Shown here in pieces: positions 1 to 64,000 of a stretch of DNA of 64,000 nucleotides (positions within the stretch are counted from its first letter, which is position 1; every line of letters starts with the position of its first letter). The DNA lies in assembly GCF_022832375.1 (NCBI RefSeq), contig NZ_JALHLG010000001.1:1-64000 (forward strand), read 5' to 3'. Under the pieces are notes generated by a model that ran no database searches, was not told the origin of the DNA, and saw nothing but the letters and a program-made list of their open reading frames with translations. The position numbers were made by a program, and so were the translations under genes. The DNA is from Novosphingobium beihaiense (lineage in GTDB: Bacteria > Pseudomonadota > Alphaproteobacteria > Sphingomonadales > Sphingomonadaceae).

Positions 1-116
1 ACCGCCGCGCCGAGCGCCGCCCCGCGCCGCGTCAGCCCGAACGCGCCTGCCACAAGCTGCAGCGCCGCCAGCGCTGCGGCCATCCACAGGGCAGCGAGAC
101 CGAGTTCGGCGATCAT
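1..116 (-). CDS. ccmF: CcmF, heme lyase subunit (N-terminal fragment)
   Basis: Partial gene running off the left edge; only the first ~38 codons are present. The start ATG (116-114) overlaps the ccmE stop as ATGA, so the two are translationally coupled. The visible peptide begins MIAELGLAALWMAAALAALQ, a hydrophobic first membrane helix like that of CcmF, the integral-membrane heme lyase that joins heme delivered by CcmE to apocytochrome c on the periplasmic side. The identity rests mainly on position directly after ccmE in a ccmC-D-E-F order, plus the hydrophobic N-terminus. Confidence 0.8.
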   Translation of the reverse strand, partial: MIAELGLAALWMAAALAALQLVAGAFGLTRRGAALGAA

Positions 117-565
117 TGGGTGTCGGCCACCACTTGCTTGGCCTGATCGGCCGTCATGTTCTGCATTTCGCGCGGCACATAATTCTCGTCATGCTTGGCC
201 AGCAGGTTGTCGGCCACGAACGTGCCGTCCGCCTGCATCTTGCCTTCCGCGACAACGCCCGACCCTTCGACGAAGAGCGAAGGCACAATGCCCTTGAAGG
301 TCACCGGCACGCGCGCCTTGCCGTCCTGCACCACGAACGCGATGGTCACGCCGTCGGGCGCGGTCTTGATCGATCCTTTCTCGACCATGCCGCCCAGACG
401 CACGGCGCGGTCCGGCGCGGGCGGACTGGCCACGATCTCGCTGGGAACGTAGAAATAGCTCGCCTGATTGCGCAGCGCCCAGGCTGCCAGCAGCCCGGCG
501 CCCATCAGCACAACCAGTGCGATCACGAGCAGAACGAGCCGCTGATGCTTTGCCTTGATTGCCAT
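113..565 (-). CDS. ccmE: CcmE, periplasmic heme chaperone
   Basis: A 150-residue protein that carries heme from CcmC to the CcmF/H lyase during cytochrome c maturation. It has a basic cytoplasmic N-terminus (MAIKAKHQR), one membrane anchor at about residues 9-30, and a periplasmic OB-fold domain. Near the C-terminus is LAKHDENYVPRE, the H-x-x-x-Y heme attachment motif in which His binds heme covalently. I chose the internal ATG at 565, because the longer open frame would add a non-homologous leader and overlap ccmD. Its stop overlaps the ccmF start; the start lies 2 nt after the ccmD stop. Confidence 0.95.
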   Translation of the reverse strand: MAIKAKHQRLVLLVIALVVLMGAGLLAAWALRNQASYFYVPSEIVASPPAPDRAVRLGGMVEKGSIKTAPDGVTIAFVVQDGKARVPVTFKGIVPSLFVEGSGVVAEGKMQADGTFVADNLLAKHDENYVPREMQNMTADQAKQVVADTQ

Positions 566-567
566 TG

Positions 568-708
568 TCAGCGCTTTCTCGCTTCCTCGCGGCGCTTTTC
601 CGCGCGCTTCATCGACAGCAGCGACCATGCGATCATCGCCGCGGTCGCCCCAATGCCGATGGCATAGGAAGCCACCACGAATGTCCAGGGATCCAACGCT
701 TCGCGCAT
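568..708 (-). CDS. ccmD: CcmD, heme exporter accessory protein
   Basis: A small 46-residue gene lying between ccmC and ccmE. The product starts MREALDPWTFVVASYAIGIG, has one transmembrane helix at about residues 9-31, and a very basic tail (KRAEKRREEARKR). This is the usual form of CcmD: one helix and a charged cytoplasmic tail that helps release holo-CcmE from the CcmABC complex. Sequence conservation in CcmD is low, so the call depends on topology, size and exact operon position. Confidence 0.88.
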   Translation of the reverse strand: MREALDPWTFVVASYAIGIGATAAMIAWSLLSMKRAEKRREEARKR

Positions 709-730
709 AGTCAGAATTCCCCTTCGCACA

Positions 731-1465
731 TTACTGGAAAACCGCTTCGCTGAGGGCCTTGCGGCGCAACCGGGCCTCGGCCTGCTGATCCGCCAGAATC
801 GCGCGCATCCGCGCCAGCACTACACCTGCGAAAATCAGCGTGAAGCCCAGCATGGCCGCCAGCAACGGCATCAGGAAATCAGCGGACATCGCTGACGTGC
901 CCATGGTGATGCTGGGCGGCTGGTGCAGGCTGTTCCACCAGGTCACCGAATAGTGGATGATCGGAATGTTGACGGCGCCCACCAGCCCGAAGATCGCAGG
1001 CGCCTTGTTCTGTCCGCCGTCCGACGCCGCGCTCGCTTGCGACAGCGCCATCCAGCCGAAATAGAGAAACAGCAGCACCAGCATGCTGGTCAGCCGCCCG
1101 TCCCAGACCCACCAGGTGCCCCAGGCGGGACGCCCCCAGAGCGATCCGGTGATGAGGCACACGGCGGTAAACAGCGCCCCCGGCACCGCGCAGGCACGGG
1201 CGGCAATTCCCGCAAGCGGATGGCGCCAGACGAGTTCAGAAAAACTGGCGGCGGCAATCCCCATCCAGCCGGCCATGCCCAGCCAGGCCGCCGGAACGTG
1301 CAGATAGACGATTCGCACCGTCTCGCCCTGCAGCTTCTCGGCCGGAGCCTCGAACAGCCCCCAGCCCAGCGCGCCTGCGGCCACGGCGATTCCCGCAGCC
1401 ATGCAAAGCGGCATCAGCCAGCGGGCGATGCGGAGAAAACGGGCCGGGTTGGCAAATCCGTGCAT
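731..1465 (-). CDS. ccmC: CcmC, heme transporter / CcmE heme-attachment protein
   Basis: A 244-residue protein with six predicted membrane helices. It carries the Trp-rich WGTWWVWDGRLT heme-handling signature near residues 115-126 and flanking periplasmic histidines (YLHVPAAW near residue 55; IIHYSVTWWNSLHQ near residue 175). These features define CcmC, which presents heme to CcmE. It is the first gene of the visible ccmC-D-E-F run. The start ATG (1465-1463) faces a tRNA-His gene about 140 nt upstream, so a promoter should lie in that gap. Confidence 0.95.
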   Translation of the reverse strand: MHGFANPARFLRIARWLMPLCMAAGIAVAAGALGWGLFEAPAEKLQGETVRIVYLHVPAAWLGMAGWMGIAAASFSELVWRHPLAGIAARACAVPGALFTAVCLITGSLWGRPAWGTWWVWDGRLTSMLVLLFLYFGWMALSQASAASDGGQNKAPAIFGLVGAVNIPIIHYSVTWWNSLHQPPSITMGTSAMSADFLMPLLAAMLGFTLIFAGVVLARMRAILADQQAEARLRRKALSEAVFQ

Positions 1466-1606
1466 GACAGGCGCGCTTCTAAAGTCCCTAACGAGCGGAG
1501 CAAGTGCCTCAACAGCAAAGGCTGCCGCTTGTCACCTGCAAATTGCGCCAGCTCCGGGACACTCCCAGCGCCCCTTGCGCAAATCTGCTGCCTGATCGGA
1601 AGAAAA

Positions 1607-1684
1607 TGGGGCGATCGATGGGGTTCGAACCCACGACCTCCGGTACCACAAACCGGCGCTCTAACCAACTGAGCTACGATCGCC
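1607..1684 (-). tRNA. tRNA-His (GTG)
   Basis: Cloverleaf on the minus strand. The acceptor stem pairs GCGATCG (1683-1677) with CGATCGC (1617-1611). The anticodon stem CCGGT/ACCGG encloses the loop TTGTGGT, giving anticodon GTG. The T-loop is GGTTCGAACCC. An extra G at 1684 opposite C73 at 1610 is the G-1:C73 identity pair of tRNA-His. A CCA end is encoded at 1609-1607. Confidence 0.95.
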
Positions 1685-1859
1685 ACACTGCGCACCGGCT
1701 TTCATGCCCGTGCGAAAAGCACCCTCAAGGCCGCCATGCGCGGCGACCGGTGCGGGAGCGCGCCTTTGCACAAGGCGGCACGTCTTGCAAAGCAAAAAAT
1801 CGGTTCATCCCCCAACTCGTGCAATTTTCCCGCAACCGCGCCGCGTCTATGAAGCCCCC

Positions 1860-2498
1860 ATGACCGAACTTGGCGAATCACCGGCGGCTCATTTGCTTTC
1901 GCATCCAGGCGTGCAGCGCTTCCCTTCCTCACAGCTCGATCTTTTCATCGTGCGCGACTTTCTCTCGCGCGATGAATGCAGCACGCTCGTCCGGCTGATC
2001 GAGGCGCAGCACCGCCCCTCCACCGTTGCCGACAGCAACGGGGACAATGCCTTCCGCACCAGCTCAACCTGCGACCTTTCTCCCGAAACGCCCATAGTTG
2101 CCGCACTTGCCCTGAAAATCGCACGGCTGTCCGGGCTCGATCAGGCCCACGCCGAACCGCTGCAGGGCCAGCGTTACGAAGTGGGACAGGAATTCAAGGC
2201 CCATACCGACTATTTCGAGCCCGGCAGCGCGGACTACGACACCTATTGCTCTGTGGCCGGGCAGCGCTCGTGGACCTTCATGATCTACCTGAACGACGTG
2301 GAAGCAGGCGGCGCCACGCGCTTCAAGGTGATCAACAAGACGATCCAGCCGGAATGCGGCAAACTGGTGGCCTGGAACAACCGCAGCCTGGACGGCACCC
2401 TGAACGGCGCCACGCTCCACCACGCGATGAAAGTGCGGGCGGGCCGCAAGTACGTCATCACGCAGTGGTATCGCGAACGCCCCTGGGGCTGGGGCTAG
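1860..2498 (+). CDS. 2-oxoglutarate/Fe(II)-dependent dioxygenase (prolyl 4-hydroxylase-like)
   Basis: A 212-residue protein of the prolyl 4-hydroxylase alpha-subunit-like 2OG-Fe(II) oxygenase family. The iron-binding triad is visible: HTD in the segment FKAHTDYFEP (about residues 115-124) and the distal His in ATLHHAMKV (about 188-195), followed by KYVITQW, where the Lys would bind the 2-oxoglutarate carboxylate. These enzymes hydroxylate Pro, Lys or other residues; the substrate here cannot be told. The start at 1860 excludes an upstream stretch with no family resemblance; no strong ribosome site is seen. It is monocistronic and convergent with sodC. Confidence 0.85.
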   Translation: MTELGESPAAHLLSHPGVQRFPSSQLDLFIVRDFLSRDECSTLVRLIEAQHRPSTVADSNGDNAFRTSSTCDLSPETPIVAALALKIARLSGLDQAHAEPLQGQRYEVGQEFKAHTDYFEPGSADYDTYCSVAGQRSWTFMIYLNDVEAGGATRFKVINKTIQPECGKLVAWNNRSLDGTLNGATLHHAMKVRAGRKYVITQWYRERPWGWG

Positions 2499-2533
2499 GC
2501 CCAGCCCTGCCAGGGCCCGGCCAGCCCCGCCGG

Positions 2534-3082
2534 TCATTCCCCGGCGCTGATCACCGCGCAGGCGATACGGCCGCCCGCATTGCCCGAAGGCTGGCTGGTA
2601 TAATCGTCCTGCCCGGCATGGATCACCAGTGCCGAACCATCCGCATCAAGCAGCGACTTCGGCCCGGGCGTCAGTGTGACGCCGGTGTTGAGGACTTGCG
2701 TCTTGAGCACCCCGTCCGGCCCCACATACTGGTTGGGCATATCGCCGCCGTGCGGCCCGTCCATGACCATCAGGCCGTGCTCGGGCATACCGGCGGCGAA
2801 GTGACCGCCCGACGTCTTGAACTTGGCAGCCGGGTCACACACGCCCTTCTCGTGGAAGTGGAAACCATGCTCGCCCTGCGGCAGCCCCTTGAGATCGGTA
2901 GACAGCAACACGCCCGCAGGCGTCTGCTGCAAGGTGATCATGCCCATCGCATTGCCGTCGAGACCGATCACGGTGGCATGGACCGTCTTCCCCTCTCCAC
3001 CGGCCGGTTCATCGGCCGCCAGCGAGACGGACGCGGACAGGGCAAGAACACATGCGGCAGCGATTCGGGCAGTTCGGATCAT
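2534..3082 (-). CDS. sodC: Periplasmic Cu/Zn superoxide dismutase
   Basis: A 182-residue enzyme converting superoxide to hydrogen peroxide and oxygen in the periplasm. It begins with a cleavable signal peptide (MIRTARIAAACVLALSASVSLAA). Metal ligands appear in GFHFHEKGVC (two Cu His plus the disulfide Cys), GGHFAAGMPEHG (Cu/Zn His) and LVIHAGQDDY (distal Cu His). The C-terminal AGGRIACAVI has the active-site Arg and second disulfide Cys. An AGGAG ribosome site lies 6-7 nt before the ATG at 3082. It stands alone, with a 267-nt divergent gap to the PilZ gene. Confidence 0.95.
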   Translation of the reverse strand: MIRTARIAAACVLALSASVSLAADEPAGGEGKTVHATVIGLDGNAMGMITLQQTPAGVLLSTDLKGLPQGEHGFHFHEKGVCDPAAKFKTSGGHFAAGMPEHGLMVMDGPHGGDMPNQYVGPDGVLKTQVLNTGVTLTPGPKSLLDADGSALVIHAGQDDYTSQPSGNAGGRIACAVISAGE

Positions 3083-3349
3083 TACGCTTCTCCTGTTCGA
3101 AGCCTGTTGCGGCTCCTTCGATACGTCGACGCCGCCAGCGCCCTAATTCCACAGGCCCGGCGGCCATCGTGCGCCCCGCCATCCCGCTACGCACTTCGCG
3201 CCAGCCTAGTTTTTTGCAATCGAAACGCAATCGTCATCCCGGCAGAAAACAGGGTTACCGGAATATCAAGGTTGTCTTGTGAACGCCGGTTAACGATTGC
3301 AGGCAGACAATGGCGGGCAATCCATCGGGACGCCAAGGACAAAAGCAAA

Positions 3350-3697
3350 ATGAACGCACCCATCGGACGGCTCTATGCCGCGCAGCAGGACACACTCGAC
3401 GACCGCCGCCGCGAACGCCGCCACACCACACATTTCGAAGCCATACTGGAAACCTCCCAGGGACGGCGCCTGCCAGTGCTTCTTGCCGACATCTCGCTTC
3501 ACGGATGCTGCGTGCAGACTGACGGTGACGGACTGCGCCAAGGCGCCTTCATCTCCATCGGCCTGAGCGACGATTCGATGCTTCCTGCGGTTGTCCGCTG
3601 GATCCGGGGCCAGGCCGCGGGCATGGAATTCCTGCGGGCGGTGCCAGCGGAACAGACCGCATGGCACGATCTGATGGACTACGGCCTGGACGGCTGA
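3350..3697 (+). CDS. PilZ-domain protein (putative c-di-GMP receptor)
   Basis: A 115-residue protein made up essentially of one PilZ domain. It has both c-di-GMP contact motifs: an RxxxR in the basic segment DDRRRERRH (about residues 18-26) and D-x-S-x-x-G in LADISLHGCC (about 46-55). A single-domain PilZ protein usually acts as a small c-di-GMP-binding adaptor; its partner is unknown. The start at 3350 is preceded by AAGGA about 9 nt upstream. A longer open frame runs upstream from 1976 but crosses the oxygenase and SOD genes out of frame and is not coding. A strong terminator follows. Confidence 0.85.
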   Translation: MNAPIGRLYAAQQDTLDDRRRERRHTTHFEAILETSQGRRLPVLLADISLHGCCVQTDGDGLRQGAFISIGLSDDSMLPAVVRWIRGQAAGMEFLRAVPAEQTAWHDLMDYGLDG

Positions 3698-3726
3698 GAG
3701 CCCGCTCTCCACACCCTTTAGGAATC

Positions 3727-3757
3727 AAAAAAGGCGGCCCGTAAAGGCCGCCTTTTT
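3727..3757. terminator. Bidirectional Rho-independent terminator
   Basis: A perfect 7-bp stem GGCGGCC (3733-3739) / GGCCGCC (3746-3752), flanked by a run of six A on the left and five T on the right. It lies between the convergent PilZ gene and rpmE and can serve both. Confidence 0.9.
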
Positions 3758-3794
3758 CGTTTTGGCGATGAGGCCCGCGTTTGCGGGCCTGCGC

Positions 3795-4022
3795 TCACTT
3801 CTTGGTGAGCGAGAGACCGCCGAAACGCTTGTTGAACTGCGCCACGCGGCCGCCGTCCTGAATCTGGGCCTTGCCGCCGGTCCAGGCCGGGTGCGAGGTC
3901 GGATCGATGTCGAGAACCAGCGTATCGCCTTCGCTGCCCCAGGTCGAACGGGTCTGGAAGGTGGTGCCGTCCGTCATCTGCACCGTGATCATGTGGTAGT
4001 CGGGATGGGTATCGGCCTTCAT
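3795..4022 (-). CDS. rpmE: 50S ribosomal protein L31
   Basis: A 75-residue L31 beginning [20 protein letters not shown], typical of alphaproteobacterial L31. It lacks the CxxC zinc ligands of the zinc-binding form, so it is a C-minus type that need not hold zinc. The ATG at 4022 was chosen; the longer frame to 4154 would add about 44 unrelated residues. It is convergent with the PilZ gene across a shared terminator, and sits downstream of fabZ on the same strand with a ~157-nt gap. Confidence 0.95.
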
Positions 4023-4178
4023 GTCGTATCTCTTTCGCATTTGGCCGGTTCCGACCGGCCTGCCTTGGAAAGCGGCGCGCATAGCGCTGGAAGCGATAAA
4101 ATGCAAGGATAGAGTCCCTGCCCGGATCAAGCCGCTGCCTTGCCGCGCGGGCATCGCGGCGATGCCCGCTCCGGCGCG

Positions 4179-4631
4179 TCAGGCGTCCGCGATCATGGCG
4201 GTGAAGTTCACCTCACAGGTTACCTTGTCGCCGATCGAGGCCTTGCCCCAGAACTTGCACACGCGCGAACGTTTCTGAACGAAGCCCGCGCGCAGATCGA
4301 GCAAATTGCCAGGCGTTACCGGGTTGCGGAACTTGGCGTCCTCAATGGCCATGAAATAGACCAGCTTGCCGGTCCCGGCGAGCCCGAGGCTCTCGATCGC
4401 CAGAATGCCGGCGGCCTGCGCCAGCGCCTCGATCTGGAGGACGCCGGGCATGATCGGCCGGCCGGGAAAGTGGCCCTGGAAGAAATCCTCGTTGAAGCTG
4501 ACCGCCTTGACCGCGTGGATCTCCTCTTCTGAAAAAGAGGCCACCCGGTCGACCAGCAGCATCGGATAGCGGTGCGGAAGCGCCGCCAGGATCTTCGCGG
4601 TATCGTAGACCAGTTCCGTTTCTTCGCTCAT
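4179..4631 (-). CDS. fabZ: 3-hydroxyacyl-ACP dehydratase FabZ
   Basis: A 150-residue hot-dog-fold dehydratase of type II fatty acid synthesis that removes water from 3-hydroxyacyl-ACP. [11 protein letters not shown] and the catalytic His in [18 protein letters not shown] (with the helix Glu) are intact. The start ATG at 4631 lies 19 nt after the ompH stop. It is the last gene of the rseP-bamA-ompH-fabZ part of the envelope operon, the usual arrangement (often followed by lpxA, which is absent here). Confidence 0.96.
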
Positions 4632-4650
4632 GCCCGGTACTCGCGCTCTA

Positions 4651-5358
4651 TCAGCGGCCAGCCGGCTGCGTGGCCGTGCCCTGCTGAGCCGTCTGCCCCT
4701 GAGCGGCAGCCTGCTGCGCACGAGCCTCACGGACGCGGCGCGGCTCCCAGCCTGCCGGCGGCACGAGCTGCGCCGAAGGAATGGCCGTGTTCAACTCGTT
4801 CAGGATATCCTGGTTGAGATTGTAGGCCCCGCCGTTGAACGCGATCACGGCATCGGGCGAAAGCACCATCGAGATGCTGCGCTTCTTCATCGCCGACTTG
4901 AGCGCGTCGTTCAGCTTGTCCTCGATCTGCTCCTGCACATAGGCCTGCGACAGGGCGACGGGCTGAAGGATCTGCTGCAGTTCGGCCTTGCCCTTTTCCT
5001 GAAGCTGCTGGATCGCCGCAGCCTGCTGCTGCAGCGAGGCCTGGTTCGGGCTGGCGGCCTGACGATCGGCATTGAACTTGTCGACCATCGGCTTGAGCTG
5101 CGCGGTCAGCTGATCGTTGCGGGCTTTCGCCTGATCATACTGTGCCTTGTAGGTCGTTTCGCGCTGCTGCTCGGCGGTCTTGTAGGCGTTCGAGTTGACG
5201 ACCACGGCATCGAGATTGGCAACGCCCAGTCCGGCAACGATAGTACCGCTTTCGGACGCCGCTGCGGGAGCGGCCTTGGCCGCCAGAGCCGGCTGCGCGG
5301 CGAGAGTAGCCAGCGCCAGGCCCGAGCCCAGCGCGACGGTCTTGATCATGGTTTTCAT
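4651..5358 (-). CDS. ompH: OmpH/Skp-family periplasmic chaperone
   Basis: A 235-residue protein with a signal peptide ([20 protein letters not shown], cleavage near AAQPALAA) and the long Gln/Ala/Lys-rich helical region of Skp/OmpH (about residues 60-130), which forms the tentacles that cradle unfolded outer-membrane proteins. It is longer than E. coli Skp (~160) owing to a low-complexity Gln/Ala-rich C-terminus ([18 protein letters not shown]). The start codon overlaps the bamA stop as TGATG, so translation is coupled to its client-insertion machine. Confidence 0.9.
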
Positions 5359-7997
5359 CAGAATTGCGTTCCCACGTTGAATGTGAAGGTCTTGGTCTTG
5401 TCGCCATCCTCCTTGAGGAGGACCTTGGAGATATCGATGCGGAACGGACCAAACGGAGAGTTCCAGTTCACACCGAAGCCCACGGCGACACGCGGCTTCC
5501 AGGTGTCTCCGGCAAATTCCTCTGCAAACTGGAATTGATACGCACCGGTTGGAGTGTTGGCGATGCCAGTAGTTGGATCAACCGCATCCAGCGTAGTTGT
5601 CTGTGTATCGTTGCCATCCGCATCGCGAACAAGATACGTTGGATTGCAACCAGGGTTACACTGCGTCAACTGCGGCTGCTTGATACCCCAGACAGCGCCC
5701 ACATCGGTGAAGATGGATGGCCGCAGCCCCATCTCCCGCGCGCCCGATCCCAGCGGTATCTCGATTTCCGCACGTCCTTTATAGTAATATTTGCCGCCCA
5801 GAGCGTCGTCAGTCCAATCCCTACGCCTGTCGGATGGAGCAAGAACACCGTCGGTTTCCACGAGCCGTTTGCGCAAAACTCGAGGACCGATACCGCGAAT
5901 ACCAAACCCGCGCATTTGCGGTTCACCAAGAAAGAAGCGATCGGTCAGACGCACATCGTCTCCGGCAAAGCCCTTGATGATACCGCCTTCACCCGAAAGC
6001 GAGAATATAAAGCCCCCCCCCAACGGCCAATACTTGGCAGCATTGGCGCGCAAGCGAGCGTAGTGAACATCACCGCCCAGCCCTGCGATATCGACATTGA
6101 CAGATGCCGTTTCACCGCGAGACGGACGGATGCGATTATCAAGCGTATCATAGATCAGCGACAAGCCAACAATTGAGCTGAGCCGCTTACCAATAGCGTC
6201 ACACAAATAGCGCCCTGCGTAGAGGGGGTCGCACTGCAGAACGTTGGGATCCAGACGGTACGAGTAATATGTCCCTCTATCCAGAGCGACATCATCATAG
6301 TTAAGCGTATAGCGCCCAACCGCAGTCAGGTATTCAGTCAGCGGAACACCGGCACGAACCTGAAAACCCGTTGTGGACTGCTTGTACGTCGTATTCCGGT
6401 TAGAGTTATAATAATTGAAGCTATTATAATCACGCCGGTAGATATCGAAGCCGAGCGACACGTTCTTGTCGAACAGATAGGGCTCGACAAAGCTGGCCTG
6501 CACGCTCTTGGAATAGCGGGAGATGCTGCCCGAGAGGCCAATCGTCTGGCCGCGCCCGCGGAAGTTGCGCTGGCGGACCGAGGCCTGGAAAATGAAGCTC
6601 TCAAGGCTGGAGAAGCCTGCCGAAAGCTGCAATTCGCCCGTCGGCTTTTCCTCGACGTTGGCTTCGAGGATAATGCGATCGTCGGCGCTGCCCGGCTTCT
6701 GCTCGACTTCGAACTTCTCCTGGAAGTAGCCGAGCGACTTGATGCGGTTGGTCGAGCGCTTGACCTGCAACGAGTTGAACGCGTCGCCCTCGGCAAGGCG
6801 GAACTCGCGGCGCACGACCTTGTCTTGCGTGAGCGTGTTGCCGTTGATGTCGATCCGTTCGACGTAGACGCGCGGGGCCTCCTGGATCACGAACGTGATC
6901 CCCATGGTGAGGTTGTCCTTGTCACGGTCGTACTGCGGGCGGACATCGGCGAAAGCATAGCCGAAAGCGCCAGCCGTCTCATTCAGGCTGTCGATCGTGT
7001 CTTCGACCTGCTTGGCGTTGTACCAGTCGCCCTTGTGCATCGGCAGGTTCTTCGCCAGCTTCTCGCCGTCGAAGTCGCGAAGCTGGCTTTCCACCTTCAC
7101 ATCGCCGAACTTGTAGCGCTTCCCTTCCTCCACCACGTAGGTGATGATGAAGTCCTTCTTGTCCGGCGTCAGTTCGGCCACGGCCGAGACCACGCGGAAA
7201 TCGGCATAGCCCTGTGTCAGATAGAACTGGCGCAGCTTCTGTTGGTCGAAGGCCATGCGATCCGGATCGTAGCTCGTGTTGGAGCTGAAGATGCGGGTAA
7301 AGCGGGCTTCCTTTGTCACCATCTCGCCGCGCAGCTTCCCATCCGAGAAATGCTTGTTGCCGATGATGTTGATCTGGCGGACCTTGGACTTCGCCCCTTC
7401 GGTAATCTCGAAGACGATATCGACGCGGTTCTGGTCGAGCATGACCATCTTCGGCTCGACTGTCGCAGCGTAGCGACCCTGGCGCTTGTAAAGCTCGATG
7501 ATGCGCGCAACGTCGGCGCGGACTTTGGAACGCGTGAAAATCTGGCGCGGGGCGATCTTGATTTCAGGCCGGATCTTGTCGTCCTTCAGGCGCTTGTTGC
7601 CTTCCAGAATGATGCGGTTGACGACGGGGTTTTCCTGGACCTTGATCGTGACGTTGCCGCCATCGTTAGTCACTTCGACGTTCTTGAACAGCTCCGTCTC
7701 GTAGAGATCCTTGAGCGCCTGGTCGGCGGCGGCCTTGGAATAAGGCTGGCCAATACGCAGCTTGATGTAGGACAGCACCGTCTGCGGTTCGAGACGCTCG
7801 GCCCCGGTCACCTGGATCGACTGAATCGTCTGCTCTGCGGCCGGAGCGGCCGCAGGCGCCGGAACAGGAGCCGGATCTGCATCCTGAGCGAAAGCCTCTA
7901 CGGGCACACCGGCAAGGACCGTGGTCCCCAGAAGCACGGCCGCAAGCTGCGACGCGCGGCGGGCTTCATTGCTGCGAACCATTACCCATCCCATCAT
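5358..7997 (-). CDS. bamA: BamA, outer-membrane protein assembly factor
   Basis: An ~879-residue Omp85 protein that inserts beta-barrels into the outer membrane. After a signal sequence ending near VPVEAFAQ come five POTRA repeats (about residues 60-400; e.g. TIQSIQVTGAERLEPQTV) and a 16-strand barrel ending in the C-terminal aromatic (TFNVGTQF). Possible starts are ATG at 7997, 7994 and 7982, none with a strong ribosome site; I give the longest of these. The barrel half of the gene is visibly more A+T-rich than the POTRA half, and holds a nine-G coding-strand tract at 6013-6021 (see findings). Confidence 0.95.
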   Translation of the reverse strand: MMGWVMVRSNEARRASQLAAVLLGTTVLAGVPVEAFAQDADPAPVPAPAAAPAAEQTIQSIQVTGAERLEPQTVLSYIKLRIGQPYSKAAADQALKDLYETELFKNVEVTNDGGNVTIKVQENPVVNRIILEGNKRLKDDKIRPEIKIAPRQIFTRSKVRADVARIIELYKRQGRYAATVEPKMVMLDQNRVDIVFEITEGAKSKVRQINIIGNKHFSDGKLRGEMVTKEARFTRIFSSNTSYDPDRMAFDQQKLRQFYLTQGYADFRVVSAVAELTPDKKDFIITYVVEEGKRYKFGDVKVESQLRDFDGEKLAKNLPMHKGDWYNAKQVEDTIDSLNETAGAFGYAFADVRPQYDRDKDNLTMGITFVIQEAPRVYVERIDINGNTLTQDKVVRREFRLAEGDAFNSLQVKRSTNRIKSLGYFQEKFEVEQKPGSADDRIILEANVEEKPTGELQLSAGFSSLESFIFQASVRQRNFRGRGQTIGLSGSISRYSKSVQASFVEPYLFDKNVSLGFDIYRRDYNSFNYYNSNRNTTYKQSTTGFQVRAGVPLTEYLTAVGRYTLNYDDVALDRGTYYSYRLDPNVLQCDPLYAGRYLCDAIGKRLSSIVGLSLIYDTLDNRIRPSRGETASVNVDIAGLGGDVHYARLRANAAKYWPLGGGFIFSLSGEGGIIKGFAGDDVRLTDRFFLGEPQMRGFGIRGIGPRVLRKRLVETDGVLAPSDRRRDWTDDALGGKYYYKGRAEIEIPLGSGAREMGLRPSIFTDVGAVWGIKQPQLTQCNPGCNPTYLVRDADGNDTQTTTLDAVDPTTGIANTPTGAYQFQFAEEFAGDTWKPRVAVGFGVNWNSPFGPFRIDISKVLLKEDGDKTKTFTFNVGTQF

Positions 7998-8154
7998 TCT
8001 ACGCAAAATCCCGTCTTCGCTTTCGCGATCACCCCGATGGCCCGGCATGCCCTACGCTTACCCGGCAAGCAATCGCAGCCATCTGCCCGATGGCTGCCTT
8101 CCAATCAAGCAGCCAAACCCGGCAAGACTGTGATCGCTGAACAAAACCTCCAGG

Positions 8155-9540
8155 CTATCCCCCGAAAACCGGGAGGGACACCAGATCATTGACCGTAACG
8201 AACAGCATAAGCGTGAGAACCAGTGCCACGCCCGTGCGGATCGCCCATTCCTGACTGCGCGCGTCCAAAGGCCTGCGACGGACCAGTTCGGCCGCGTAGA
8301 AAGCCAGGTGCCCGCCGTCGAGGCCAGGGATTGGCAGGAGGTTGATGAATGCCAAGTTAATCGAGATCAGGGCGGCAAAGCCCACAAAGGCATCCCAGCC
8401 GAGGCTGAACTGCTCGCCCGAATACTTGGCGATCTTGATCGGCCCGCCCAGTTCCTTCACCGAACGCTGACCCGTGAAGATCTGGCGGATACCCGTGACC
8501 ATGGTGCCCATGATGGAAAAGCTGCGCGACACGCCCATTTCCAGCGCCTCGACCGCACCGACCGGGACGACATGCCCGAATCCCGCGCGGATGCCGAGCT
8601 GGCCGATGGTCTCGCTGCGGCCGTTCTCCCCGGTTACCTTCACCGAACCGAGCGTTACGGGGAAGACGCGTGCCTCGCCATCGCGCATGGCCGTGATCGT
8701 CACCTGCTTGCCCGGGAAAGGCTGAACCAGTTCCGGAATATCCCCGAAGCTGCGCACGTCCGTGCCGTCGATTGAAACGATACGGTCGCCTGACTTGAGG
8801 CCCGCCGCCTCAGCAGGCGATTGCCCAAAAAAGCCGCCGATCACCGGCGCTGCGAAGTCGATGCCCAGATCGCCGATCTTGGTGGTATTGCCGAACTCGT
8901 CGCTGACCTCCCGGTTGGCGAGCTTCACCGGCAGCACCAGCGTGCGCCCGTCCCGCTCGACCGCGACAGGTACAGTCTGCCCGCCGTAGTAGACAGTGTA
9001 TTCGGGAACGTCGGTGACACTTTCCACCTTGTTCCCGTCAATCGCGACGATACGGTCACCGATTTGCAGACCAGCCGCTTGCGCGGGTGAGTTCTTAGTG
9101 AAATCAGCCACTTCCGGATCGGCTACCAGCCGCCCGTTGACGAAGGCGAAGGCTGCCAGGATCGCGACACAAAGCAGGAAGTTCGTCGCAGGCCCGGCGA
9201 ACACGATCAGCGCGCGCTGCCACAGCGGCTTGACGTGAAACGTATGCGCGCGCTCTTCCGGCGTCAGCCCGTCCTGCTCCGCCGAGGGCGCGCTGGCCGG
9301 GTTCATGTCTCCAGCGAACTGCACATAACCGCCCAGCGGCAGCGCGGAGAGCTTCCAGCGGGTGCCGCGCTTGTCGGTCCAGCCCGCGATTTCCTTGCCG
9401 AAACCGATCGAGAAGGCATGGGCCTTCACCCCGAACAGGCGGCCGACGAGATAGTGCCCTAACTCGTGAATCAGGACCAATGGCCCCAGCACCAGCAGGA
9501 AAGCAAAGATCATCGTCAGCAGATTGGGTGATCCGGTCAA
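8155..9540 (-). CDS. rseP: RseP-type site-2 intramembrane zinc metalloprotease
   Basis: A 461-residue inner-membrane protease that cleaves transmembrane segments, including anti-sigma factors. HELGHY (zinc-binding HExxH) lies in the first helix, two PDZ domains follow (PAQAAGLQIGDRIVAIDG and PAEAAGLKSGDRIVSIDG), and the third zinc ligand is in LLPIPGLDGGHL. The start is probably TTG at 9540: family members have about 24 residues ahead of HELGH, whereas the first ATG (9513) leaves only about 15. The gene begins 1 nt after the dxr stop. Confidence 0.94.
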   Translation of the reverse strand: MTGSPNLLTMIFAFLLVLGPLVLIHELGHYLVGRLFGVKAHAFSIGFGKEIAGWTDKRGTRWKLSALPLGGYVQFAGDMNPASAPSAEQDGLTPEERAHTFHVKPLWQRALIVFAGPATNFLLCVAILAAFAFVNGRLVADPEVADFTKNSPAQAAGLQIGDRIVAIDGNKVESVTDVPEYTVYYGGQTVPVAVERDGRTLVLPVKLANREVSDEFGNTTKIGDLGIDFAAPVIGGFFGQSPAEAAGLKSGDRIVSIDGTDVRSFGDIPELVQPFPGKQVTITAMRDGEARVFPVTLGSVKVTGENGRSETIGQLGIRAGFGHVVPVGAVEALEMGVSRSFSIMGTMVTGIRQIFTGQRSVKELGGPIKIAKYSGEQFSLGWDAFVGFAALISINLAFINLLPIPGLDGGHLAFYAAELVRRRPLDARSQEWAIRTGVALVLTLMLFVTVNDLVSLPVFGG

Positions 9541-9541
9541 G

Positions 9542-10702
9542 TCAGGCAGTCTCCATCAATTCCCGCGCCCGCTCCCTGGCCTCGCTATCGACGGCAAGCA
9601 CGTCGGACAGGCTGGCAGGCGGCGCAGGCGCATAGGCATTGAGCACAAGATCAACTTGTGCCGCAATCCGGGTGAACGAAATCTGACCAGCCAGGAACGC
9701 AGCAACCGCAATTTCGTTCGCGGCATTGAGTACGGCGGGAATGCCGCCCCCGGCCTGCGCCGCTTCACGCGCCAGCCGCGTAGCGGGAAAGCGCTCCTCG
9801 TCGGGCAGACGGAAGGTCAGTTCGCCAATGGCGGCAAGGTCGAGCGGTTCGCAAGGCGTATCCATGCGCTGCGGCCATGCCAGCGCCGAAGCGATCGGCA
9901 CACGCATATCGGACGGGCCGAGCTGCGCCAGCGTCGAACCGTCACGGTATTCGACCATCGAATGAACGATCGACTGCGGGTGAACGATGATCCGTAACTT
10001 ATCGAGCCCCACCGGGAACAGGTGATGCGCCTCGATCAGTTCCAGCCCCTTGTTGAACATCGTGGCGGAATCGACGCTGATCTTGGCACCCATGTCCCAG
10101 TTGGGATGCTTGATCGCCTGCGCCGGGGTCGCCGCGCAAAGCTGATCCCAGGACCAATCGCGGAACGGACCGCCGCTGGCGGTCAGCGTGATCCAGCGGA
10201 CATGGGCCGGATCATTGCCCTGCAGGCACTGGAAGATCGCGTTGTGCTCGGAATCGACCGGAAGCAATGTCGCTCCATGCCGGACGACCGCCGCCGTCAT
10301 CACTTCGCCCGCCGAAACCAGTGCTTCCTTGTTGGCGAGCGCGACCACCCCGCCCTGTTCGATCGCGGCCATGGTGGGCGCCAGCCCTGCGCAGCCAACA
10401 ATCGCGGCAACCGTTACATCCGCTCCGCGCGCGGCGGCCTCCGCCAGGGCTGCTGGGCCGCCCAACGCCTCGATGCCCGTCCCCGCCAGCGCCTCGCGCA
10501 GTTCAGGCAGGCGCGCCTCGTCGGCGATAACGGCCACTTCGGCGGAGAATTCGTGCGCGAGCCGGGCCAGATCGATGGCATTGGAATGCGCCGTCAGCGC
10601 CACGACACGCCAGGCTTCCCGCTGACGGCGCACCAGATCGAGCGTCGAAGCGCCTACGGAACCCGTGGCTCCCAGTACCGTCAGAGTGCGCACTTGCGTC
10701 AT
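9542..10702 (-). CDS. dxr: 1-deoxy-D-xylulose-5-phosphate reductoisomerase
   Basis: A 386-residue enzyme of the MEP isoprenoid pathway, making 2-C-methylerythritol 4-phosphate with NADPH. It has the Rossmann GATGSVGASTLDLV at the N-terminus, the LPVDSEHNAIFQ metal/substrate region, ASGGPF, the HPNWDMGAKISVDSATM loop and HPQSIVHSMVEY. The ATG at 10702 overlaps the cdsA stop as ATGA. A longer frame to 10936 lies inside cdsA and is not used. Together with uppS it places isoprenoid-carrier synthesis in one operon. Confidence 0.96.
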   Translation of the reverse strand: MTQVRTLTVLGATGSVGASTLDLVRRQREAWRVVALTAHSNAIDLARLAHEFSAEVAVIADEARLPELREALAGTGIEALGGPAALAEAAARGADVTVAAIVGCAGLAPTMAAIEQGGVVALANKEALVSAGEVMTAAVVRHGATLLPVDSEHNAIFQCLQGNDPAHVRWITLTASGGPFRDWSWDQLCAATPAQAIKHPNWDMGAKISVDSATMFNKGLELIEAHHLFPVGLDKLRIIVHPQSIVHSMVEYRDGSTLAQLGPSDMRVPIASALAWPQRMDTPCEPLDLAAIGELTFRLPDEERFPATRLAREAAQAGGGIPAVLNAANEIAVAAFLAGQISFTRIAAQVDLVLNAYAPAPPASLSDVLAVDSEARERARELMETA

Positions 10703-11457
10703 CGCGGCTGAAACAACAGCATAAGCGCCAAAACAGCAAGCACTGCCAGCAAACCGTCGACGCGGTCGAAGAAGCCGCCATGGCCGGGGATAAGGTGGCC
10801 GGAATCCTTCATCCCTGCCCGGCGCTTCATCCAGCTTTCGAAAAAGTCGCCCGCCTGCGCGCAGGCAGCAAGCAGAATGCCGGTCAGCAGGCAGGTGGCA
10901 AACAACGGCACAGTGCCGGTTTCCAGATACCAGCACGGCTGCATGCCGAAGCAGGCCGCCCTGTCAGCCCCCACTCCCGCCGGTGTCAGCGAGATCACTC
11001 CGGCCTGCCAGAGCCTGGCAGCGCCGAACAGCGCCAGCGTTGCTCCCAGCATGCCGCCGATCAGCCCGGACCAGGTCTTGGACGGGCTGACGGCAGGCGC
11101 GATCTTGGGCCCGCCGAATGTGCGGCCGGTAAAATAGGCACCGACATCGACCGCGATCACGCTCGCTATCACAGTCAGCAACGGCGCCAGCGTGAAGGCG
11201 GGGTTGCGCAGAAAGAGCAGCATTGCCGCGCCCATGCCCACATAGAGCATGCCGCCAAAGTTCCACAGCCCGCGCTCGGCCGGATTGTCCGTGCCGCGCC
11301 GCGCGAGCCGCACCCATTCCCACAGCACGACGACTGCGACAGCACAAACGAACGCGATCCACACCGGCCCGCCCAGCCACAAGGCCGCAGCGGCCACGGC
11401 AAGCATCACCACTGCGGATACGGCGCGTGTGCCCAGATCGGATGCCTTGCCGCTCAT
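10699..11457 (-). CDS. cdsA: Phosphatidate cytidylyltransferase
   Basis: A 252-residue membrane enzyme making CDP-diacylglycerol from CTP and phosphatidic acid, the precursor of all phospholipids here (including those made by pssA and psd at 18-20 kb). It has several membrane helices and the CdsA signature near the C-terminus (MKDSGHLIPGHGGFFDRVDG), plus the SPSKTWSG motif in mid-protein. It lies 3 nt from uppS and overlaps dxr by 4 nt. Confidence 0.96.
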   Translation of the reverse strand: MSGKASDLGTRAVSAVVMLAVAAAALWLGGPVWIAFVCAVAVVVLWEWVRLARRGTDNPAERGLWNFGGMLYVGMGAAMLLFLRNPAFTLAPLLTVIASVIAVDVGAYFTGRTFGGPKIAPAVSPSKTWSGLIGGMLGATLALFGAARLWQAGVISLTPAGVGADRAACFGMQPCWYLETGTVPLFATCLLTGILLAACAQAGDFFESWMKRRAGMKDSGHLIPGHGGFFDRVDGLLAVLAVLALMLLFQPR

Positions 11458-11460
11458 CGC

Positions 11461-12150
11461 TCAGCGCCCGCCATAGCGCCGCTCGCGGGATACGAAGGTC
11501 TCCAGGGCATCCTTGAGATGCCCGGCGGTAAAGTCCGGCCAGAGCACATCGGTAAACAGCATCTCGGCATAGGCCGCCTGCCAGAGCAGGAAATTCGATA
11601 GCCGCACTTCGCCGGACGTGCGGATCAGCAGATCGAGCGGCGGCAGATCCGCGGTGTCGAGTTCGGCGGAAATGGTCTCCGGCGTGACCGGCCCCTTGGC
11701 CGCGGCCTTGGCGGCGGCACGGGCGATCTCGTCCTGCGAGCCGTAGTTCAGCGCCACGGCCAGCGTAGTGCCGGTATTACCCGCCGTGCGCGCCATGGCT
11801 TTTTCAACCAGCTCGACGACATCGGACTTGAACGCTCTGTAGTCGCCGATGATCTTCAGCCGCACGCCCGCTTCGGCGAATTCGTCGAGATCCGAGACGA
11901 TGAAGCGCTTCATCAGGCTCATCAGGTCGGAGACTTCCTCTTCCGGCCTGCGCCAGTTCTCGGTCGAGAAGGCATAGAGCGTCAGCGCCTCCAGCCCCAG
12001 TTCGCGTGCGCCGCGCACCACGCGCCGCACCGCCTCCACGCCGCGCTGGTGCCCCAACGCGCGCGGCAGGTGCCGCTTCTTGGCCCAGCGCCCGTTGCCA
12101 TCCATGATGATGGCGACATGGCGGGCGCGTGCAGGCTCATCCTTGCCCAT
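11461..12150 (-). CDS. uppS: Undecaprenyl diphosphate synthase (cis-prenyltransferase)
   Basis: A 229-residue soluble prenyltransferase adding IPP units to FPP to make the C55 lipid carrier for peptidoglycan and O-antigen. Signatures: HVAIIMDGNGRWAKKR (catalytic Asp and the diphosphate-binding residues), LYAFSTENW, and RTSGEVRLSNFLLWQ with the second isoprenoid site. ATG at 12150 is preferred over the GTG at 12153 because GGAAGAA lies at a proper distance only from the ATG. Confidence 0.96.
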   Translation of the reverse strand: MGKDEPARARHVAIIMDGNGRWAKKRHLPRALGHQRGVEAVRRVVRGARELGLEALTLYAFSTENWRRPEEEVSDLMSLMKRFIVSDLDEFAEAGVRLKIIGDYRAFKSDVVELVEKAMARTAGNTGTTLAVALNYGSQDEIARAAAKAAAKGPVTPETISAELDTADLPPLDLLIRTSGEVRLSNFLLWQAAYAEMLFTDVLWPDFTAGHLKDALETFVSRERRYGGR

Positions 12151-12184
12151 CACACTTCTTCCACTGAAAGGCCGCGCACCGGCC

Positions 12185-12742
12185 TCACTTGCCCAGGATT
12201 TCCTTTTCCTTGTGCGCGTAAGCCTCGTCGACCGCCTTGATCTGCTCGTCGGTCAGCTTCTGGACGTCGCCCTCGGCCCGCTTGCGCTCGTCCTCGGAGA
12301 TTTCCTTCTTGTTCTCGTCGGTCTTGAGCGCTTCCATGCCGTCACGGCGCACATTGCGGATCGCCACCTTGGCCTTCTCCGCATACTGCCCCGCGAGCTT
12401 GGCGAGTTCCTTGCGGCGTTCCTCGGTCAGATCCGGGATCGGCAGGCGCAGGGTGTTGCCGTCGTTGATCGGGTTGAGGCCGAGCCCCGCCGAACGGATC
12501 GCCTTTTCGACCGGACCGATGTTCGACTTGTCCCAGACCTGCACCGAGATCAGGCGCGGTTCGGGCACCGACACAGTCGCCACCTGATTGAGCGGCATCA
12601 TCGCGCCGTAGACTTCCACCTGCACCGGATCGAGCAACTGGGTGCTGGCACGGCCGGTGCGCAGGCCCGTGAGATCGCCCTTGAGCGATTCCACCGCGCC
12701 CTTCATGCGGCGTTCGAGATCGGCCTTGTCGTACTTGGCCAT
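12185..12742 (-). CDS. frr: Ribosome recycling factor
   Basis: A 185-residue, full-length RRF, which with EF-G splits post-termination ribosomes. It begins [20 protein letters not shown] and has the conserved [20 protein letters not shown] and [13 protein letters not shown] segments. It starts 3 nt after the pyrH stop, the usual pyrH-frr pair. Confidence 0.97.
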
Positions 12743-12745
12743 GGT

Positions 12746-13468
12746 TCAGGCTCCTTTCTGCACGATCGTCTGGGTTCCCTGCCCGGCAAGGACGCGGGCA
12801 AGATTGCCCTTCTCGCGGATCGAGAACACCATGATCGGAATAGCGTTGTCGCGGCACAGCGCCACGGCGGATGCGTCCATCACTTTCAGATTGTCAGCGA
12901 GGACAGTGTCGTAATCGACGGTTTCATAGCGCCGGGCGTCAGGATTGGTCTTCGGATCGCTGTCATAGACACCATCGACGCTGGTACCCTTGAGCAGGGC
13001 ATCGCAGCGCATCTCAGCCGCCCGCAGCGCCGCGCCGGAATCGGTGGTGAAATAGGGCGCGCCCACGCCAGCGGCGAAAATCACGACCCGGCCCTTTTCC
13101 AGATGGCGCTCGGCGCGGCGGCGGATCACCGGCTCGCAGACCTGATCCATCTGCACGGCGGACTGCACGCGCGTTTCCACGCCCAGCTGCTCCAGCGCGT
13201 TCTGCATGGCCAGCGCGTTCATCACGGTGGCGAGCATACCCATGTAGTCGGCCTGCGCCCGGTCCATGCCCCTGGCCGCGCCTGCCATGCCGCGGAAGAT
13301 ATTGCCGCCGCCGATGACAAGGCAGATTTCCAGCCCGGTTTCCTTGGCCGATTTCACTTCCTGGGCCAGTTCGGCGACGAATTCGGGATCGATCCCGAAC
13401 TGCTGGCTCCCCATCAAGACTTCGCCCGACAGCTTAAGCAGGACGCGTTTGTAGGGAGAGGATGACAT
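12746..13468 (-). CDS. pyrH: UMP kinase
   Basis: A 240-residue bacterial UMP kinase (amino-acid kinase fold) phosphorylating UMP to UDP. Visible are [24 protein letters not shown], the [13 protein letters not shown] region and [19 protein letters not shown] at 13468 gives [16 protein letters not shown]; upstream codons of the open frame do not match the family. In most relatives tsf-pyrH are adjacent; here a divergent gene pair (13586-14668) separates them, so pyrH probably has its own promoter within 13469-13585. Confidence 0.97.
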
Positions 13469-13585
13469 GCTGCTCGGACTCCGGGGAAATGGTGGTGCGG
13501 CTTTAGGAGGAGCGGTGCGGATTGCCAAGAGCAGAGGTTGTGGATGGCGGTGGCAGGCAAGCCCTCCCAACCAACCACCTAGAGC

Positions 13586-14005
13586 TCACCCCATTCCGGC
13601 CATGCGCGCATCGAAATCACGCTGCGCGCTTACAACTTGCGGAAGCCGGCTCTGCGCCCAATCGATCATGGAGCGAAGCGCATCGAGCAGTTCGCACCCC
13701 AGCGGCGTTATAGCGTAACTGACCGAGACCGGGATCGTCGGAAATACCGAGCGCTGCACCAGTCCGTCCCGCTCCAGCGCGCGCAGGGTCTGGCTCAGCA
13801 TCTTTTGCGAAATGCCCGACACTTTGCGCTTCAACGCATTGAAACGCATATCTTCTTCCCCCAGCGCCGCCAGGATCAGAACGCTCCACTTGTCCGCAAC
13901 CCGGTCCAGCAACTGGCGCGTGGGGCATTGCGCCGCAAAGACATCCGGCTCCCGCCCAGCGGTTTCTTCCGGGTAACCCGGTGCCTGTGAAGTGCCTTCT
14001 TGCAT
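13586..14005 (-). CDS. HxlR-family transcriptional regulator
   Basis: A 139-residue MarR-like winged-helix protein of the HxlR/YodB type: it has the N-terminal Cys (about residue 27, FAAQCPTRQLLDRVADKW) followed by the typical KWSVLILAALGEEDMRFNALKRKVSGISQKMLSQTLR core. The conserved Cys is in HxlR members often a redox/electrophile sensor. It is divergent from an NAD(P)-dependent reductase, the usual regulator-target pair for quinone or aldehyde stress. ATG at 14005 gives MQEGTSQAPG. Confidence 0.88.
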   Translation of the reverse strand: MQEGTSQAPGYPEETAGREPDVFAAQCPTRQLLDRVADKWSVLILAALGEEDMRFNALKRKVSGISQKMLSQTLRALERDGLVQRSVFPTIPVSVSYAITPLGCELLDALRSMIDWAQSRLPQVVSAQRDFDARMAGMG

Positions 14006-14059
14006 CGATGCTTTCCATATCACACCTGGTATATAGTAGAAACTGCTGGAGTACGAGAC
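14006..14059. promoter_or_regulatory. Divergent promoter of the HxlR regulator and reductase
   Basis: The 54-nt gap between the two divergent starts is A+T-rich for this genome and holds TATCACACCTGGTATATAG (about 14019-14037). It must carry both promoters and probably the regulator's operator. The GGAG ribosome site of the plus-strand gene is at 14048-14051. No precise operator half-sites can be assigned by eye. Confidence 0.5.
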
Positions 14060-14668
14060 ATGAAAATTGCCGTTCTGGGCGCAAGCGGCCACGCAGGCTC
14101 CGAAATCGCTCGCGAAGCAGCCGCGCGCGGCCATGACGTCATCGCCGTCGCCCGCCATCCCGAGAAAATCCCCGAAGCCAAGGGAATTACCCCTGTCGCT
14201 GCCGACGCCACAGATCCGGTGGCTCTGGCCGGGGTCATCGCCGGATGCGATGCCGTGATCAGCGCGCTGCATTTCGATGTTCCGGCCGAAACCCTGCTGG
14301 CCGCGCTGCGTCAGGCGGGCGTGCCCCGGCTGCTCGTCACCGGCGGCGCGGCCAGTCTGGAAATCGCCCCCGGCCAGCGCCTGTTCGATTCGCCCGATTT
14401 TCCCGAGGAATGGAAGCCCTTCGCGCAGGGCGGCATCACTTTTCTCGATGCGCTCCGGCCCGTCACCGACATCGACTGGACGTTCTTCTCCCCGGCCGCC
14501 TTCTTCGAGGAAGGCCCGCGCACCGGCACGTTCCGGACCGGCACCGACCAGCTCATCGCCAACGATGCCGGGGAAAGCAGAATCAGCTTTGCCGACTATG
14601 CCATTGCCATGGTGGACGAACTGGAAGCCCACAAGCATCCCCGGACCCGCTTCACCGCGGCCTACTGA
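14060..14668 (+). CDS. NAD(P)-binding oxidoreductase (NmrA/SDR-like)
   Basis: A 202-residue Rossmann-fold protein beginning MKIAVLGASGHAGSEIAREA, with the GxxGxxG dinucleotide motif at residues 7-13 and ARHPEK, typical of NAD(P)H acceptors. TGGAASLEI near residue 95 and the following pattern match the atypical SDR 'YwnB/NmrA-like' group. The partner is the divergent HxlR regulator, so it probably reduces a reactive compound the regulator senses; the substrate is unknown. The ribosome site GGAG is 8 nt upstream. Confidence 0.82.
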   Translation: MKIAVLGASGHAGSEIAREAAARGHDVIAVARHPEKIPEAKGITPVAADATDPVALAGVIAGCDAVISALHFDVPAETLLAALRQAGVPRLLVTGGAASLEIAPGQRLFDSPDFPEEWKPFAQGGITFLDALRPVTDIDWTFFSPAAFFEEGPRTGTFRTGTDQLIANDAGESRISFADYAIAMVDELEAHKHPRTRFTAAY

Positions 14669-14695
14669 CCACCTTTACCCGCCGGAAAACAAAAC

Positions 14696-14723
14696 GGGCC
14701 GGGAAGCATTCGCTTCCCGGCCC
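14696..14723. terminator. Bidirectional terminator between reductase gene and tsf
   Basis: A perfect 12-bp hairpin, GGGCCGGGAAGC (14696-14707) / GCTTCCCGGCCC (14712-14723), with a 4-nt loop. On the minus strand it is followed by GTTTTGTTTTCC, so it mainly ends the rpsB-tsf transcript. Confidence 0.88.
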
Positions 14724-14759
14724 GCACTGTTTCGTTTCCCGAAGGAGGTGGCTGAAGGA

Positions 14760-15683
14760 TCAGCCCGCAACCGCCGCGGCCACTTCCGCCGCAAAGTCGC
14801 TTTCTTCCTTCTCGATGCCTTCGCCGAGCTGGAAGCGCACGTAGTCCTTGAGGACGATCTTCGAACCCGCTTCCTTGCCGGCCGCATCGACGACCTGCTG
14901 GATCGGGGTCTTGTTGTCCATCACGAAGACCTGCGAGAGGAGCGCGTTTTCCTTGGCGTACTTGGCGATCGCGCCCTGCACCATCTTTTCCTGCACGTTC
15001 TCGGGCTTGCCCGATTCGGCGGCCTTTTCCTCGGCAACCTTGCGCTCGCGGGCGATCAGCTCGGCGTCGAGATCGTCGGCGGTCAGCGCCAGCGGGAAGG
15101 CGGCGGCGATGTGCATCGCGATCTGCTTGCCCAGCGATTCGAGCACGTCGGCAGGCGCTTCCGATTCGAGCGCGACGAGCACGCCGATCTTGCCGAGGTT
15201 CGGCGCAGCAGCATTGTGCATGTAGGGCACGACGACGCCATTGGCGACTTCGACCGTCTTCATGCGGCGAACCTGCTGGTTCTCACCGATGGTCGCGACG
15301 TTGTTGGTCAGCGCTTCGGCAACAGTGCCGCCCGTGGGGTAGGCCGCGGCCTTGAGCGCTTCCACATCGTCACCGGCCACGCCCAGCGCGACTTCGGTGA
15401 CATTGCGCACGAAGTCCTGGAACTGGTCGTTCTTGGCGACGAAGTCGGTTTCCGAGTTGACTTCGACGGCCACGCCCTTGGTGCCCGAAACGGTCACGCC
15501 GACCAGACCTTCGGCCGCGGTGCGGCTCGACTTCTTGGCGGCAGCGGCCAGACCCTTGGCGCGCAGCGCGTCGACAGCGGCTTCGAGATCGCCGTTGGAC
15601 TCGTCGAGAGCCTTCTTGCAGTCCATCATGCCGGCGCCAGTGCGCTCGCGCAGGTTCTTCACGTCAGCGGCGGTGTAGGCCAT
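14760..15683 (-). CDS. tsf: Elongation factor Ts
   Basis: A 307-residue guanine nucleotide exchange factor for EF-Tu. It begins [20 protein letters not shown] and has the TDFVAKN core signature ([15 protein letters not shown]) that inserts into EF-Tu. It follows rpsB by ~120 nt on the same strand, the canonical rpsB-tsf pair, and ends at a strong hairpin. Confidence 0.97.
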
Positions 15684-15803
15684 CGCTCAAAATCCTCTTA
15701 CTTGGTTCGGCCGGACATGCGGCCATAAATACGAGTGCGCGCCAGGCCCATTGGACCCGGCGCGCGACAATTCCATGACGAAAGAGTCGTTGCCGGACCC
15801 GTG

Positions 15804-16571
15804 TCAGGCCTCGGTGGTCTCAGCCACGGCTTCCTCGGCAACCGGCTCGTCCATGGCGCCGATGTCGGCACCGCTTTCGATCACGGCTTCGCGGCCGCCC
15901 TTGGTTGCGGCCTGAGCGACGGCGTCGCAGTAGAGGCGCACGGCACGGCTGGCGTCGTCGTTGCCCGGGATAGGGAAGGCGATGCCCTGCGGGTTCACGT
16001 TGGTGTCGAGCACGGCAACGACCGGGATGCCCAGCACGTTGGCTTCCTTGATCGCCAGGTCTTCCTTGTTGGCGTCGATCACGAACATCACGTCGGGAAT
16101 GCCGCCCATGTCACGGATACCGCCCAGCGACAGTTCCAGCTTGTCACGCTCACGGGTGAGCTGAAGGACTTCCTTCTTGGTGAGACCGGTGGTGTCGCCC
16201 GAAAGCTGCTCTTCCAGAGCTTTGAAGCGCTTGATCGAGCCCGAGATCGTCTTCCAGTTGGTGAGCATGCCGCCCAGCCAGCGGTGGTTGACGAAGTGCT
16301 GGCCGCAAGCACGCGCCGCCTGCGCGATCGGCTCCTGAGCCTGACGCTTGGTGCCGACGAACAGCACCTTGCCGCCAGCCTGCACGGTGGCCGAGATGAA
16401 TTCCAGAGCGCGGGCCATCAGCGGCACGGTCTGCGACAGGTCGACGATGTGGATGCCATTGCGGGCGCCGAAGATGTACGGCTTCATCCGCGGGTTCCAG
16501 CGGTGGGTCTGGTGGCCGAAGTGAGCGCCGGCCTCGATAAGCTGCTGCATGGTGACGACAGGAGCCGCCAT
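15804..16571 (-). CDS. rpsB: 30S ribosomal protein S2
   Basis: A 255-residue S2: [55 protein letters not shown] and the acidic Ala/Glu tail common in alphaproteobacteria. The ATG at 16571 follows AAAGGA. The open frame extends upstream to 17204, but that part is antisense to the 16814 gene and not ribosomal. The 242 nt upstream should contain the promoter and leader. Confidence 0.97.
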
Positions 16572-16813
16572 AAGTAATTCCTTTCCGGTTACGCCTCTGG
16601 AAAGCTGGAACCGTGCGGAGAGTCCGAAGACTTTTGGGCCCGCTGCGGCACCGGTATGTGTGCTTCCCATGTGGATTTGCCAGGAGCGGAAAAGCCGCGA
16701 ATTCGGCCGGACCTTCCCTGACGGCGCCGCCCTTAGCCGCGTTTCGCCCGAAAATCCAGCCCCAATTCGCCATTCTCTCCATTTGCCGGAAGCAGGCAGG
16801 CGCCTATGCAGGC

Positions 16814-17374
16814 ATGATGAGCCACGCAGCCGCCCTTGCAACCCTGCTCGAAGCCGATGCGGCGCGCATGCAGGCGTTGGCTGCCGTCCGCACGCTTGGC
16901 CTGCCCGATAGCTGGATCGGCGCCGGTTTCGTGCGCGACGCCGTGTGGGACTGGCTCCATGGCCGCGCGCCCTCGCCTCCTTCCAGCGATATCGATGTGA
17001 TCTGGTTCGGCCCGGCACAGACCGGCCGCAGTATCGACGAGGCTCTTGAAGCCCGGCTGCACGCGCAAATTCCCGCACTGGACTGGTCGGTGAAAAATCA
17101 GGCCCGCATGCACTTGCGCAACGGCGACTCCCCCTATCGCAGCACAGCAGATGCCATGACCCGTTGGCCCGAAACCGCAACCGCCGTGGCGGCGCGCCTG
17201 ACAACAGCCGGCCGGGTGGAAATCAACGCGCCGCTCGGGCTGGAGGACCTCTATCGCGGACGCCTTCGCCCCACCGCGCATTTCGCCGGAACCAGACGCA
17301 CCATGTTCGAACAGCGGGTTCACACCAAACGGTGGCTTGAACGCTACCCCCGTCTGAACACCAGCCTGACTTGA
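16814..17374 (+). CDS. Nucleotidyltransferase-like protein (DUF925/COG3575 type)
   Basis: A 186-residue protein starting [20 protein letters not shown]. It has [15 protein letters not shown] (about residues 36-50) followed by SDIDVIWF, the G-x-x-R-D plus D-x-D pattern of the nucleotidyltransferase fold as seen in the DUF925 family; the partner acidic residues suggest a metal-binding active site. The substrate and role are unknown. Two consecutive ATGs (16814, 16817) can start it. It is convergent with the VOC protein. Confidence 0.72.
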
Positions 17375-17389
17375 CTACTGGCTGACACC

Positions 17390-17764
17390 CTAGCCTTCCG
17401 GCGGCGCGCACTGTTGCCACAATTCGATCTTCACCCCATCGGGATCGAGCAGCCAGGCGAATTTGCCATAGCCCTCATCGACCGTGCCAAGCACCTCCAC
17501 GTCCTTTTCACGCAGCTGCCCGACGAAGCCGTCAAGATCGTCGACACGCAGATTGATCATGAAGCCGCCGCGCCCCGGGCGGAAATAGGTGTCATCGGCA
17601 AACGGACTGATCAGCGAATAGGGCGCTTCGCCCTTCTCCTCAGACCATAGCAGCATCGGGCCATAGTCGCCGTCGATCCCCAGGACATCGCGATACCACG
17701 CCTTCGTCACCTCCGGATCCTTCACGACATAGAAAACGCCGCCCAAGCCCGTAATTTTCGCCAC
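17390..17764 (-). CDS. VOC (glyoxalase/bleomycin-resistance) family protein
   Basis: A 124-residue single VOC module: GGVFYVVKDPEVTKAWYRDVLGI at the N-terminus and AWLLDPDGVKIELWQQ at the C-terminus, the two halves of the beta-alpha-beta-beta-beta fold; the Glu in KIELWQ is the usual metal ligand. The start is GTG at 17764, with a full AGGAGG four to five nt upstream. The enzymatic role is not deducible. Its upstream region is shared with the LexA-box promoter of the divergent gene at 18011. Confidence 0.85.
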   Translation of the reverse strand: MAKITGLGGVFYVVKDPEVTKAWYRDVLGIDGDYGPMLLWSEEKGEAPYSLISPFADDTYFRPGRGGFMINLRVDDLDGFVGQLREKDVEVLGTVDEGYGKFAWLLDPDGVKIELWQQCAPPEG

Positions 17765-17883
17765 ATGACCTCCTACCCGTCATCCGGCCGGAAAGTGCCA
17801 CAGCACCTGGACTGGCGATTGGAGAAATGCCCCGCCCCAGACCCACAGGCCGCGCCCTTTGCAATCACCCGCCGAAAAACAGC

Positions 17884-17938
17884 TTGACAACAACGGAACA
17901 AAAATAGAACAAAAGCCTTGCTGGAACATTATTAGAAC
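17884..17938. promoter_or_regulatory. Two tandem LexA boxes (GAAC-N7-GAAC) with a TTGACA -35
   Basis: Alphaproteobacterial LexA binds GTTC-N7-GTTC, read here as GAAC-N7-GAAC. Two perfect copies are present: GAAC 17896-17899 / 17907-17910 and GAAC 17924-17927 / 17935-17938, each with exactly 7 nt between. A perfect TTGACA at 17884-17889 sits just ahead of the first box, as in recA- or lexA-type SOS promoters. The second box ends 72 nt before the start at 18011. The VOC gene start is ~120 nt the other way and could also be controlled. Confidence 0.78.
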
Positions 17939-18010
17939 AGATTCGCGTTTTCCACAAGCTGCCCACAGGTCTGGCAACAGGGCCTGGGCCATGGTTCGAA
18001 AGGAACGGTC

Positions 18011-18283
18011 ATGACTGCACTTGCCGCTTGCCTCTTCGCTTTTGCCGCACTGGTTTCGATCTGGACCATAGCCGCGACGTGGCGGCGCTATGGCCCGGGC
18101 GCACTTGCACTGCGGGCGCAGCTCGAAGACTGCCCGGAAAGCATCGCGATTTTCTGGAAAACCACCGAACGTCGGCAAACGCCCGCGCTGGTGCCGTTCA
18201 GGAAGGACCGAGCGGAGCGCCCTGCTCGTCGAACGGTTCAGACTCCGGGGCTGGAGTGGCCGGGTGCGGCGCTTGCCGCCTGA
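18011..18283 (+). CDS. Small single-helix membrane protein, probably SOS-induced
   Basis: A 90-residue protein of unknown function. It has an N-terminal hydrophobic helix (about residues 2-23, TALAACLFAFAALVSIWTIA) then a basic WRRYG, a short helix (ALALRAQLEDC) and a low-complexity basic/Pro-rich tail. AAAGGA lies at a good distance before the ATG, and two LexA boxes lie upstream, which makes a real, DNA-damage-regulated gene likely. Its last 86 nt overlap the end of pssA in antisense, so the tail may be less constrained. I recall similar small proteins in sphingomonads but no function. Confidence 0.65.
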   Translation: MTALAACLFAFAALVSIWTIAATWRRYGPGALALRAQLEDCPESIAIFWKTTERRQTPALVPFRKDRAERPARRTVQTPGLEWPGAALAA

Positions 18284-19076
18284 TTTTCACATAAGCTGCC
18301 AGTCCCACCGGTATCAGCAGCAGATAGCAGATCGTGATGGCGGCAAGCGTGAACCACGGTTCGGTCAACAGTGCCGCGACAATCAGCCCGACAAGCGCAA
18401 TCATGCCTAGCCGCAGGCTATTGGGCGGACGCAACCGCGACCAGCCCAGCGTCGGCACACTGGAAATCATCAGAAAAGCGATCAGCGCCATCCAGCCGCT
18501 CACCACTATCGGATTGGCGAATTCGGACCGGCCGCTGGCGATCCACAGGTACATCGGCAGGAATGCCAGCGCGGCGCCCAGCGGCGCCGGAACCCCGGTA
18601 AGGAACCCTGCCTGCTTGTGCGGCTGATCCTGCATATCGAGCCGCGCATTGAAGCGCGCCAGCCGCAGGACACAGCAAATCGCAAAAGCCAACGCCGCCA
18701 TCCAGCCCACGCTAGGGACTTGGTGCAACGTCCACAGATAGACGATCAGTGCGGGGCCGACGCCGAAGGAAATCGCATCGGCCAGGCTGTCCAGCTCTGC
18801 ACCGAAGCGGGTCTGGGCTCTCAGCAGCCGTGCCGCGCGCCCGTCGATACCGTCGAGCAGCCCGGCCAGGATCACGGCCTGAACCGCCCGGTCGAAATCC
18901 CCGCCGATCGCGAATCGGATGCCGGTCAGGCCCGAACAGAGCGCAGCGGCGGTAATGGCATTGGGCACGATGGCCCGCATCGAAAGCCCGCGCGCGAAAC
19001 GGCGCCGCGGAGCAGGCTGCCCTTCGGCAAACCCGTCAGCTTCCTCTGCGGTACTTTCGGGCGCACTATCGCTCAC
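18198..19076 (-). CDS. pssA: CDP-diacylglycerol-serine O-phosphatidyltransferase
   Basis: A 292-residue CDP-alcohol phosphatidyltransferase making phosphatidylserine from CDP-DAG and serine. The family signature D-G-x2-A-R-x8-G-x3-D-x3-D is intact: [20 protein letters not shown], then LAD. Multiple helices follow the N-terminal 30-residue soluble stretch. Its ATG overlaps the psd stop (19073-19076), so the serine route to phosphatidylethanolamine is one transcript, psd-pssA. Confidence 0.95.
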
Positions 19077-19822
19077 TGGGCGACACCCTCGATCACAGGC
19101 GCGGCGCCCATTTCCGCCAGCACCGTCTCACCTGCCACAATACGCTGGCCCATCAGCACACGCGGTTCGGTGCCCGCAGGCAGGTAGACATCGACGCGGC
19201 TGCCAAAACGAATCAGGCCGATCCGCTGACCGGCGGCGATAATGTCCCCCGGTTTGATGAACGGCACGATGCGGCGCGCGACCAGCCCGGCGATCTGTGT
19301 GAAGCAGATGCGCGTTCCGTCGCCGCGTTCGATCAGGATATGCTGGCGTTCGTTCTCCTCGCTCGCCTTGTCGAGATCGGCATTCACGAACTTGCCCGGA
19401 ATATAGATCACCCGCTGGACGGTGCCGCCGATCGGCGCGCGATTGATGTGCACATCGAAGACGGACATAAAAATCGAAATGCGCGTTACCGGGTCAGCCG
19501 GCATCGGCGCGGCGCCGCTGCCATCGTCGGCGGTCAGTTCGCGCGGCGGCGGCACTTTCTGGATCAGCGTCACCAGCCCATCCGCAGGCGCGACAATGCA
19601 GCGCTCGTCCTGCGGCGTGACGCGGACCGGATCACGGAAGAAAGCCAGCACGCACAATGTGAGCACCGCCAGCGGCCAGCCCACCCAAGGGCCCAGGATC
19701 AGCCATCCGATCAGCGCAATACCACCGGCGATAGCGCCGAACTTGCGCCCTTCGGTGTGGACGGAGGGCCATTGCCACGAAGCTTCGCCGCGGCCCTGAT
19801 TATCAAGAATGTCTGAGGGCAT
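19073..19822 (-). CDS. psd: Phosphatidylserine decarboxylase (short archaeal/alphaproteobacterial type)
   Basis: A 249-residue proenzyme turning phosphatidylserine into phosphatidylethanolamine. It has [10 protein letters not shown], the [16 protein letters not shown] region with catalytic His, and the self-cleavage site Gly-Ser in [12 protein letters not shown], where Ser becomes the pyruvoyl group. Directly upstream (minus direction) lies the end of the integrated element, so its native promoter region (19823-19906) is only about 85 nt long. Confidence 0.94.
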
Positions 19823-19906
19823 GCCTTCATCTAGTCCGTGAGCCCGGGGACCGCAATGCCGCCCTCGAAAGGGGACCTGCTTCGTCTGGCTTCAGCTTGA
19901 GAAGAG

Positions 19907-19934
19907 AGCTGGTGGTGGCAGGGCTTGAACCGAA
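19907..19934 (-). other. Probable distal attachment site: degenerate 3' end of tRNA-Tyr
   Basis: On the minus strand this reads GGTTC AAGCCCTG CCACCACCAGCT. The intact tRNA-Tyr end at 31287-31317 reads GGTTCGAATCCAGCCCTG TCCACCACCAGCT. The 12 nt CCACCACCAGCT are identical (19918-19907 and 31298-31287), and AGCCCTG matches after a one-base gap; a few bases are missing in the T-arm part. No cloverleaf can be formed here. It is read as the displaced, decayed target end left by integration. Confidence 0.5.
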
Positions 19935-20066
19935 CATTTTCAACAGTTAATTGAATTAATATAATTTTTCTAAAAGCCGCAATGAATACCCCCACATTCC
20001 CTCCCACAGTTTTTCGGGGTATCGCCGTCATTCCCCAGATGATTTGGGAGAATCGGGAGCGAACAG

Positions 20067-20678
20067 ATGGGTAGCATCCTTTCCGGACGACGTGATGGCA
20101 AACCACTAGTCGAGGACTGCCTTACACTTGATCTTGCCTGGCTCATGCGACTTGGCCCGATCCGAGAGGGACAGGCTGGTGCCGGGGAAATCAAGTGGTC
20201 GCGCGGCAGGAATTCCCTCGCATCGGCTCATTTTCGGCTAGATTTGGGCGGAATGGAAAGCCCTCATTTGCTTCTGCGATATTCCGTTCCCTTGCCTGAC
20301 GGGAAACTCAAGAAAGTCGTGCAAAAGATCGCACTGACATCGACCGAGCAGCATTTTGGCGGGCGGCGCTGGTGGATGAAATGCCCGACGAGCGGGAAGC
20401 GTGCCCGCACTTTGCATCTACCAACGGGCGGAAACCGTTTCGCCAGTCGGGAAGCATGGGGATTGGCCTATCGTGTTGAGCGACTGAGCCATTTTGACCG
20501 CCCATTTGAAAAGCTATTTCGGGCGCAGCGAAAACTTGGCGGCGCCGGGGGATTGGGCGCGGAGGTAGAGCGGCCAAAAGGCATGTGGCGCCGGACCTAT
20601 GCTTGCCATCATGCCCGCATTGAACGCCATGACCTCGCCTGCGTGGATCAAATCGCAGCGTTGATTGAACAAGCCTAA
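20067..20678 (+). CDS. Hypothetical protein with degenerated zinc-ribbon
   Basis: A 203-residue protein, MGSILSGRRDGKPLVEDCLT at the start. It resembles a family of mobile-element proteins that I recall as having a central zinc ribbon (WFxCPxCG ... CxxCHxLAY). Here the segment reads RRWWMKCPTSGKRA and later RFASREAWGLAY, so three of four cysteines are missing and zinc binding is unlikely. The remaining body is basic and could bind nucleic acid. It is the outermost gene of the element, next to the attachment site. Function unknown. Confidence 0.7.
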   Translation: MGSILSGRRDGKPLVEDCLTLDLAWLMRLGPIREGQAGAGEIKWSRGRNSLASAHFRLDLGGMESPHLLLRYSVPLPDGKLKKVVQKIALTSTEQHFGGRRWWMKCPTSGKRARTLHLPTGGNRFASREAWGLAYRVERLSHFDRPFEKLFRAQRKLGGAGGLGAEVERPKGMWRRTYACHHARIERHDLACVDQIAALIEQA

Positions 20679-20933
20679 AAGGGGACCCAGTCAGCGCCGC
20701 CCCACCCCCCGGGGGATACCTTCGATAGCGATCACGGCAGATCGATCTATGTAGAGACACAGGATAGATGTCAAAATTTCCTTTTGGAGGTCAGGCCATG
20801 CAACATGTCAGAAAAGTCAGAGCAGTTCCCCTGCGACCCCCACGGACGAATGCACATCCACTCCCAATATTAATGCCGAAAATCCAACATGAAATGGATG
20901 ATAATTTCCATGGATCAGCGCTACAATTTCTAC

Positions 20934-21155
20934 CTATCCACCAAGACGGTAAACAGAAATACAAATCATTATTGTTCCAATAAAGAATAGAAACATTTCG
21001 CGCATTCTAAGTGCGCTGTTGTGCCGCTCGAGATCTTCCTTGGTCACGATTAGAGGAAGAGAGTCACGTTGAGGCGATTCCCAAGCCATTGCCAGAACGC
21101 GTACCCCCGCAATCAACACTGCCAAGTTTGCGACAAGCGCGCTCACCCAAGACAT
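20934..21155 (-). CDS. Small two-helix membrane protein, last gene of the nucleotide operon
   Basis: A 73-residue protein with two hydrophobic segments (about residues 4-25, VSALVANLAVLIAGVRVLAM, and 50-70, MFLFFIGTIMICISVYRLGG) joined by a charged ~25-residue linker (ESPQRDSLPLIVTKEDLERH). The ATG at 21155 overlaps the stop of the preceding gene as TGATG and has a strong GGGGGG ribosome site. A GTG at 21158 is also possible. The size and topology recall holin-like or pore-forming effectors, or a partner of the upstream membrane-anchored protein; no family is recognised. Confidence 0.72.
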   Translation of the reverse strand: MSWVSALVANLAVLIAGVRVLAMAWESPQRDSLPLIVTKEDLERHNSALRMREMFLFFIGTIMICISVYRLGG

Positions 21156-22132
21156 CACCCCCCCTTTTCACCGTCTTTAGGTTTATTTTCTTTCGTCTTC
21201 AGCGCTTCCTTCAATTCTTTAATCTCGGCTTTCAAATCGGAAATTTCCTTACGCGTGCCATCAATCTGCTGGCTAGCCGTATAAACAAGGCTCAGCGTGG
21301 GATAAAGAAGACCTCCCACAGAAAGGACCAGCGCTGCGATACCGAGTAGCCCGAAGTTTCGGATGCGCCTGTCAAACGATTCTACCTTCTTCTCTGCCTT
21401 TTGCGCCGACCGTTTCACGTCCGTAATCGAACTACGGATAGGCACGCCGCCGCCCGCTGCAAAGAGATATTGGCGAAAATCCTTACCTTTGGTGTGTTTG
21501 GGCAAGTCTGGGGTGCCAAACGGTTTATGGTAGAGTGGATTATCGGTAGTCGGATATGTCTTTGTAAATTCGACCCAAATGAGTCCTTCATCCAGGGCAA
21601 TGAAGTGATCATTGTTCGTAAGGTTGTGCAGAGGAATCAGAATTGGACGGTTATAGCCTGGATCGATGAGCGGCCCAGTTCCGAGGAGGATACCCCGGTG
21701 TACGTGTTTAATGCGCAGGTTGAACCTGACCGCGATATAGTTGGGAAGTCGGAAGGTCTCTTCGGTGGACACGAACGTAATGGAATTTGCCGGGAGCCGG
21801 ATATAGGGCTTCTCCCCCCTGTGAACGAGCTTCTGTTCTGCCAAGTCCCCATTGTCGTCGAACATGAAAAATGAACCGCCCGGCCGCATTTCGTAAGAGG
21901 CAGGCTTAACGAGATCCTTGTTCGGCTCATTTCCTTCGTGGTTCCAACCACGGAAAGGATGAATCATTGCCGTAGTGCGAATGTATTTGAGAAATGCGGA
22001 CGACCCCAACAGCGCGGACGGTATCTCAGGAAAGGGGTCGCTTGCTGCGTACTTTAAATGGCGCAAGTTGGCGTCTGCATCGCCTTTTTCACCCTCAGAC
22101 CGTAGCCATTCCTCTGGCTCAAGCGTGGACAT
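21155..22132 (-). CDS. dCTP deaminase/dUTPase-fold protein with C-terminal membrane anchor and coiled coil
   Basis: About 325 residues. Residues ~60-200 follow the dCTP deaminase/dUTPase pattern: KPASYEMRPGG (76-86; compare Dcd SxDxxLGxxF), then the region ending GPLIDPGYNRPILIPLHN (153-170; compare Dcd RIDPGWSGCIVLEFYN). The residue aligned with the catalytic Glu of dCTP deaminase is Pro167, so deaminase activity is doubtful and nucleotide binding is more likely. A membrane segment (about 259-285) and a Lys/Glu coiled coil (about 289-315) follow. ATG 22132 is chosen; GTG 22165 is possible. It overlaps the PurZ-like gene by 14 nt. Confidence 0.78.
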   Translation of the reverse strand: MSTLEPEEWLRSEGEKGDADANLRHLKYAASDPFPEIPSALLGSSAFLKYIRTTAMIHPFRGWNHEGNEPNKDLVKPASYEMRPGGSFFMFDDNGDLAEQKLVHRGEKPYIRLPANSITFVSTEETFRLPNYIAVRFNLRIKHVHRGILLGTGPLIDPGYNRPILIPLHNLTNNDHFIALDEGLIWVEFTKTYPTTDNPLYHKPFGTPDLPKHTKGKDFRQYLFAAGGGVPIRSSITDVKRSAQKAEKKVESFDRRIRNFGLLGIAALVLSVGGLLYPTLSLVYTASQQIDGTRKEISDLKAEIKELKEALKTKENKPKDGEKGG

Positions 22133-23168
22133 CGGCGCTGCTGATATCAATAAAAGCCTGCTCACCTGTACCTATCGCGTCGATGCGTCGACCGATCTGA
22201 CGTTGCACGTCAGCGATAAACGCGCAAGCCTTGTCTGTTAGAGTTTTACCGTTGGCTACTTTATAATCGACATGGTCCAGATGGTTCATAACGATCCTCT
22301 GCGGCTGATTGATCATAATGGCGCGGAGAACGACTTCTGCATCGAATTTTCCGACCCGCCGCAATCGATGGGTCACGCTGGTCAATTCGCCCCCCCACCA
22401 AGGCCCGCCCGAACTTTGAGCGATTTCATCCCAACTTGTCTCACCGTGCAGGGGGCCTGAATCTCCTGCTACTCGAATGGGGTGAGAGCGCAGCACTAAC
22501 ACTACGTCATCCACATCACTCGGCGCCAATCCCGCCTCAGACAAAAATCCTGCAGCCGTGGTATCGCGGCTTGTTGCTTTAGGCCAAACATCACCATGAA
22601 GCGCCGATAAGCCAAATCCTTGAGTTCCTTCGACGACAATTCGCTCACCTCGACTTAAAGCGCCCCGCATAAGCGCCACTGTGTCGCTCAAAAATGGCCT
22701 CAGTTGATCGCATTCAGCAGCCGGTATTCCACGCGGAATGCCAGGTGCGTATCTCGCCGCCCTCGCGAGAACGGCCGCTCCAGTACCTGAACCGGTTGAA
22801 CCAATCGTCTCGGTCAGCGTTGATTGTCGTTCCCATTCGCGATGTGCGTTTGTGATGACATGGGCACGAGGGTCTATGTGAATGTGCGCTGGCGAGATAC
22901 CTATTTCGACAATCTCACGCAGTAGTAGGTCGGGATCAACGTATGAGCCTGCGGGGATGACGGCGCCAATCCGACCATCGATTACCGCTGCTGGAAGCTG
23001 ACGCAATACATGACGCCTACCAGTGCTGCTGAATCCCGTGTGACCGGAATTGCTGCCGCCTGGTCGCACGGCTAGCGTCGACTTCGTGTCCCGCCGCACT
23101 GTGTCGAGCGCGACCTTTCCCTTCCCCTCGGAGCCATATTGGCCTCCGACTACCACACTTACTGGCAT
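22119..23168 (-). CDS. PurZ-like adenylosuccinate synthetase homologue (Ser13 variant)
   Basis: 349 residues, shorter than housekeeping PurA (~430). PurA motifs are present: GGQYGSEGKGK (8-18), GGSNSGHT (37-44, catalytic His43), IGSTGSGTG (122-130), EGTQG (180-184), DTTAAG (202-207), the aspartate loop TSVTHRLRR (263-271) and NHLD (295-298) at the GTP-base site. Asp13 of PurA, the catalytic base acting on IMP, is Ser here. As I recall, that change marks phage PurZ, which uses dGMP to make 2-aminoadenine nucleotides. It starts 7 nt after the upstream gene. It is not the cell's PurA, given context and missing residues. Confidence 0.82.
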   Translation of the reverse strand: MPVSVVVGGQYGSEGKGKVALDTVRRDTKSTLAVRPGGSNSGHTGFSSTGRRHVLRQLPAAVIDGRIGAVIPAGSYVDPDLLLREIVEIGISPAHIHIDPRAHVITNAHREWERQSTLTETIGSTGSGTGAAVLARAARYAPGIPRGIPAAECDQLRPFLSDTVALMRGALSRGERIVVEGTQGFGLSALHGDVWPKATSRDTTAAGFLSEAGLAPSDVDDVVLVLRSHPIRVAGDSGPLHGETSWDEIAQSSGGPWWGGELTSVTHRLRRVGKFDAEVVLRAIMINQPQRIVMNHLDHVDYKVANGKTLTDKACAFIADVQRQIGRRIDAIGTGEQAFIDISSADVHA

Positions 23169-23175
23169 TTGAAGC

Positions 23176-25125
23176 TCATGGTTCTAACTGCATGAATTTG
23201 CGTATCCGCTGACGAAGAGATACCAAGGAACCATCGTTCATCAGGACATCGTCTGCAACTCCTTCTAAAGCACTGACCCCACTTTCGACAGGATGTTCCG
23301 CCGCCCACTGAAGTTCTGTCATCCGCCCGACGCTTCGAGCGCGATTAAGCCGCGCGTCCAACGGCGCTTTCACGTGCACATGCTTGAACCCACCCCCAAA
23401 CCTTTCCCTAAGATAGTCGATATCCTCCGGCCAGCGGAGGCCATCAACGACGATCCGCGACGGCACCTCGCCAGGAATACGCTCAATTGCCTTTCTACAA
23501 AGCCAACGCTGACCTGGACTGCGATGAAGTTCGAGACCAATGCGCTGACGTGCTTCACGAGAGGGCATTTCCCCGCGTTCCCGGATCACATCATCAATGA
23601 CCTCGCTGATCCGCGTGTAAGCGAAACCCTCATCTTCAAGGATTCGTGCAGTCGATGTCTTCCCCGACATGATCTCTCCACTCAATCCAACGACCTGAGT
23701 AGATTCGCCATTGAGCCGAGGGACGATCATCGGCTCTTCTTCTGGACCAGACAAACCCTCCGTCATGCCGGCCAAATGGAAAGCTCCGACTATCGAGCAA
23801 GTAATCGCGTCAAGTTCATCGTGGGTTACGTGCTCGGTCTCGAACGCCCCATGGATTCCGAATTCCGACATGCCCAGTTTGAGCCATTCCACACCGGCTC
23901 CTTTACGAGGAATCCCCATAATATCTTGAGCAGCGCCCGGATAGCATTCAATAACCCGAATACCGCGCTCGCGGAGTCGTGTCGCGATCTCGATTCCTCG
24001 AGCAGTCAATCGCTGCATACTGGGCAGCAGGCAGGGATAGACATTAATCCCCCTGCGCTTGAGAATTCGTTCGCTGATCCGCATTATGCCAAAATGCCGT
24101 TGGGGATCATCGTCGAAGACGGTCGTTCTGCCTGTCGGCAAGCAGAGCGGTGAGTCGATCGACACAAGGTCGGGCTGGGCAGACACAATCTTATCTACGA
24201 TCTCGTCGTCCGTTGCGACTGCCTCGGTTTCCGCTTGGTTACCCCGCATAAAACACATGCCAGTGAGCCGCTTTTCGGAACCAGTTAGGTCCAAACCAAC
24301 TATAGTGGCATTAGCAACAAACGTGCCACTGAACAGAGATTCGAACGTGGCAGCGGGTCGAAGGTGCACTGGAATATGTCGACGACGGCGTGGAAGTCGG
24401 TATTCGTGTCCATCGGCCAAATATTTAAAGGAATACAATGACTTTTTGTACGCAAGTAAGTCCTGCGGCACTAATTCACTGACCACGTGATCTAGGATAT
24501 GGGTCATAGCTCGGACGTCGGCGCAATTGTAAGAGACGAGTTGCTCCAAAGCATGATCGTCTCCACGAAGATACCTGTGCCAAAGGAGGACGGCCATTGC
24601 GCCATCGACACCTTCCATTCCTTCGCGGCACTTTATCTGAAGCTGCTCCTCGATACGCTTCTGACCACCCACCAAACCGGCCCGGCGACAAGCGTATCGT
24701 AGATCGACATGGTGACTTGGCCAGTTCAGGTTTCCGAAGGCATCCTCGATGAATGGAAGGTCAAATAGCGTACCGTTGAACGTGACTAGGCTACGCGCAC
24801 TCTCAAGGGCTGAACGAAATGACGTGATATCGTCACCTGCAAGCCAGACATCATAACGACCGCCCATCTCGTAGCCTATGGCGGTGATGTAGTCGTAGTG
24901 CCTACTCAGACCAGTCGTCTCGATGTCGAGGAACATAACCTGATCAGGATGCGCGAGAAGTGGAGCCAAATCGCGGCTTGATTTCGGACGACTGGAAAGC
25001 TTCACATCGGTCGGTATAGGCATGGCATTGGAGTTCAAATGACGCTGTCCCACGCGCTTCCCTTGAGCCGCAGGCGCTTCGCGATCGTCCAAAATTCGAG
25101 TCAGTTTCGAGCCAGATAATTTCAC
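23176..25125 (-). CDS. Three-domain fusion: DEDD exonuclease-like (YprB/RNase_H_2), DUF429, P-loop nucleotide kinase
   Basis: 649 residues. Domain 1 (about 60-215) is a DEDD 3'-5' exonuclease-type RNase H fold: FLDIET (Asp67, Glu69), FNGTLFDLPF (Asp122) and YNCADV (Asp203). Domain 2 (about 273-455) matches DUF429, a predicted RNase-H-fold domain: GLDLTGSEKR (Asp279), SIDSPL (Asp324), ECYPGAAQ (Glu393), HDELDA (436-440). Domain 3 (about 477-645) is a kinase with Walker A GEIMSGKT (483-490) and IVVDGLRWPEDIDYL, like dNMP/dephospho-CoA kinases. The start is GTG at 25125 with AGGG 7 nt upstream; ATG 25023 is an alternative. It is the first gene of the four-gene operon. Confidence 0.83.
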   Translation of the reverse strand: MKLSGSKLTRILDDREAPAAQGKRVGQRHLNSNAMPIPTDVKLSSRPKSSRDLAPLLAHPDQVMFLDIETTGLSRHYDYITAIGYEMGGRYDVWLAGDDITSFRSALESARSLVTFNGTLFDLPFIEDAFGNLNWPSHHVDLRYACRRAGLVGGQKRIEEQLQIKCREGMEGVDGAMAVLLWHRYLRGDDHALEQLVSYNCADVRAMTHILDHVVSELVPQDLLAYKKSLYSFKYLADGHEYRLPRRRRHIPVHLRPAATFESLFSGTFVANATIVGLDLTGSEKRLTGMCFMRGNQAETEAVATDDEIVDKIVSAQPDLVSIDSPLCLPTGRTTVFDDDPQRHFGIMRISERILKRRGINVYPCLLPSMQRLTARGIEIATRLRERGIRVIECYPGAAQDIMGIPRKGAGVEWLKLGMSEFGIHGAFETEHVTHDELDAITCSIVGAFHLAGMTEGLSGPEEEPMIVPRLNGESTQVVGLSGEIMSGKTSTARILEDEGFAYTRISEVIDDVIRERGEMPSREARQRIGLELHRSPGQRWLCRKAIERIPGEVPSRIVVDGLRWPEDIDYLRERFGGGFKHVHVKAPLDARLNRARSVGRMTELQWAAEHPVESGVSALEGVADDVLMNDGSLVSLRQRIRKFMQLEP

Positions 25126-25333
25126 CGCACTACCCTAGCCTACGATTACGCCTGAGGGAACTGCAGCACTGTGGACGCACGACCATAGGAGCCCCCAACC
25201 GGTCCGCCGACAATGTTCGCAACAATTTGTAATTTATCCGAACATTTTCAGATAGCCCTATTTCTTTTCTTCCCTTCATCCACGCGAAAGGCCGAAATTT
25301 CTCTCCGCCTCCCATTTAGAAAAGTTCGGCTCG

Positions 25334-25672
25334 TCATAGAGCTTTGGATTGCAACGCCGCGTCGATAATGCCTTTCAGCCACCGCAATTCGCTGTCACTG
25401 AGGCTGGCAAGACGGCTTGTGATTTCAGTGAGCGGCAATCGCTGCAATTGTCCGGCTGGCAAGTGTGGGGTGAAAAGTTCGGCAGGGTCGACTTCGAGGG
25501 CATCCGCAAGTTGGACGATGACGCCGAAACGCGCACCACTGTTGCCGCTCTCGATTTTGGATACCATGTCCGTGCTGATACCTGCACGTTCGGCCAATGC
25601 TTCTTGGGTGATACCCAAACGCACACGATGCGCCTTTACCAGCCTGCCAAATCTCGTGCGCAAATCCACCAT
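25334..25672 (-). CDS. XRE-family helix-turn-helix regulator
   Basis: A 112-residue protein with an N-terminal Cro/CI helix-turn-helix (residues ~5-60: FGRLVKAHRVRLGITQEALA, then AERAGISTDMVSKIESGNSG) and a C-terminal extension (LTEITSRLASLSDSELRWLK). The ATG at 25672 has GGAGG about 5 nt upstream. It lies ~208 nt ahead of the nucleotide operon on the same strand and ~180 nt from the divergent small membrane gene, a position suited to controlling either. Its DNA target is unknown. Confidence 0.88.
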   Translation of the reverse strand: MVDLRTRFGRLVKAHRVRLGITQEALAERAGISTDMVSKIESGNSGARFGVIVQLADALEVDPAELFTPHLPAGQLQRLPLTEITSRLASLSDSELRWLKGIIDAALQSKAL

Positions 25673-25851
25673 GGTGCCTCCGCGCAGATGGGTAGCGAGG
25701 AGAGGAATTGAGCATGAGGGACGTAAATTAGATTTTTTGACATTCCGGTAAGTAAAAGGCAACTATCCGCAATTAGCTTGCGATCCATGGGCGTTAGATG
25801 GGTAGCTGGCACTAAGAGGCTCGTTCGTTTTGCAACGGGTAGGAGATTGTC

Positions 25852-26118
25852 ATGATTGTTGAGATTGCGCTCGGCATCTTGCTTGCGTTGCTTTTGCTGG
25901 CTGTAGGAATTGCTGCCCTAGTGCTGATTATAAAGGCCCTGCCGGAAATCCTTGCATATGTCGGGTGCTTAGGTTCGCTATTGCTATTGACTCATTTTCT
26001 TGGAGGTTGGGGCCTCGCGTTGTGGTTTGCTCTAATTATCGGCTTCATATGCTTCGCTGACCGAGAAGCAATTTTCAACCAAACATCGGCTGAGAGACTG
26101 GCATTGCGCGATGACTGA
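25852..26118 (+). CDS. Small hydrophobic membrane protein of the element
   Basis: An 88-residue protein with two or three membrane helices: residues ~3-35 (IVEIALGILLALLLLAVGIA) and ~38-70 (GCLGSLLLLTHFLGGWGLAL, ALIIGFICF), then a charged tail. TAGGAG lies about 7 nt before the ATG. Not recognised. It is divergent from the XRE regulator and the only plus-strand gene between 20.7 and 31.5 kb, so it forms its own unit. Confidence 0.7.
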   Translation: MIVEIALGILLALLLLAVGIAALVLIIKALPEILAYVGCLGSLLLLTHFLGGWGLALWFALIIGFICFADREAIFNQTSAERLALRDD

Positions 26119-26144
26119 ATGATCCCAATTTTGGACGTTCCACG

Positions 26145-26594
26145 TCACGACACCTGATTGGCGCAGCCACTTCCCATAGCCTCACCGACAACAACAAAGT
26201 CGCACATTTTGCCATTCGCGTCCGGACGCTGCTCGATCCTCAGTTGCCCCTTGGCAAGCATTTCTTTCAGCAAGGCTTTTGCAATCGGCTTGCCGGTTTG
26301 AACGTCGATGTGCTCGCTAATCGCGGCGGCAACAGCGTTCCCTGCCCAGTCTTTCGCTGCGGGATGCGCCCGCCAGTCGCCAACGGCAATGGCTTTCTGC
26401 ACCCTGATCCGGACACTATCGTCGAAGGCGGGCGAGGACACCAGGGCGGATTCGATGAAGCCTTTTGCAAGCCGCGTCATCAATCGCGGATCAATTTGGT
26501 CCGCAGTCAACATACGTGGCGGCTTTTTGGGTCCGTCCAGGTATTTTTTGAATTTCGCCATTTTCATTCCCATCTCGAAATTCTCGGCCAGCAT
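26145..26594 (-). CDS. Hypothetical protein of the element
   Basis: 149 residues; the first good internal starts are Met8/Met10/Met12 (MGMKMAKFKKYLDG). It is soluble and mixed alpha/beta, with a basic N-terminal part and a central region AKGFIESALVSSPAFDDSVR. It ends in CDFVVVGEAMGSGCANQVS. No family is recognised. It lies 27 nt downstream of the primase-helicase gene on the same strand, so probably belongs to the replication module's transcript. Confidence 0.6.
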   Translation of the reverse strand: MLAENFEMGMKMAKFKKYLDGPKKPPRMLTADQIDPRLMTRLAKGFIESALVSSPAFDDSVRIRVQKAIAVGDWRAHPAAKDWAGNAVAAAISEHIDVQTGKPIAKALLKEMLAKGQLRIEQRPDANGKMCDFVVVGEAMGSGCANQVS

Positions 26595-26621
26595 ACTCGT
26601 CCACGAGGCATGGGGCGTTTT

Positions 26622-28754
26622 CTACCACGCCGGATCATCAGAAGCAGGCACGGGGGCATCACGCGAAACCCTGCAAGGTGGTGCTAGTGGTGGGTAGTGG
26701 TCCATCTGGAGGGGTGCCACTTCGCCCAGTTTCACCACTTCCCCCACATAGGCACCACTACCACCACTTTGGCAGGTTTCTTCGCGAGGAATGCGGCACA
26801 GCCATTTCCCACCAGCATTTTGCTTTTCGAGAAATTCCCCGCTGTGCCTGTCCCACCAGCTTTCCGAAATTCCAATTTCGCCGATAGCGTGGGAGCGGAC
26901 ATCTGCCACGGCATGCCACTCGCCCCCTTGCTCGGCGAAATAAGCGCGGAGCCAACTGCCGAAAGCTGAGAGAAACTTGCTGGCCGGGCCGCGCGCACGG
27001 CCAATCGCAGTTTGTGGCGTAAGTGCGCTATCCAGTTCCTCCCAATCCGGCCGTGTTGCGTAAATCGGTTTGCCACTGCGCGGGTCGGTGCCGACCTCGA
27101 CTTTCACCGTTCTGAATTTCCATGATCCGCCTGGATGCTCGGGCAGATTGACCTTGACCTGCACTAACGCCTTGGCGTGCGGGTCTGCCCCTATGCCCTC
27201 TGCTGCCGGACGTTCGATTACCGCGCAAAGGCTTCGGCATGTTTGCGCAAAGGCTGCGGAGCCCAAGACACGATGCAACATTGCCCGTGTCGTGTCCTTC
27301 GCAAAGTGCGTGACGCAGACAATGGCGATGTTGAAATCCTGCGCCAGCCGCAGCCACGGTTCCAAAATGCTCCGCAATTGCCCGGCATCATTGAGATCGA
27401 CCTTCCGCAATTTCTGCCCCGGCAAGTAACTAGTGACCGGATCAATCACCAACATGGAAAAAGGCTGGCCTTCGTCGCGAGAAAATTCCAGCCAGCGAGC
27501 GACCGCTTGAAGGTCGTCCTGCATCGAGAATGCGGAACGCTGCCCGTCAATCTGGACGCCTTGGATTTCGATAATTCGAGAAAGTTCGGCACCGCAGGCG
27601 GAGAGCCGAGGCACGGTCATTTCCTCAATGCTGTCTTCGCTGCCCAGCCAGAGAACACGTCCCGGTTCGCGCGATGCGTCGAGAGCTTCGCCGGGCCAAG
27701 ACGCACCGGACGTCACGCGCGCCGTGATGTCGGCAAGGACAGTCGATTTGCCCGCGCCGGTCTCACCGGCGAACAACGTGATATAGCCCTTGGGGATCCA
27801 GCCTGGCCACAGCCAGTCGATTGCCCGCATGGGTACATTGTCCAGCGAACGGAATGCCAGTGATCGATGGCCTGTTGCACCAGTGTCGTTGGTCTCAGCA
27901 CGAGTGCTTTGCGCTGGGCCGCTAGCAGGATTTTGCCAACCTTGACGTTGTGCCTCAGCAAAGACAGCCCGGTAGCCCGTCTCTGTTGGCGCGAAACTGT
28001 CCCACTTCTCGGCATCCTGCGGCTGCCATTTCTTGGAACTCTGCGACCAGCTAAGCCACAATTCCCGCCCGGCCTCGCCAAGCTCTTTCAGCGCGTGGCC
28101 CATGGCAATCCAAAGATCCCGGCTATCAGCACGAAGAAAATTCAGTGCCGAGCGCAAATCCGCGATGACCTGTGGCGAAATCGTCTTTTCGATTTGAGGT
28201 TCAGCGGATTTGGAGCGGTTGCGTCCGGCCCTTTTCCTGTGCAGGGGAACAAGAACTTTCTCGATATGATCCGCGAGGCAGACGACTTGCCCGTCGCGAA
28301 TTACGTTTCCCGTGAAAGTGAAAAAGCGCCCAGCGGAATATGCCTCTATGCCGGTTCCATTCGAGCCAAGCGAACGGAATTGGCGACCGTAGCCGATGGC
28401 ATGAATGCCTCTTCCGCTGGGGCTTTTCTCCACATAGCCGGGCAGCGTGTCCGCCAAATCGGAAAGGCGGTTCTCGGTGATATTGTCCAGGTCAATGCCT
28501 TGCCAAAAATGGCCGGTAGCATCCCGCCCCAAGGCAAAGCCCACCCCCCAGCCATGGCCCCGTGCAACGGCAGCCCTCCAAGCCTCGTCATGGGTTGCGA
28601 GCCGGACGGTGTCCTCCGGGGTATCAGTGGCGCCGCGCGGTGTACCGTCCGTGTAAAACGGCACCTTGTCCGGCTTTGACTTTCCGGGCTTCCGGACCTC
28701 TTGCCAGATCAGCCAGCGGCGGGCGGCTTTCATGTGGTCGAACGTATTGCTCAT
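26622..28754 (-). CDS. Primase-helicase (PrimPol-like N-terminus, PriCT-2, RepA-type AAA ATPase)
   Basis: 710 residues. The N-terminal region (1-170) resembles primase-polymerase domains of plasmid/phage proteins: RWLIWQEVRKPGKSKPDKVP, FWQGIDLDN (residues 84-91) and SGRGIHAIGYG. Residues ~195-275 match a primase C-terminal (PriCT-2) module. From 320 comes a RecA/RepA-like ATPase: FAGETGAGKST (Walker A 330-337), LVIDPVTSYLPG (Walker B) and CVTHFAKD. It would start replication of the excised element. The ATG at 28754 overlaps the stop of the small upstream gene as ATGA. The C-terminal tail is proline-rich. Confidence 0.85.
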   Translation of the reverse strand: MSNTFDHMKAARRWLIWQEVRKPGKSKPDKVPFYTDGTPRGATDTPEDTVRLATHDEAWRAAVARGHGWGVGFALGRDATGHFWQGIDLDNITENRLSDLADTLPGYVEKSPSGRGIHAIGYGRQFRSLGSNGTGIEAYSAGRFFTFTGNVIRDGQVVCLADHIEKVLVPLHRKRAGRNRSKSAEPQIEKTISPQVIADLRSALNFLRADSRDLWIAMGHALKELGEAGRELWLSWSQSSKKWQPQDAEKWDSFAPTETGYRAVFAEAQRQGWQNPASGPAQSTRAETNDTGATGHRSLAFRSLDNVPMRAIDWLWPGWIPKGYITLFAGETGAGKSTVLADITARVTSGASWPGEALDASREPGRVLWLGSEDSIEEMTVPRLSACGAELSRIIEIQGVQIDGQRSAFSMQDDLQAVARWLEFSRDEGQPFSMLVIDPVTSYLPGQKLRKVDLNDAGQLRSILEPWLRLAQDFNIAIVCVTHFAKDTTRAMLHRVLGSAAFAQTCRSLCAVIERPAAEGIGADPHAKALVQVKVNLPEHPGGSWKFRTVKVEVGTDPRSGKPIYATRPDWEELDSALTPQTAIGRARGPASKFLSAFGSWLRAYFAEQGGEWHAVADVRSHAIGEIGISESWWDRHSGEFLEKQNAGGKWLCRIPREETCQSGGSGAYVGEVVKLGEVAPLQMDHYPPLAPPCRVSRDAPVPASDDPAW

Positions 28755-28945
28755 AGTTCGACCACCACAACGTCGAGCCCAAGCCCGCTCAGGAAATGAT
28801 TGCGCGCGTTCCGGTAGTCCGGCAGCAGCTTGAGTGCAGTATCGCGGGGCGGTATGCGCGGGCGCCATTCGCTATCAAGCCTCTGCCTGTTCCATCGAAA
28901 TTCGACCGCGTAGCCGAATGGCAGCTGATATAGGTGCTGGACCAT
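28751..28945 (-). CDS. Small hypothetical protein upstream of the primase
   Basis: 64 residues (MVQHLYQLPFGYAVEFRWNR...). No recognised domain. Support for coding comes from the exact ATGA overlap with the primase start and its fit between two genes of the same strand (3-nt gap from the HTH gene). It might act as an accessory replication protein, but that is only positional. Confidence 0.55.
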   Translation of the reverse strand: MVQHLYQLPFGYAVEFRWNRQRLDSEWRPRIPPRDTALKLLPDYRNARNHFLSGLGLDVVVVEL

Positions 28946-28948
28946 ACC

Positions 28949-29137
28949 TCAGTCCTCCCCACCAGTATCGGACTCAATTCCAGCTAGTCGCCTGACGCTG
29001 GCGATCACTACCAGCCGTCGGCCCGCAATGCGGACGGATTGGAGTTGGCCAGTCGCCAGAAGTTCGGCCCCAAGTGTTTTCCCAATTCCGAGCATCTTCC
29101 ACGCTTCGGCCTGTGAACAAAGAATGGGTTCAAACAT
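28949..29137 (-). CDS. Small helix-turn-helix (excisionase-like) protein
   Basis: 62 residues: MFEPILCSQAEAWKMLGIGK, then a short winged-helix-like pattern ending in RIAGRRLVVIASVRRLAG, like DNA-binding 'helix-turn-helix domain' excisionase/MerR-type small proteins. ATG 29137 has GGGAGG 9 nt upstream; a GTG at 29146 is too close to it. It overlaps the AlpA gene by 8 nt. The likely role is recombination directionality or regulation within the element. Confidence 0.68.
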   Translation of the reverse strand: MFEPILCSQAEAWKMLGIGKTLGAELLATGQLQSVRIAGRRLVVIASVRRLAGIESDTGGED

Positions 29138-29330
29138 GGCTTTCACCCTCCCAATTCCTTCGGCCTTCTAGCCATTCATTGAGAACTGATAGGCGCAGCC
29201 CTACACGCCGAGCCGAGATGTGCTCGAACGGTGGAAAGCGCCCCGCGCGCTGTTCGCGATAGATTGTTGGTTCAGAGAGATTAGAAACCCTCACGATTTC
29301 GGGCTTCGGTATCATCGGGTCGATGTTCAT
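29130..29330 (-). CDS. AlpA-family transcriptional regulator
   Basis: 66 residues with the AlpA/phage-regulator pattern: VSNLSEPTIYREQRAGRFPP as the helix-turn-helix, then RRVGLRLSVLNEWLEGRR (compare 'W..s.v..Wl..r' of AlpA). ATG 29330 has AGGAGG 8 nt upstream; the longer frame to 29393 lacks a site. AlpA proteins in P4-like elements promote integrase/excision gene expression, which fits its place near int. Confidence 0.85.
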   Translation of the reverse strand: MNIDPMIPKPEIVRVSNLSEPTIYREQRAGRFPPFEHISARRVGLRLSVLNEWLEGRRNWEGESHV

Positions 29331-29426
29331 TGCCGCCTCCTGTTTGGGAATGACGGCTTCTGACAATAGGCAGCAAACGGCGCATGTCAGCAAGAGTCTA
29401 AGACATTTAACACTGGAGTTAGTTGT

Positions 29427-29870
29427 TCACTTTCCAGCGCTCACTGTTCCCACCAAACCACTTAACCACCGACGGGTATAGGCCACCGCATCCCTGACGG
29501 TAGCTTCAGAAACATGAAAGCGCTTCGCGAGATTGGACCTGATCCTTTTTGCCTCCCCTCGCTTTGCAGCTTTAAGTTCCTTCTCGTAGGCCAGTCCGAT
29601 CTCGATATTGCGTGAATGTAGGCCTTCACTTGGTCTTCCATCCCTTTGATGGACTGCGGAGATGCTGCACGGCGCTCCAGACCGCCCTTCAATTGCATCG
29701 GCGATCGCGCCAGAAACCTCAGGGGGAAGCGAAAAGCCATTCCTTAGATGTTCGGCGAGGGGACAAAGATCTGCATTACGCAATCCTACTTCGACTCTCA
29801 TCAGCGAAAAATCTTCTGCCGAAACCAGCATTTCGTCAGAGGAGAGCGAAAAGTCGCCTTCATCGTTCAT
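29427..29870 (-). CDS. Hypothetical protein with C-terminal helix-turn-helix
   Basis: 147 residues. The C-terminal third (AKRIRSNLAKRFHVSEATVR, then DAVAYTRRWL) looks like a helix-turn-helix. The N-terminus is acidic with repeated Ser/Glu (MNDEGDFSLSSDEMLVSAED). The ATG at 29870 overlaps the integrase stop as ATGA, so it is co-translated with int. The specific function is not known. Confidence 0.65.
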   Translation of the reverse strand: MNDEGDFSLSSDEMLVSAEDFSLMRVEVGLRNADLCPLAEHLRNGFSLPPEVSGAIADAIEGRSGAPCSISAVHQRDGRPSEGLHSRNIEIGLAYEKELKAAKRGEAKRIRSNLAKRFHVSEATVRDAVAYTRRWLSGLVGTVSAGK

Positions 29871-31096
29871 TTGCCACCCCTCGCGTTCCTGATTGGCACG
29901 ACCTTGGCACCGCCAGCCACCCCGCTTGCGCAATACTGTCCCCACGCCTTCATGAGTTTCACCCGCGCACCCGGCTGGTGCGACGTACCCAAGTAGGTGG
30001 TTCGACGATAGGCCGCCTGCACCGCGTCCGGCGTCTTGTGCGCAAGGGCGGCTTCCACCACGGCATCGGCAAAGCCCTCATTTGCGGCCCAATCGGTAAA
30101 AGCCGAACGGAAGCCGTGGACATGGTAGGGCTCGCTGGCGTCACGCAGCACCTTCAACAGCGTCATATCTGACATGGGCTTGCCGCCCGTGCCGGGAAAA
30201 ACAATTTCGGTGCCCGCCAGCTTCAATGCCGCCGCCTTCGCCAGAACCGCCAGAGCAGCGTCAGAGAGCGGAACGATGTGCGCCTTACCCCTTTTCATAT
30301 GATCGGCTGGAATCGTCCACAGACGGCCCTCCAGGTCAAATTCAGCCCATGTCGCCAGCCGCACCTCCTGCGAGCGCACGCCGCACAGGATAAGCAATTC
30401 GAGCGCGAGCCGCCCATATGATGGTTTTCGCTGCAAGGCAGTGATGAACGCAGGCACCGCGACGTAGGGCATAGCCTTCCGGTTTTCCCGCTCCTTCACT
30501 TGCCGGGGCAGGCCCCGACCCGCCTTGAGGCTTCCGCTGCCCGATGGTGCTTCTGTCGAGCGCCAGCCCTTTGCATGGGCATAATCAAGCACAGCGCATA
30601 TTCGGTTGCGCACTTGGCGGGCGGTTTCTGGAATGTCCTGCCAGATCGGCGTCAGCACACCGATAATATCAGCCGCCGTAATCCCGCCTGTCGGACGATC
30701 ACCGAGCTTGGGGAAAGCGTAATTCTCCAGACTGGCGAGCCACTGACGAGGATAGACCTCGCTTTTCCAACCTGATTCGTTTTCGGCGTGGTAGGTCTTC
30801 GCAGCTTCGCGGAACGTCACCTTGGCAGCGGCTTCATCCTTCCTCTCCACCAGAACGTCACGACGTTCAACCTTTACCGCCTTGCGAAGCTCTCTCGCTC
30901 GCTCTCTGGCTTCCGCCAGTGTCAGCAGCCGGGCGGAACCAATCCCGATGTCCTGCCGCTTTCCGTCGCGCTGGAGTCGCAAAGTCCAAGATGCGCCGCC
31001 GCGTTTGTCGACTTTCAGAAACAACCCGTCGCCGTCCTGATAGGTACCGGGAATTGCCAAAGCGGCCTTAACCGCCACTGCCGTCAGCTTTCCCAT
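29867..31096 (-). CDS. int: Tyrosine recombinase, P4-type integrase
   Basis: 409 residues: an N-terminal DUF4102-like arm-binding domain (MGKLTAVAVKAALAIPGTYQ, LFLKVDKRGGASWTLRLQRD), a core-binding domain, and the catalytic domain with Arg in LILCGVRSQEVRLATW, HGFRSAF (His-x-x-Arg) and the nucleophile Tyr in AAYRRTTYL. ATG 31096 fits the family start; an open frame running up to 31177 would read through the CCCCCACA repeats and is rejected. It points away from tRNA-Tyr, whose 3' end is the attachment site. Confidence 0.93.
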   Translation of the reverse strand: MGKLTAVAVKAALAIPGTYQDGDGLFLKVDKRGGASWTLRLQRDGKRQDIGIGSARLLTLAEARERARELRKAVKVERRDVLVERKDEAAAKVTFREAAKTYHAENESGWKSEVYPRQWLASLENYAFPKLGDRPTGGITAADIIGVLTPIWQDIPETARQVRNRICAVLDYAHAKGWRSTEAPSGSGSLKAGRGLPRQVKERENRKAMPYVAVPAFITALQRKPSYGRLALELLILCGVRSQEVRLATWAEFDLEGRLWTIPADHMKRGKAHIVPLSDAALAVLAKAAALKLAGTEIVFPGTGGKPMSDMTLLKVLRDASEPYHVHGFRSAFTDWAANEGFADAVVEAALAHKTPDAVQAAYRRTTYLGTSHQPGARVKLMKAWGQYCASGVAGGAKVVPIRNARGGK

Positions 31097-31102
31097 GTCA
31101 TT

Positions 31103-31180
31103 CCCCCACACTTTCCTCCCCCACATTGGAGGATCAAAATGTGGGGGAAAGCCAATCCTCCCCCACACTTCCCCCACATT
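31103..31180. repeat. Five copies of CCCCCACAYT between int and tRNA-Tyr
   Basis: Copies at 31103-31112, 31118-31127, 31160-31169 and 31171-31180 on the plus strand, and one inverted copy (AATGTGGGGG) at 31138-31147. They lie 110-190 nt from the tRNA crossover point, ahead of int. Their place and arrangement fit integrase arm-type binding sites, or binding sites for the AlpA/excisionase proteins. Confidence 0.7.
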
Positions 31181-31292
31181 CCAGCCCGGTTGCAGGCAAA
31201 ATGCGGCGGGCGCAGGCGGTCCTGCACGGAGAGAATACCCCAGGATTTCCGGGATTTCTACGGGCTTTCACGTGCCATAACGGGAAAGCTGG

Positions 31293-31378
31293 TGGTGGAC
31301 AGGGCTGGATTCGAACCAACGTACGCTTGCGCGGGCAGATTTACAGTCTGCTGCCTTTAACCACTCGGCCACCTGTCC
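31293..31378 (-). tRNA. tRNA-Tyr (GTA), attachment target of the element
   Basis: A class II tRNA of 86 nt with long variable arm. Acceptor GGACAGG (31378-31372) pairs with CCTGTCC (31303-31297); discriminator A at 31296; encoded CCA at 31295-31293. The anticodon loop is CTGTAAA (anticodon GTA) in the stem GCAGA/TCTGC. The 3' end continues into CCACCAGCT shared with the distal site at 19907. Confidence 0.95.
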
Positions 31379-31547
31379 ACACCAGTTGCTGGCTAGCCGG
31401 CCATCCCGAACGGGAGATACCGGCGTTGTTTGGAGCTTCAAAAGAAGCCCCCGTTGCCGAGGAGCCGCGCCTTTGCCGAACCGAGCCTTGCCTGTCAATG
31501 GGGTCGCTGCCAAAGCGGGCACACATTTTTCACAGAAAGGACAATCG

Positions 31548-32384
31548 ATGAACAAGCGCAGCGATGACCGGGAGGGCGGACGGGACAGCAAACGCCCAGG
31601 CCGGGCCCTGCGCGGCCGTGCGGGGCGGATGAAAAACGGGCGCGGCAGCGGCCGTGCCAGTTCGGGCATGGTACGCCTTTGGGGGCGCCATGCCGTGGAA
31701 TCCGCTCTCAAGAATCCCGCCCGCAGCCACCGCAAGCTTTGGGCGACGCGCGAAGGTGTCGATTCGCTTGATGGCGAGCTGCCCAGCGATTTTCCCGTCG
31801 AATGGGCGCAAGGCGCCGATCTGGCTCGCCTTGTCGCGCGCGATGCGCCGCATCAGGGACTGGTTCTCGAATGCGCACCGCTGGATGACCTGTTCCTGGC
31901 CGATGTGCTGGATGGCAATCCGGACCGCCCCGTCATCGTGCTCGATCAGGTCACCGATCCGCATAATGTCGGCGCGATCATGCGCTCGGCCGCGGCCTTC
32001 GATGCCTGCGCGATCGTCACGCAGGACCGCCACGCTCCGCCCGAATCGGGCACGCTGGCGAAATCGGCCTCGGGCGCGCTGGAAATCGTGCCCTGGGTGC
32101 GCGTAGTCAATCTGGCCCGCGCGCTGGAAGAGATCGCCGAGGCCGGATACTGGCGCATCGGCCTCGACGGTGAAGCGGACGCCACGCTGGCACAGGCCCT
32201 GCCCGCCGGTCCGGTTGCCCTTGTTCTGGGCGCCGAGGGCGAAGGCATGCGCCACAACATTATCCAGCATTGCGATGCCATCGCCCGCCTGCCGATCAGC
32301 GCGGCGATGGAAAGCCTCAATGTCAGCAATGCCGCTGCGATCGCGCTCTATGCCGCAGCGACGCGCGAACCGGCGGCGGAATGA
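31548..32384 (+). CDS. rlmB: 23S rRNA 2'-O-methyltransferase RlmB-like (SpoU/TrmH family)
   Basis: 278 residues. A basic Arg/Gly/Lys-rich N-terminal extension (~40 residues) precedes the substrate-binding domain (MVRLWGRHAVESAL) and the SPOUT methyltransferase domain: DQVTDPHNVGAIMRSAAAF (motif 1), LVLGAEGEGMRHNIIQHCD (motif 2) and LPISAAMESLNVSNAAAIAL (motif 3). It would methylate a ribose in 23S rRNA (G2251 type). ATG 31548 has AAAGGA upstream. It is divergent from tRNA-Tyr. Confidence 0.9.
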   Translation: MNKRSDDREGGRDSKRPGRALRGRAGRMKNGRGSGRASSGMVRLWGRHAVESALKNPARSHRKLWATREGVDSLDGELPSDFPVEWAQGADLARLVARDAPHQGLVLECAPLDDLFLADVLDGNPDRPVIVLDQVTDPHNVGAIMRSAAAFDACAIVTQDRHAPPESGTLAKSASGALEIVPWVRVVNLARALEEIAEAGYWRIGLDGEADATLAQALPAGPVALVLGAEGEGMRHNIIQHCDAIARLPISAAMESLNVSNAAAIALYAAATREPAAE

Positions 32385-32413
32385 CGCCGCAAATTTTTCA
32401 AAAGGAGACGTAC

Positions 32414-33250
32414 ATGCAGGGGAACTCACGCCGGGGCGGCGCCCGGCGCCTCACCGCCGGACTGGCCGCCGCAGCGCTGTCGCTGCTGCTGGCCGCGTGC
32501 ATCTTCACCCCGGGCAAGTTCACTTCGCAACTGGACTTGCGCAAGGACCGCACTTTCGCGTTCCACTACACCGGCGAGATACTGATGCTGCCAATGATGG
32601 ACTCCAGCTCAAGCAAGACCTTTTCCGCAGAAGCTTGCCATGACGAGGAGACCCTGAAGGAGCGGGACTGCACGCCAGATGAAATCGCGGGTCAAAAGGC
32701 GGAATGGGAACAGAAGCGCAGCAGCAAGCAGAAGCGCGATGCTCAGATCGCGCAGATGTTCCTGGGCGGCATCGATCCCAGCAACCCCGATTCCGGCCGG
32801 GAGCTGGCCGCCAAGCTGCGCCGCCAGGCGGGCTGGAAGAGGGTCGAATATCTGGGCAACGGCAAGTTCGATGTCGATTTCGCCCTGTCCGGCAAGCTCG
32901 ATCACGACTTCATCTTCCCCACCATGGAAGGTTTTTCGATGAGCAATTCGTTCGTGCGGATCTCGCTGCGGCAGGACGGCACGGTGCGCGTCGATGCGCC
33001 GGGGTTCGGCCCTGTCGGAAGCAGCACCGCCATGACGGGCATGATGTCCGGCATGGCCAAGAACGGCGGCTCCAAAAACGGCCCTGCGGCCGAGGCTGAT
33101 GGAACTTTCACGATCCATACGAACGCCGAGGTTCTCGCCAACAATACCGACGAAGGCCCGGAGCCCGGCACCCGTGGGCAATCACTGGTCTGGCCCGTCA
33201 ATCCACGCACGAAGGCGGCGCCCATGGCCCTTCTAAAAATGGAGAGCTGA
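32414..33250 (+). CDS. Putative lipoprotein of unknown function
   Basis: 278 residues with a lipoprotein signal: basic RRGGARR, hydrophobic LTAGLAAAALSLLL and lipobox LAAC (Cys at residue 29). The mature part is hydrophilic and Met/Ser/Gly-rich near the C-terminus (MTGMMSGMAKNGGSKNGPAA). No domain is recognised. It follows rlmB by 29 nt with its own AAAGGAGA site, so is probably cotranscribed; it ends at a strong terminator. Confidence 0.78.
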   Translation: MQGNSRRGGARRLTAGLAAAALSLLLAACIFTPGKFTSQLDLRKDRTFAFHYTGEILMLPMMDSSSSKTFSAEACHDEETLKERDCTPDEIAGQKAEWEQKRSSKQKRDAQIAQMFLGGIDPSNPDSGRELAAKLRRQAGWKRVEYLGNGKFDVDFALSGKLDHDFIFPTMEGFSMSNSFVRISLRQDGTVRVDAPGFGPVGSSTAMTGMMSGMAKNGGSKNGPAAEADGTFTIHTNAEVLANNTDEGPEPGTRGQSLVWPVNPRTKAAPMALLKMES

Positions 33251-33288
33251 GGCGCGCCGGCCTCATCCAATCATACAGGCATGAAAAA

Positions 33289-33316
33289 CGCCGCGCCAAC
33301 CGAGGTTGGCGCGGCG
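33289..33316. terminator. Bidirectional terminator between lipoprotein gene and hupB
   Basis: A 13-bp stem CGCCGCGCCAACC (33289-33301) / GGTTGGCGCGGCG (33304-33316) with a 2-nt nominal loop, preceded by AAAA and followed by TAATTCTTT. It lies between convergent genes. Confidence 0.85.
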
Positions 33317-33360
33317 TAATTCTTTATGGCTCGTGAGGCGTTACGAGCCGCCGGACAGTC

Positions 33361-33633
33361 TTAGTTGACAGCGTCCTTCAGGCCCTTGCCAGCCTTGAAC
33401 TTCGGCTGAGCCGAAGCCTTGATTTCCATCGGCTCGCCGGTGCGCGGGTTGCGGCCGGTCGAAGCCTTGCGCTTGGCGACCGAGAAGGTGCCGAAGCCAA
33501 CGAGGCGCACTTCGTCGCCCGACTTCAGCGCACCAGTGATAGCATCGAACACGCCTTCAACGGCCTTGGTGGCGTCGCTGCGGGTCAGGCCGCTCGAGTC
33601 GGCAACAGCGCTGATGAGATCGTTCTTGTTCAT
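33361..33633 (-). CDS. hupB: HU family DNA-binding protein
   Basis: A 90-residue HU beta-type nucleoid protein: MNKNDLISAVADSSGLTRSD, VRLVGFGTFSV and the DNA-arm motif GRNPRTGEPMEI with Pro for intercalation. It is alone on its strand, with promoter space of about 300 nt upstream. Confidence 0.97.
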   Translation of the reverse strand: MNKNDLISAVADSSGLTRSDATKAVEGVFDAITGALKSGDEVRLVGFGTFSVAKRKASTGRNPRTGEPMEIKASAQPKFKAGKGLKDAVN

Positions 33634-34041
33634 TATGGAACCCCTACCTTTCAGTGGAACCGGTTGTGTATGGAAAACTTTGAATCGCCTCTGAGATAGC
33701 GACGGAATTGAGCGGGTTTTGCAGGCTCTGGCAAGGCCTAAACCACCGGAAAATCCGCAGTTAATCGGGTTTTTCCGCCATGTTCACACCATTTTGCCCT
33801 TGTGCGGCGCAACACGTCATACAACCCGGCTAACGAAGTGATGCAAATTCCAGAATAGGCTGCAGTTTCGCTGCATTGCAACATCAAAGCGGTCTCATTC
33901 CCTTCGAAATCAGGACAGCGATTCGGATGAAAAATCTTTCATCCTGCACCCGCGCCTATGGCCCGGGCATAAAAAAGGCGGCCCGTAGCCGAACCGCCTC
34001 TTCTGCCGCCGGGCCTTGCAGCCCGGCGAAAGAGCCAAAGC
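33634..34041. other. Intergenic region: hupB promoter side and rplS terminator
   Basis: No gene of convincing length here. The part next to hupB (33640-33900) is A+T-richer and holds its promoter and ribosome site (AAAGGTAGGG ahead of the ATG). At 33974-33999 a hairpin AGGCGG/CCGCCT followed on the minus strand by a T-run ends the ffh-rplS transcript. Confidence 0.7.
33974..33999 (-). terminator. Rho-independent terminator of the rplS operon
   Basis: Minus-strand stem AGGCGG (33999-33994) and CCGCCT (33979-33974), followed by TTTTT. Its place just past rplS fits the end of the ffh-rpsP-rimM-trmD-rplS transcript. Confidence 0.8.
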
Positions 34042-34413
34042 TTACGCCTTGGCTTCGTTGACCTCGCGGCGCTCGGCGATGCGAGCACGCTTACCGGTAC
34101 GGCCACGCAGATAGTACAGCTTGGCACGGCGCACGACGCCGCGGCGGACCACGGTGATCGAATCGAGGTTGGGCGAGTAGAGCGGGAACACACGCTCCAC
34201 GCCTTCACCGAAGCTCATCTTGCGAACAGTGAAGTTCGAATTGAAGCCACGGTTCGAACGCGCGATGCAAACGCCTTCGAAGTTCTGCACGCGGCTGCGC
34301 GTACCTTCCACAACCTTCACGCCAACGCGAACAGTGTCGCCCGGACGGAACGTCGGGATATCCTTGGCGGCCTTGGCGATTTCCTCGGCCTCGATCTGCT
34401 GAATCAGGTTCAT
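34042..34413 (-). CDS. rplS: 50S ribosomal protein L19
   Basis: 123 residues: [40 protein letters not shown] and [18 protein letters not shown], the L19 signatures. The start overlaps the trmD stop as ATGA. It is the last gene of the ffh-rpsP-rimM-trmD-rplS operon. Confidence 0.97.
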
Positions 34414-35156
34414 GAACCCAAATCCTCATTTTCATGCCGCGCGCCAGAGGCAGACTGGTCCCGAGCGTCCCTGTGACGCTCCCAAAGGTCCGGTCTGCGT
34501 AACCGTGTATCATCCTCCGCCTTTTGTTTCCGCCAGGTGGCGATTTTCGCATGATCCCCCGATCGCAGCACTTCAGGGATCGTGCGCCCTTCCCACTCGG
34601 TGGGCCGGGTATAGTGCGGATACTCAAGAAGACCGTCCTCGAACGATTCCTCGGTTCCGCTGGAAGGCGCGCCCATTACGCCGGGAAGCAGGCGAATGCA
34701 AGCGTCTAACAGCATCAAAGCGGCCGGTTCCCCGCCGGACAGCACGATATCGCCGACCGAAACCTCTTCCACGCCCCGGCCTTCGAAGATGCGTTCGTCG
34801 AAACCTTCGAAGCGGCCGCACAGGACCGTGACACCGGGGCCCGCCGCGAGTTCGCGCACCCGGGTCTGCGTGATAGGCTTGCCACGCGGCGTCATGGCGA
34901 TCACCGGCGCATCCGGACTGAGACTGCGCGCATGGTCGATGGCGGCCGCCAGAATGTCTACTTTGAGCACCATCCCGGCACCGCCGCCCGCGGGCGTATC
35001 GTCCACCGTGCGGTGCTTGTCGGTCGCGAAGTCGCGAATTTGGACGGGGTTGATCGTCCACTTACCTTCGGACAGCGCCCGGCCCGCCAGCGAGACGCCA
35101 AGCGGGCCAGGGAACATTTCCGGGTAAAGGGTGAGGACGGTGGCGGCGAAAGTCAT
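34410..35156 (-). CDS. trmD: tRNA (guanine-37-N1)-methyltransferase
   Basis: 248 residues, full length. It forms m1G37 next to the anticodon, preventing frameshifts. Visible: [20 protein letters not shown], the trefoil-knot SAM site ([34 protein letters not shown]) and [15 protein letters not shown]. It overlaps both neighbours by 4 nt (rimM stop, rplS start). Confidence 0.97.
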
Positions 35157-35665
35157 TCTTCAACGAAAGCCGAATTGAGGACGATCCGCTCTCCGTTCCA
35201 TTCAGGCACGGCCGTCTGCGTCATGGGTACCATGAAGCGCGATATACGCCCCTTCTCGTCCGGTTTTTCCCGTTCGATCTCCAGCACGTCGCCAGCACCG
35301 AAGTTCTCAACGGCAATACAAGTACCGAGCGTTTCGCCTGTATCCGAAACCACGGGCAAACCGATCAGATCGGCGTGATAATACTCGCCCTCGCCCAGAT
35401 CGGGCATGGCCGAGCGCGGCACGGTTAGCGCCGTGCCGCGCAGCTTTTCCGCCGCGTTACGGTTCGTCACTTCCTCGAAGCGGGCGATCGCGCCGCCCTT
35501 ACCGTCGTCACGCAGCTTTTTTAGCGTCAGTGCGGAATCGTTGAAGGCGCGGTAGCGCTTGAGCGCAGCCACGCCTTCTCCGAACAGCTTGAGGCGAACT
35601 TCGCCCGTCACACCATGGGCGCCGGTAATGGCTGCCAGCATGACGGGGCGGTCGTTACCAGCCAA
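35153..35665 (-). CDS. rimM: 16S rRNA processing protein RimM
   Basis: 170 residues: the N-terminal RimM fold ([20 protein letters not shown]) and the PRC-barrel C-terminus ([20 protein letters not shown]). It helps 30S maturation. The probable start is TTG at 35665, 3 nt after the rpsP stop, giving [18 protein letters not shown] as in relatives; ATG at 35641 is an alternative that trims eight residues. Confidence 0.93.
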
Positions 35666-35668
35666 GGC

Positions 35669-36112
35669 TTAGGCCTCAGTAGATTCCTCAGCAGCAGCTT
35701 CGGGAGCTGCTTCTTCTGCAGCCGGAGCTTCCTCGGCCGGAGCCTCGGCAGCAGCCTTGGCGGCCTCTTCAGCTTCACGCAGCTTCTCGGCCTTTTCCTC
35801 GGCGCGTTCCTTGGCCTTTTCGCCCGGCTCACCCTTCTGCGGGTTATTGGTCGCGGCGCGTTCCTTGATACCGGCCTTGTCGAGCATGCGGGCAACACGG
35901 TCGGTCGGCTGGGCGCCAACGCCGAGCCAGTAGTTCACGCGGTCCTCGTTCAGCTTGACGCGGTTCTCGTCGTCCTTGGCGAGCAGCGGGTTGTAGGTGC
36001 CGATCTGCTCCAGGTACTTGCCGTCACGCGGAGCGCGCGAGTTGGCAACGACGATCTTGTAGTAAGGGCGCTTCTTCGCGCCACCGCGCGACAGACGGAT
36101 CGAAACGGACAT
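35669..36112 (-). CDS. rpsP: 30S ribosomal protein S16 with long acidic/Ala-rich tail
   Basis: 147 residues. Residues 1-85 are S16 ([55 protein letters not shown]). The rest is an Ala/Glu-rich low-complexity extension ([20 protein letters not shown]), longer than the usual 80-90 residues; such tails are known in sphingomonads and related alphas. Confidence 0.96.
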
Positions 36113-36141
36113 TGTTCTACCTTTCCTTCAAATTCGAATGC

Positions 36142-37602
36142 TTATTTCTTCAAAAACTTGCTGAGATCGGGCGCGCCGCCACCGCCGCCGAGACCAGGCA
36201 GTCCGCCCGCTCCGGGGCCGAGGCCCTGCCCGCCAAGACCCGGCATGGCGCCATCGAGACCGCCCTTGCCGAACATGGCGGCAAGCCCCTTGAGGCCGCC
36301 CATCTTCTTGATCTGCTTCATGGCCTTGGACATCTCCATGTGCATTTTCAGCAGCTTGTTGACGTCCTGAACCTGCGTGCCCGAGCCCTTGGCCACGCGA
36401 ATCTTGCGCTTGGCGTTGAGCAGCGCGGGATTGGTGCGCTCCTTGGGCGTCATCGAGCCGATGATCGCATCCATGCGCACCAGCACCTTGTCGTCCATGT
36501 TGGATGCGGCCATCGCCGCCTTGGCCTTCTTCATGCCGGGCATCATGCCCGCCAGCATGCCAAGCCCGCCCATGCTCTGCATCTGCTTGAGCTGCATGCG
36601 CAGGTCGTTCATGTCGAACTTGCCCTGCTCCATGCGCTTGGCGAGCGCTTCGGCATCCTCGACCTTGACGGCTTCGGCCGCCTTTTCGACGAGGCTGACG
36701 ACGTCGCCCATACCCAGGATGCGGTTGGCGACGCGGCTGGGATGGAACACCTCGATGGCGTCCATCTTCTCGCCGGTGCCTGCGAACTTGATCGGCTTGC
36801 CGGTGACGGCGCGCATCGAAAGCGCTGCACCGCCGCGCGCATCGCCGTCCATACGGGTGAGCACGACGCCGGTAAGCTCTACTTCACCGGCAAAGCTCTG
36901 CGCGACATTGACCGCGTCCTGACCGGTCAGCGAGTCGACAACGAGCAGCGTTTCCTGCGGACGGGAGATTTCGGCAACCGCCTTCATCTCGTCCATGAGC
37001 TGCTGGTCGACGTGGAGACGGCCCGCGGTATCGAGCAGCAGCACGTCGATCGCCTGCAGCTTCGCGGCCTGCATGGCGCGGGTGGCGATTTCGGTGGGCT
37101 GCTGGCCGGGAATGATCGGCAGCGTGGCAACACCCACCTGCTCGCCCAGCACCTTGAGCTGTTCCTGCGCGGCCGGGCGGTTGACGTCGAGCGAGGCCAT
37201 CATCGCCTTCTTGCCCTGCTTCTCCTTGAGAAGCTTGGCGATCTTGGCGGTGCTGGTGGTCTTGCCCGAGCCCTGGAGGCCGACCATCATGATTACCACC
37301 GGCGGCGCGGCATTGAGATCGAGTTCCGGCGTCGTATCGCCGCCGAGCATCTCGACAATCGCGTCGTTGACGATCTTGACGACCTGCTGGCCCGGCGTGA
37401 CCGAGCGCAGGACCGACTGGCCTATCGCCTTTTCCGTAACCTGATCGACGAAACGGCGCACGACCGGGAGCGCGACATCGGCCTCAAGCAGGGCGATGCG
37501 CACTTCGCGCATGGCATCGCGGACGTCCTGCTCCTTGAGCGCGCCGCGGCCCCGCAGCTTGTCGAACACGCCGCCGAGACGATCGGACAGAGAGTCAAAC
37601 AT
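36142..37602 (-). CDS. ffh: Signal recognition particle protein Ffh
   Basis: 486 residues: N domain (MFDSLSDRLGGVFDKLRGRG), GTPase G domain (GLQGSGKTTSTAKIAKLLKE, DTAGRLHVD, TRMDGDARGGAAL) and the Met-rich M domain (about 300-430, with MEQGKFDMNDLRMQLKQMQS and GSGTQVQDVNKLLK), then a Gly-rich tail. ATG 37602 is chosen over 37620 because GGAG lies about 9 nt before it and it gives the family N-terminus. First gene of the operon; tRNA-Ala lies upstream. Confidence 0.96.
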   Translation of the reverse strand: MFDSLSDRLGGVFDKLRGRGALKEQDVRDAMREVRIALLEADVALPVVRRFVDQVTEKAIGQSVLRSVTPGQQVVKIVNDAIVEMLGGDTTPELDLNAAPPVVIMMVGLQGSGKTTSTAKIAKLLKEKQGKKAMMASLDVNRPAAQEQLKVLGEQVGVATLPIIPGQQPTEIATRAMQAAKLQAIDVLLLDTAGRLHVDQQLMDEMKAVAEISRPQETLLVVDSLTGQDAVNVAQSFAGEVELTGVVLTRMDGDARGGAALSMRAVTGKPIKFAGTGEKMDAIEVFHPSRVANRILGMGDVVSLVEKAAEAVKVEDAEALAKRMEQGKFDMNDLRMQLKQMQSMGGLGMLAGMMPGMKKAKAAMAASNMDDKVLVRMDAIIGSMTPKERTNPALLNAKRKIRVAKGSGTQVQDVNKLLKMHMEMSKAMKQIKKMGGLKGLAAMFGKGGLDGAMPGLGGQGLGPGAGGLPGLGGGGGAPDLSKFLKK

Positions 37603-37822
37603 TGTGCCGTACTCCATCACGCGGACCGGCCAGACCCGCAGAACGCCGAAAACGCCGGTGAGCGAAACCTCGCGGACCGGCGTGAGCGCAACATCATGCG
37701 AAAAACGCCGGCGGACGAAACCTCGTCAGCCAGCGTATCGCTATTGCGCGAAACTCATATGTCGAAATGGCGGAGCCCCAAAGCCTTCCGAAGAAGTTCC
37801 GAGGCGGAACCATTTCTTGAAA

Positions 37823-37898
<76 letters not shown>

Positions 37899-38073
37899 GT
37901 GCCATTTCAATTTCCGGAGACAGCCCTGGGAGGTCTGCTTCCGTATCCCCTCTCGAAAGCGTTGTGCTTCCGCTTGGGAGGCCGCCCTCTAGTGGGGGCT
38001 TTCCCGCTTGGCAAGAGGGAATTTGGAGGCACCCGGATTTTTTACCGGGCACCGGCCAAACTTGACGGCGAAC

Positions 38074-38394
38074 TTACTCGTCGCGGTCGCCATCGTCGCT
38101 GGCGCCGCCGATTCCAAGATCGTCGTCTCCGCCCAGATCGACATCGTTGTCGGGCGAATCGCTGTCTTCATCGATCGCCAGATCGTCCTCGGCCAGATCG
38201 GAATCTTCCTGCTCTTCCGTTTCCTTCTTCTGGACTTCCTCGAAGGGAATCGGCTGCTTGGACTTGAGCACCGGCTCGGGCGTCCATTCGTAGCCGCATT
38301 CGATGCAGGTGACCGGGTCGTCCTTGCCCAGATCGTAGAAGCGGGTGCCGCATTTCGGGCAGCCGTGCTTGGCGCCCCATTCAGGCTTTGCCAT
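38074..38394 (-). CDS. FYDLN-type zinc-ribbon protein (TIGR02300 family)
   Basis: 106 residues. The N-terminus has a two-CxxC ribbon, GCPKCGTRFYDLGKDDP and CIECGYEW, followed by a very acidic tail (DLAEDDLAIDEDSD...). It matches the alphaproteobacterial family named for 'FYDLN' (here FYDLG). The role is unknown; the metal ribbon plus acidic tail suggests a nucleic-acid or protein-binding regulator. Alone on its strand. Confidence 0.85.
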   Translation of the reverse strand: MAKPEWGAKHGCPKCGTRFYDLGKDDPVTCIECGYEWTPEPVLKSKQPIPFEEVQKKETEEQEDSDLAEDDLAIDEDSDSPDNDVDLGGDDDLGIGGASDDGDRDE

Positions 38395-38517
38395 GAAATG
38401 TCCTCAATCTTGCCCGCCCCATGATTGAAGGCCGGGTGTAAAATCCGTGTCTTGATGGTGGGTCCGGCGCGCAAAATCAAGCGTGCCCGCCGCATCAGGG
38501 CGCGCGCCTTGCCATAG

Positions 38518-40502
<1,985 letters not shown>

Positions 40503-40555
40503 GCGCTGCCTCGTCCCCCTTGCCAACCCCGGTCCGCCGCGCCATGGGCGCGCAG

Positions 40556-41185
40556 ATGATTATCGCAGTAGACGGCCCCACCGCTTCCGGCAAAGGCACG
40601 ATCGCCAAGGCGCTCGCAGACCATTTCGGCCTGCCCCATCTGGACACCGGCCTGCTCTACCGCGCAGTCGGGCGGCAAGTCGAGCTGACGGGCGGCGATC
40701 CGGACCGCGAGGCCGATGCGCTGGCCGCCTGCGCCTTTCCCGACAGCCTGCTGGCCGATCCGGAACTGCGCTCCGAAGCGACCGGCGGCCTGGCAAGCCG
40801 CGTGTCGGTCCACCCCGCCGTGCGCCGGGCGCTTTACGAGCGGCAACGCGGCTTTGCCCTGCAACCGGGCGGCGCCGTTCTCGACGGGCGCGACATCGGC
40901 ACGGTGATCGCACCGGAAGCGGAGGTCAAACTCTTCGTCACCGCCTCCGTCGAAGCGCGGGCGCAGCGCCGTTTTCTGGAAATGGAAAGCCAGGGACGCC
41001 AGGTCGCACTGGCGGACATCGCCGCAGACCTCGCCGCGCGTGACGAACGCGACCGCAACCGCAAGGACGCCCCCTTGCGCGCCGCCGGGGACGCCGCCCT
41101 GCTCGACACATCGGATCTAAACCGCGATGCCGCCATCGCCGCCGCCATTGCACTGGCGGACGAAGGAACCTCGCGCCCGGCCTGA
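40556..41185 (+). CDS. cmk: Cytidylate kinase
   Basis: 209 residues; phosphorylates CMP/dCMP. It begins MIIAVDGPTASGKGTIAKAL (P-loop GPTASGKGT) and has the LDTGLLYRAVG CMP-binding segment, VLDGRDIGTVIAPEAEVKLF and RDERDRNRKDAPL. ATG 40556 matches relatives; ATG 40544 would add four residues. In this arrangement aroA-deaminase-cmk-rpsA, cmk and rpsA are common neighbours, here split by the MarR-GNAT gene. Confidence 0.95.
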   Translation: MIIAVDGPTASGKGTIAKALADHFGLPHLDTGLLYRAVGRQVELTGGDPDREADALAACAFPDSLLADPELRSEATGGLASRVSVHPAVRRALYERQRGFALQPGGAVLDGRDIGTVIAPEAEVKLFVTASVEARAQRRFLEMESQGRQVALADIAADLAARDERDRNRKDAPLRAAGDAALLDTSDLNRDAAIAAAIALADEGTSRPA

Positions 41186-41308
41186 ACCTCCTCCGTTCGT
41201 CCCGAGCGAAGTCGAGGGGCAAACGGCGGTTTGTGCATCAAGCAAGCTGCGCGATCTCCACCGGCACACCTTGACCGGAAAAATCCACGCCAATACATAC
41301 AGCGTTAT

Positions 41309-41320
41309 ATATCGCGATAT
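41309..41320. promoter_or_regulatory. Perfect 12-bp palindrome ATATCGCGATAT, probable MarR operator
   Basis: The palindrome lies 13 nt before the GTG start of a MarR-type regulator and overlaps the ribosome site region (GGAG 41321-41324). MarR proteins commonly bind such A+T-flanked palindromes in their own promoters, so it is read as an autoregulatory operator. The sequence TTATATATCGCGATAT around it extends the symmetry loosely. Confidence 0.55.
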
Positions 41321-41332
41321 GGAGATTCGATC

Positions 41333-42325
41333 GTGACTGACGCCGTTGCGAAAATGGGCCCGCTGTTTCTGGCGACCCGCCTCAAGCGCCTGGGAGAACG
41401 GATGCAGGCCGGGGCCGCCGCGATCATCGCCGAATCCGGCCTGCCCCTGCTGCCGGCCCACATGCCGGTCCTCGCCATGCTCGACCGGAAGGCAATGACG
41501 GTGGGCCAGCTCGCCGAAGCGGTCGGCACCAGCCAGCCCGGCGTGACGCGTATCGTCGGCCAGCTCGCGAAGCTGGGCTTCGTGACGACAGCCCCCTGCA
41601 CCGATCAGCGCCAGCGGCTCGTTTCGCTGACCGGCACCGGCGAAGCGGCCATGATCCGCACCAAGCTGCAGGTCTGGCCCCGCGTGGGCCGTGCAGCGGA
41701 ATTGCTGTGTGAGGAACTGGGCGGCGATCTCATGGCCCGTATCGCGGAAATCGAGGCCGCGCTCGCCAGACAGTCCCTGGAAAGCCGCGCCCGCGCCGTG
41801 GTGCCCGATGTCCTGTCCCTCCGCGAATTCTCGGACGATCTGGCCCGCCACTTCCACGACATCAACGCCGAGTGGATCACCGCCATGTTCCAACTCGAAC
41901 AGACCGACCGCGACGTGCTGGAAAACCCGCGCGCGGCGATTGTCGATCCGGGGGGCGTAATCCTGTTCGTCGAGGCGGAAGGGCTTGGCATCGTCGGCAC
42001 CTGTGCCTTGCAGAAGACGGCCGGCGGCGGTTTCGAGCTGACCAAGATGGGCGTGCGCGAAAGCGCGCGCGGGCTCAAGGCGGGCGAGTTCCTGCTGAGC
42101 GCGGCGATCCAGCGGGCGCAGGCGATGCAGGCCGACCCGCTCTACCTGCTGACCAACAAGCGCTGCGAGGCCGCGATTCACCTCTACGAGAAGCTGGGCT
42201 TTCGCCACGATGCCGAAATCATGGCGCGCTACGGCGCCCGCTATGCCCGCTGCGATGTCGCCATGCGGTTCGTGGAACCCGATGCTCCCGCAGCATCCTC
42301 CGCAACGTTTCCGGCGGCGGGATAG
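41333..42325 (+). CDS. MarR-GNAT fusion: winged-helix regulator with C-terminal acetyltransferase domain
   Basis: 330 residues. Residues ~5-145 are a MarR-like winged helix (RLKRLGERMQ, LDRKAMTVGQLAEAVGTSQP, GVTRIVGQLAKLGFVTTAPC, DQRQRLVSLTGTG). Residues ~175-320 are a GNAT acetyltransferase (GIVGTCALQKTAGGGFELTK, MGVRESARGLKAGEFLL, YLLTNKRCEAAIHLYEKLGF). Such fusions sense a ligand and acetylate a small molecule or protein; the substrate is unknown. The GTG start at 41333 has GGAG upstream and a palindrome in the promoter. Confidence 0.88.
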   Translation: MTDAVAKMGPLFLATRLKRLGERMQAGAAAIIAESGLPLLPAHMPVLAMLDRKAMTVGQLAEAVGTSQPGVTRIVGQLAKLGFVTTAPCTDQRQRLVSLTGTGEAAMIRTKLQVWPRVGRAAELLCEELGGDLMARIAEIEAALARQSLESRARAVVPDVLSLREFSDDLARHFHDINAEWITAMFQLEQTDRDVLENPRAAIVDPGGVILFVEAEGLGIVGTCALQKTAGGGFELTKMGVRESARGLKAGEFLLSAAIQRAQAMQADPLYLLTNKRCEAAIHLYEKLGFRHDAEIMARYGARYARCDVAMRFVEPDAPAASSATFPAAG

Positions 42326-42345
42326 CCCCATTTTCCTTGCATTTC

Positions 42346-42499
42346 GCGGCCTGCGCGCGTAGGCCGCGCCGGTCTCGACGGCCCTTGCGGGCCTGATGGA
42401 CGCTGCGGTGCGTATCCGGCGCCCGTGGCAGTTCGGCCCTTTTGGCCCGCCGATGCAATGGTGCGGATGGCGGAGGAAAGACCGGCGGAACCAACCGCC
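42346..42499 (+). promoter_or_regulatory. rpsA leader with three hairpins
   Basis: The 207-nt gap before rpsA holds GCGGCCT/AGGCCGC (42346-42352, 42361-42367), GGCCC/GGGCC (42380-42384, 42389-42393) and GGCGG/CCGCC (42484-42488, 42495-42499). S1 is autogenously controlled in other bacteria, so a structured leader is expected; whether these stems do that is not shown. The first could also end the preceding transcript, though it lacks a T-run. Confidence 0.45.
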
Positions 42500-42532
42500 T
42501 GGCCGGAAAAATCGTTTTGAAGGAAACTCTTA

Positions 42533-44239
42533 ATGGCATCTGCTGCCAATCCGACTCGCGATGATTTCGCGAAAATGCTTGACGAACAGCTCGGCGGTGT
42601 CGCCGATGACGGCTTCGAAGGCCGCGTCGTCAAGGGCACCATCACCGCAATCGAAAACGACAAGGCCGTCATCGACGTAGGCCTCAAGAGCGAAGGCCGC
42701 GTGCCGCTGCGCGAATTCGCGCGCGGTGAAGACGACCATGGCCTGAAGGTCGGCGACGAAGTCGAAGTCTATGTCGACCGCGTCGAGAACGCCGACGGCG
42801 AAGCCATGCTGTCGCGCGACCGCGCCCGCCGCGAAGCCGCGTGGGACAAGCTCGAAAACGAATTCGGCGAAGGCAAGCGCGTCGAAGGCGTGATCTTCGG
42901 CCGCGTCAAGGGCGGCTTCACGGTCGACCTCGACGGCGCCGTGGCCTTCCTGCCCGGCTCGCAGGTCGATATCCGCCCGGTTCGCGACGTCGCGCCGCTG
43001 ATGGACGTGCCGCAGCCCTTCCAGATCCTCAAGATGGACCGTCGCCGCGGCAACATCGTCGTCTCGCGCCGCGCCGTCCTCGAAGAGACCCGCGCCGAGC
43101 AGCGCAGCGAGCTGATCGAGAAGCTGAGCGAAGGCCAGGTCATCGAAGGCGTCGTCAAGAACATCACCGACTACGGTGCGTTCGTCGACCTCGGCGGCAT
43201 CGACGGCCTGCTCCATGTCACCGACATGAGCTACAAGCGCGTCAACCACCCGAGCGAAGTGATCAACATCGGCGACACCGTCACCGTGCAGATCATCCGC
43301 ATCAACCAGGACACGCAGCGCATCAGCCTCGGCATGAAGCAGCTTGAGAGCGATCCCTGGGAAGGCGCGGCGGTCAAGTACCCGGTCGGCGCCAAGCTGT
43401 CGGGCACTGTCACCAACATCACCGAATACGGCGCCTTCGTGGAGCTGGAGCCGGGCATCGAGGGCCTCGTCCACGTGTCCGAAATGTCTTGGACCAAGAA
43501 GAACGTCCACCCGGGCAAGATCGTTTCGACCTCGCAGGAAGTCGAAGTCATGGTGCTGGAAGTCGATTCCGACAAGCGCCGCATCTCGCTCGGCCTCAAG
43601 CAGGCTCAGCAGAACCCCTGGGAAGCCTTCGCAGAGAAGCACCCCGTTGGTTCGCAGGTCGAAGGCGAAGTCAAGAACGCGACCGAATTCGGTCTGTTCA
43701 TCGGCCTCGACGGCGACGTGGACGGCATGGTCCACATGTCGGACATCGCCTGGGGCATCTCGGGCGAGGACGCCCTGGCCCTGCACCGCAAGGGCGAGGA
43801 AGTCTCGGCCGTGGTTCTCGATGTCGACGTCGAGAAGGAACGCATCAGCCTCGGCATGAAGCAGCTTGAGCGTGGCGCTCCGGCGGCTGGCGGCGTGGCG
43901 GCTGCGAGCGGTTCGCTCCGCCGCGGCGAAGTCGTCACCGTCACGGTCCTCGAAGTCCGCGACGGCGGCCTGGAAGTCCAGGCTGGCGAAGACGGCGCGA
44001 CCGGCTTCATCAAGCGTTCGGACCTCGGCCGCGACCGCGACGAGCAGCGCCCCGACCGCTTCCAGGTCGGCCAGAAGCTCGACGCCATGGTCACTGGCTT
44101 CGATCGTTCGAAGAAGCCGAACTTCTCGGTCAAGGCCCGTCAGCTGGCCGAAGAGAAAGAAGCCGTGGAACAGTACGGTTCGTCCGACTCGGGTGCGTCG
44201 CTCGGCGACATCCTCGGCGAGGCCCTCAAGAACCGTTGA
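42533..44239 (+). CDS. rpsA: 30S ribosomal protein S1
   Basis: 568 residues with six S1 (OB-fold) repeats; e.g. GRVVKGTITAIENDKAVIDV, GVVKNITDYGAFVDLGGIDG, GTVTNITEYGAFVELEPGIE and GEVKNATEFGLFIGLDGDVD. It recruits structured mRNAs to the ribosome. ATG 42533 has AAGGAAA at good distance. A strong terminator follows. Confidence 0.97.
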   Translation: MASAANPTRDDFAKMLDEQLGGVADDGFEGRVVKGTITAIENDKAVIDVGLKSEGRVPLREFARGEDDHGLKVGDEVEVYVDRVENADGEAMLSRDRARREAAWDKLENEFGEGKRVEGVIFGRVKGGFTVDLDGAVAFLPGSQVDIRPVRDVAPLMDVPQPFQILKMDRRRGNIVVSRRAVLEETRAEQRSELIEKLSEGQVIEGVVKNITDYGAFVDLGGIDGLLHVTDMSYKRVNHPSEVINIGDTVTVQIIRINQDTQRISLGMKQLESDPWEGAAVKYPVGAKLSGTVTNITEYGAFVELEPGIEGLVHVSEMSWTKKNVHPGKIVSTSQEVEVMVLEVDSDKRRISLGLKQAQQNPWEAFAEKHPVGSQVEGEVKNATEFGLFIGLDGDVDGMVHMSDIAWGISGEDALALHRKGEEVSAVVLDVDVEKERISLGMKQLERGAPAAGGVAAASGSLRRGEVVTVTVLEVRDGGLEVQAGEDGATGFIKRSDLGRDRDEQRPDRFQVGQKLDAMVTGFDRSKKPNFSVKARQLAEEKEAVEQYGSSDSGASLGDILGEALKNR

Positions 44240-44278
44240 TCTTGAGGCGTCCTTTCTAGGACACTGAAATCACCAAGA

Positions 44279-44324
44279 GCCCGTCCGGCCCTTTCCTTCG
44301 GGATTGGCCGGGCGGGCTTTTGCT
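44279..44324 (+). terminator. Terminator after rpsA
   Basis: Stem GCCCGTCCGGCC (44279-44290) with GGCCGGGCGGGC (44306-44317; one G-T and close pairing), loop of ~15 nt, then TTTTGCTTT. Confidence 0.85.
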
Positions 44325-44365
44325 TTGCGCTCCAGACGCTAGACTGGCGGACGAGGAGAATTCCG

Positions 44366-45136
44366 ATGCTCGAAGTCCACCAATTCCCCTGCCTGTCCGA
44401 CAACTACGGCTACCTGCTCCACGATCCCGCGAGCGAGGAGACCGTCTGCATCGACACGCCCGATGCGGACGAATACCTGCGGCAGGCGGGCCGCAAAGGC
44501 TGGCAGATCACGCAAGTCTGGAACACCCACTGGCACCCGGACCATGCGGGCGGCAACGAGGCGATCAAGGCCGCCACCGGCTGCCGGATCACCGCCCCCG
44601 CCGGGGACGCCGCCAAGATCGCCGGAGCCGACCGGCTGGTAAAACAGGGCGACACCGTCTCGATCGGCGATCGCAAGGGCACCGTGATCGACGTGGGCGG
44701 ACATACGCTGGGACACATCGCCTATCACCTGCCCGGCGCCGCAATGGCTTTCGTCGGCGATTCGCTTTTCGCACTGGGCTGCGGGCGCATGTTCGAGGGC
44801 ACGGCGGAACAGTTCTGGGCGAGCCTGGGGCGGCTGAAGGCCCTGCCTCCCGAAACGATGCTCTACTGCGCGCATGAATATACCGAAGCGAATCTGAAAT
44901 TCGCCCTTCACGCCGATCCCGGAAACGCCGATCTGGCCGCCTATGCCAGGGACATTGCCCGCTGGCGCGAAGCGGGCCTGCCCACGGTTCCCGCCAAGCT
45001 GGAACGCGAACTCAAGACGAATCCCTTCTTGCGCGCCGACGATCCCTCCATGCAGGCCCGCTGGGCTCCAGCCGGTCATCCCCATGATGCCATCGCGACG
45101 TTTTCCGCCTTGCGATCTGCCAAGGATACATTCTGA
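44366..45136 (+). CDS. gloB: Hydroxyacylglutathione hydrolase (glyoxalase II)
   Basis: 256 residues; metallo-beta-lactamase-fold enzyme hydrolysing S-lactoylglutathione. Metal motif NTHWHPDHAGGN (THxHxDH), GGHTLGHIAYHLP, FVGDSLFALGCGRMFEGTAE and the C-terminal CAHEYTEANLKFA and RWAPAGHP... give a full GloB. GAGGAGAA precedes the ATG. It converges on the GT39-like gene (2 nt between stops). Confidence 0.94.
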   Translation: MLEVHQFPCLSDNYGYLLHDPASEETVCIDTPDADEYLRQAGRKGWQITQVWNTHWHPDHAGGNEAIKAATGCRITAPAGDAAKIAGADRLVKQGDTVSIGDRKGTVIDVGGHTLGHIAYHLPGAAMAFVGDSLFALGCGRMFEGTAEQFWASLGRLKALPPETMLYCAHEYTEANLKFALHADPGNADLAAYARDIARWREAGLPTVPAKLERELKTNPFLRADDPSMQARWAPAGHPHDAIATFSALRSAKDTF

Positions 45137-45138
45137 AT

Positions 45139-46677
45139 CTATGGCTCAGCCTGTCCTGAGCGCCCCCTGCCGCATTGACTGTAGACCACCTGTTCCTGAG
45201 CTCCGTACTGGTCGTAGAGTGTAAAGCGGCGGCGTTTGGCACATCCGTCCAGATATGAGTCGAGCAAAGCCACTGCCCGGTCATTCAGAGGCGAGCCCTG
45301 AAGCGGAACCTGCCGCACAACTGTCCCCGGCCTTTGCGCGAGGATACGATGAACTTCTGCTAGTTGGTTTCTGCCTATCGCCGAAGCCTCTGTCATATCA
45401 AAGAGATGGGAGACAAAAACCAGTCGCGATGGAGGAAGGCTGCCGGTCAGCACATAGAGGTAGCTGAGTTGTCCGGCGACAAAGAGCCCCCCCTGCCCTT
45501 TTTCCTTGCGAACATAGTTTACCAGTTCTGCGGAAGCTGCCCGGGCCCGAATACGTGCAGGCACGTCAAGTGCAGATGAAAAAGGCAAAATCGAAGTGGC
45601 CAGACCCGCTAGAGCCAGCAGCCCCACCCGTCCTTGCTCATAAAGACCGCTCGCCATAACGCACAACGCAGGCACCAAGGCCATCAGATAGAACTCGAAG
45701 ATGTTGGGATACAGCAAAATCGCAAACGCCGCCGCTCCTAGCCAACCAGAAACCAATCTGACGGTTACCCGGCCTTGATCGTTCCGCCTCAGCCTGAGCC
45801 AGCCCAGCAGCGCCACCCCCGTTGGCAGAGCCATGACAGTCAGGACAGCAGGAAGGCGGCTCAGGCGTTCGTGAGCCCCCATATACTGCCTTTCCAAGTT
45901 CGACCCTACCAGCGCATGCCAGAACGGATCGAAATATCCTGCGAACCAGAAACCAAAGGCAAACGTCAGCAACGGCGCTGCGCCAACTATGGCCAAAACC
46001 ATAGAACTGCGGACAATACGGGGCAGCGGAGCACCCGCATGCCATCCTATGGCGCAATAGGCCGCGCCAAAAAAAATGGCCTCGAAAGCTGCGGATTGCT
46101 TGCACATTAGCGCTAGTCCCGCTGCGAAAAAGCCACCCACAAGCGGCAAATCCACCCGCCCTTCCCGGACTACATCAATGCGCGAAACCACACTCCAGAC
46201 ACAAATGGCCAACATCGGCTCATAAAACACCACCGACTGCCCGTTGGCGCCGCCGAACTGAAAGCTAAGAAGAAGGTAGGAAATACCGGCCAGGAAAGCG
46301 CCACGCCGATCGGCAAGCTTTACCGCTATCCCCTGCACCACAGTTGCGCCAACCGCGCAGAAAAGTGTGGCTGCCAGTTGGTAGCAAACCGGGGAATCCC
46401 AGATCCAGGCAAACAGTGCATACAGGTAATAGAGGACCGGCCCCTTGCGGTCCCAGATATCCACATAGAGCCGGGCCTCTTCGGTCAGGCGATGACCTAC
46501 CAGCGCATAGAACTGATCATCGACTTCGAAAGTCCAATCGCCAAGCAATGCGGCATGCAGCAGCATCGACAAGGCCAGATAGACACAAAACTCCGGGATG
46601 CCATTTGCAGGCACGTCCTTGTGCCTTGCTGCTGTTAACTCAGGATAGCGCCTAAAAATACCGGCCTTGGTTGACAT
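45139..46677 (-). CDS. GT39-like integral membrane glycosyltransferase
   Basis: 512 residues with about ten membrane helices. The first periplasmic loop carries VDDQFYALVGHRLTEEARLY then IWDRKGPVLYYLYALFAWIW, the 'Asp-Asp/Glu ... KGP' pattern of GT-C (protein mannosyltransferase/ArnT-like) enzymes that use polyprenyl-phosphate sugars. The C-terminal ~120 residues are soluble and periplasmic. The acceptor is unknown. ATG 46677 follows GGAGGAG at 10 nt; GTG 46686 is too close to it. Its A+T content is visibly higher than its neighbours, and it interrupts no operon, so transfer is possible. Confidence 0.75.
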   Translation of the reverse strand: MSTKAGIFRRYPELTAARHKDVPANGIPEFCVYLALSMLLHAALLGDWTFEVDDQFYALVGHRLTEEARLYVDIWDRKGPVLYYLYALFAWIWDSPVCYQLAATLFCAVGATVVQGIAVKLADRRGAFLAGISYLLLSFQFGGANGQSVVFYEPMLAICVWSVVSRIDVVREGRVDLPLVGGFFAAGLALMCKQSAAFEAIFFGAAYCAIGWHAGAPLPRIVRSSMVLAIVGAAPLLTFAFGFWFAGYFDPFWHALVGSNLERQYMGAHERLSRLPAVLTVMALPTGVALLGWLRLRRNDQGRVTVRLVSGWLGAAAFAILLYPNIFEFYLMALVPALCVMASGLYEQGRVGLLALAGLATSILPFSSALDVPARIRARAASAELVNYVRKEKGQGGLFVAGQLSYLYVLTGSLPPSRLVFVSHLFDMTEASAIGRNQLAEVHRILAQRPGTVVRQVPLQGSPLNDRAVALLDSYLDGCAKRRRFTLYDQYGAQEQVVYSQCGRGRSGQAEP

Positions 46678-46772
46678 TCGCGGCACGCTCCTCCGGGTTG
46701 ACCGGCACTGGCTTTAGCCCGAACAATCTTACCAAATTAACCACGACTTGCCCTTTGGCAGTGCAGCCCTGC

Positions 46773-46961
46773 TCAAGTATCCGGAAACGACAAGGTCCGG
46801 TTGAGGCGATCCATAACTTCTTCTAGCGGCTCGATCACGGTAGTACTGCGCCCTTCGCCAAAACGGAGGCGCGTCCCTTCGTCCACTTGCGAGATGAATG
46901 TCACTTGCGATGCGTTGATAACAATCGGCGTCCGGTCCGCTCCAGTCAGCTTTATGAACAT
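46773..46961 (-). CDS. FlbD-like small protein
   Basis: 62 residues, MFIKLTGADRTPIVINASQV..., with GEGRSTTVIEPLEEVMDRLN. The layout (KLT, IVINA, then EPLEEV) resembles the FlbD family of short flagellar-cluster proteins; no flagellar genes are near, so the role here is uncertain. GGAGAGGTGAG lies before the ATG. It sits between the GT39-like gene and the atp operon. Confidence 0.62.
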   Translation of the reverse strand: MFIKLTGADRTPIVINASQVTFISQVDEGTRLRFGEGRSTTVIEPLEEVMDRLNRTLSFPDT

Positions 46962-47044
46962 GACTCACCTCTCCGTGTTATTGTCCTTCGAACCTAGCGT
47001 TTTTCGCGCCGGAAACCAGCGGGACATAAAACGGGCAAAAGAAA

Positions 47045-47068
47045 AGCCCCCGTCCTGCGACAGGGGCT
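47045..47068 (-). terminator. Terminator of the F0 ATP synthase operon
   Basis: Stem AGCCCC (47068-47063 side) with GGGGCT (47050-47045 side), extended by CTG/CAG, followed on the minus strand by TTTTCTTTT. It lies 35 nt past the atpF stop. Confidence 0.8.
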
Positions 47069-47102
47069 CTCTTATCCTTTTAACCGGCCATGCGGCGGGA
47101 AA

Positions 47103-47678
47103 TCAGATCCCGGCGATGGCCTGGTCCACCAGTGCCTTGTCGGCATCGGCGGAATGGTTGGAGGCGATCAGCCCTTTGGCGGCAGCGGCAGCAGCAGCGG
47201 CGGCCTGATTGCGCAGATCGGTCACAGCGGCCAGTTCGGCAGCGGCGATCTTGTCCTGCGCCATCTTTTCGCGGCGGACGATCACGTCAGCCGTGTCCTG
47301 CTCGGCCTTGGCGACGATCGCTTCGGCTTCATGACGGGCATGATCGAGCATCGCGGCCGCGTCCTTTTCGGCGTTCGCGATCTTGTCGGCATATTCCTTG
47401 CGCAGGGCTTCCGCCTCGGCGCGCAGGGTCTTGGCTTCCTCAAGCTGCGCCTTGATCTCGGCGATCTGGGAATCGAGGCCCCGGGTCAGCATGCCCGGAA
47501 GGCCCTTCCAGACGGCAATGGCGAGCAGCACGATCATCGAGGCACTGACAACGGCGACCGGCGGCGCGATGCCGAGCAGCGCCGGTTCGGCGTGATGCTC
47601 TACATGCGCGGTAGTCGCACCGGCGACTTCGGCACCTTCATGAGCAAGACCCTGCTCTACGGCAACATTCTCAGCCAT
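47103..47678 (-). CDS. atpF: ATP synthase F0 subunit b
   Basis: 191 residues; stator stalk subunit. It has an N-terminal soluble stretch, one membrane helix (about 35-55, LGIAPPVAVVSASMIVLLAI) and a long charged helix (RAEAEALRKEYADKIANAEK). The longer N-terminus and the partner b' gene upstream identify it as b of a b/b' pair. It overlaps the b' gene by 8 nt. Confidence 0.9.
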   Translation of the reverse strand: MAENVAVEQGLAHEGAEVAGATTAHVEHHAEPALLGIAPPVAVVSASMIVLLAIAVWKGLPGMLTRGLDSQIAEIKAQLEEAKTLRAEAEALRKEYADKIANAEKDAAAMLDHARHEAEAIVAKAEQDTADVIVRREKMAQDKIAAAELAAVTDLRNQAAAAAAAAAKGLIASNHSADADKALVDQAIAGI

Positions 47679-48165
47679 GGACCAGGTTCTCCTTCACGGC
47701 CGAACGGACAGCGGCGTCATCGAGCGAAAGACCGGCAACGCGGCCGACGATATCGCGCGCGGCATCCGCGGCAACATCCTCGATCTCGGCAGCGGCCGAA
47801 CGGCATGCCTCGGCAATACGGCTTTCGGCATCGGCCAGCTTGCCGTCGATAACGGTCTGGGCCGCTGCAAGACGGTCTGCGGTGGCTGCAGCAGCCTTGC
47901 CGCGCGCATCCGCGATCAGGGCCTGCGCCTCGGCGCGGTTGGCGTTTTCACGCGCACGCCAGGAAGCCTCTTCCTCATCCGCCTGCTTGCGGGCACGTTC
48001 CGCGGCGAGAAGGTCGTCGGCAATCTGCTTGTCACGCTGCGCGACCGTATCCATCACTTTCGGCACCATGCCCCGCCCAACGGCGAAGAAGGTAAAACCG
48101 AAAAAGATCAGCAGCCAGAAGATCTGGCTGGAATAGGTCGCGGCGAGCTGTGCGATCTGAGGCAT
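47671..48165 (-). CDS. atpF': ATP synthase F0 subunit b'
   Basis: 164 residues; N-terminal membrane helix (about 12-30, SQIFWLLIFFGFTFFAVGRG) starting MPQIAQLAATYSSQ as typical of alphaproteobacterial b', then a long coiled-coil stalk. It forms the peripheral stalk heterodimer with b. About 100 nt separate it from atpE. Confidence 0.9.
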   Translation of the reverse strand: MPQIAQLAATYSSQIFWLLIFFGFTFFAVGRGMVPKVMDTVAQRDKQIADDLLAAERARKQADEEEASWRARENANRAEAQALIADARGKAAAATADRLAAAQTVIDGKLADAESRIAEACRSAAAEIEDVAADAARDIVGRVAGLSLDDAAVRSAVKENLVHG

Positions 48166-48267
48166 GGATCAGCCCTGTCTCGAAGTGGCCGTAAAAATTC
48201 CTGCGGTCCGCGTCCGGCGCCCAACCAAAGGGTCCGGGCAGCCGGAGCGGCCGCTAGCACGTTGCGA

Positions 48268-48492
48268 TCAGGCGAAGATCAGCAGCGCGGCGATAACGAA
48301 CGAAAGCAGGCCCAGAAGCTCGGCACCGGCGAAGCCGATGAACAGGCGGCCCTGCTGGGCGTCAGCGGCGCCCGGATTGCGCAGCGCGCCTTCGAGGAAC
48401 TTGGCGAAAACGTTGCCCACGCCGATCGAAGCGAGGCCAGCGCCGATAGCGGCGAAACCAGCACCAAGCAGCTTTGCAGCTTCTGCGTCCAT
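48268..48492 (-). CDS. atpE: ATP synthase F0 subunit c
   Basis: 74 residues, two-helix hairpin forming the rotor ring. Polar loop RNPGAADAQQGR and the ion-carrying carboxylate Glu in GFAGAELLGLLSF (second helix) are present; the first helix is Gly/Ala-rich (GAGFAAIGAGLASIGVG). Confidence 0.97.
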   Translation of the reverse strand: MDAEAAKLLGAGFAAIGAGLASIGVGNVFAKFLEGALRNPGAADAQQGRLFIGFAGAELLGLLSFVIAALLIFA

Positions 48493-48531
48493 TTCAAAAA
48501 CTCCCTTTGGAAAACCCGTGTGGCGGTAAAA

Positions 48532-49317
48532 TCAGTGAAGATTCTCAGCGTCATTGAGATAGACGCAAGTGAGAAGAGCGAAAACGTAAGCCTGGATACC
48601 GGCAACCAGCAGCTCAAGCGCGCAGATGCCGACCATCAGGACGAAGCTGGGCAGACCGGCAATGGCGAAGAGGCCGATGCTGGCATTGCCCGAGCTGATC
48701 ACGAAGCTGGAAAGCACTTCGAGCAGGACGTGGCCGGCCATCATCGCAACGAACAGTCGCAGGCCAAGGCTGAACGGACGCACCATGAACGAGATCAGCT
48801 CGACCACGAAAATAGCCGGGATCATCAGGGCAGGCGTACCGTGCGGCACGAAAAGCGAGAAGAAGTGCAGCTTGTGCTTCACGAAACCGACAATGATCAC
48901 GATCGAGAACGAAAGGATCGAAAGCACGCCGGTGGCCGAGAAGTGGCTGGTAAACGTGAAGGCGTGAAGCCCGATCACGCCCAGCGGCAGGAGGCCAAGG
49001 AAGTTCGCGAAGAGAATGAACATGAACAGCGAGAAGATGTAAGGCACATACTTCTTGCCGTTGGGGCCGACATTCGCGGCCAGCATGCCGTCGACGAAGC
49101 CGGTAAAAGTCTCCACCGCCATCTGCCAGCGGCCGGGCACGAGCTGGCGCTTGGCACCGCCCGCCACGAAGACGAACAGCAGCAGGGCCGCGATCGCCAT
49201 CCACAACGTACTGTTAGTGAATGCGATGTTATAACCAGCGATATTCCAGCTATCCGATCCGAACAACGGATGGATGCTGAACTGGTGCATCGGGTCGACC
49301 TTGCCTTCGGCTGCCAC
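48532..49317 (-). CDS. atpB: ATP synthase F0 subunit a
   Basis: 261 residues, five to six helices. The proton half-channel residues are visible: the essential Arg in MVRPFSLGLRLFVAMMAGHV and the C-terminal Gln/aromatic helix (ELLVAGIQAYVFALLTCVYL). The N-terminus reads MAAEGKVDPMHQFSIHPLFG. It lies between atpI and atpE. Confidence 0.97.
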   Translation of the reverse strand: MAAEGKVDPMHQFSIHPLFGSDSWNIAGYNIAFTNSTLWMAIAALLLFVFVAGGAKRQLVPGRWQMAVETFTGFVDGMLAANVGPNGKKYVPYIFSLFMFILFANFLGLLPLGVIGLHAFTFTSHFSATGVLSILSFSIVIIVGFVKHKLHFFSLFVPHGTPALMIPAIFVVELISFMVRPFSLGLRLFVAMMAGHVLLEVLSSFVISSGNASIGLFAIAGLPSFVLMVGICALELLVAGIQAYVFALLTCVYLNDAENLH

Positions 49318-49371
49318 GCGAATATCCCTGTCGCCTAGTGAACGGCAGCGCCCCTTCCCACCCCCCTTGGG

Positions 49372-49692
49372 TCAGTCAGGACGCCGGTTCGAAATCCGGA
49401 TTATGTTCCTGAAGGCAATGAATATTCCAACGAACATCATCACCAACAGACCCCAGGGCGACGTCCCGGCAAAGTGATCAATCACCCAGCCCAGGAACAA
49501 GCCGCCCGCGACGCCCCCCAGCAATTCCGACAGCACGCGATTCCCGGCACGATAATTCTCGTCCGTTTCCACACCCGCCGCCGGCTGGTTGCGCTTTTCC
49601 TCTCGCTCTCGAAGGGCTTTCAGCCGCTCGTCAAGCGCGTCGATCCGCGCGTCCTCGCCAACAGGACCTCGGGCAGACGGCTCATCGTTCAT
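49372..49692 (-). CDS. atpI: AtpI-like protein of the F0 operon
   Basis: 106 residues: acidic N-terminus with a short coiled segment (DALDERLKALREREEKRNQP), then the two-helix AtpI part (LLGGVAGGLFLGWVIDHFAG and GLLVMMFVGIFIAFRNIIRI). It aids c-ring assembly. ATG 49692 has GGAGGAG at 6 nt; the ATG at 49710 would lack one. First gene of the operon atpI-B-E-F'-F. Confidence 0.88.
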   Translation of the reverse strand: MNDEPSARGPVGEDARIDALDERLKALREREEKRNQPAAGVETDENYRAGNRVLSELLGGVAGGLFLGWVIDHFAGTSPWGLLVMMFVGIFIAFRNIIRISNRRPD

Positions 49693-49904
49693 GTCAGGCT
49701 CCTCCATCATGCAGGAACGTTTGACGCGTTCAACGGCTACCCGCCCAGGGCGCCGCCCCCTTAGGTTGCGCCATTTCGCGAGTCAACCTTGCCACGTGCC
49801 GCGCGGCCACTCTTGGCGCCGCACTGCGGCCTTGAGGCCACTAGACGGCTTTAACATCACGGCTAAATCCTACCAATACCGCGTTGGCGATACGGCACAA
49901 TAAA

Positions 49905-49940
49905 GGGCCGGAAGGCAGCTTGCCCTCCGGCCCTGTTTTT
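49905..49940. terminator. Terminator after ydbL
   Basis: Stem GGGCCGGAAGGC/GCCCTCCGGCCC (one mismatch; 49905-49916 and 49921-49932), with a T-run on the plus side (TTTTT 49936-49940) and TTTATT on the minus side. It ends the ydbH-ynbE-ydbL transcript. Confidence 0.8.
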
Positions 49941-49987
49941 CCCGAATCAACGGATACTTGCGCCTGCCTGTCTTTACCCGGCTGTCT

Positions 49988-50401
49988 TTACTTGCAGCCA
50001 GCCGGGCGCGGCGGCAGCCCTGCACCGCGCGTCTGCCAGGATCCGTCCGGTGCCCGGTACTTTTCGCCGGGCTTGGTTTCCGCAAGCAGGCGGCAGGCCG
50101 TCGCCGTGGCATATTCCTGCACCGTGCTCTTCGAGGCGGAAGCGCCTTCGGTGTAGACCGCACGCCGCTTGTTGTTGATATCGCGCACCATTGCCACGAT
50201 GGCCTGCGGCTGACTGCCGACAACACCCAGATAGCCGTCCTGCTGCTCGCCCACCTGCCCGGCGGAGCGTGCAGCGGCATATTCCGGGCTGCGCCCCTGC
50301 GCATGGACCGCCACGGCCCCAGTGGCGAGCAGTGCAGCGGCGACGGCCATTTTCGTGGCCGCTCCGGCCTTCCTGAAACTCTTGATAGACAACCTGGTCA
50401 T
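49988..50401 (-). CDS. ydbL: YdbL-family periplasmic protein (DUF1318)
   Basis: 137 residues with a signal peptide (MAVAAALLATGAVAVHAQ). The mature part has VREINN-like VRDINNKRRAVY and the ATATACRLLAETKPGEKYRA region of the DUF1318/YdbL family, then a Gly/Pro-rich tail. In E. coli YdbL sits with YnbE and the AsmA-like YdbH, as here. ATG 50401 overlaps the ynbE stop by one base (TGATG). Confidence 0.85.
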   Translation of the reverse strand: MTRLSIKSFRKAGAATKMAVAAALLATGAVAVHAQGRSPEYAAARSAGQVGEQQDGYLGVVGSQPQAIVAMVRDINNKRRAVYTEGASASKSTVQEYATATACRLLAETKPGEKYRAPDGSWQTRGAGLPPRPAGCK

Positions 50402-50643
50402 CAGAAAATGTCCTTGTTCTCTTCGATCGTCTTGGCCGCTTGAGCGTCCAGGCGATATACAACTTCCTGACGGATATTGATGTTCAGTTCGATCACGATC
50501 GGCTTGTCGGGTGCCGAGACATTCACACAGCCCCCGAGAATGCCGGCCATGCCTGCAGCCATCAACATCCCGCCAGCGCGAACGGCGCGCCTGCCGGACC
50601 TTTGCCCTTCCCGCTGCAATATCATCTCGTCCCGCGCTGTCAT
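50401..50643 (-). CDS. ynbE: YnbE-family outer-membrane lipoprotein
   Basis: About 80 residues: signal ending in lipobox GILGGC, then the highly conserved VNVSAPDKPIVIELNINIRQ (cysteine next to it), EVVYRLDAQAAKTIEENKDIF. YnbE forms a bridge with YdbH for phospholipid transport to the outer membrane in E. coli. The start is uncertain: 50643 (MTARDEM) gives a 38-residue leader; ATG 50694 overlapping the ydbH stop would give a very long leader. Confidence 0.88.
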   Translation of the reverse strand: MTARDEMILQREGQRSGRRAVRAGGMLMAAGMAGILGGCVNVSAPDKPIVIELNINIRQEVVYRLDAQAAKTIEENKDIF

Positions 50644-50690
50644 GGCCGGGTTTCTTGCAGCCGGAACGCCTCCGGTCAATTCGCGTGGCA

Positions 50691-53600
50691 TCATGGAGTT
50701 TTCTCACTGACTGAAGGCTGAATGGCGGAAACGGACACATCTGGCTGCGGCCCGGCCTTGAGGCTCCCTCCGGTTCCGATCAGGCCAAGTGTGCGCGGAT
50801 CCACCACATAGTTGGGATCGTAGAGCGAGCGAAGCGGCGCGAAGAGGCTGAAGAACGGCGCCTTGATATTGAGCACGAAACGGATCGGCAGCTTGGCGAT
50901 CTGCTTCGTCAGGAAATTCTTCTTGGCGCCAAGCCCCTGGCTGATGCCGTTGAAGCTGACGCGCGTGATGATTTCACCTGCCAGCGTGCCGCCGAGCGAA
51001 ATTTCCATGCGCTTGAAATCCACCGACTTGAGCATGTCGAACGCAAAATTGCCCATTGTCGACAAGTCCTTGTAAGTCAGCTCTCCGACATAGGCCACAT
51101 TGCCGCCGGGCGGGCGCGATACGAGATAGCCGTTCTCGATCCGCCCTCCGTTCTCGTCGAAAATCAACGGCAATTGCCCATCGAACACACCCGAAGCATT
51201 GAGGTTGGACATATCCAGATGGCGCACGAACGTCGCAGCATCGAGCCCTTGCACCTTAAGCGTATAGTGCCGCGTTTCGGCCACTCCGATCGTCATGCGC
51301 GCAGGCTCAAGCGTCAGCGTGCCGTTCATGAACGGCCACTTTGCGCCGTTGACCTGCAGCACATAGCCTGGCTTCATCTCGAACGAGAGCGTGCCATCGG
51401 TTACTTCGATGCCGGGATTGATCGAGGCGATATGCAGCGTTTGGTCCGGAGCCGTGACGAAGCCCAGCAGGTCGGTCAGCACGACTTGCCCCGAAAGCCC
51501 CTTCACCGGACCGAATGGCGCTGCGAAATCCACACCCTTGGTGGCAATGCGGCCATGACTGGTGACGCCCTGTTCGTTCCAGTCGATACGCCCTGTGCCA
51601 TCGGCCGAGCCTTCCAGGTTGGAAACCACGCCAACGGCCAGGTCCGACAAGTCCCCCGCCTGCAGCTTGTCGTCGAAGCGCAAGTCATCGACGGTCAGGT
51701 CGGCGTGGCCCGTGGTGGTAGCAAGATCGTGGACAATGTCTGCCTGCACGACTTCGCGATCGCTTTGCGGCTCCCGGATGACCGCATGGGCGGTGATCAC
51801 GTTGTCCACCAGCCGCAGCGTCGCGTCGCGGGCGATCATCGGCTTGAACCGGGCTACCGGCTCGCGGTCGGTGAGCGTGAACGCCGCTCCGTCGATCGAG
51901 AGCACGCCTCCGGTATAGTGCCAGTTGCCTGCCGTCTTGAGCATATTGAGCGGCACGGCAGCCAGACGGACATCGGCTTCGCTGAACGTCCCGCCGACAT
52001 CGTCTCCTATGCGCGCTTCCAGATCGCTGACGCGGAAGTGTGAGGCGCTGTCAGGCGGGCCGAGATCGACTGTGAGCGCGCTGGCCTTGATCGTGCCCGG
52101 TGCCGTTCCCGTCATCCCGAAACCAAGCGGCCCGCTGGCAATGGCAACCGGCGTTTCCCCCAGGCGCCCGGACAAATCGAGTGCGCTCACGCCCGCCGCG
52201 ATCCGCAGAGCACCTCCCCGGCTGCGAACGATTGCCCCGTCTGCCGCCGGGCATACCGAAAGGCTGTGACGATCGAGCGTAAGGCTGGAGAATTGCAGTG
52301 CACGGAAAGCGACTTGTGTGCAGCGCGGCCAGATCGCGAGATCGCCATTGGCCGCCCACTGGCCCTCGACCGGAACGATCAGGCCGGCGGCCCGTCCACC
52401 GGGCAAGCCGCCTGAAAGCTCGGCCTGCCCGGTAAACCGCAGCGCACCGCGCGCGTCTTGCACCAAAGACAGACGGGGCAAGGATACGCTGTCCTTGCCT
52501 GCACGGTATTGGGGCATCGTCACATGCATGGCCAGCCGCCCGTCCGTGCCGCTTTCCATACGGCCCGAGATTTTCGGCAGCCCGCGCCCGCCCGTGGCGA
52601 AATTGCCAGTGACACGGGGCGGCCCCTGCGGCGCGAACATCGCCTGAACCCGCGAGAGCGTGAGCAAGGACGCCCCGCTGCCGCCCCGCATCGCTCCCCG
52701 GGGGACGACAAGGCTGTATCCTTCGCCCGTACGGCGGAAGATCAGACTGGCAGCAAGCGAGCTGCCGCGCGTCTCCTGTTGCAGCGCCGTCCGCATCTTC
52801 GCTGCCAGTGGCGCCACCAGCGTGCCCTCGCCAGTCTGCTGAACCCCCGCCAGCGAACGATCCAGCGCAGGACCGAGTGCCATATCCTTGCCGCGCAAAT
52901 CGCCATCGATGTCGAAACGCGCCAGTCCATCGGCCGACCGGGCGCGCCCATCGAACGAAAGACTCGCAAAACGCGCCTGCGGCGTCGCAAGACCGCGCGC
53001 GGTAAGATCGTAGCGGGCATTAAGTGAGCCATCCCGGTACGTGACATGCGCCGTTCCAGAAGCGCTTTCGATGCGGTTGTTTGCATAGCGGCCGCGCTCC
53101 GCGCGCAAGCCCAGCTTGCCCTCCCCGCCATCGAACCGCTCGTTGAGCGTCACATCAAGCTTCATCCCGGCCTCGGCCAGTTGCATGGCCTTGTCCGGAC
53201 AGGCGAGGTTCTTCAACCGCACCGGCCCTTCGAACCGTGGCTTGCGCGATGCCGTTGTAACCTTGCCGTAGAGACTGGCATGGTCCGCGGTGCAGCCCTC
53301 GAACGCCAGTTCCGGCACGACAGCGGCCAGTTCACCGGAGAATCCGCCGCGCAGCGGGCCCGCGCCTTCCAGCTTGGCGCCAATACGGCCGTAATCGCTT
53401 TCAATCAGGGCCCGGCCATCCTTAATCGCGACATCGAGATCGGGCATCTCGAAAGGTCCGCCTTCCCCTGAGAACAGCACTTTGTCGAGCGTGCCGAAGC
53501 TGATCTTACCGCCACGCACAGTGCCATAGAGCCGCGGCTGCACCACGGTGATCCGCCCTATCCCCGGCAGCCCCCAGTAAAGCTGCGTCGCAACGCGCAA

Positions 53601-53909
53601 TTCCTTCACTGTCAGATCGGGTTTTTGCGGGTCGCCGATCACCAGATTACGGATAACCTGTTCCGACGGCCCAATCGACACCACTTCGTAGCGCGCGGGC
53701 AGCCCCATCGAATCGAGCTGGCCAGCAATCAAGTCGTCGGCAATATCCTTGCGCAGCGCCCACGCCAGCCCGAGCACGGCCAGCAATACGGCCAGAGCCG
53801 CAAGCAGCAAAAAGCGCCAGCGAGCGCGGCGCACGGGCGGCGCACTCGCTTCATCGGCCTCCAAACCGGGCCCGGAAAACTGGTCCTGCTCTTGCGCCAT
53901 CCGCTCCAT
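50691..53909 (-). CDS. ydbH: YdbH-like AsmA-family inter-membrane protein
   Basis: About 1072 residues. An N-terminal membrane anchor (RWRFLLLAALAVLLAVLGLA) precedes a very long beta-rich periplasmic part in which the repeats look like the AsmA/TamB hydrophobic groove; the C-terminal region (YVGELTYKDLSTMGNFAFDM) matches the 'DctA-YdbH' domain. In E. coli YdbH, YhdP and TamB carry phospholipids across the periplasm. It is followed by ynbE and ydbL. The start is among 53909/53900, ATG; the GTG at 53912 seems less likely. Confidence 0.88.
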   Translation of the reverse strand: MERMAQEQDQFSGPGLEADEASAPPVRRARWRFLLLAALAVLLAVLGLAWALRKDIADDLIAGQLDSMGLPARYEVVSIGPSEQVIRNLVIGDPQKPDLTVKELRVATQLYWGLPGIGRITVVQPRLYGTVRGGKISFGTLDKVLFSGEGGPFEMPDLDVAIKDGRALIESDYGRIGAKLEGAGPLRGGFSGELAAVVPELAFEGCTADHASLYGKVTTASRKPRFEGPVRLKNLACPDKAMQLAEAGMKLDVTLNERFDGGEGKLGLRAERGRYANNRIESASGTAHVTYRDGSLNARYDLTARGLATPQARFASLSFDGRARSADGLARFDIDGDLRGKDMALGPALDRSLAGVQQTGEGTLVAPLAAKMRTALQQETRGSSLAASLIFRRTGEGYSLVVPRGAMRGGSGASLLTLSRVQAMFAPQGPPRVTGNFATGGRGLPKISGRMESGTDGRLAMHVTMPQYRAGKDSVSLPRLSLVQDARGALRFTGQAELSGGLPGGRAAGLIVPVEGQWAANGDLAIWPRCTQVAFRALQFSSLTLDRHSLSVCPAADGAIVRSRGGALRIAAGVSALDLSGRLGETPVAIASGPLGFGMTGTAPGTIKASALTVDLGPPDSASHFRVSDLEARIGDDVGGTFSEADVRLAAVPLNMLKTAGNWHYTGGVLSIDGAAFTLTDREPVARFKPMIARDATLRLVDNVITAHAVIREPQSDREVVQADIVHDLATTTGHADLTVDDLRFDDKLQAGDLSDLAVGVVSNLEGSADGTGRIDWNEQGVTSHGRIATKGVDFAAPFGPVKGLSGQVVLTDLLGFVTAPDQTLHIASINPGIEVTDGTLSFEMKPGYVLQVNGAKWPFMNGTLTLEPARMTIGVAETRHYTLKVQGLDAATFVRHLDMSNLNASGVFDGQLPLIFDENGGRIENGYLVSRPPGGNVAYVGELTYKDLSTMGNFAFDMLKSVDFKRMEISLGGTLAGEIITRVSFNGISQGLGAKKNFLTKQIAKLPIRFVLNIKAPFFSLFAPLRSLYDPNYVVDPRTLGLIGTGGSLKAGPQPDVSVSAIQPSVSEKTP

Positions 53910-53953
53910 CACTTGCGCTGGCCGCGCGGGAAAGGCAATTGTTTGTGCAGCCT

Positions 53954-54706
53954 ATGCCAGACGACGCCCCACTCTTCGATGAACGCGCCGCACCTGCGCA
54001 ACGCTCCACATCGGTGGCACCCCCTGGCGATTCCGCCAACGATCCCAGCGGCCATCGCAAGCGGCTGCGCAAGCGGCTGCTCGAAGGCGGGCTGGAAGCG
54101 CTGGCCGATCACGAAGTGATAGAACTCCTGCTAGCGCAGGCGGTTGCCCGGCGCGACATGAAGCCGCTGGCACGCAGCCTGCTGCAGCGCTTCGGCTCGC
54201 TGGCAGGCGTGCTCCAGGCCGATCCGCGCACGCTGGAAGCCCATCCCGGTATGGGCGAGGCGACTGCGGCGGCTCTGCAGCTCGTGCGCGTTGCCGCCAC
54301 ACGCATGGCGCGCGAGAAAGTGCGCAAAGCGCCGGTGATCGGCTCCTGGCAGGCGCTGATCGACTACCTGACCATCGACATGGCCCACCTGACGGTCGAG
54401 CGTGTGCGCGTGCTCTATCTCAACGCGCGCAACATGCTGGTGCTGGACGATCTTGTCGGTGAAGGCTCTATCGACGAAGCCGCCATCCATCCGCGCGAAG
54501 TGATCCGCCGCGCGCTGGATATCGGCGCCACGGCACTGATTCTCGTCCACAACCACCCATCCGGCTCCCCCCAGCCCAGCCGGGCGGACATCGACATCAC
54601 CAACCGTATCGCCGAAGCCGGGCGGCTGCTGGGCATCACGGTGCACGACCATGTGATCATAGGGCGCGAAGGGCATGTCAGCCTGCGGATGAAAGGGCTG
54701 ATCTGA
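53954..54706 (+). CDS. radC: RadC-family JAB/MPN metalloprotein
   Basis: About 250 residues. N-terminal helix-hairpin-helix (LADHEVIELLLAQAVARRDM, HPGMGEATAAALQ), and C-terminal JAB domain with the zinc motif VHNHPSGSPQPSRADID. RadC is widely conserved with no firm role. The start is unclear: TTG 53939, GTG 53945 and ATG 53954 are in frame; I took the ATG. It overlaps the next gene by one base. Confidence 0.9.
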   Translation: MPDDAPLFDERAAPAQRSTSVAPPGDSANDPSGHRKRLRKRLLEGGLEALADHEVIELLLAQAVARRDMKPLARSLLQRFGSLAGVLQADPRTLEAHPGMGEATAAALQLVRVAATRMAREKVRKAPVIGSWQALIDYLTIDMAHLTVERVRVLYLNARNMLVLDDLVGEGSIDEAAIHPREVIRRALDIGATALILVHNHPSGSPQPSRADIDITNRIAEAGRLLGITVHDHVIIGREGHVSLRMKGLI

Positions 54707-55473
54707 TGTGCGTTGCCGCTCTTGCCTGGGATGCACATCCCAGCTGGCTGCTCGTCTGTGCGGGCAACCGGGACGAATTTCATGCGCGCCCCGCGGCCCC
54801 CCTCTCCCGCTGGACCGATGGAACAGGCATCCTCGCCGGAACCGACCTGACCGGCGGCGGTACCTGGCTCGGCCTCACCGACGCCGGGCGGTTCGCGCTC
54901 GTTACCAATTACCGCGTGCCCGAAGGCCCGCAGCCCGGCCGCCCTTCGCGCGGGCGGCTGGTTACCGATCTGCTCACTGGCACGCAGCCGGATAGCATGG
55001 CAGCGATGAATCCGTTCAATCTGGTGCTGGTGGAAGCAGGAAGCGCATGGTTCCTCACCAACCACCCGCAACTGGAACGAAGGCGCCTGACACCGGGAAT
55101 ACATGGTCTTTCGAACGGCGGTTTCGATGTCCCCTGGCCGAAAACCGTGCAAGTGGAGCGCGCCGTGGAACAGTGGCTGGCACGCGGTGAAACGGACGTT
55201 TCAGCCCTGCTGCCAGCCCTTCGCGACGAAACGCCCGCAGTCGATAGCGCCCGCCCGCATCATGGACCGGAACCGCGCTTCGCCCCCGTCTTCATTCGTA
55301 ACGAGATCTACGGAACCCGCTGCAGCACGGTAGTGGCGATATCGCGCGATGGACATGGTACAATCGTGGAACGCAGCTTCTCGCCGGAGGGCCATGTTAC
55401 CGGCGTACGCAAAGAGTACTTCACGTGGCCTGTCAGCCAGGCAGGGCAGGAAACTGATATGACAGGGTTTTAA
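54706..55473 (+). CDS. NRDE-family protein (TANGO2-like)
   Basis: 255 residues with the N-terminal nucleophile-type MCVAALAWDAHPSWLLVCAG, then NRDEFHARPAAPLSRW, giving the family its name; TWLGLTDAGRFALVTNYR follows. Members relate to human TANGO2; the reaction is not known, though Cys2 could become the N-terminal nucleophile. The ATG overlaps the radC stop (TGATG). Confidence 0.9.
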   Translation: MCVAALAWDAHPSWLLVCAGNRDEFHARPAAPLSRWTDGTGILAGTDLTGGGTWLGLTDAGRFALVTNYRVPEGPQPGRPSRGRLVTDLLTGTQPDSMAAMNPFNLVLVEAGSAWFLTNHPQLERRRLTPGIHGLSNGGFDVPWPKTVQVERAVEQWLARGETDVSALLPALRDETPAVDSARPHHGPEPRFAPVFIRNEIYGTRCSTVVAISRDGHGTIVERSFSPEGHVTGVRKEYFTWPVSQAGQETDMTGF

Positions 55474-55590
55474 CTTCACCTTCTCCATTCTCAATCTTTT
55501 CTATAGACAATTAAACTTGCATAGTTTGCAATTCCCGCTAACGCCTGACACAGCCTATTTGGCCAACGTGGGGGAAAGGCAGCAACGACG

Positions 55591-57387
55591 ATGATCCTGG
55601 GCTTCGACGTGAGTTCGCCCGCCGTGATGGGCGTCCTCCTGATCCTGCTCTTTCTGGCCTTCGCCTTCGAACTGGCCGCGCCTGAAGTGGCCGCGCTGGT
55701 GCTCGTCAGCGTGCTGCTGGTGCTGGGCGTGATCTCCACCAGCGACGTGCAGGCCGCCATGGGCAACCCGGCCCCGCTCACCATCGTGTGTATGTTCATC
55801 ATCTCCTCGGCCATGGTGCGCACAGGGGCGCTCGATTTCCTGGCCACGCGCATCACCGGCATCGGCAAGACCCGGCCGATGGTTTCGATCGCCGCCTTCC
55901 TCGCCGTGATCGCCACTCTGTCCGCCTTCACCAATAATACGCCGCTGGTGATGATGATGATCCCGGTGGGCATGACGCTGGCCAGGGAACTGGGCATTGC
56001 CCCGTCCAAGATCCTGATGCCGGTTTCCTTTGCCGCCGTTCTGGGCGGCACGGTGACGCTGCTGGGCACCTCGACCAACATTCTGGTCGATGGCGTAGCG
56101 CGCAAGGCGGGGCTTGCTCCCTTCTCGATCTTCGAAATCGCGCCCGTTGGCCTGATCGTGGCCACGATCGGCGTGATCTGGCTAACCTTGTCCCACCGGC
56201 TTCTGCCAGAACGCCACACGGTCGCCGCCGTGTCCTCCTCCAGCGACAACAAGCGCTTTGTCGTCTCGGTCTTCATTGAGGCTGGCTCCCCCTACATCGG
56301 CCAGAAGCCTGCGGACATAGACCTCTTCGCGCGCCCGGAACGCCGCCTTGTCGACGTGCTGCGCGGCGACGAATCGCTGCGGCGCGGTTTCGACCGGTTC
56401 ACGCTGGAAGAAGGCGACATTCTGGTGATGCGCACTTCGGCCAGCGATGTCATGACGATCAAGGAGCACGGCCAGCACGCGCTGACCGCCGCCTCCACCA
56501 CCGATCCGCACCTCGTCCAGCTGTCCACGCGCAATTCGGTCATGGCCGAGACACTGCTGGCGCCGGGCGCGGAGCTGATCGGCCATACCCTGGCGGATTT
56601 GCGCCTGCGCCGCCGCTACGGCGTCTATCCCATCGCGCTGCACCGCAAGGGCACCAATCTTGAGGAACGCTACGAAACCGTTCCTCTGGAGGTGGGCGAC
56701 ACGATCCTGATGGAAGGCGCGCCCGAAGACCTGCGCCGCCTTGTCGAGGACCAGCAACTGGTCAACATCGCCGAGCCGACCGCGCGTGGGTTCCGCCGCA
56801 ACAAGGCCTGGATCGCGGTGGGCACGATGATCGGCATCGTCATCGCCGCGGCGTTCAACGTGATGCCGCTGGCGGGGCTGGCCGTGCTCGGCGTCGCCGT
56901 CGTGCTCGGCATGCGCTGCGTGGAGCCGGACGAAGCCTTCAAATCGGTGGACTGGCGCATCATCGCCCTGATCGTGGCCATGCTTTCGATCGGCACGGCG
57001 CTGGAAAAGACCGGCATGGTCGAGGCCATCGTAGGTCTGGCCGAACCCTGGCTCGGCACCATGGGGCCTTTCGCGGCACTGGTGGTGATCTATGTGCTCA
57101 GCCTGGTGCTGACCGAACTGGTGACGAACAATGCCGTTGCCGTCGTCGTCACTCCCATCGCCGTCAGTCTCGCCCAGGCCCTTCACACCGATCCGCGCCC
57201 GTTCGTGGTCGCAGTGATGTTCGCCGCCTCGGCCAGCTTCCTCACGCCGATAGGCTATCAGACCAACACCCTGGTCTATGGTGCCGGCGGCTACAAGTTC
57301 ACCGACTTCTACCGCTTCGGCTTTCCGCTGACGCTGATCGTATCGATCACCACGCTGATCATGATCCCCCTGATCTGGCCGTTCTGA
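55591..57387 (+). CDS. SLC13/DASS-type anion symporter with two RCK_C domains
   Basis: 598 residues. Transmembrane halves (1-205 and ~385-598) carry the DASS signatures AFTNNTPLVMMMIPVG and LLGTSTNILVDGVA in half one and NNAVAVVVTPIAVSLAQAL and ASASFLTPIGYQTNTLVYG in half two. Between them lie two TrkA-C (RCK_C) domains (about 210-370; e.g. FVVSVFIEAGSPYIGQK), typical of bacterial sulfate/thiosulfate-type members. The substrate is probably a divalent anion. AAAGG lies upstream; a hairpin follows. Confidence 0.85.
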   Translation: MILGFDVSSPAVMGVLLILLFLAFAFELAAPEVAALVLVSVLLVLGVISTSDVQAAMGNPAPLTIVCMFIISSAMVRTGALDFLATRITGIGKTRPMVSIAAFLAVIATLSAFTNNTPLVMMMIPVGMTLARELGIAPSKILMPVSFAAVLGGTVTLLGTSTNILVDGVARKAGLAPFSIFEIAPVGLIVATIGVIWLTLSHRLLPERHTVAAVSSSSDNKRFVVSVFIEAGSPYIGQKPADIDLFARPERRLVDVLRGDESLRRGFDRFTLEEGDILVMRTSASDVMTIKEHGQHALTAASTTDPHLVQLSTRNSVMAETLLAPGAELIGHTLADLRLRRRYGVYPIALHRKGTNLEERYETVPLEVGDTILMEGAPEDLRRLVEDQQLVNIAEPTARGFRRNKAWIAVGTMIGIVIAAAFNVMPLAGLAVLGVAVVLGMRCVEPDEAFKSVDWRIIALIVAMLSIGTALEKTGMVEAIVGLAEPWLGTMGPFAALVVIYVLSLVLTELVTNNAVAVVVTPIAVSLAQALHTDPRPFVVAVMFAASASFLTPIGYQTNTLVYGAGGYKFTDFYRFGFPLTLIVSITTLIMIPLIWPF

Positions 57388-57444
57388 GAGTCCGTTTGGA
57401 AATTCGCTGGAAGCGACTTTCGCGGCACCGGCCCGCTCCCCCAC

Positions 57445-57470
57445 GGAAAATGCCCGAATGGGCATTTTCC
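57445..57470. terminator. Perfect 11-bp hairpin between convergent genes
   Basis: GGAAAATGCCC (57445-57455) / GGGCATTTTCC (57460-57470), 4-nt loop, no long T-run. It lies between the transporter and hydrolase stops and is best read as a bidirectional terminator. Confidence 0.65.
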
Positions 57471-57494
57471 AAACAGCCCCAGAGTCCTCCCTGA

Positions 57495-58544
57495 TCAGGG
57501 GGCCGAACGCGCCAGTTCCGCCAACAGAGCCCGGTTGAACGCCGCCGGGGCCTCGACCTGCGGCGAATGCCCGTAGCCGGCAAAGCGCACGATTCGCGAT
57601 GCGGGCATGGCGGCAGCGGCAGCCGCTGCCACTTCGGGGATCGGGCGCAGCCGCGCCTTGACCGCATCGGGCGCCTGTCCTTTGCCGAACGTCGTGGTGT
57701 CCTTCATGCCGATCATGAGCGTCACCGGCACGGCCAGCCGCCCGAATTCGTGCGAAACCGGCTGGGTCAGGATCATTTCCGCGGTCTTCGCCTGCGCCAG
57801 CTCAACGGCATCGCCGTCATCCGTCGCGTACTGGCCTGCCAGCATATCCACCCAGCGATCGTATGCGGGCCGCCACTGGCCGTGATAGTAGGTATTCAAC
57901 TGATAGGCCTTGATAGCGGCACGATCCTTGGCCTTCTCCCGCTCCAGCAGGACTGCCAGCGGGCGATAGGGCACGCCCTGCTCCATCCGGTCCACGAGGC
58001 CCAGCGGGTTGATCAGCACCAGTCTGGCGGGCACCTGCGGATACATCAGCGCAAACCGCAAGGCGAGCATGCCTCCGGTCGAATGCGCGATAATAACCGG
58101 CTTCCCGATCCCCAGCGACGCGATCAGCCGGTGCGTAGCCTCCGCCATCATCGCGAACGAATATTGCGCGTCCCGCGGCTTGGATGACTTGCAGAAACCA
58201 AGCTGATCGGGAATCACCACGCGATAGCCCGCATCGAGCAGCGCCCGGGCGGACGCCTCCCAGGTCGCACCGCAGAAGTTCTTTCCGTGCAGGAGAACGG
58301 CCGTCTTGCCATTGGGCCGCTCAGGCCGCACGTCCATGTAGGCCATGCGCGCATCCTCGTCTCCCACCACAACCGGCAGGAACCTGACCGGCCAGGGATA
58401 AGCGAAATGCTCCAGATCGGTGCCCAGCGGCAAGACGGCAGATTTTCCCTGCGGTGCCGGTGCTGGCCCATCATCCGCGTTCGCGGCCACCGGGGCAATC
58501 AACGCCGCCGCCAGCAGGGCAGCACTATGGCGGATCGTATTCAT
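57495..58544 (-). CDS. Secreted alpha/beta hydrolase
   Basis: 349 residues with a signal peptide (MNTIRHSAALLAAALIAPVA). The mature part is an alpha/beta hydrolase: oxyanion HGKNFCGATW, nucleophile elbow HSTGGMLALRF (Ser in G-x-S-x-G-like H-S-T-G-G, as in thioesterase-like members), Asp in MIGMKDTTT region and His in GYGHSPQVEAP. The substrate is unknown. ATG 58544 has AGGAGAC before it; a longer frame to 58643 lacks the signal start. Confidence 0.85.
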   Translation of the reverse strand: MNTIRHSAALLAAALIAPVAANADDGPAPAPQGKSAVLPLGTDLEHFAYPWPVRFLPVVVGDEDARMAYMDVRPERPNGKTAVLLHGKNFCGATWEASARALLDAGYRVVIPDQLGFCKSSKPRDAQYSFAMMAEATHRLIASLGIGKPVIIAHSTGGMLALRFALMYPQVPARLVLINPLGLVDRMEQGVPYRPLAVLLEREKAKDRAAIKAYQLNTYYHGQWRPAYDRWVDMLAGQYATDDGDAVELAQAKTAEMILTQPVSHEFGRLAVPVTLMIGMKDTTTFGKGQAPDAVKARLRPIPEVAAAAAAAMPASRIVRFAGYGHSPQVEAPAAFNRALLAELARSAP

Positions 58545-58693
58545 GAAAGCGGTCTCCTGCTGCGGAATTACGGGCTTGGCTCTACCCGCCGGTGCGGATT
58601 TTCCGCACCGGAAAGCGGCCAATCGCGCGCTAAGCCTTGCCATTCGTGCGGCTGCACCTTAGCGGCTGCCCGCGTCACACCAAGGAGTTTGCA

Positions 58694-60007
<1,314 letters not shown>

Positions 60008-60083
60008 AGAGCGCGCCCTCTCTTCCCATGCTCCCGATTCGCGCCTAGCATTCCGCCTTTCCGCAAGGGGAGCAGGAGGAAAA

Positions 60084-60449
60084 ATGAAGATCGTCCGCAC
60101 TGTCACCTGGATCGTGATCACGGCCGTCATGGTCGCCTTCATCGCCATGAACTGGAAGAAGGTGGCGGTGAACTTCTGGCCGCTCGACGATGGCAACTAC
60201 CTCCACTTCGAATGGCCTGTCGGAGTGGTGGCGCTGCTGTTCTTCCTGCTCGGTCTGGCGCCGTCCTGGCTCTATCTGCGCGCGGTGCGCTGGCGGATGA
60301 GCCGCCGGATCGCCAGCCTCGAAAACTCGCTGAGGGCCAGTTCGATGCCCTCGGTCAGCACACGCTCCGAAACGCCGGCCGCCTCCGGAGCCTCGTCCCC
60401 GGCAACGCCGCTCGAAACGCCTTCAAACCCCAGCTCTGCGGAAGTCTGA
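60084..60449 (+). CDS. LapA-domain (DUF1049) membrane protein
   Basis: 121 residues with two helices (TVTWIVITAVMVAFIAMNWK and PVGVVALLFFLLGLAPSWLY) then a Ser/Pro-rich cytoplasmic tail, the LapA layout. Upstream of pyrF with only 4 nt between, as often in alphaproteobacteria (ihf/lapA-pyrF). Confidence 0.85.
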   Translation: MKIVRTVTWIVITAVMVAFIAMNWKKVAVNFWPLDDGNYLHFEWPVGVVALLFFLLGLAPSWLYLRAVRWRMSRRIASLENSLRASSMPSVSTRSETPAASGASSPATPLETPSNPSSAEV

Positions 60450-60453
60450 ACCG

Positions 60454-61131
60454 ATGAACCATAATCCCGTCTTTCTCGCTCTCGACATGCCCCGTCTCGA
60501 CGCCGCAGAGGCGCTGGCGCGAAAGGTCGCGGGCCATATCGGCGGGATCAAGCTGGGGCTCGAATTCTTCTGCGCCCATGGCCACCACGGCGTGCACGAG
60601 TTGCACAAGCTGGGCCTGCCTGTCTTCCTCGACCTGAAACTGCACGATATCCCGAACACCGTGGCGGCTGCCATGCAGGCGATCCACGTGCTTGAACCGG
60701 CGATCGTAACGGTCCACGCCGCGGGCGGACGGGCGATGATGGAAGATGCCAAGGCCGCGGCGGGCGAAAATACCAAGGTCGTCGGCGTCACCGTGCTGAC
60801 CAGCCTCGATGACGACGATCTCACCGCCATCGGCGTGAAGGCCGATCCCAACGAGCAGGCGCTGCGCCTGGCCGAATTGGCTCATTCCGCCGGGCTCGAC
60901 GGTATTGTCTGTTCCGGCCATGAAGTCGGCGCGGTCCACAAACAGTGGAAGGACGGCTTCTTCGTCGTCCCCGGCCTGCGCCCTGCCGAGAGCGGGAACG
61001 GAGACCAGAAGCGCATCGTCACCCCGCGCCAGGCGCGCGATGCCGGGGCCGGCGTGCTGGTGATCGGCCGCCCGATCAGCCGCGCCGAAGATCCGCTGGC
61101 CGCCGCGAAAGCCATCGAAGCCACGCTCTGA
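60454..61131 (+). CDS. pyrF: Orotidine 5'-phosphate decarboxylase
   Basis: 225 residues; last step of UMP synthesis. TIM-barrel signature LALDMPRLDAAEALA, then VFLDLKLHDIPNTVAAAMQA with the catalytic Asp-x-Lys-x-x-Asp (DLKLHD), and VVPGLRPAESGNGDQKRIVT. Shares a transcript with the LapA-domain gene. Confidence 0.97.
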   Translation: MNHNPVFLALDMPRLDAAEALARKVAGHIGGIKLGLEFFCAHGHHGVHELHKLGLPVFLDLKLHDIPNTVAAAMQAIHVLEPAIVTVHAAGGRAMMEDAKAAAGENTKVVGVTVLTSLDDDDLTAIGVKADPNEQALRLAELAHSAGLDGIVCSGHEVGAVHKQWKDGFFVVPGLRPAESGNGDQKRIVTPRQARDAGAGVLVIGRPISRAEDPLAAAKAIEATL

Positions 61132-61201
61132 ACGGGTTCAGGCTGGGGAAACCTCTTCCTGTGCAGACCGTTGATCCGGGAATGCAACAGGAGGATGTCC
61201 G

Positions 61202-61972
61202 ATGAAACTGCCCCACCTTGCCAGTGCCCTGGCGCTCAGCCTGCCCCTGACAGCGCTTGGCGCGCCGTCCGTATCGGCGCAGACCGCCGCTTCGGTCCTG
61301 ATGGAACAGGGTCACACGCTGCTCCAGATCAACGCCCAGGGCACTTCGACCCGCGAACCGGACATGGCCACCTTCTCGGCCGGCGTAACCACCCGCGGCC
61401 AGACCGCCAGTACTGCCCTGTCTGAAAACGCGGCGCGAATGAACAAAGTCATCGCGGCCCTCAAACGCGCCGGGATCGCCGCCAAGGACATTCAGACCCG
61501 CAATCTTTCCGTCAACCCGGTCTACTCGCAGCCGGCGCGGCGCCCCGATGGCAGCTATGACAGCGACGAGCGCCGGATCATCGCCTATCAGGCGGACAAT
61601 CAGGTCAGCGTGCGTCAGCGCAAGCTGGACGACTATGGCAAAGTGATCGATGCGCTGGTTTCCGCCGGGGCCAATCAGGTCAACGGGCCGGACTTCACGC
61701 TTTCCCATCCCGAAGCCGCGCAGGACGAGGCCCGCATCGACGCCATCAAGGAAGCCCGCCGCCGGGCGGACCTCTATGCCGAGGCGGCAGGCCTGCACGT
61801 CGTGCGGATACTCTCCGTCACCGAATCGGGCGGCTTCAACCCGCCGATCATGCTGACGGCCGCCAAGCGGATGATGACCGACGAAGCCGCCCCCTCACCC
61901 GTCGCGGCGGGCGAAGTGGACGTTAAGGTCAATCTCAACGTCCGGTTCGAACTGGCGCCCGGAGACGCTTGA
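61202..61972 (+). CDS. SIMPL-domain periplasmic protein (DUF541)
   Basis: 256 residues with a signal peptide (MKLPHLASALALSLPLTALG). The SIMPL domain has INAQGTSTREPDMATFSAGV, NVNPVYSQ-like LSVNPVYSQPARRPDG and SHPEAAQDEARIDAIKEARR. Members occur as outer-envelope stress proteins (BP26-like) of undetermined function. AGGAGG precedes the ATG. Confidence 0.9.
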   Translation: MKLPHLASALALSLPLTALGAPSVSAQTAASVLMEQGHTLLQINAQGTSTREPDMATFSAGVTTRGQTASTALSENAARMNKVIAALKRAGIAAKDIQTRNLSVNPVYSQPARRPDGSYDSDERRIIAYQADNQVSVRQRKLDDYGKVIDALVSAGANQVNGPDFTLSHPEAAQDEARIDAIKEARRRADLYAEAAGLHVVRILSVTESGGFNPPIMLTAAKRMMTDEAAPSPVAAGEVDVKVNLNVRFELAPGDA

Positions 61973-62028
61973 ACAGCGACATATGGTCAACGTGTATCCA
62001 GCGTTGATCATCTAGCGGCTGCTTTCAG

Positions 62029-62050
62029 ATCCTCCCCTTCAGGGGAGGAT
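62029..62050. repeat. Perfect inverted repeat after the SIMPL gene
   Basis: ATCCTCCCCT (62029-62038) / AGGGGAGGAT (62041-62050), loop of 2 nt (effectively 4). It is followed by TGTCTATTTG; it may act as a terminator for the SIMPL gene though its T-run is weak. Confidence 0.6.
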
Positions 62051-62068
62051 TGTCTATTTGCCCCACTT

Positions 62069-62144
62069 CGCTCATCCTGAGCCTGCCGAAGGTTGGAAAC
62101 GCTGCACTATGCCGCCGGGGCTTCGACAAGCTCAGCCTGAGCGG
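62069..62144. repeat. Sphingomonad-type intergenic repeat pair (imperfect inverted repeat)
   Basis: CGCTCATCCTGAGCCTGCCGA (62069-62089, continuing AGG) and CTTCGACAAGCTCAGCCTGA (62121-62140, continuing GCGG) are near-reverse complements. I recall this 'TTCGACAAGCTCAG..TGAGCGG' pattern as very common between genes in sphingomonads. A related single copy, CGTTCGTCCCGAGCGAAGTC, lies at 41193-41213 past cmk. The gap 61973-62245 holds no gene. Confidence 0.75.
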
Positions 62145-62245
62145 GAACGGCAAACACGGCCGCACTTCCCGCTGCCTTCCTGCAATCCAACAAACTCTAA
62201 GCGGACCTTGGAAAGCTCGCTTATACCACGCCTAGAACCCAGGCC

Positions 62246-62668
62246 TCAATTCAGCATCATGTCCTGCGACTGGATATGATATCCCACCAGTGCAAGCTTG
62301 CCCTCGTCTTCCTTGCGGTAGACGAACTGCTCGGTACCGGTGCCTTTCTCGAACGTGGTCTGCATGGTCAGGGTCAGGAACGTGCCGCCAGTGGTAGCAT
62401 TGGTGTTCCAGCCCACCTGCTTGCTTTCCTTGACCTTGCCCAGCTTGCGGTGGACTGCTTCCAGCAGCTTGCCGAAACGGTCTCGCGTAGTGGCCTTGTG
62501 CAATTGGGGATCGGCCTTGGACCACAGCTTCTGCCATTGCCCGGCATCCAGCGCCGCATGAAACTGGCCTACTTCCACCGATGCGTCCTGGAAGGACTCC
62601 TTCATGCTGCACCCGGCAAGCATTGCAGCAACGGCAAACGGCATTAGATAGCGCGCGAGACGGTTCAT
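62246..62668 (-). CDS. Putative lipoprotein with DUF4019/DUF3887-like domain
   Basis: 140 residues: signal with lipobox AAMLAGC (Cys about residue 20) then a compact domain with FHAALDAGQWQKLWSKADPQ, LGKVKESKQVGWNTNATTGG and TLTMQTTFEKGTGTEQFVYR, resembling small DUF4019/DUF3887-type domains. Function unknown. It is divergent from trpF. Confidence 0.75.
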   Translation of the reverse strand: MNRLARYLMPFAVAAMLAGCSMKESFQDASVEVGQFHAALDAGQWQKLWSKADPQLHKATTRDRFGKLLEAVHRKLGKVKESKQVGWNTNATTGGTFLTLTMQTTFEKGTGTEQFVYRKEDEGKLALVGYHIQSQDMMLN

Positions 62669-62719
62669 TCGGGTCCCTCATTCAAATATGCGGCCCTCAA
62701 TCTAGGCGAGAACGCACCG

Positions 62720-63361
62720 ATGCCAACTCCGGCGGTCAAGATATGCGGAATCAGCACGCACGATGCGCTGGAAGCAGCGGTCCGTGCGCGCGCCGCCTAT
62801 GCCGGTTTCGTGTTCTTCGCCAAAAGCCCCCGCAACGTTACGCCCGCGCAAGCCGCCGAACTCGGCGCGCGGGCACAAGGACGCATCCAGCGCGTGGGCC
62901 TGTTCGTCGATGCCAATGATGCCGCCATTGCCGAAGCCGTGACCGCCGCCGGACTCGACGTGCTGCAGCTCCACGGCAAGGAAAGTCCGGAACGGGCCGC
63001 GCAACTGCGGGCGCGGTTCGGATTGCCAGTATGGAAGGCCATGCCCATCGCCAGTATCGGCGATGTCGCGCGGGCCCATGCTTATGGCGGGGCTGCCGAT
63101 CTCATGCTGTTCGATGCCAAGACGCCGACGGACGCCCTTCCCGGCGGCATGGGCCTGAGCTTCGACTGGAGCCTGATCGCGCACTGGGACGGCCCCATCA
63201 AATGGGGGCTGGCTGGCGGCCTGAATGCCGAAAACGTCGGCCAGGCCCTGGCGCTTACCGGCGCGCCGCTCGTTGATACCTCATCGGGCGTGGAAAGCGC
63301 TCCGGGCGTGAAGGACGTGGACAAGATCGCCGCCTTCTGCGCCGCCGCGCGCATGGCATGA
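62720..63361 (+). CDS. trpF: Phosphoribosylanthranilate isomerase
   Basis: 213 residues; tryptophan synthesis. TIM-barrel with VKICGISTHDALEAAVRARA (Cys catalytic base), GLFVDANDAAIAEAV, LQLHGKESPERAAQLR, LLFDAKTP and VDTSSGVESAPGVKDVDKI with the catalytic Asp region. trpB/trpA would normally follow but here the plus-strand run ends at a terminator. Confidence 0.96.
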   Translation: MPTPAVKICGISTHDALEAAVRARAAYAGFVFFAKSPRNVTPAQAAELGARAQGRIQRVGLFVDANDAAIAEAVTAAGLDVLQLHGKESPERAAQLRARFGLPVWKAMPIASIGDVARAHAYGGAADLMLFDAKTPTDALPGGMGLSFDWSLIAHWDGPIKWGLAGGLNAENVGQALALTGAPLVDTSSGVESAPGVKDVDKIAAFCAAARMA

Positions 63362-63366
63362 AAAAA

Positions 63367-63391
63367 GGCGGCCCGCACCAAGCGGACCGCC
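63367..63391. terminator. Terminator between trpF and the outer-membrane protein gene
   Basis: Stem GGCGG-C-CCGC (63367-63376) with GCGG-A-CCGCC (63382-63391), one C-A mismatch, preceded by six A (minus-strand T-run). It serves mainly the minus-strand gene. Confidence 0.78.
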
Positions 63392-63418
63392 CTCCTTATC
63401 CAGCCGTGGGATGCCGGA

Positions 63419-63886
63419 TCAGAACTTCATGCCAACGCCGATCAGGCCCATGTCAGCATCGGGAGTGCTGTCGCCGACGAGCAGGTGCTGATATTCGCCC
63501 TTCACGAAGTAGCGCGAACCCAGATCCTGCTGCACGCCCGCGCCAACGCCAACGGCGCTGTTGCAGTAACGGCAGTACTTGGACTGCCAGCTCGCCACAC
63601 CATAGACCTTGGTGCCGGGCTGAACCTTGACGCCGGCGCGGCCGCCAACGCCCCAGCTGACGCGGGTGTTGCTGGCCAGCACCTTGTCGGCCGAGCCCTG
63701 AACACCAACGAAGAACTTGTCGCCGAGATCGTAGTCGTAACCGGCTGCGACGCCCGCAACTGCATCGCTGTCGCTACCGTCCCAGACCACGCCGCCGCGC
63801 GCTTCGACGCGGGCTTCGTTGGCCAGGGCGGGGGTGGCAGCAGCCGCAGCGGCAACCGCGGCGAGCGAAACAAGTGCAATACGCAT
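63419..63886 (-). CDS. Small outer-membrane beta-barrel protein (opacity-like)
   Basis: 155 residues: signal peptide (MRIALVSLAAVAAAAAATPA, cleavage near LANEA) and eight alternating strands typical of the OmpA-like 'outer membrane beta-barrel' family (e.g. GVAAGYDYDLGDKFFVGVQG, ending MGLIGVGMKF with a terminal Phe). A Cys pair (KYCRYCNS) lies in one extracellular loop. The role is unknown. The last 114 nt of the window (63887-64000) are its upstream region; no other gene is seen there. Confidence 0.85.
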   Translation of the reverse strand: MRIALVSLAAVAAAAAATPALANEARVEARGGVVWDGSDSDAVAGVAAGYDYDLGDKFFVGVQGSADKVLASNTRVSWGVGGRAGVKVQPGTKVYGVASWQSKYCRYCNSAVGVGAGVQQDLGSRYFVKGEYQHLLVGDSTPDADMGLIGVGMKF

Positions 63887-64000
63887 AATCTTATAACTCC
63901 AGTATTTTATGCCCGGCCCTCACCGGGGAAGGCCCGCTGCGCCCCGCGCCCTTGCTGCCAGATGAACGATTTTTTTCTCCAGAAGCCAAAGTGTAAGAAA

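What the first reader, a model, noticed from the sequence alone, without database searches (positions are those of the whole stretch)
23176..25125. Fusion of a DEDD exonuclease-type domain, DUF429 and a nucleotide kinase in one polypeptide
Two RNase-H-fold domains (YprB-like with Asp67/Glu69/Asp122/Asp203, and DUF429 with Asp279/Asp324/Glu393/Asp439) precede a P-loop kinase (GEIMSGKT, 483-490) that looks like the dNMP/dephospho-CoA kinase group and like the kinase part I recall from anti-phage dCTP deaminases. A nuclease that frees dNMPs and a kinase that charges them would fit feeding or draining a nucleotide pathway beside the PurZ-like enzyme.
Basis: partly seen in the sequence, partly recalled or inferred. 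Interest (0 to 1): 0.76.

Follow-up and report, generated by a model that had tools for sequence, protein, structure and literature searches.

The report
Conserved nucleotide-signalling defence operon candidate
The fused exonuclease-DUF429-kinase protein is real and is the first gene of a widely scattered three-gene bacterial operon, with an enzyme resembling the phage PurZ that makes an unusual DNA building block and a membrane-anchored, deaminase-dead dCTP-deaminase fold, that looks like an undescribed immune system in which an odd nucleotide triggers a membrane effector.

Summary
The 649-residue ORF (true start probably ATG 25023) carries a DEDDy exonuclease domain (RNase_H_2, MrfB/YprB-like), a DUF429-like domain and a P-loop NMP-kinase-type domain; every named catalytic residue is invariant in 51 homologues. 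Gene A sits in a tight operon with a PurZ-like gene (Z; the PurZ hallmark Ser13 is invariant) and with D, a dCTP-deaminase fold whose catalytic Glu is always Pro and which is followed by transmembrane helices. Of the 80 closest Z genes in about 85,000 genomes, 64 have A, Z and D together, across about a dozen phyla; searches started from A also found Z and D beside it (5 of 5). A and D are absent from 2.9 million viral contigs, where Z alone occurs. Kinase and Z are fused outright in a rhizobial variant with another candidate effector. The window copy lies on a tRNA-Tyr-integrated element; other copies often flank type I restriction-modification genes. Best reading: an immune operon in which Z and the kinase turn dGMP into a non-canonical purine deoxynucleotide that D senses at the membrane. 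Defence role likely, mechanism inferred, nothing assayed.

The parts
23176..25125 (-). gene A: DEDDy exonuclease - DUF429 - P-loop kinase fusion (listed GTG start 25125; likely true start ATG 25023)
24484..24936 (-). RNase_H_2 / MrfB(YprB)-like DEDDy exonuclease domain (residues 64-214; D67 E69 D122 Y199 D203)
   Evidence: Pfam E 2.4e-29; MrfB 8un9 E 3.4e-7; 51/51 invariant
23716..24315 (-). DUF429-like RNase-H-fold domain (residues 271-470; D279 D324 E393 D439)
   Evidence: 37 of 51 homologues hit PF04250; RNase-H-like order of strands and helices in the model; 50% identity to a stand-alone Dyadobacter protein
23179..23703 (-). P-loop NMP-kinase-type domain (residues 475-649; Walker A G483-x4-GKT)
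   Evidence: AAA_18 in 51/51; VIA Z 21.4 to 3lw7; PADLOC dCTPase kinase part E 2.8e-9; phrog_139 dNMP kinase E 3.4e-9
22119..23168 (-). gene Z: PurZ-like (succino-aminodeoxyadenylate synthetase-like) with Ser13
   Evidence: NCBIfam PurZ E 1e-63 (215 bits, below the 300-bit cut-off), PHROG 1211 E 6e-70; Ser13 34/34
21155..22165 (-). gene D: DCD-fold domain with Pro in place of the catalytic Glu, one TM helix, C-terminal coiled coil (likely start ATG 22132, overlapping Z by 14 bases)
   Evidence: Pfam DCD E 1.4e-6; Foldseek E 4.6e-10 to dCTP deaminase; P178 50/50; TM scan
21293..21349 (-). predicted TM segment of D (residues 273-291)
   Evidence: hydropathy scan; helices 246-270 and 274-326 in the model
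25334..25762 (-). HTH (Xre/HipB-like) regulator gene upstream of the operon; link to the operon not tested
29867..31177 (-). tyrosine integrase of the element carrying the operon
31287..31306 (.). att-like repeat at the tRNA-Tyr 3' end
   Evidence: read by eye; tRNA 31293-31378
19907..19925 (.). imperfect copy of the tRNA-Tyr 3' end (other end of the element)
   Evidence: read by eye; G+C 51-57% from 20 to 27 kb against 62-64% outside

Best explanation
Genes A, Z and D form a mobile bacterial immune (conflict) operon. Inferred working: (1) the exonuclease part of A, and DNA breakdown during infection, supply dNMPs including dGMP; (2) Z, like phage PurZ, joins dGMP and aspartate to N6-succino-2-amino-dAMP (dSMP); host PurB may take it on to dZMP; (3) the kinase part of A, which is fused directly to Z in rhizobia, phosphorylates this product towards the di- or triphosphate; (4) D binds the odd nucleotide through its deaminase-dead DCD fold and its transmembrane part damages the membrane, aborting infection. 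Shown here: domain content, invariant active sites, Ser13 in Z, loss of the deaminase Glu in D, TM segments, operon conservation, mobility and defence-gene neighbours. Inferred: substrates, the signal, the trigger and the effector action. The role of DUF429 is open; turning the signal over is one possibility.
For: 64 of the 80 closest Z loci carry A, Z and D, nearly always in the order A>Z>D with overlapping or touching genes. Searches started from A give Z and D at 5 of 5. A, Z and D distances correlate (Mantel r 0.75, 0.58, 0.46; 0 of 2000 permutations). Kinase-PurZ fusion in rhizobia. Ser13 invariant; Ser in 100% of 147 phage PurZ and Asp in 99% of a PurA group (PMC12884076). D: Pro at the Glu138 position in every DCD protein compared, TM after it in nearly all, E. 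coli reference checked against 1xs1. The exonuclease is swapped for HHH_8+PHP in some phyla: a nuclease is kept though not the same one. A deoxynucleoside kinase is the fourth gene in 14 loci. Element and R-M context. A and D absent from viral contigs. Precedent: Kongming uses dITP as signal (PMC12948488).
Against: No activity, ligand or phage protection has been measured. D keeps Asp168, probably the position of the dUTPase aspartate, so a pyrophosphatase activity is not excluded. Some loci have Z and D without A (9 of 80), and Sinorhizobium medicae has no kinase in the operon. The defence-gene enrichment test is crude (redundant models, few control genomes). The DUF429 role and the accessory genes (RlmJ-like, GDVGDFGKY family) are not explained.
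Confidence: 0.42

Rival explanations
1. Nucleotide depletion or poisoning: Z and the kinase drain dGMP/dGTP or build dSTP/dZTP that blocks phage replication; D regulates or recycles nucleotides at the membrane.
For: Dedicated PurZ-type chemistry and a kinase; dGTPase and dCTP-deaminase defences are known to deplete dNTPs (own knowledge); the kinase resembles the kinase part of the anti-phage dCTP deaminase.
Against: D has lost the deaminase Glu throughout and carries TM helices; no dNTPase in the core; a dGMP kinase would oppose draining of dGMP.
Confidence: 0.2
2. DNA-degrading defence: the exonuclease of A is the effector that destroys invader DNA; Z, kinase and D form a nucleotide-level sensor or switch for it.
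For: A nuclease is always kept in A, with helix-hairpin-helix extensions in some members, or replaced by HHH+PHP.
Against: 9 of 80 loci have Z and D without A; a TM protein as mere switch is less usual than as effector.
Confidence: 0.15
3. Housekeeping or nutrient salvage: A degrades DNA and charges dNMPs, dNK and RlmJ-like neighbours help use of external DNA, D is a membrane-bound nucleotide enzyme.
For: dNK in 14 and RlmJ-like genes in 12 of 80 loci; all three A domains fit DNA turnover.
Against: Very patchy: 5 of 398 genomes in the order, none of the other same-genus genomes listed; carried by an integrative element; the expected product of Z is not one that known salvage needs.
Confidence: 0.1
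4. Synthesis of 2-aminoadenine (Z) for DNA, as in Z-genome phages.
For: Z belongs with the PurZ group by Ser13 and NCBIfam/PHROG hits.
Against: No polymerase or dATPase among the conserved neighbour families; tightly linked instead to a nuclease and a TM protein.
Confidence: 0.05

Closest known systems
Kongming (KomABC; PMC12948488)
   Same: A deoxynucleotide is edited on the base and phosphorylated to a non-canonical triphosphate (dITP) that acts as immune signal.
   Different: Kongming starts from dAMP, borrows a phage dNMP kinase, and ends in NAD+ depletion by KomB/KomC; here a PurZ-like synthetase, a built-in kinase and a DCD-TM protein, with no shared component found.
Phage Z-genome cluster (PurZ, DatZ, MazZ; PMC8342488, PMC12884076)
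   Same: PurZ-like enzyme with Ser13; dGMP as likely substrate; an HD hydrolase beside it in rhizobial variants.
   Different: No Z polymerase seen; bacterial, in operon with exonuclease-DUF429-kinase and a membrane DCD protein.
Anti-phage dCTP deaminase (AvcD / dCTPase)
   Same: Similar P-loop kinase domain.
   Different: No zinc cytidine-deaminase domain; the DCD fold here is a different superfamily and deaminase-dead.
MrfB/YprB exonuclease
   Same: N-terminal RNase_H_2 DEDD domain.
   Different: MrfB lacks DUF429 and kinase and works in DNA repair (own knowledge).
CBASS / Pycsar (nucleotide signal plus membrane effector)
   Same: Signal maker plus exchangeable effectors, one with TM helices.
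   Different: No cyclase; the signal would be a modified mononucleotide.

Membership tests
RNase_H_2 / YprB-MrfB DEDD exonucleases | Profile match above curated cut-off | tested here: met
   102.8 bits against cut-off 22; 51 of 51 homologues
RNase_H_2 / YprB-MrfB DEDD exonucleases | DEDD catalytic residues conserved | tested here: met
   D67 E69 D122 D203 51/51, Y199 51/51
RNase_H_2 / YprB-MrfB DEDD exonucleases | 3'-5' exonuclease activity | not testable with these tools
   needs an assay
DUF429 (PF04250) | Profile match | tested here: inconclusive
   no Pfam hit in the window protein itself; 37 of 51 close homologues match at E up to 0.1, best 7.8e-6
DUF429 (PF04250) | RNase-H-like order of strands and helices with conserved acidic residues | tested here: met
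   model elements 274-451, D279 D324 E393 D439 51/51; DUF429 placed in the RNase H superfamily by PMC3985635
NMP/dNMP kinases | P-loop NMP-kinase fold and Walker A | tested here: met
   Z 21.4, rmsd 2.3, 168 residues to 3lw7; GKT
NMP/dNMP kinases | Phosphorylates a (d)NMP | not testable with these tools
   substrate unknown
PurZ | Ser in place of Asp13 | tested here: met
   34/34; 78 of 79 Z genes read in genome loci, the remaining one not read by the pattern
PurZ | NCBIfam NF038379 cut-off of 300 bits | tested here: not met
   215 bits; hence called PurZ-like
PurZ | dGMP + Asp + ATP to dSMP | not testable with these tools
   needs an assay
dCTP deaminase (Dcd) | DCD fold | tested here: met
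   Foldseek E 4.6e-10 to 3km3, TM 0.76 by target
dCTP deaminase (Dcd) | Catalytic Glu138 | tested here: not met
   Pro in 50 of 50 and in all aligned DCD proteins
Anti-phage dCTP deaminase (AvcD) | NCBIfam profile match above curated cut-off | tested here: not met
   NF041025 15 bits against cut-off 400
Kongming | Adenosine deaminase, HAM1 and SIR2 components (recalled) | tested here: not met
   none among Pfam hits of the operon proteins
Anti-phage defence systems in general | Protects cells from phage | not testable with these tools
   indirect context only

The most novel reading that the evidence does not exclude
A widespread bacterial immune family whose second messenger is a succinylated or 2-amino purine deoxynucleotide (dSDP/dSTP or dZTP), made by a PurZ relative plus a dedicated kinase from dGMP, and read by a dCTP-deaminase fold turned into a receptor on a membrane effector.
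Probability: 0.3. Interest if true: 0.92.

Novelty: new variant of a known kind. Interest (0 to 1): 0.8.

Why it matters
PurZ is known as the enzyme that lets some phages replace adenine by 2-aminoadenine. If bacteria across many phyla keep a PurZ relative in an immune operon, the same chemistry serves both sides, a second kind of non-canonical deoxynucleotide signal after dITP would exist, and a metabolic fold (dCTP deaminase) would be shown to have become a receptor. It also offers a role for DUF429, uncharacterised so far, and each step can be tested with three small proteins.

Tried and rejected
A single-protein scan of genome and viral contigs found nothing; alignments were needed. Phage records hold no A. 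The idea that the GDVGDFGKY accessory family is a distant RlmJ was tested by profile comparison and not supported (probability 3%). A repeat search did not list the att repeat, which has a one-base gap; it was read by eye. sigma-70 and terminator scans were at chance level. The hypothesis that D is an active dCTP deaminase was rejected for lack of the Glu. The Rhizobium leguminosarum folE/queC/purB cluster has an Asp-type PurA relative and was set aside as another pathway. Structure searches with the whole A model mostly test the kinase; nothing is claimed from the absence of other folds there. Literature searches found no description of the operon, but preprints and subscription papers are mostly not held.

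Full report
1. Observation. ORF 25125-23176 (minus, 649 aa) is as described. Pfam finds RNase_H_2 at 63-213 (E 2.4e-29) and a weak AAA_18/CoaE match in the C-terminal part. PADLOC finds the kinase part of its dCTPase model (E 2.8e-9) and PDC-S44 over the middle (E 1.7e-7). PHROGs find dNMP kinase (phrog_139, E 3.4e-9). The window protein itself gives no DUF429 hit, but 37 of 51 full-length homologues do (best E 7.8e-6). AlphaFold2 gives mean pLDDT 87.6 and pTM 0.86. The kinase part matches 3lw7, an adenylate-kinase-related protein bound to AMP, at Z 21.4, rmsd 2.3 over 168 residues; a profile of the family reaches the MrfB exonuclease 8un9. Homologues start at about residue 33-35, so ATG 25023 is the likelier start.

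2. The unit. Downstream lie a PurZ-like gene (Z, 7 bases after A) and D. The genome has its own ordinary PurA of 429 aa with Asp13 elsewhere, so Z is extra. A search of 398 genomes of the order found four more full-length A (about 50% identity); all four have Z and D next to them. A search with the A profile over 398 genomes of the phylum gave one more, again with Z and D. These five overlap in part with the loci below. A scan of 84,980 species genomes with a Z alignment gave 305 relatives, of which the best 80 are held. In 64 of the 80, A, Z and D stand together (my tally; L089 is counted although its Z frame was dropped by my ORF picker); 9 have Z and D without A, 2 have A and Z, 5 have Z alone. 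The 80 were picked by likeness to Z, so the fraction holds for the closest relatives only. A and Z lie between 68 bases of overlap and 39 bases apart in 53 of 56 loci, Z and D between 150 bases of overlap and 60 apart in 49 of 56. Record titles include alpha-, beta-, gamma- and zetaproteobacteria, cyanobacteria, Clostridia, Fibrobacteres, Spirochaetes, Prevotella, Acidobacteria, Dehalococcoidia, Latescibacterota, Verrucomicrobia and Actinobacteria. Pairwise distances of A, Z and D correlate (Mantel r 0.75 A-Z, 0.58 Z-D, 0.46 A-D, 0 of 2000 permutations): they travel together, though this alone does not prove joint function.

3. Z. Ser13 is present in 34 of 34 aligned and in 78 of 79 Z genes read (one not read by the pattern). 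In PurA this is Asp (99%), in 147 phage PurZ always Ser (PMC12884076), and PurZ makes dSMP from dGMP (PMC8342488). The score to the NCBIfam PurZ model, 215 bits, is under its cut-off of 300, so I call it PurZ-like. A tree places the operon Z, with a few viral PurZ, in a clade of its own (support 1.0).

4. D. Pfam DCD and Foldseek (E 4.6e-10, dCTP deaminases) show the fold. The catalytic Glu138 of E. coli Dcd (reference checked against 1xs1) is Pro in 50 of 50 and in all the further D proteins aligned. One TM segment with a coiled coil, or two to three TM segments, follow the DCD domain in nearly all. Asp168 is kept (49 D, 1 E), so a dUTPase-like activity is possible.

5. Variants that speak to mechanism. 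In some A proteins of about 910-930 aa (L052 Fibrobacteria, L084 Prevotella; probably also L093, L094) the exonuclease is replaced by an HHH_8 plus PHP unit like that of PolX. In acidobacterial loci the kinase is a separate gene. In Rhizobium, Agrobacterium and Methylobacterium plasmids kinase and Z are one polypeptide, followed by a DUF7002 protein and mostly near a YfbR-like HD hydrolase; two of the six annotated ones sit by SIR2, AbiE or AbiJ-type genes. A deoxynucleoside kinase lies next to D in most of the 14 loci that have it. Kinase-Z adjacency and fusion argue for one shared nucleotide pathway; exchange of the partner protein (D or DUF7002) resembles signal-effector immune systems.

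6. Mobility and context. The window operon lies on an element of about 11.4 kb between tRNA-Tyr (31293-31378) and an imperfect copy of its 3' end (19907-19925), with integrase and a primase-helicase, G+C lower than the flanks. Type I R-M genes occur near 10 of 80 loci (hsdM cluster). Among 118 sampled neighbours 187 PADLOC models were matched at E 1e-15, against 8 among 118 random genes of four genomes that carry A or the kinase-Z fusion; the models are redundant and the control small, so this is supportive only. A and D were not found in 2.9 million viral contigs, Z was.

7. Reading. The most economical account is an immune operon with a non-canonical purine deoxynucleotide as signal and D as membrane-bound reader, by analogy with Kongming, whose signal is dITP (PMC12948488). 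Depletion or poisoning, a nuclease effector, and salvage are rivals. Shown: architecture, conservation, residue losses, linkage, mobility. Inferred: chemistry, ligand, trigger, killing. No paper in the held library was found that describes the operon.

Noticed in passing
L003:7992-8612: A stand-alone DUF429-like protein (206 aa) 50% identical to the middle of A lies just after a gene annotated diadenylate cyclase on a Dyadobacter plasmid.
   Followed up: no
L002:8004-10297, L006, L007, L008, L012, L013, L026, L010, L011; viral L134, L136, L139: Kinase-PurZ fusion followed by a DUF7002 protein, mostly near an HD hydrolase: a second architecture, also on viral contigs.
   Followed up: partly
22 loci, e.g. 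L065:11144-11914, L066:11146-11916: A ~250 aa family beginning 'NRYxGDVGDFGKYGLLR', without a significant Pfam match, is a frequent fourth gene near D; not shown to be related to RlmJ.
   Followed up: partly
12 loci, e.g. L045:5854-6696, L029:11193-12020: An RlmJ-like gene (PF04378) stands upstream of A, often at a similar distance, or near D; part of the system or an insertion site, not decided.
   Followed up: partly
L106:9001-12943: A Z gene followed by an AAA ATPase and the GDVGD gene, with no A or D: a possible third architecture.
   Followed up: no
L108:8001-9035, L109, L111, L113: Viral contigs carry a Z gene of the same clade alone, without A or D; role open.
   Followed up: partly
window 26622-28868: A primase C-terminal/AAA_25 helicase-like protein in the element, as in satellite-type elements.
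   Followed up: no
L035, L046, L062, L088: Two different D genes in one locus, one of them sometimes with three TM segments.
   Followed up: no
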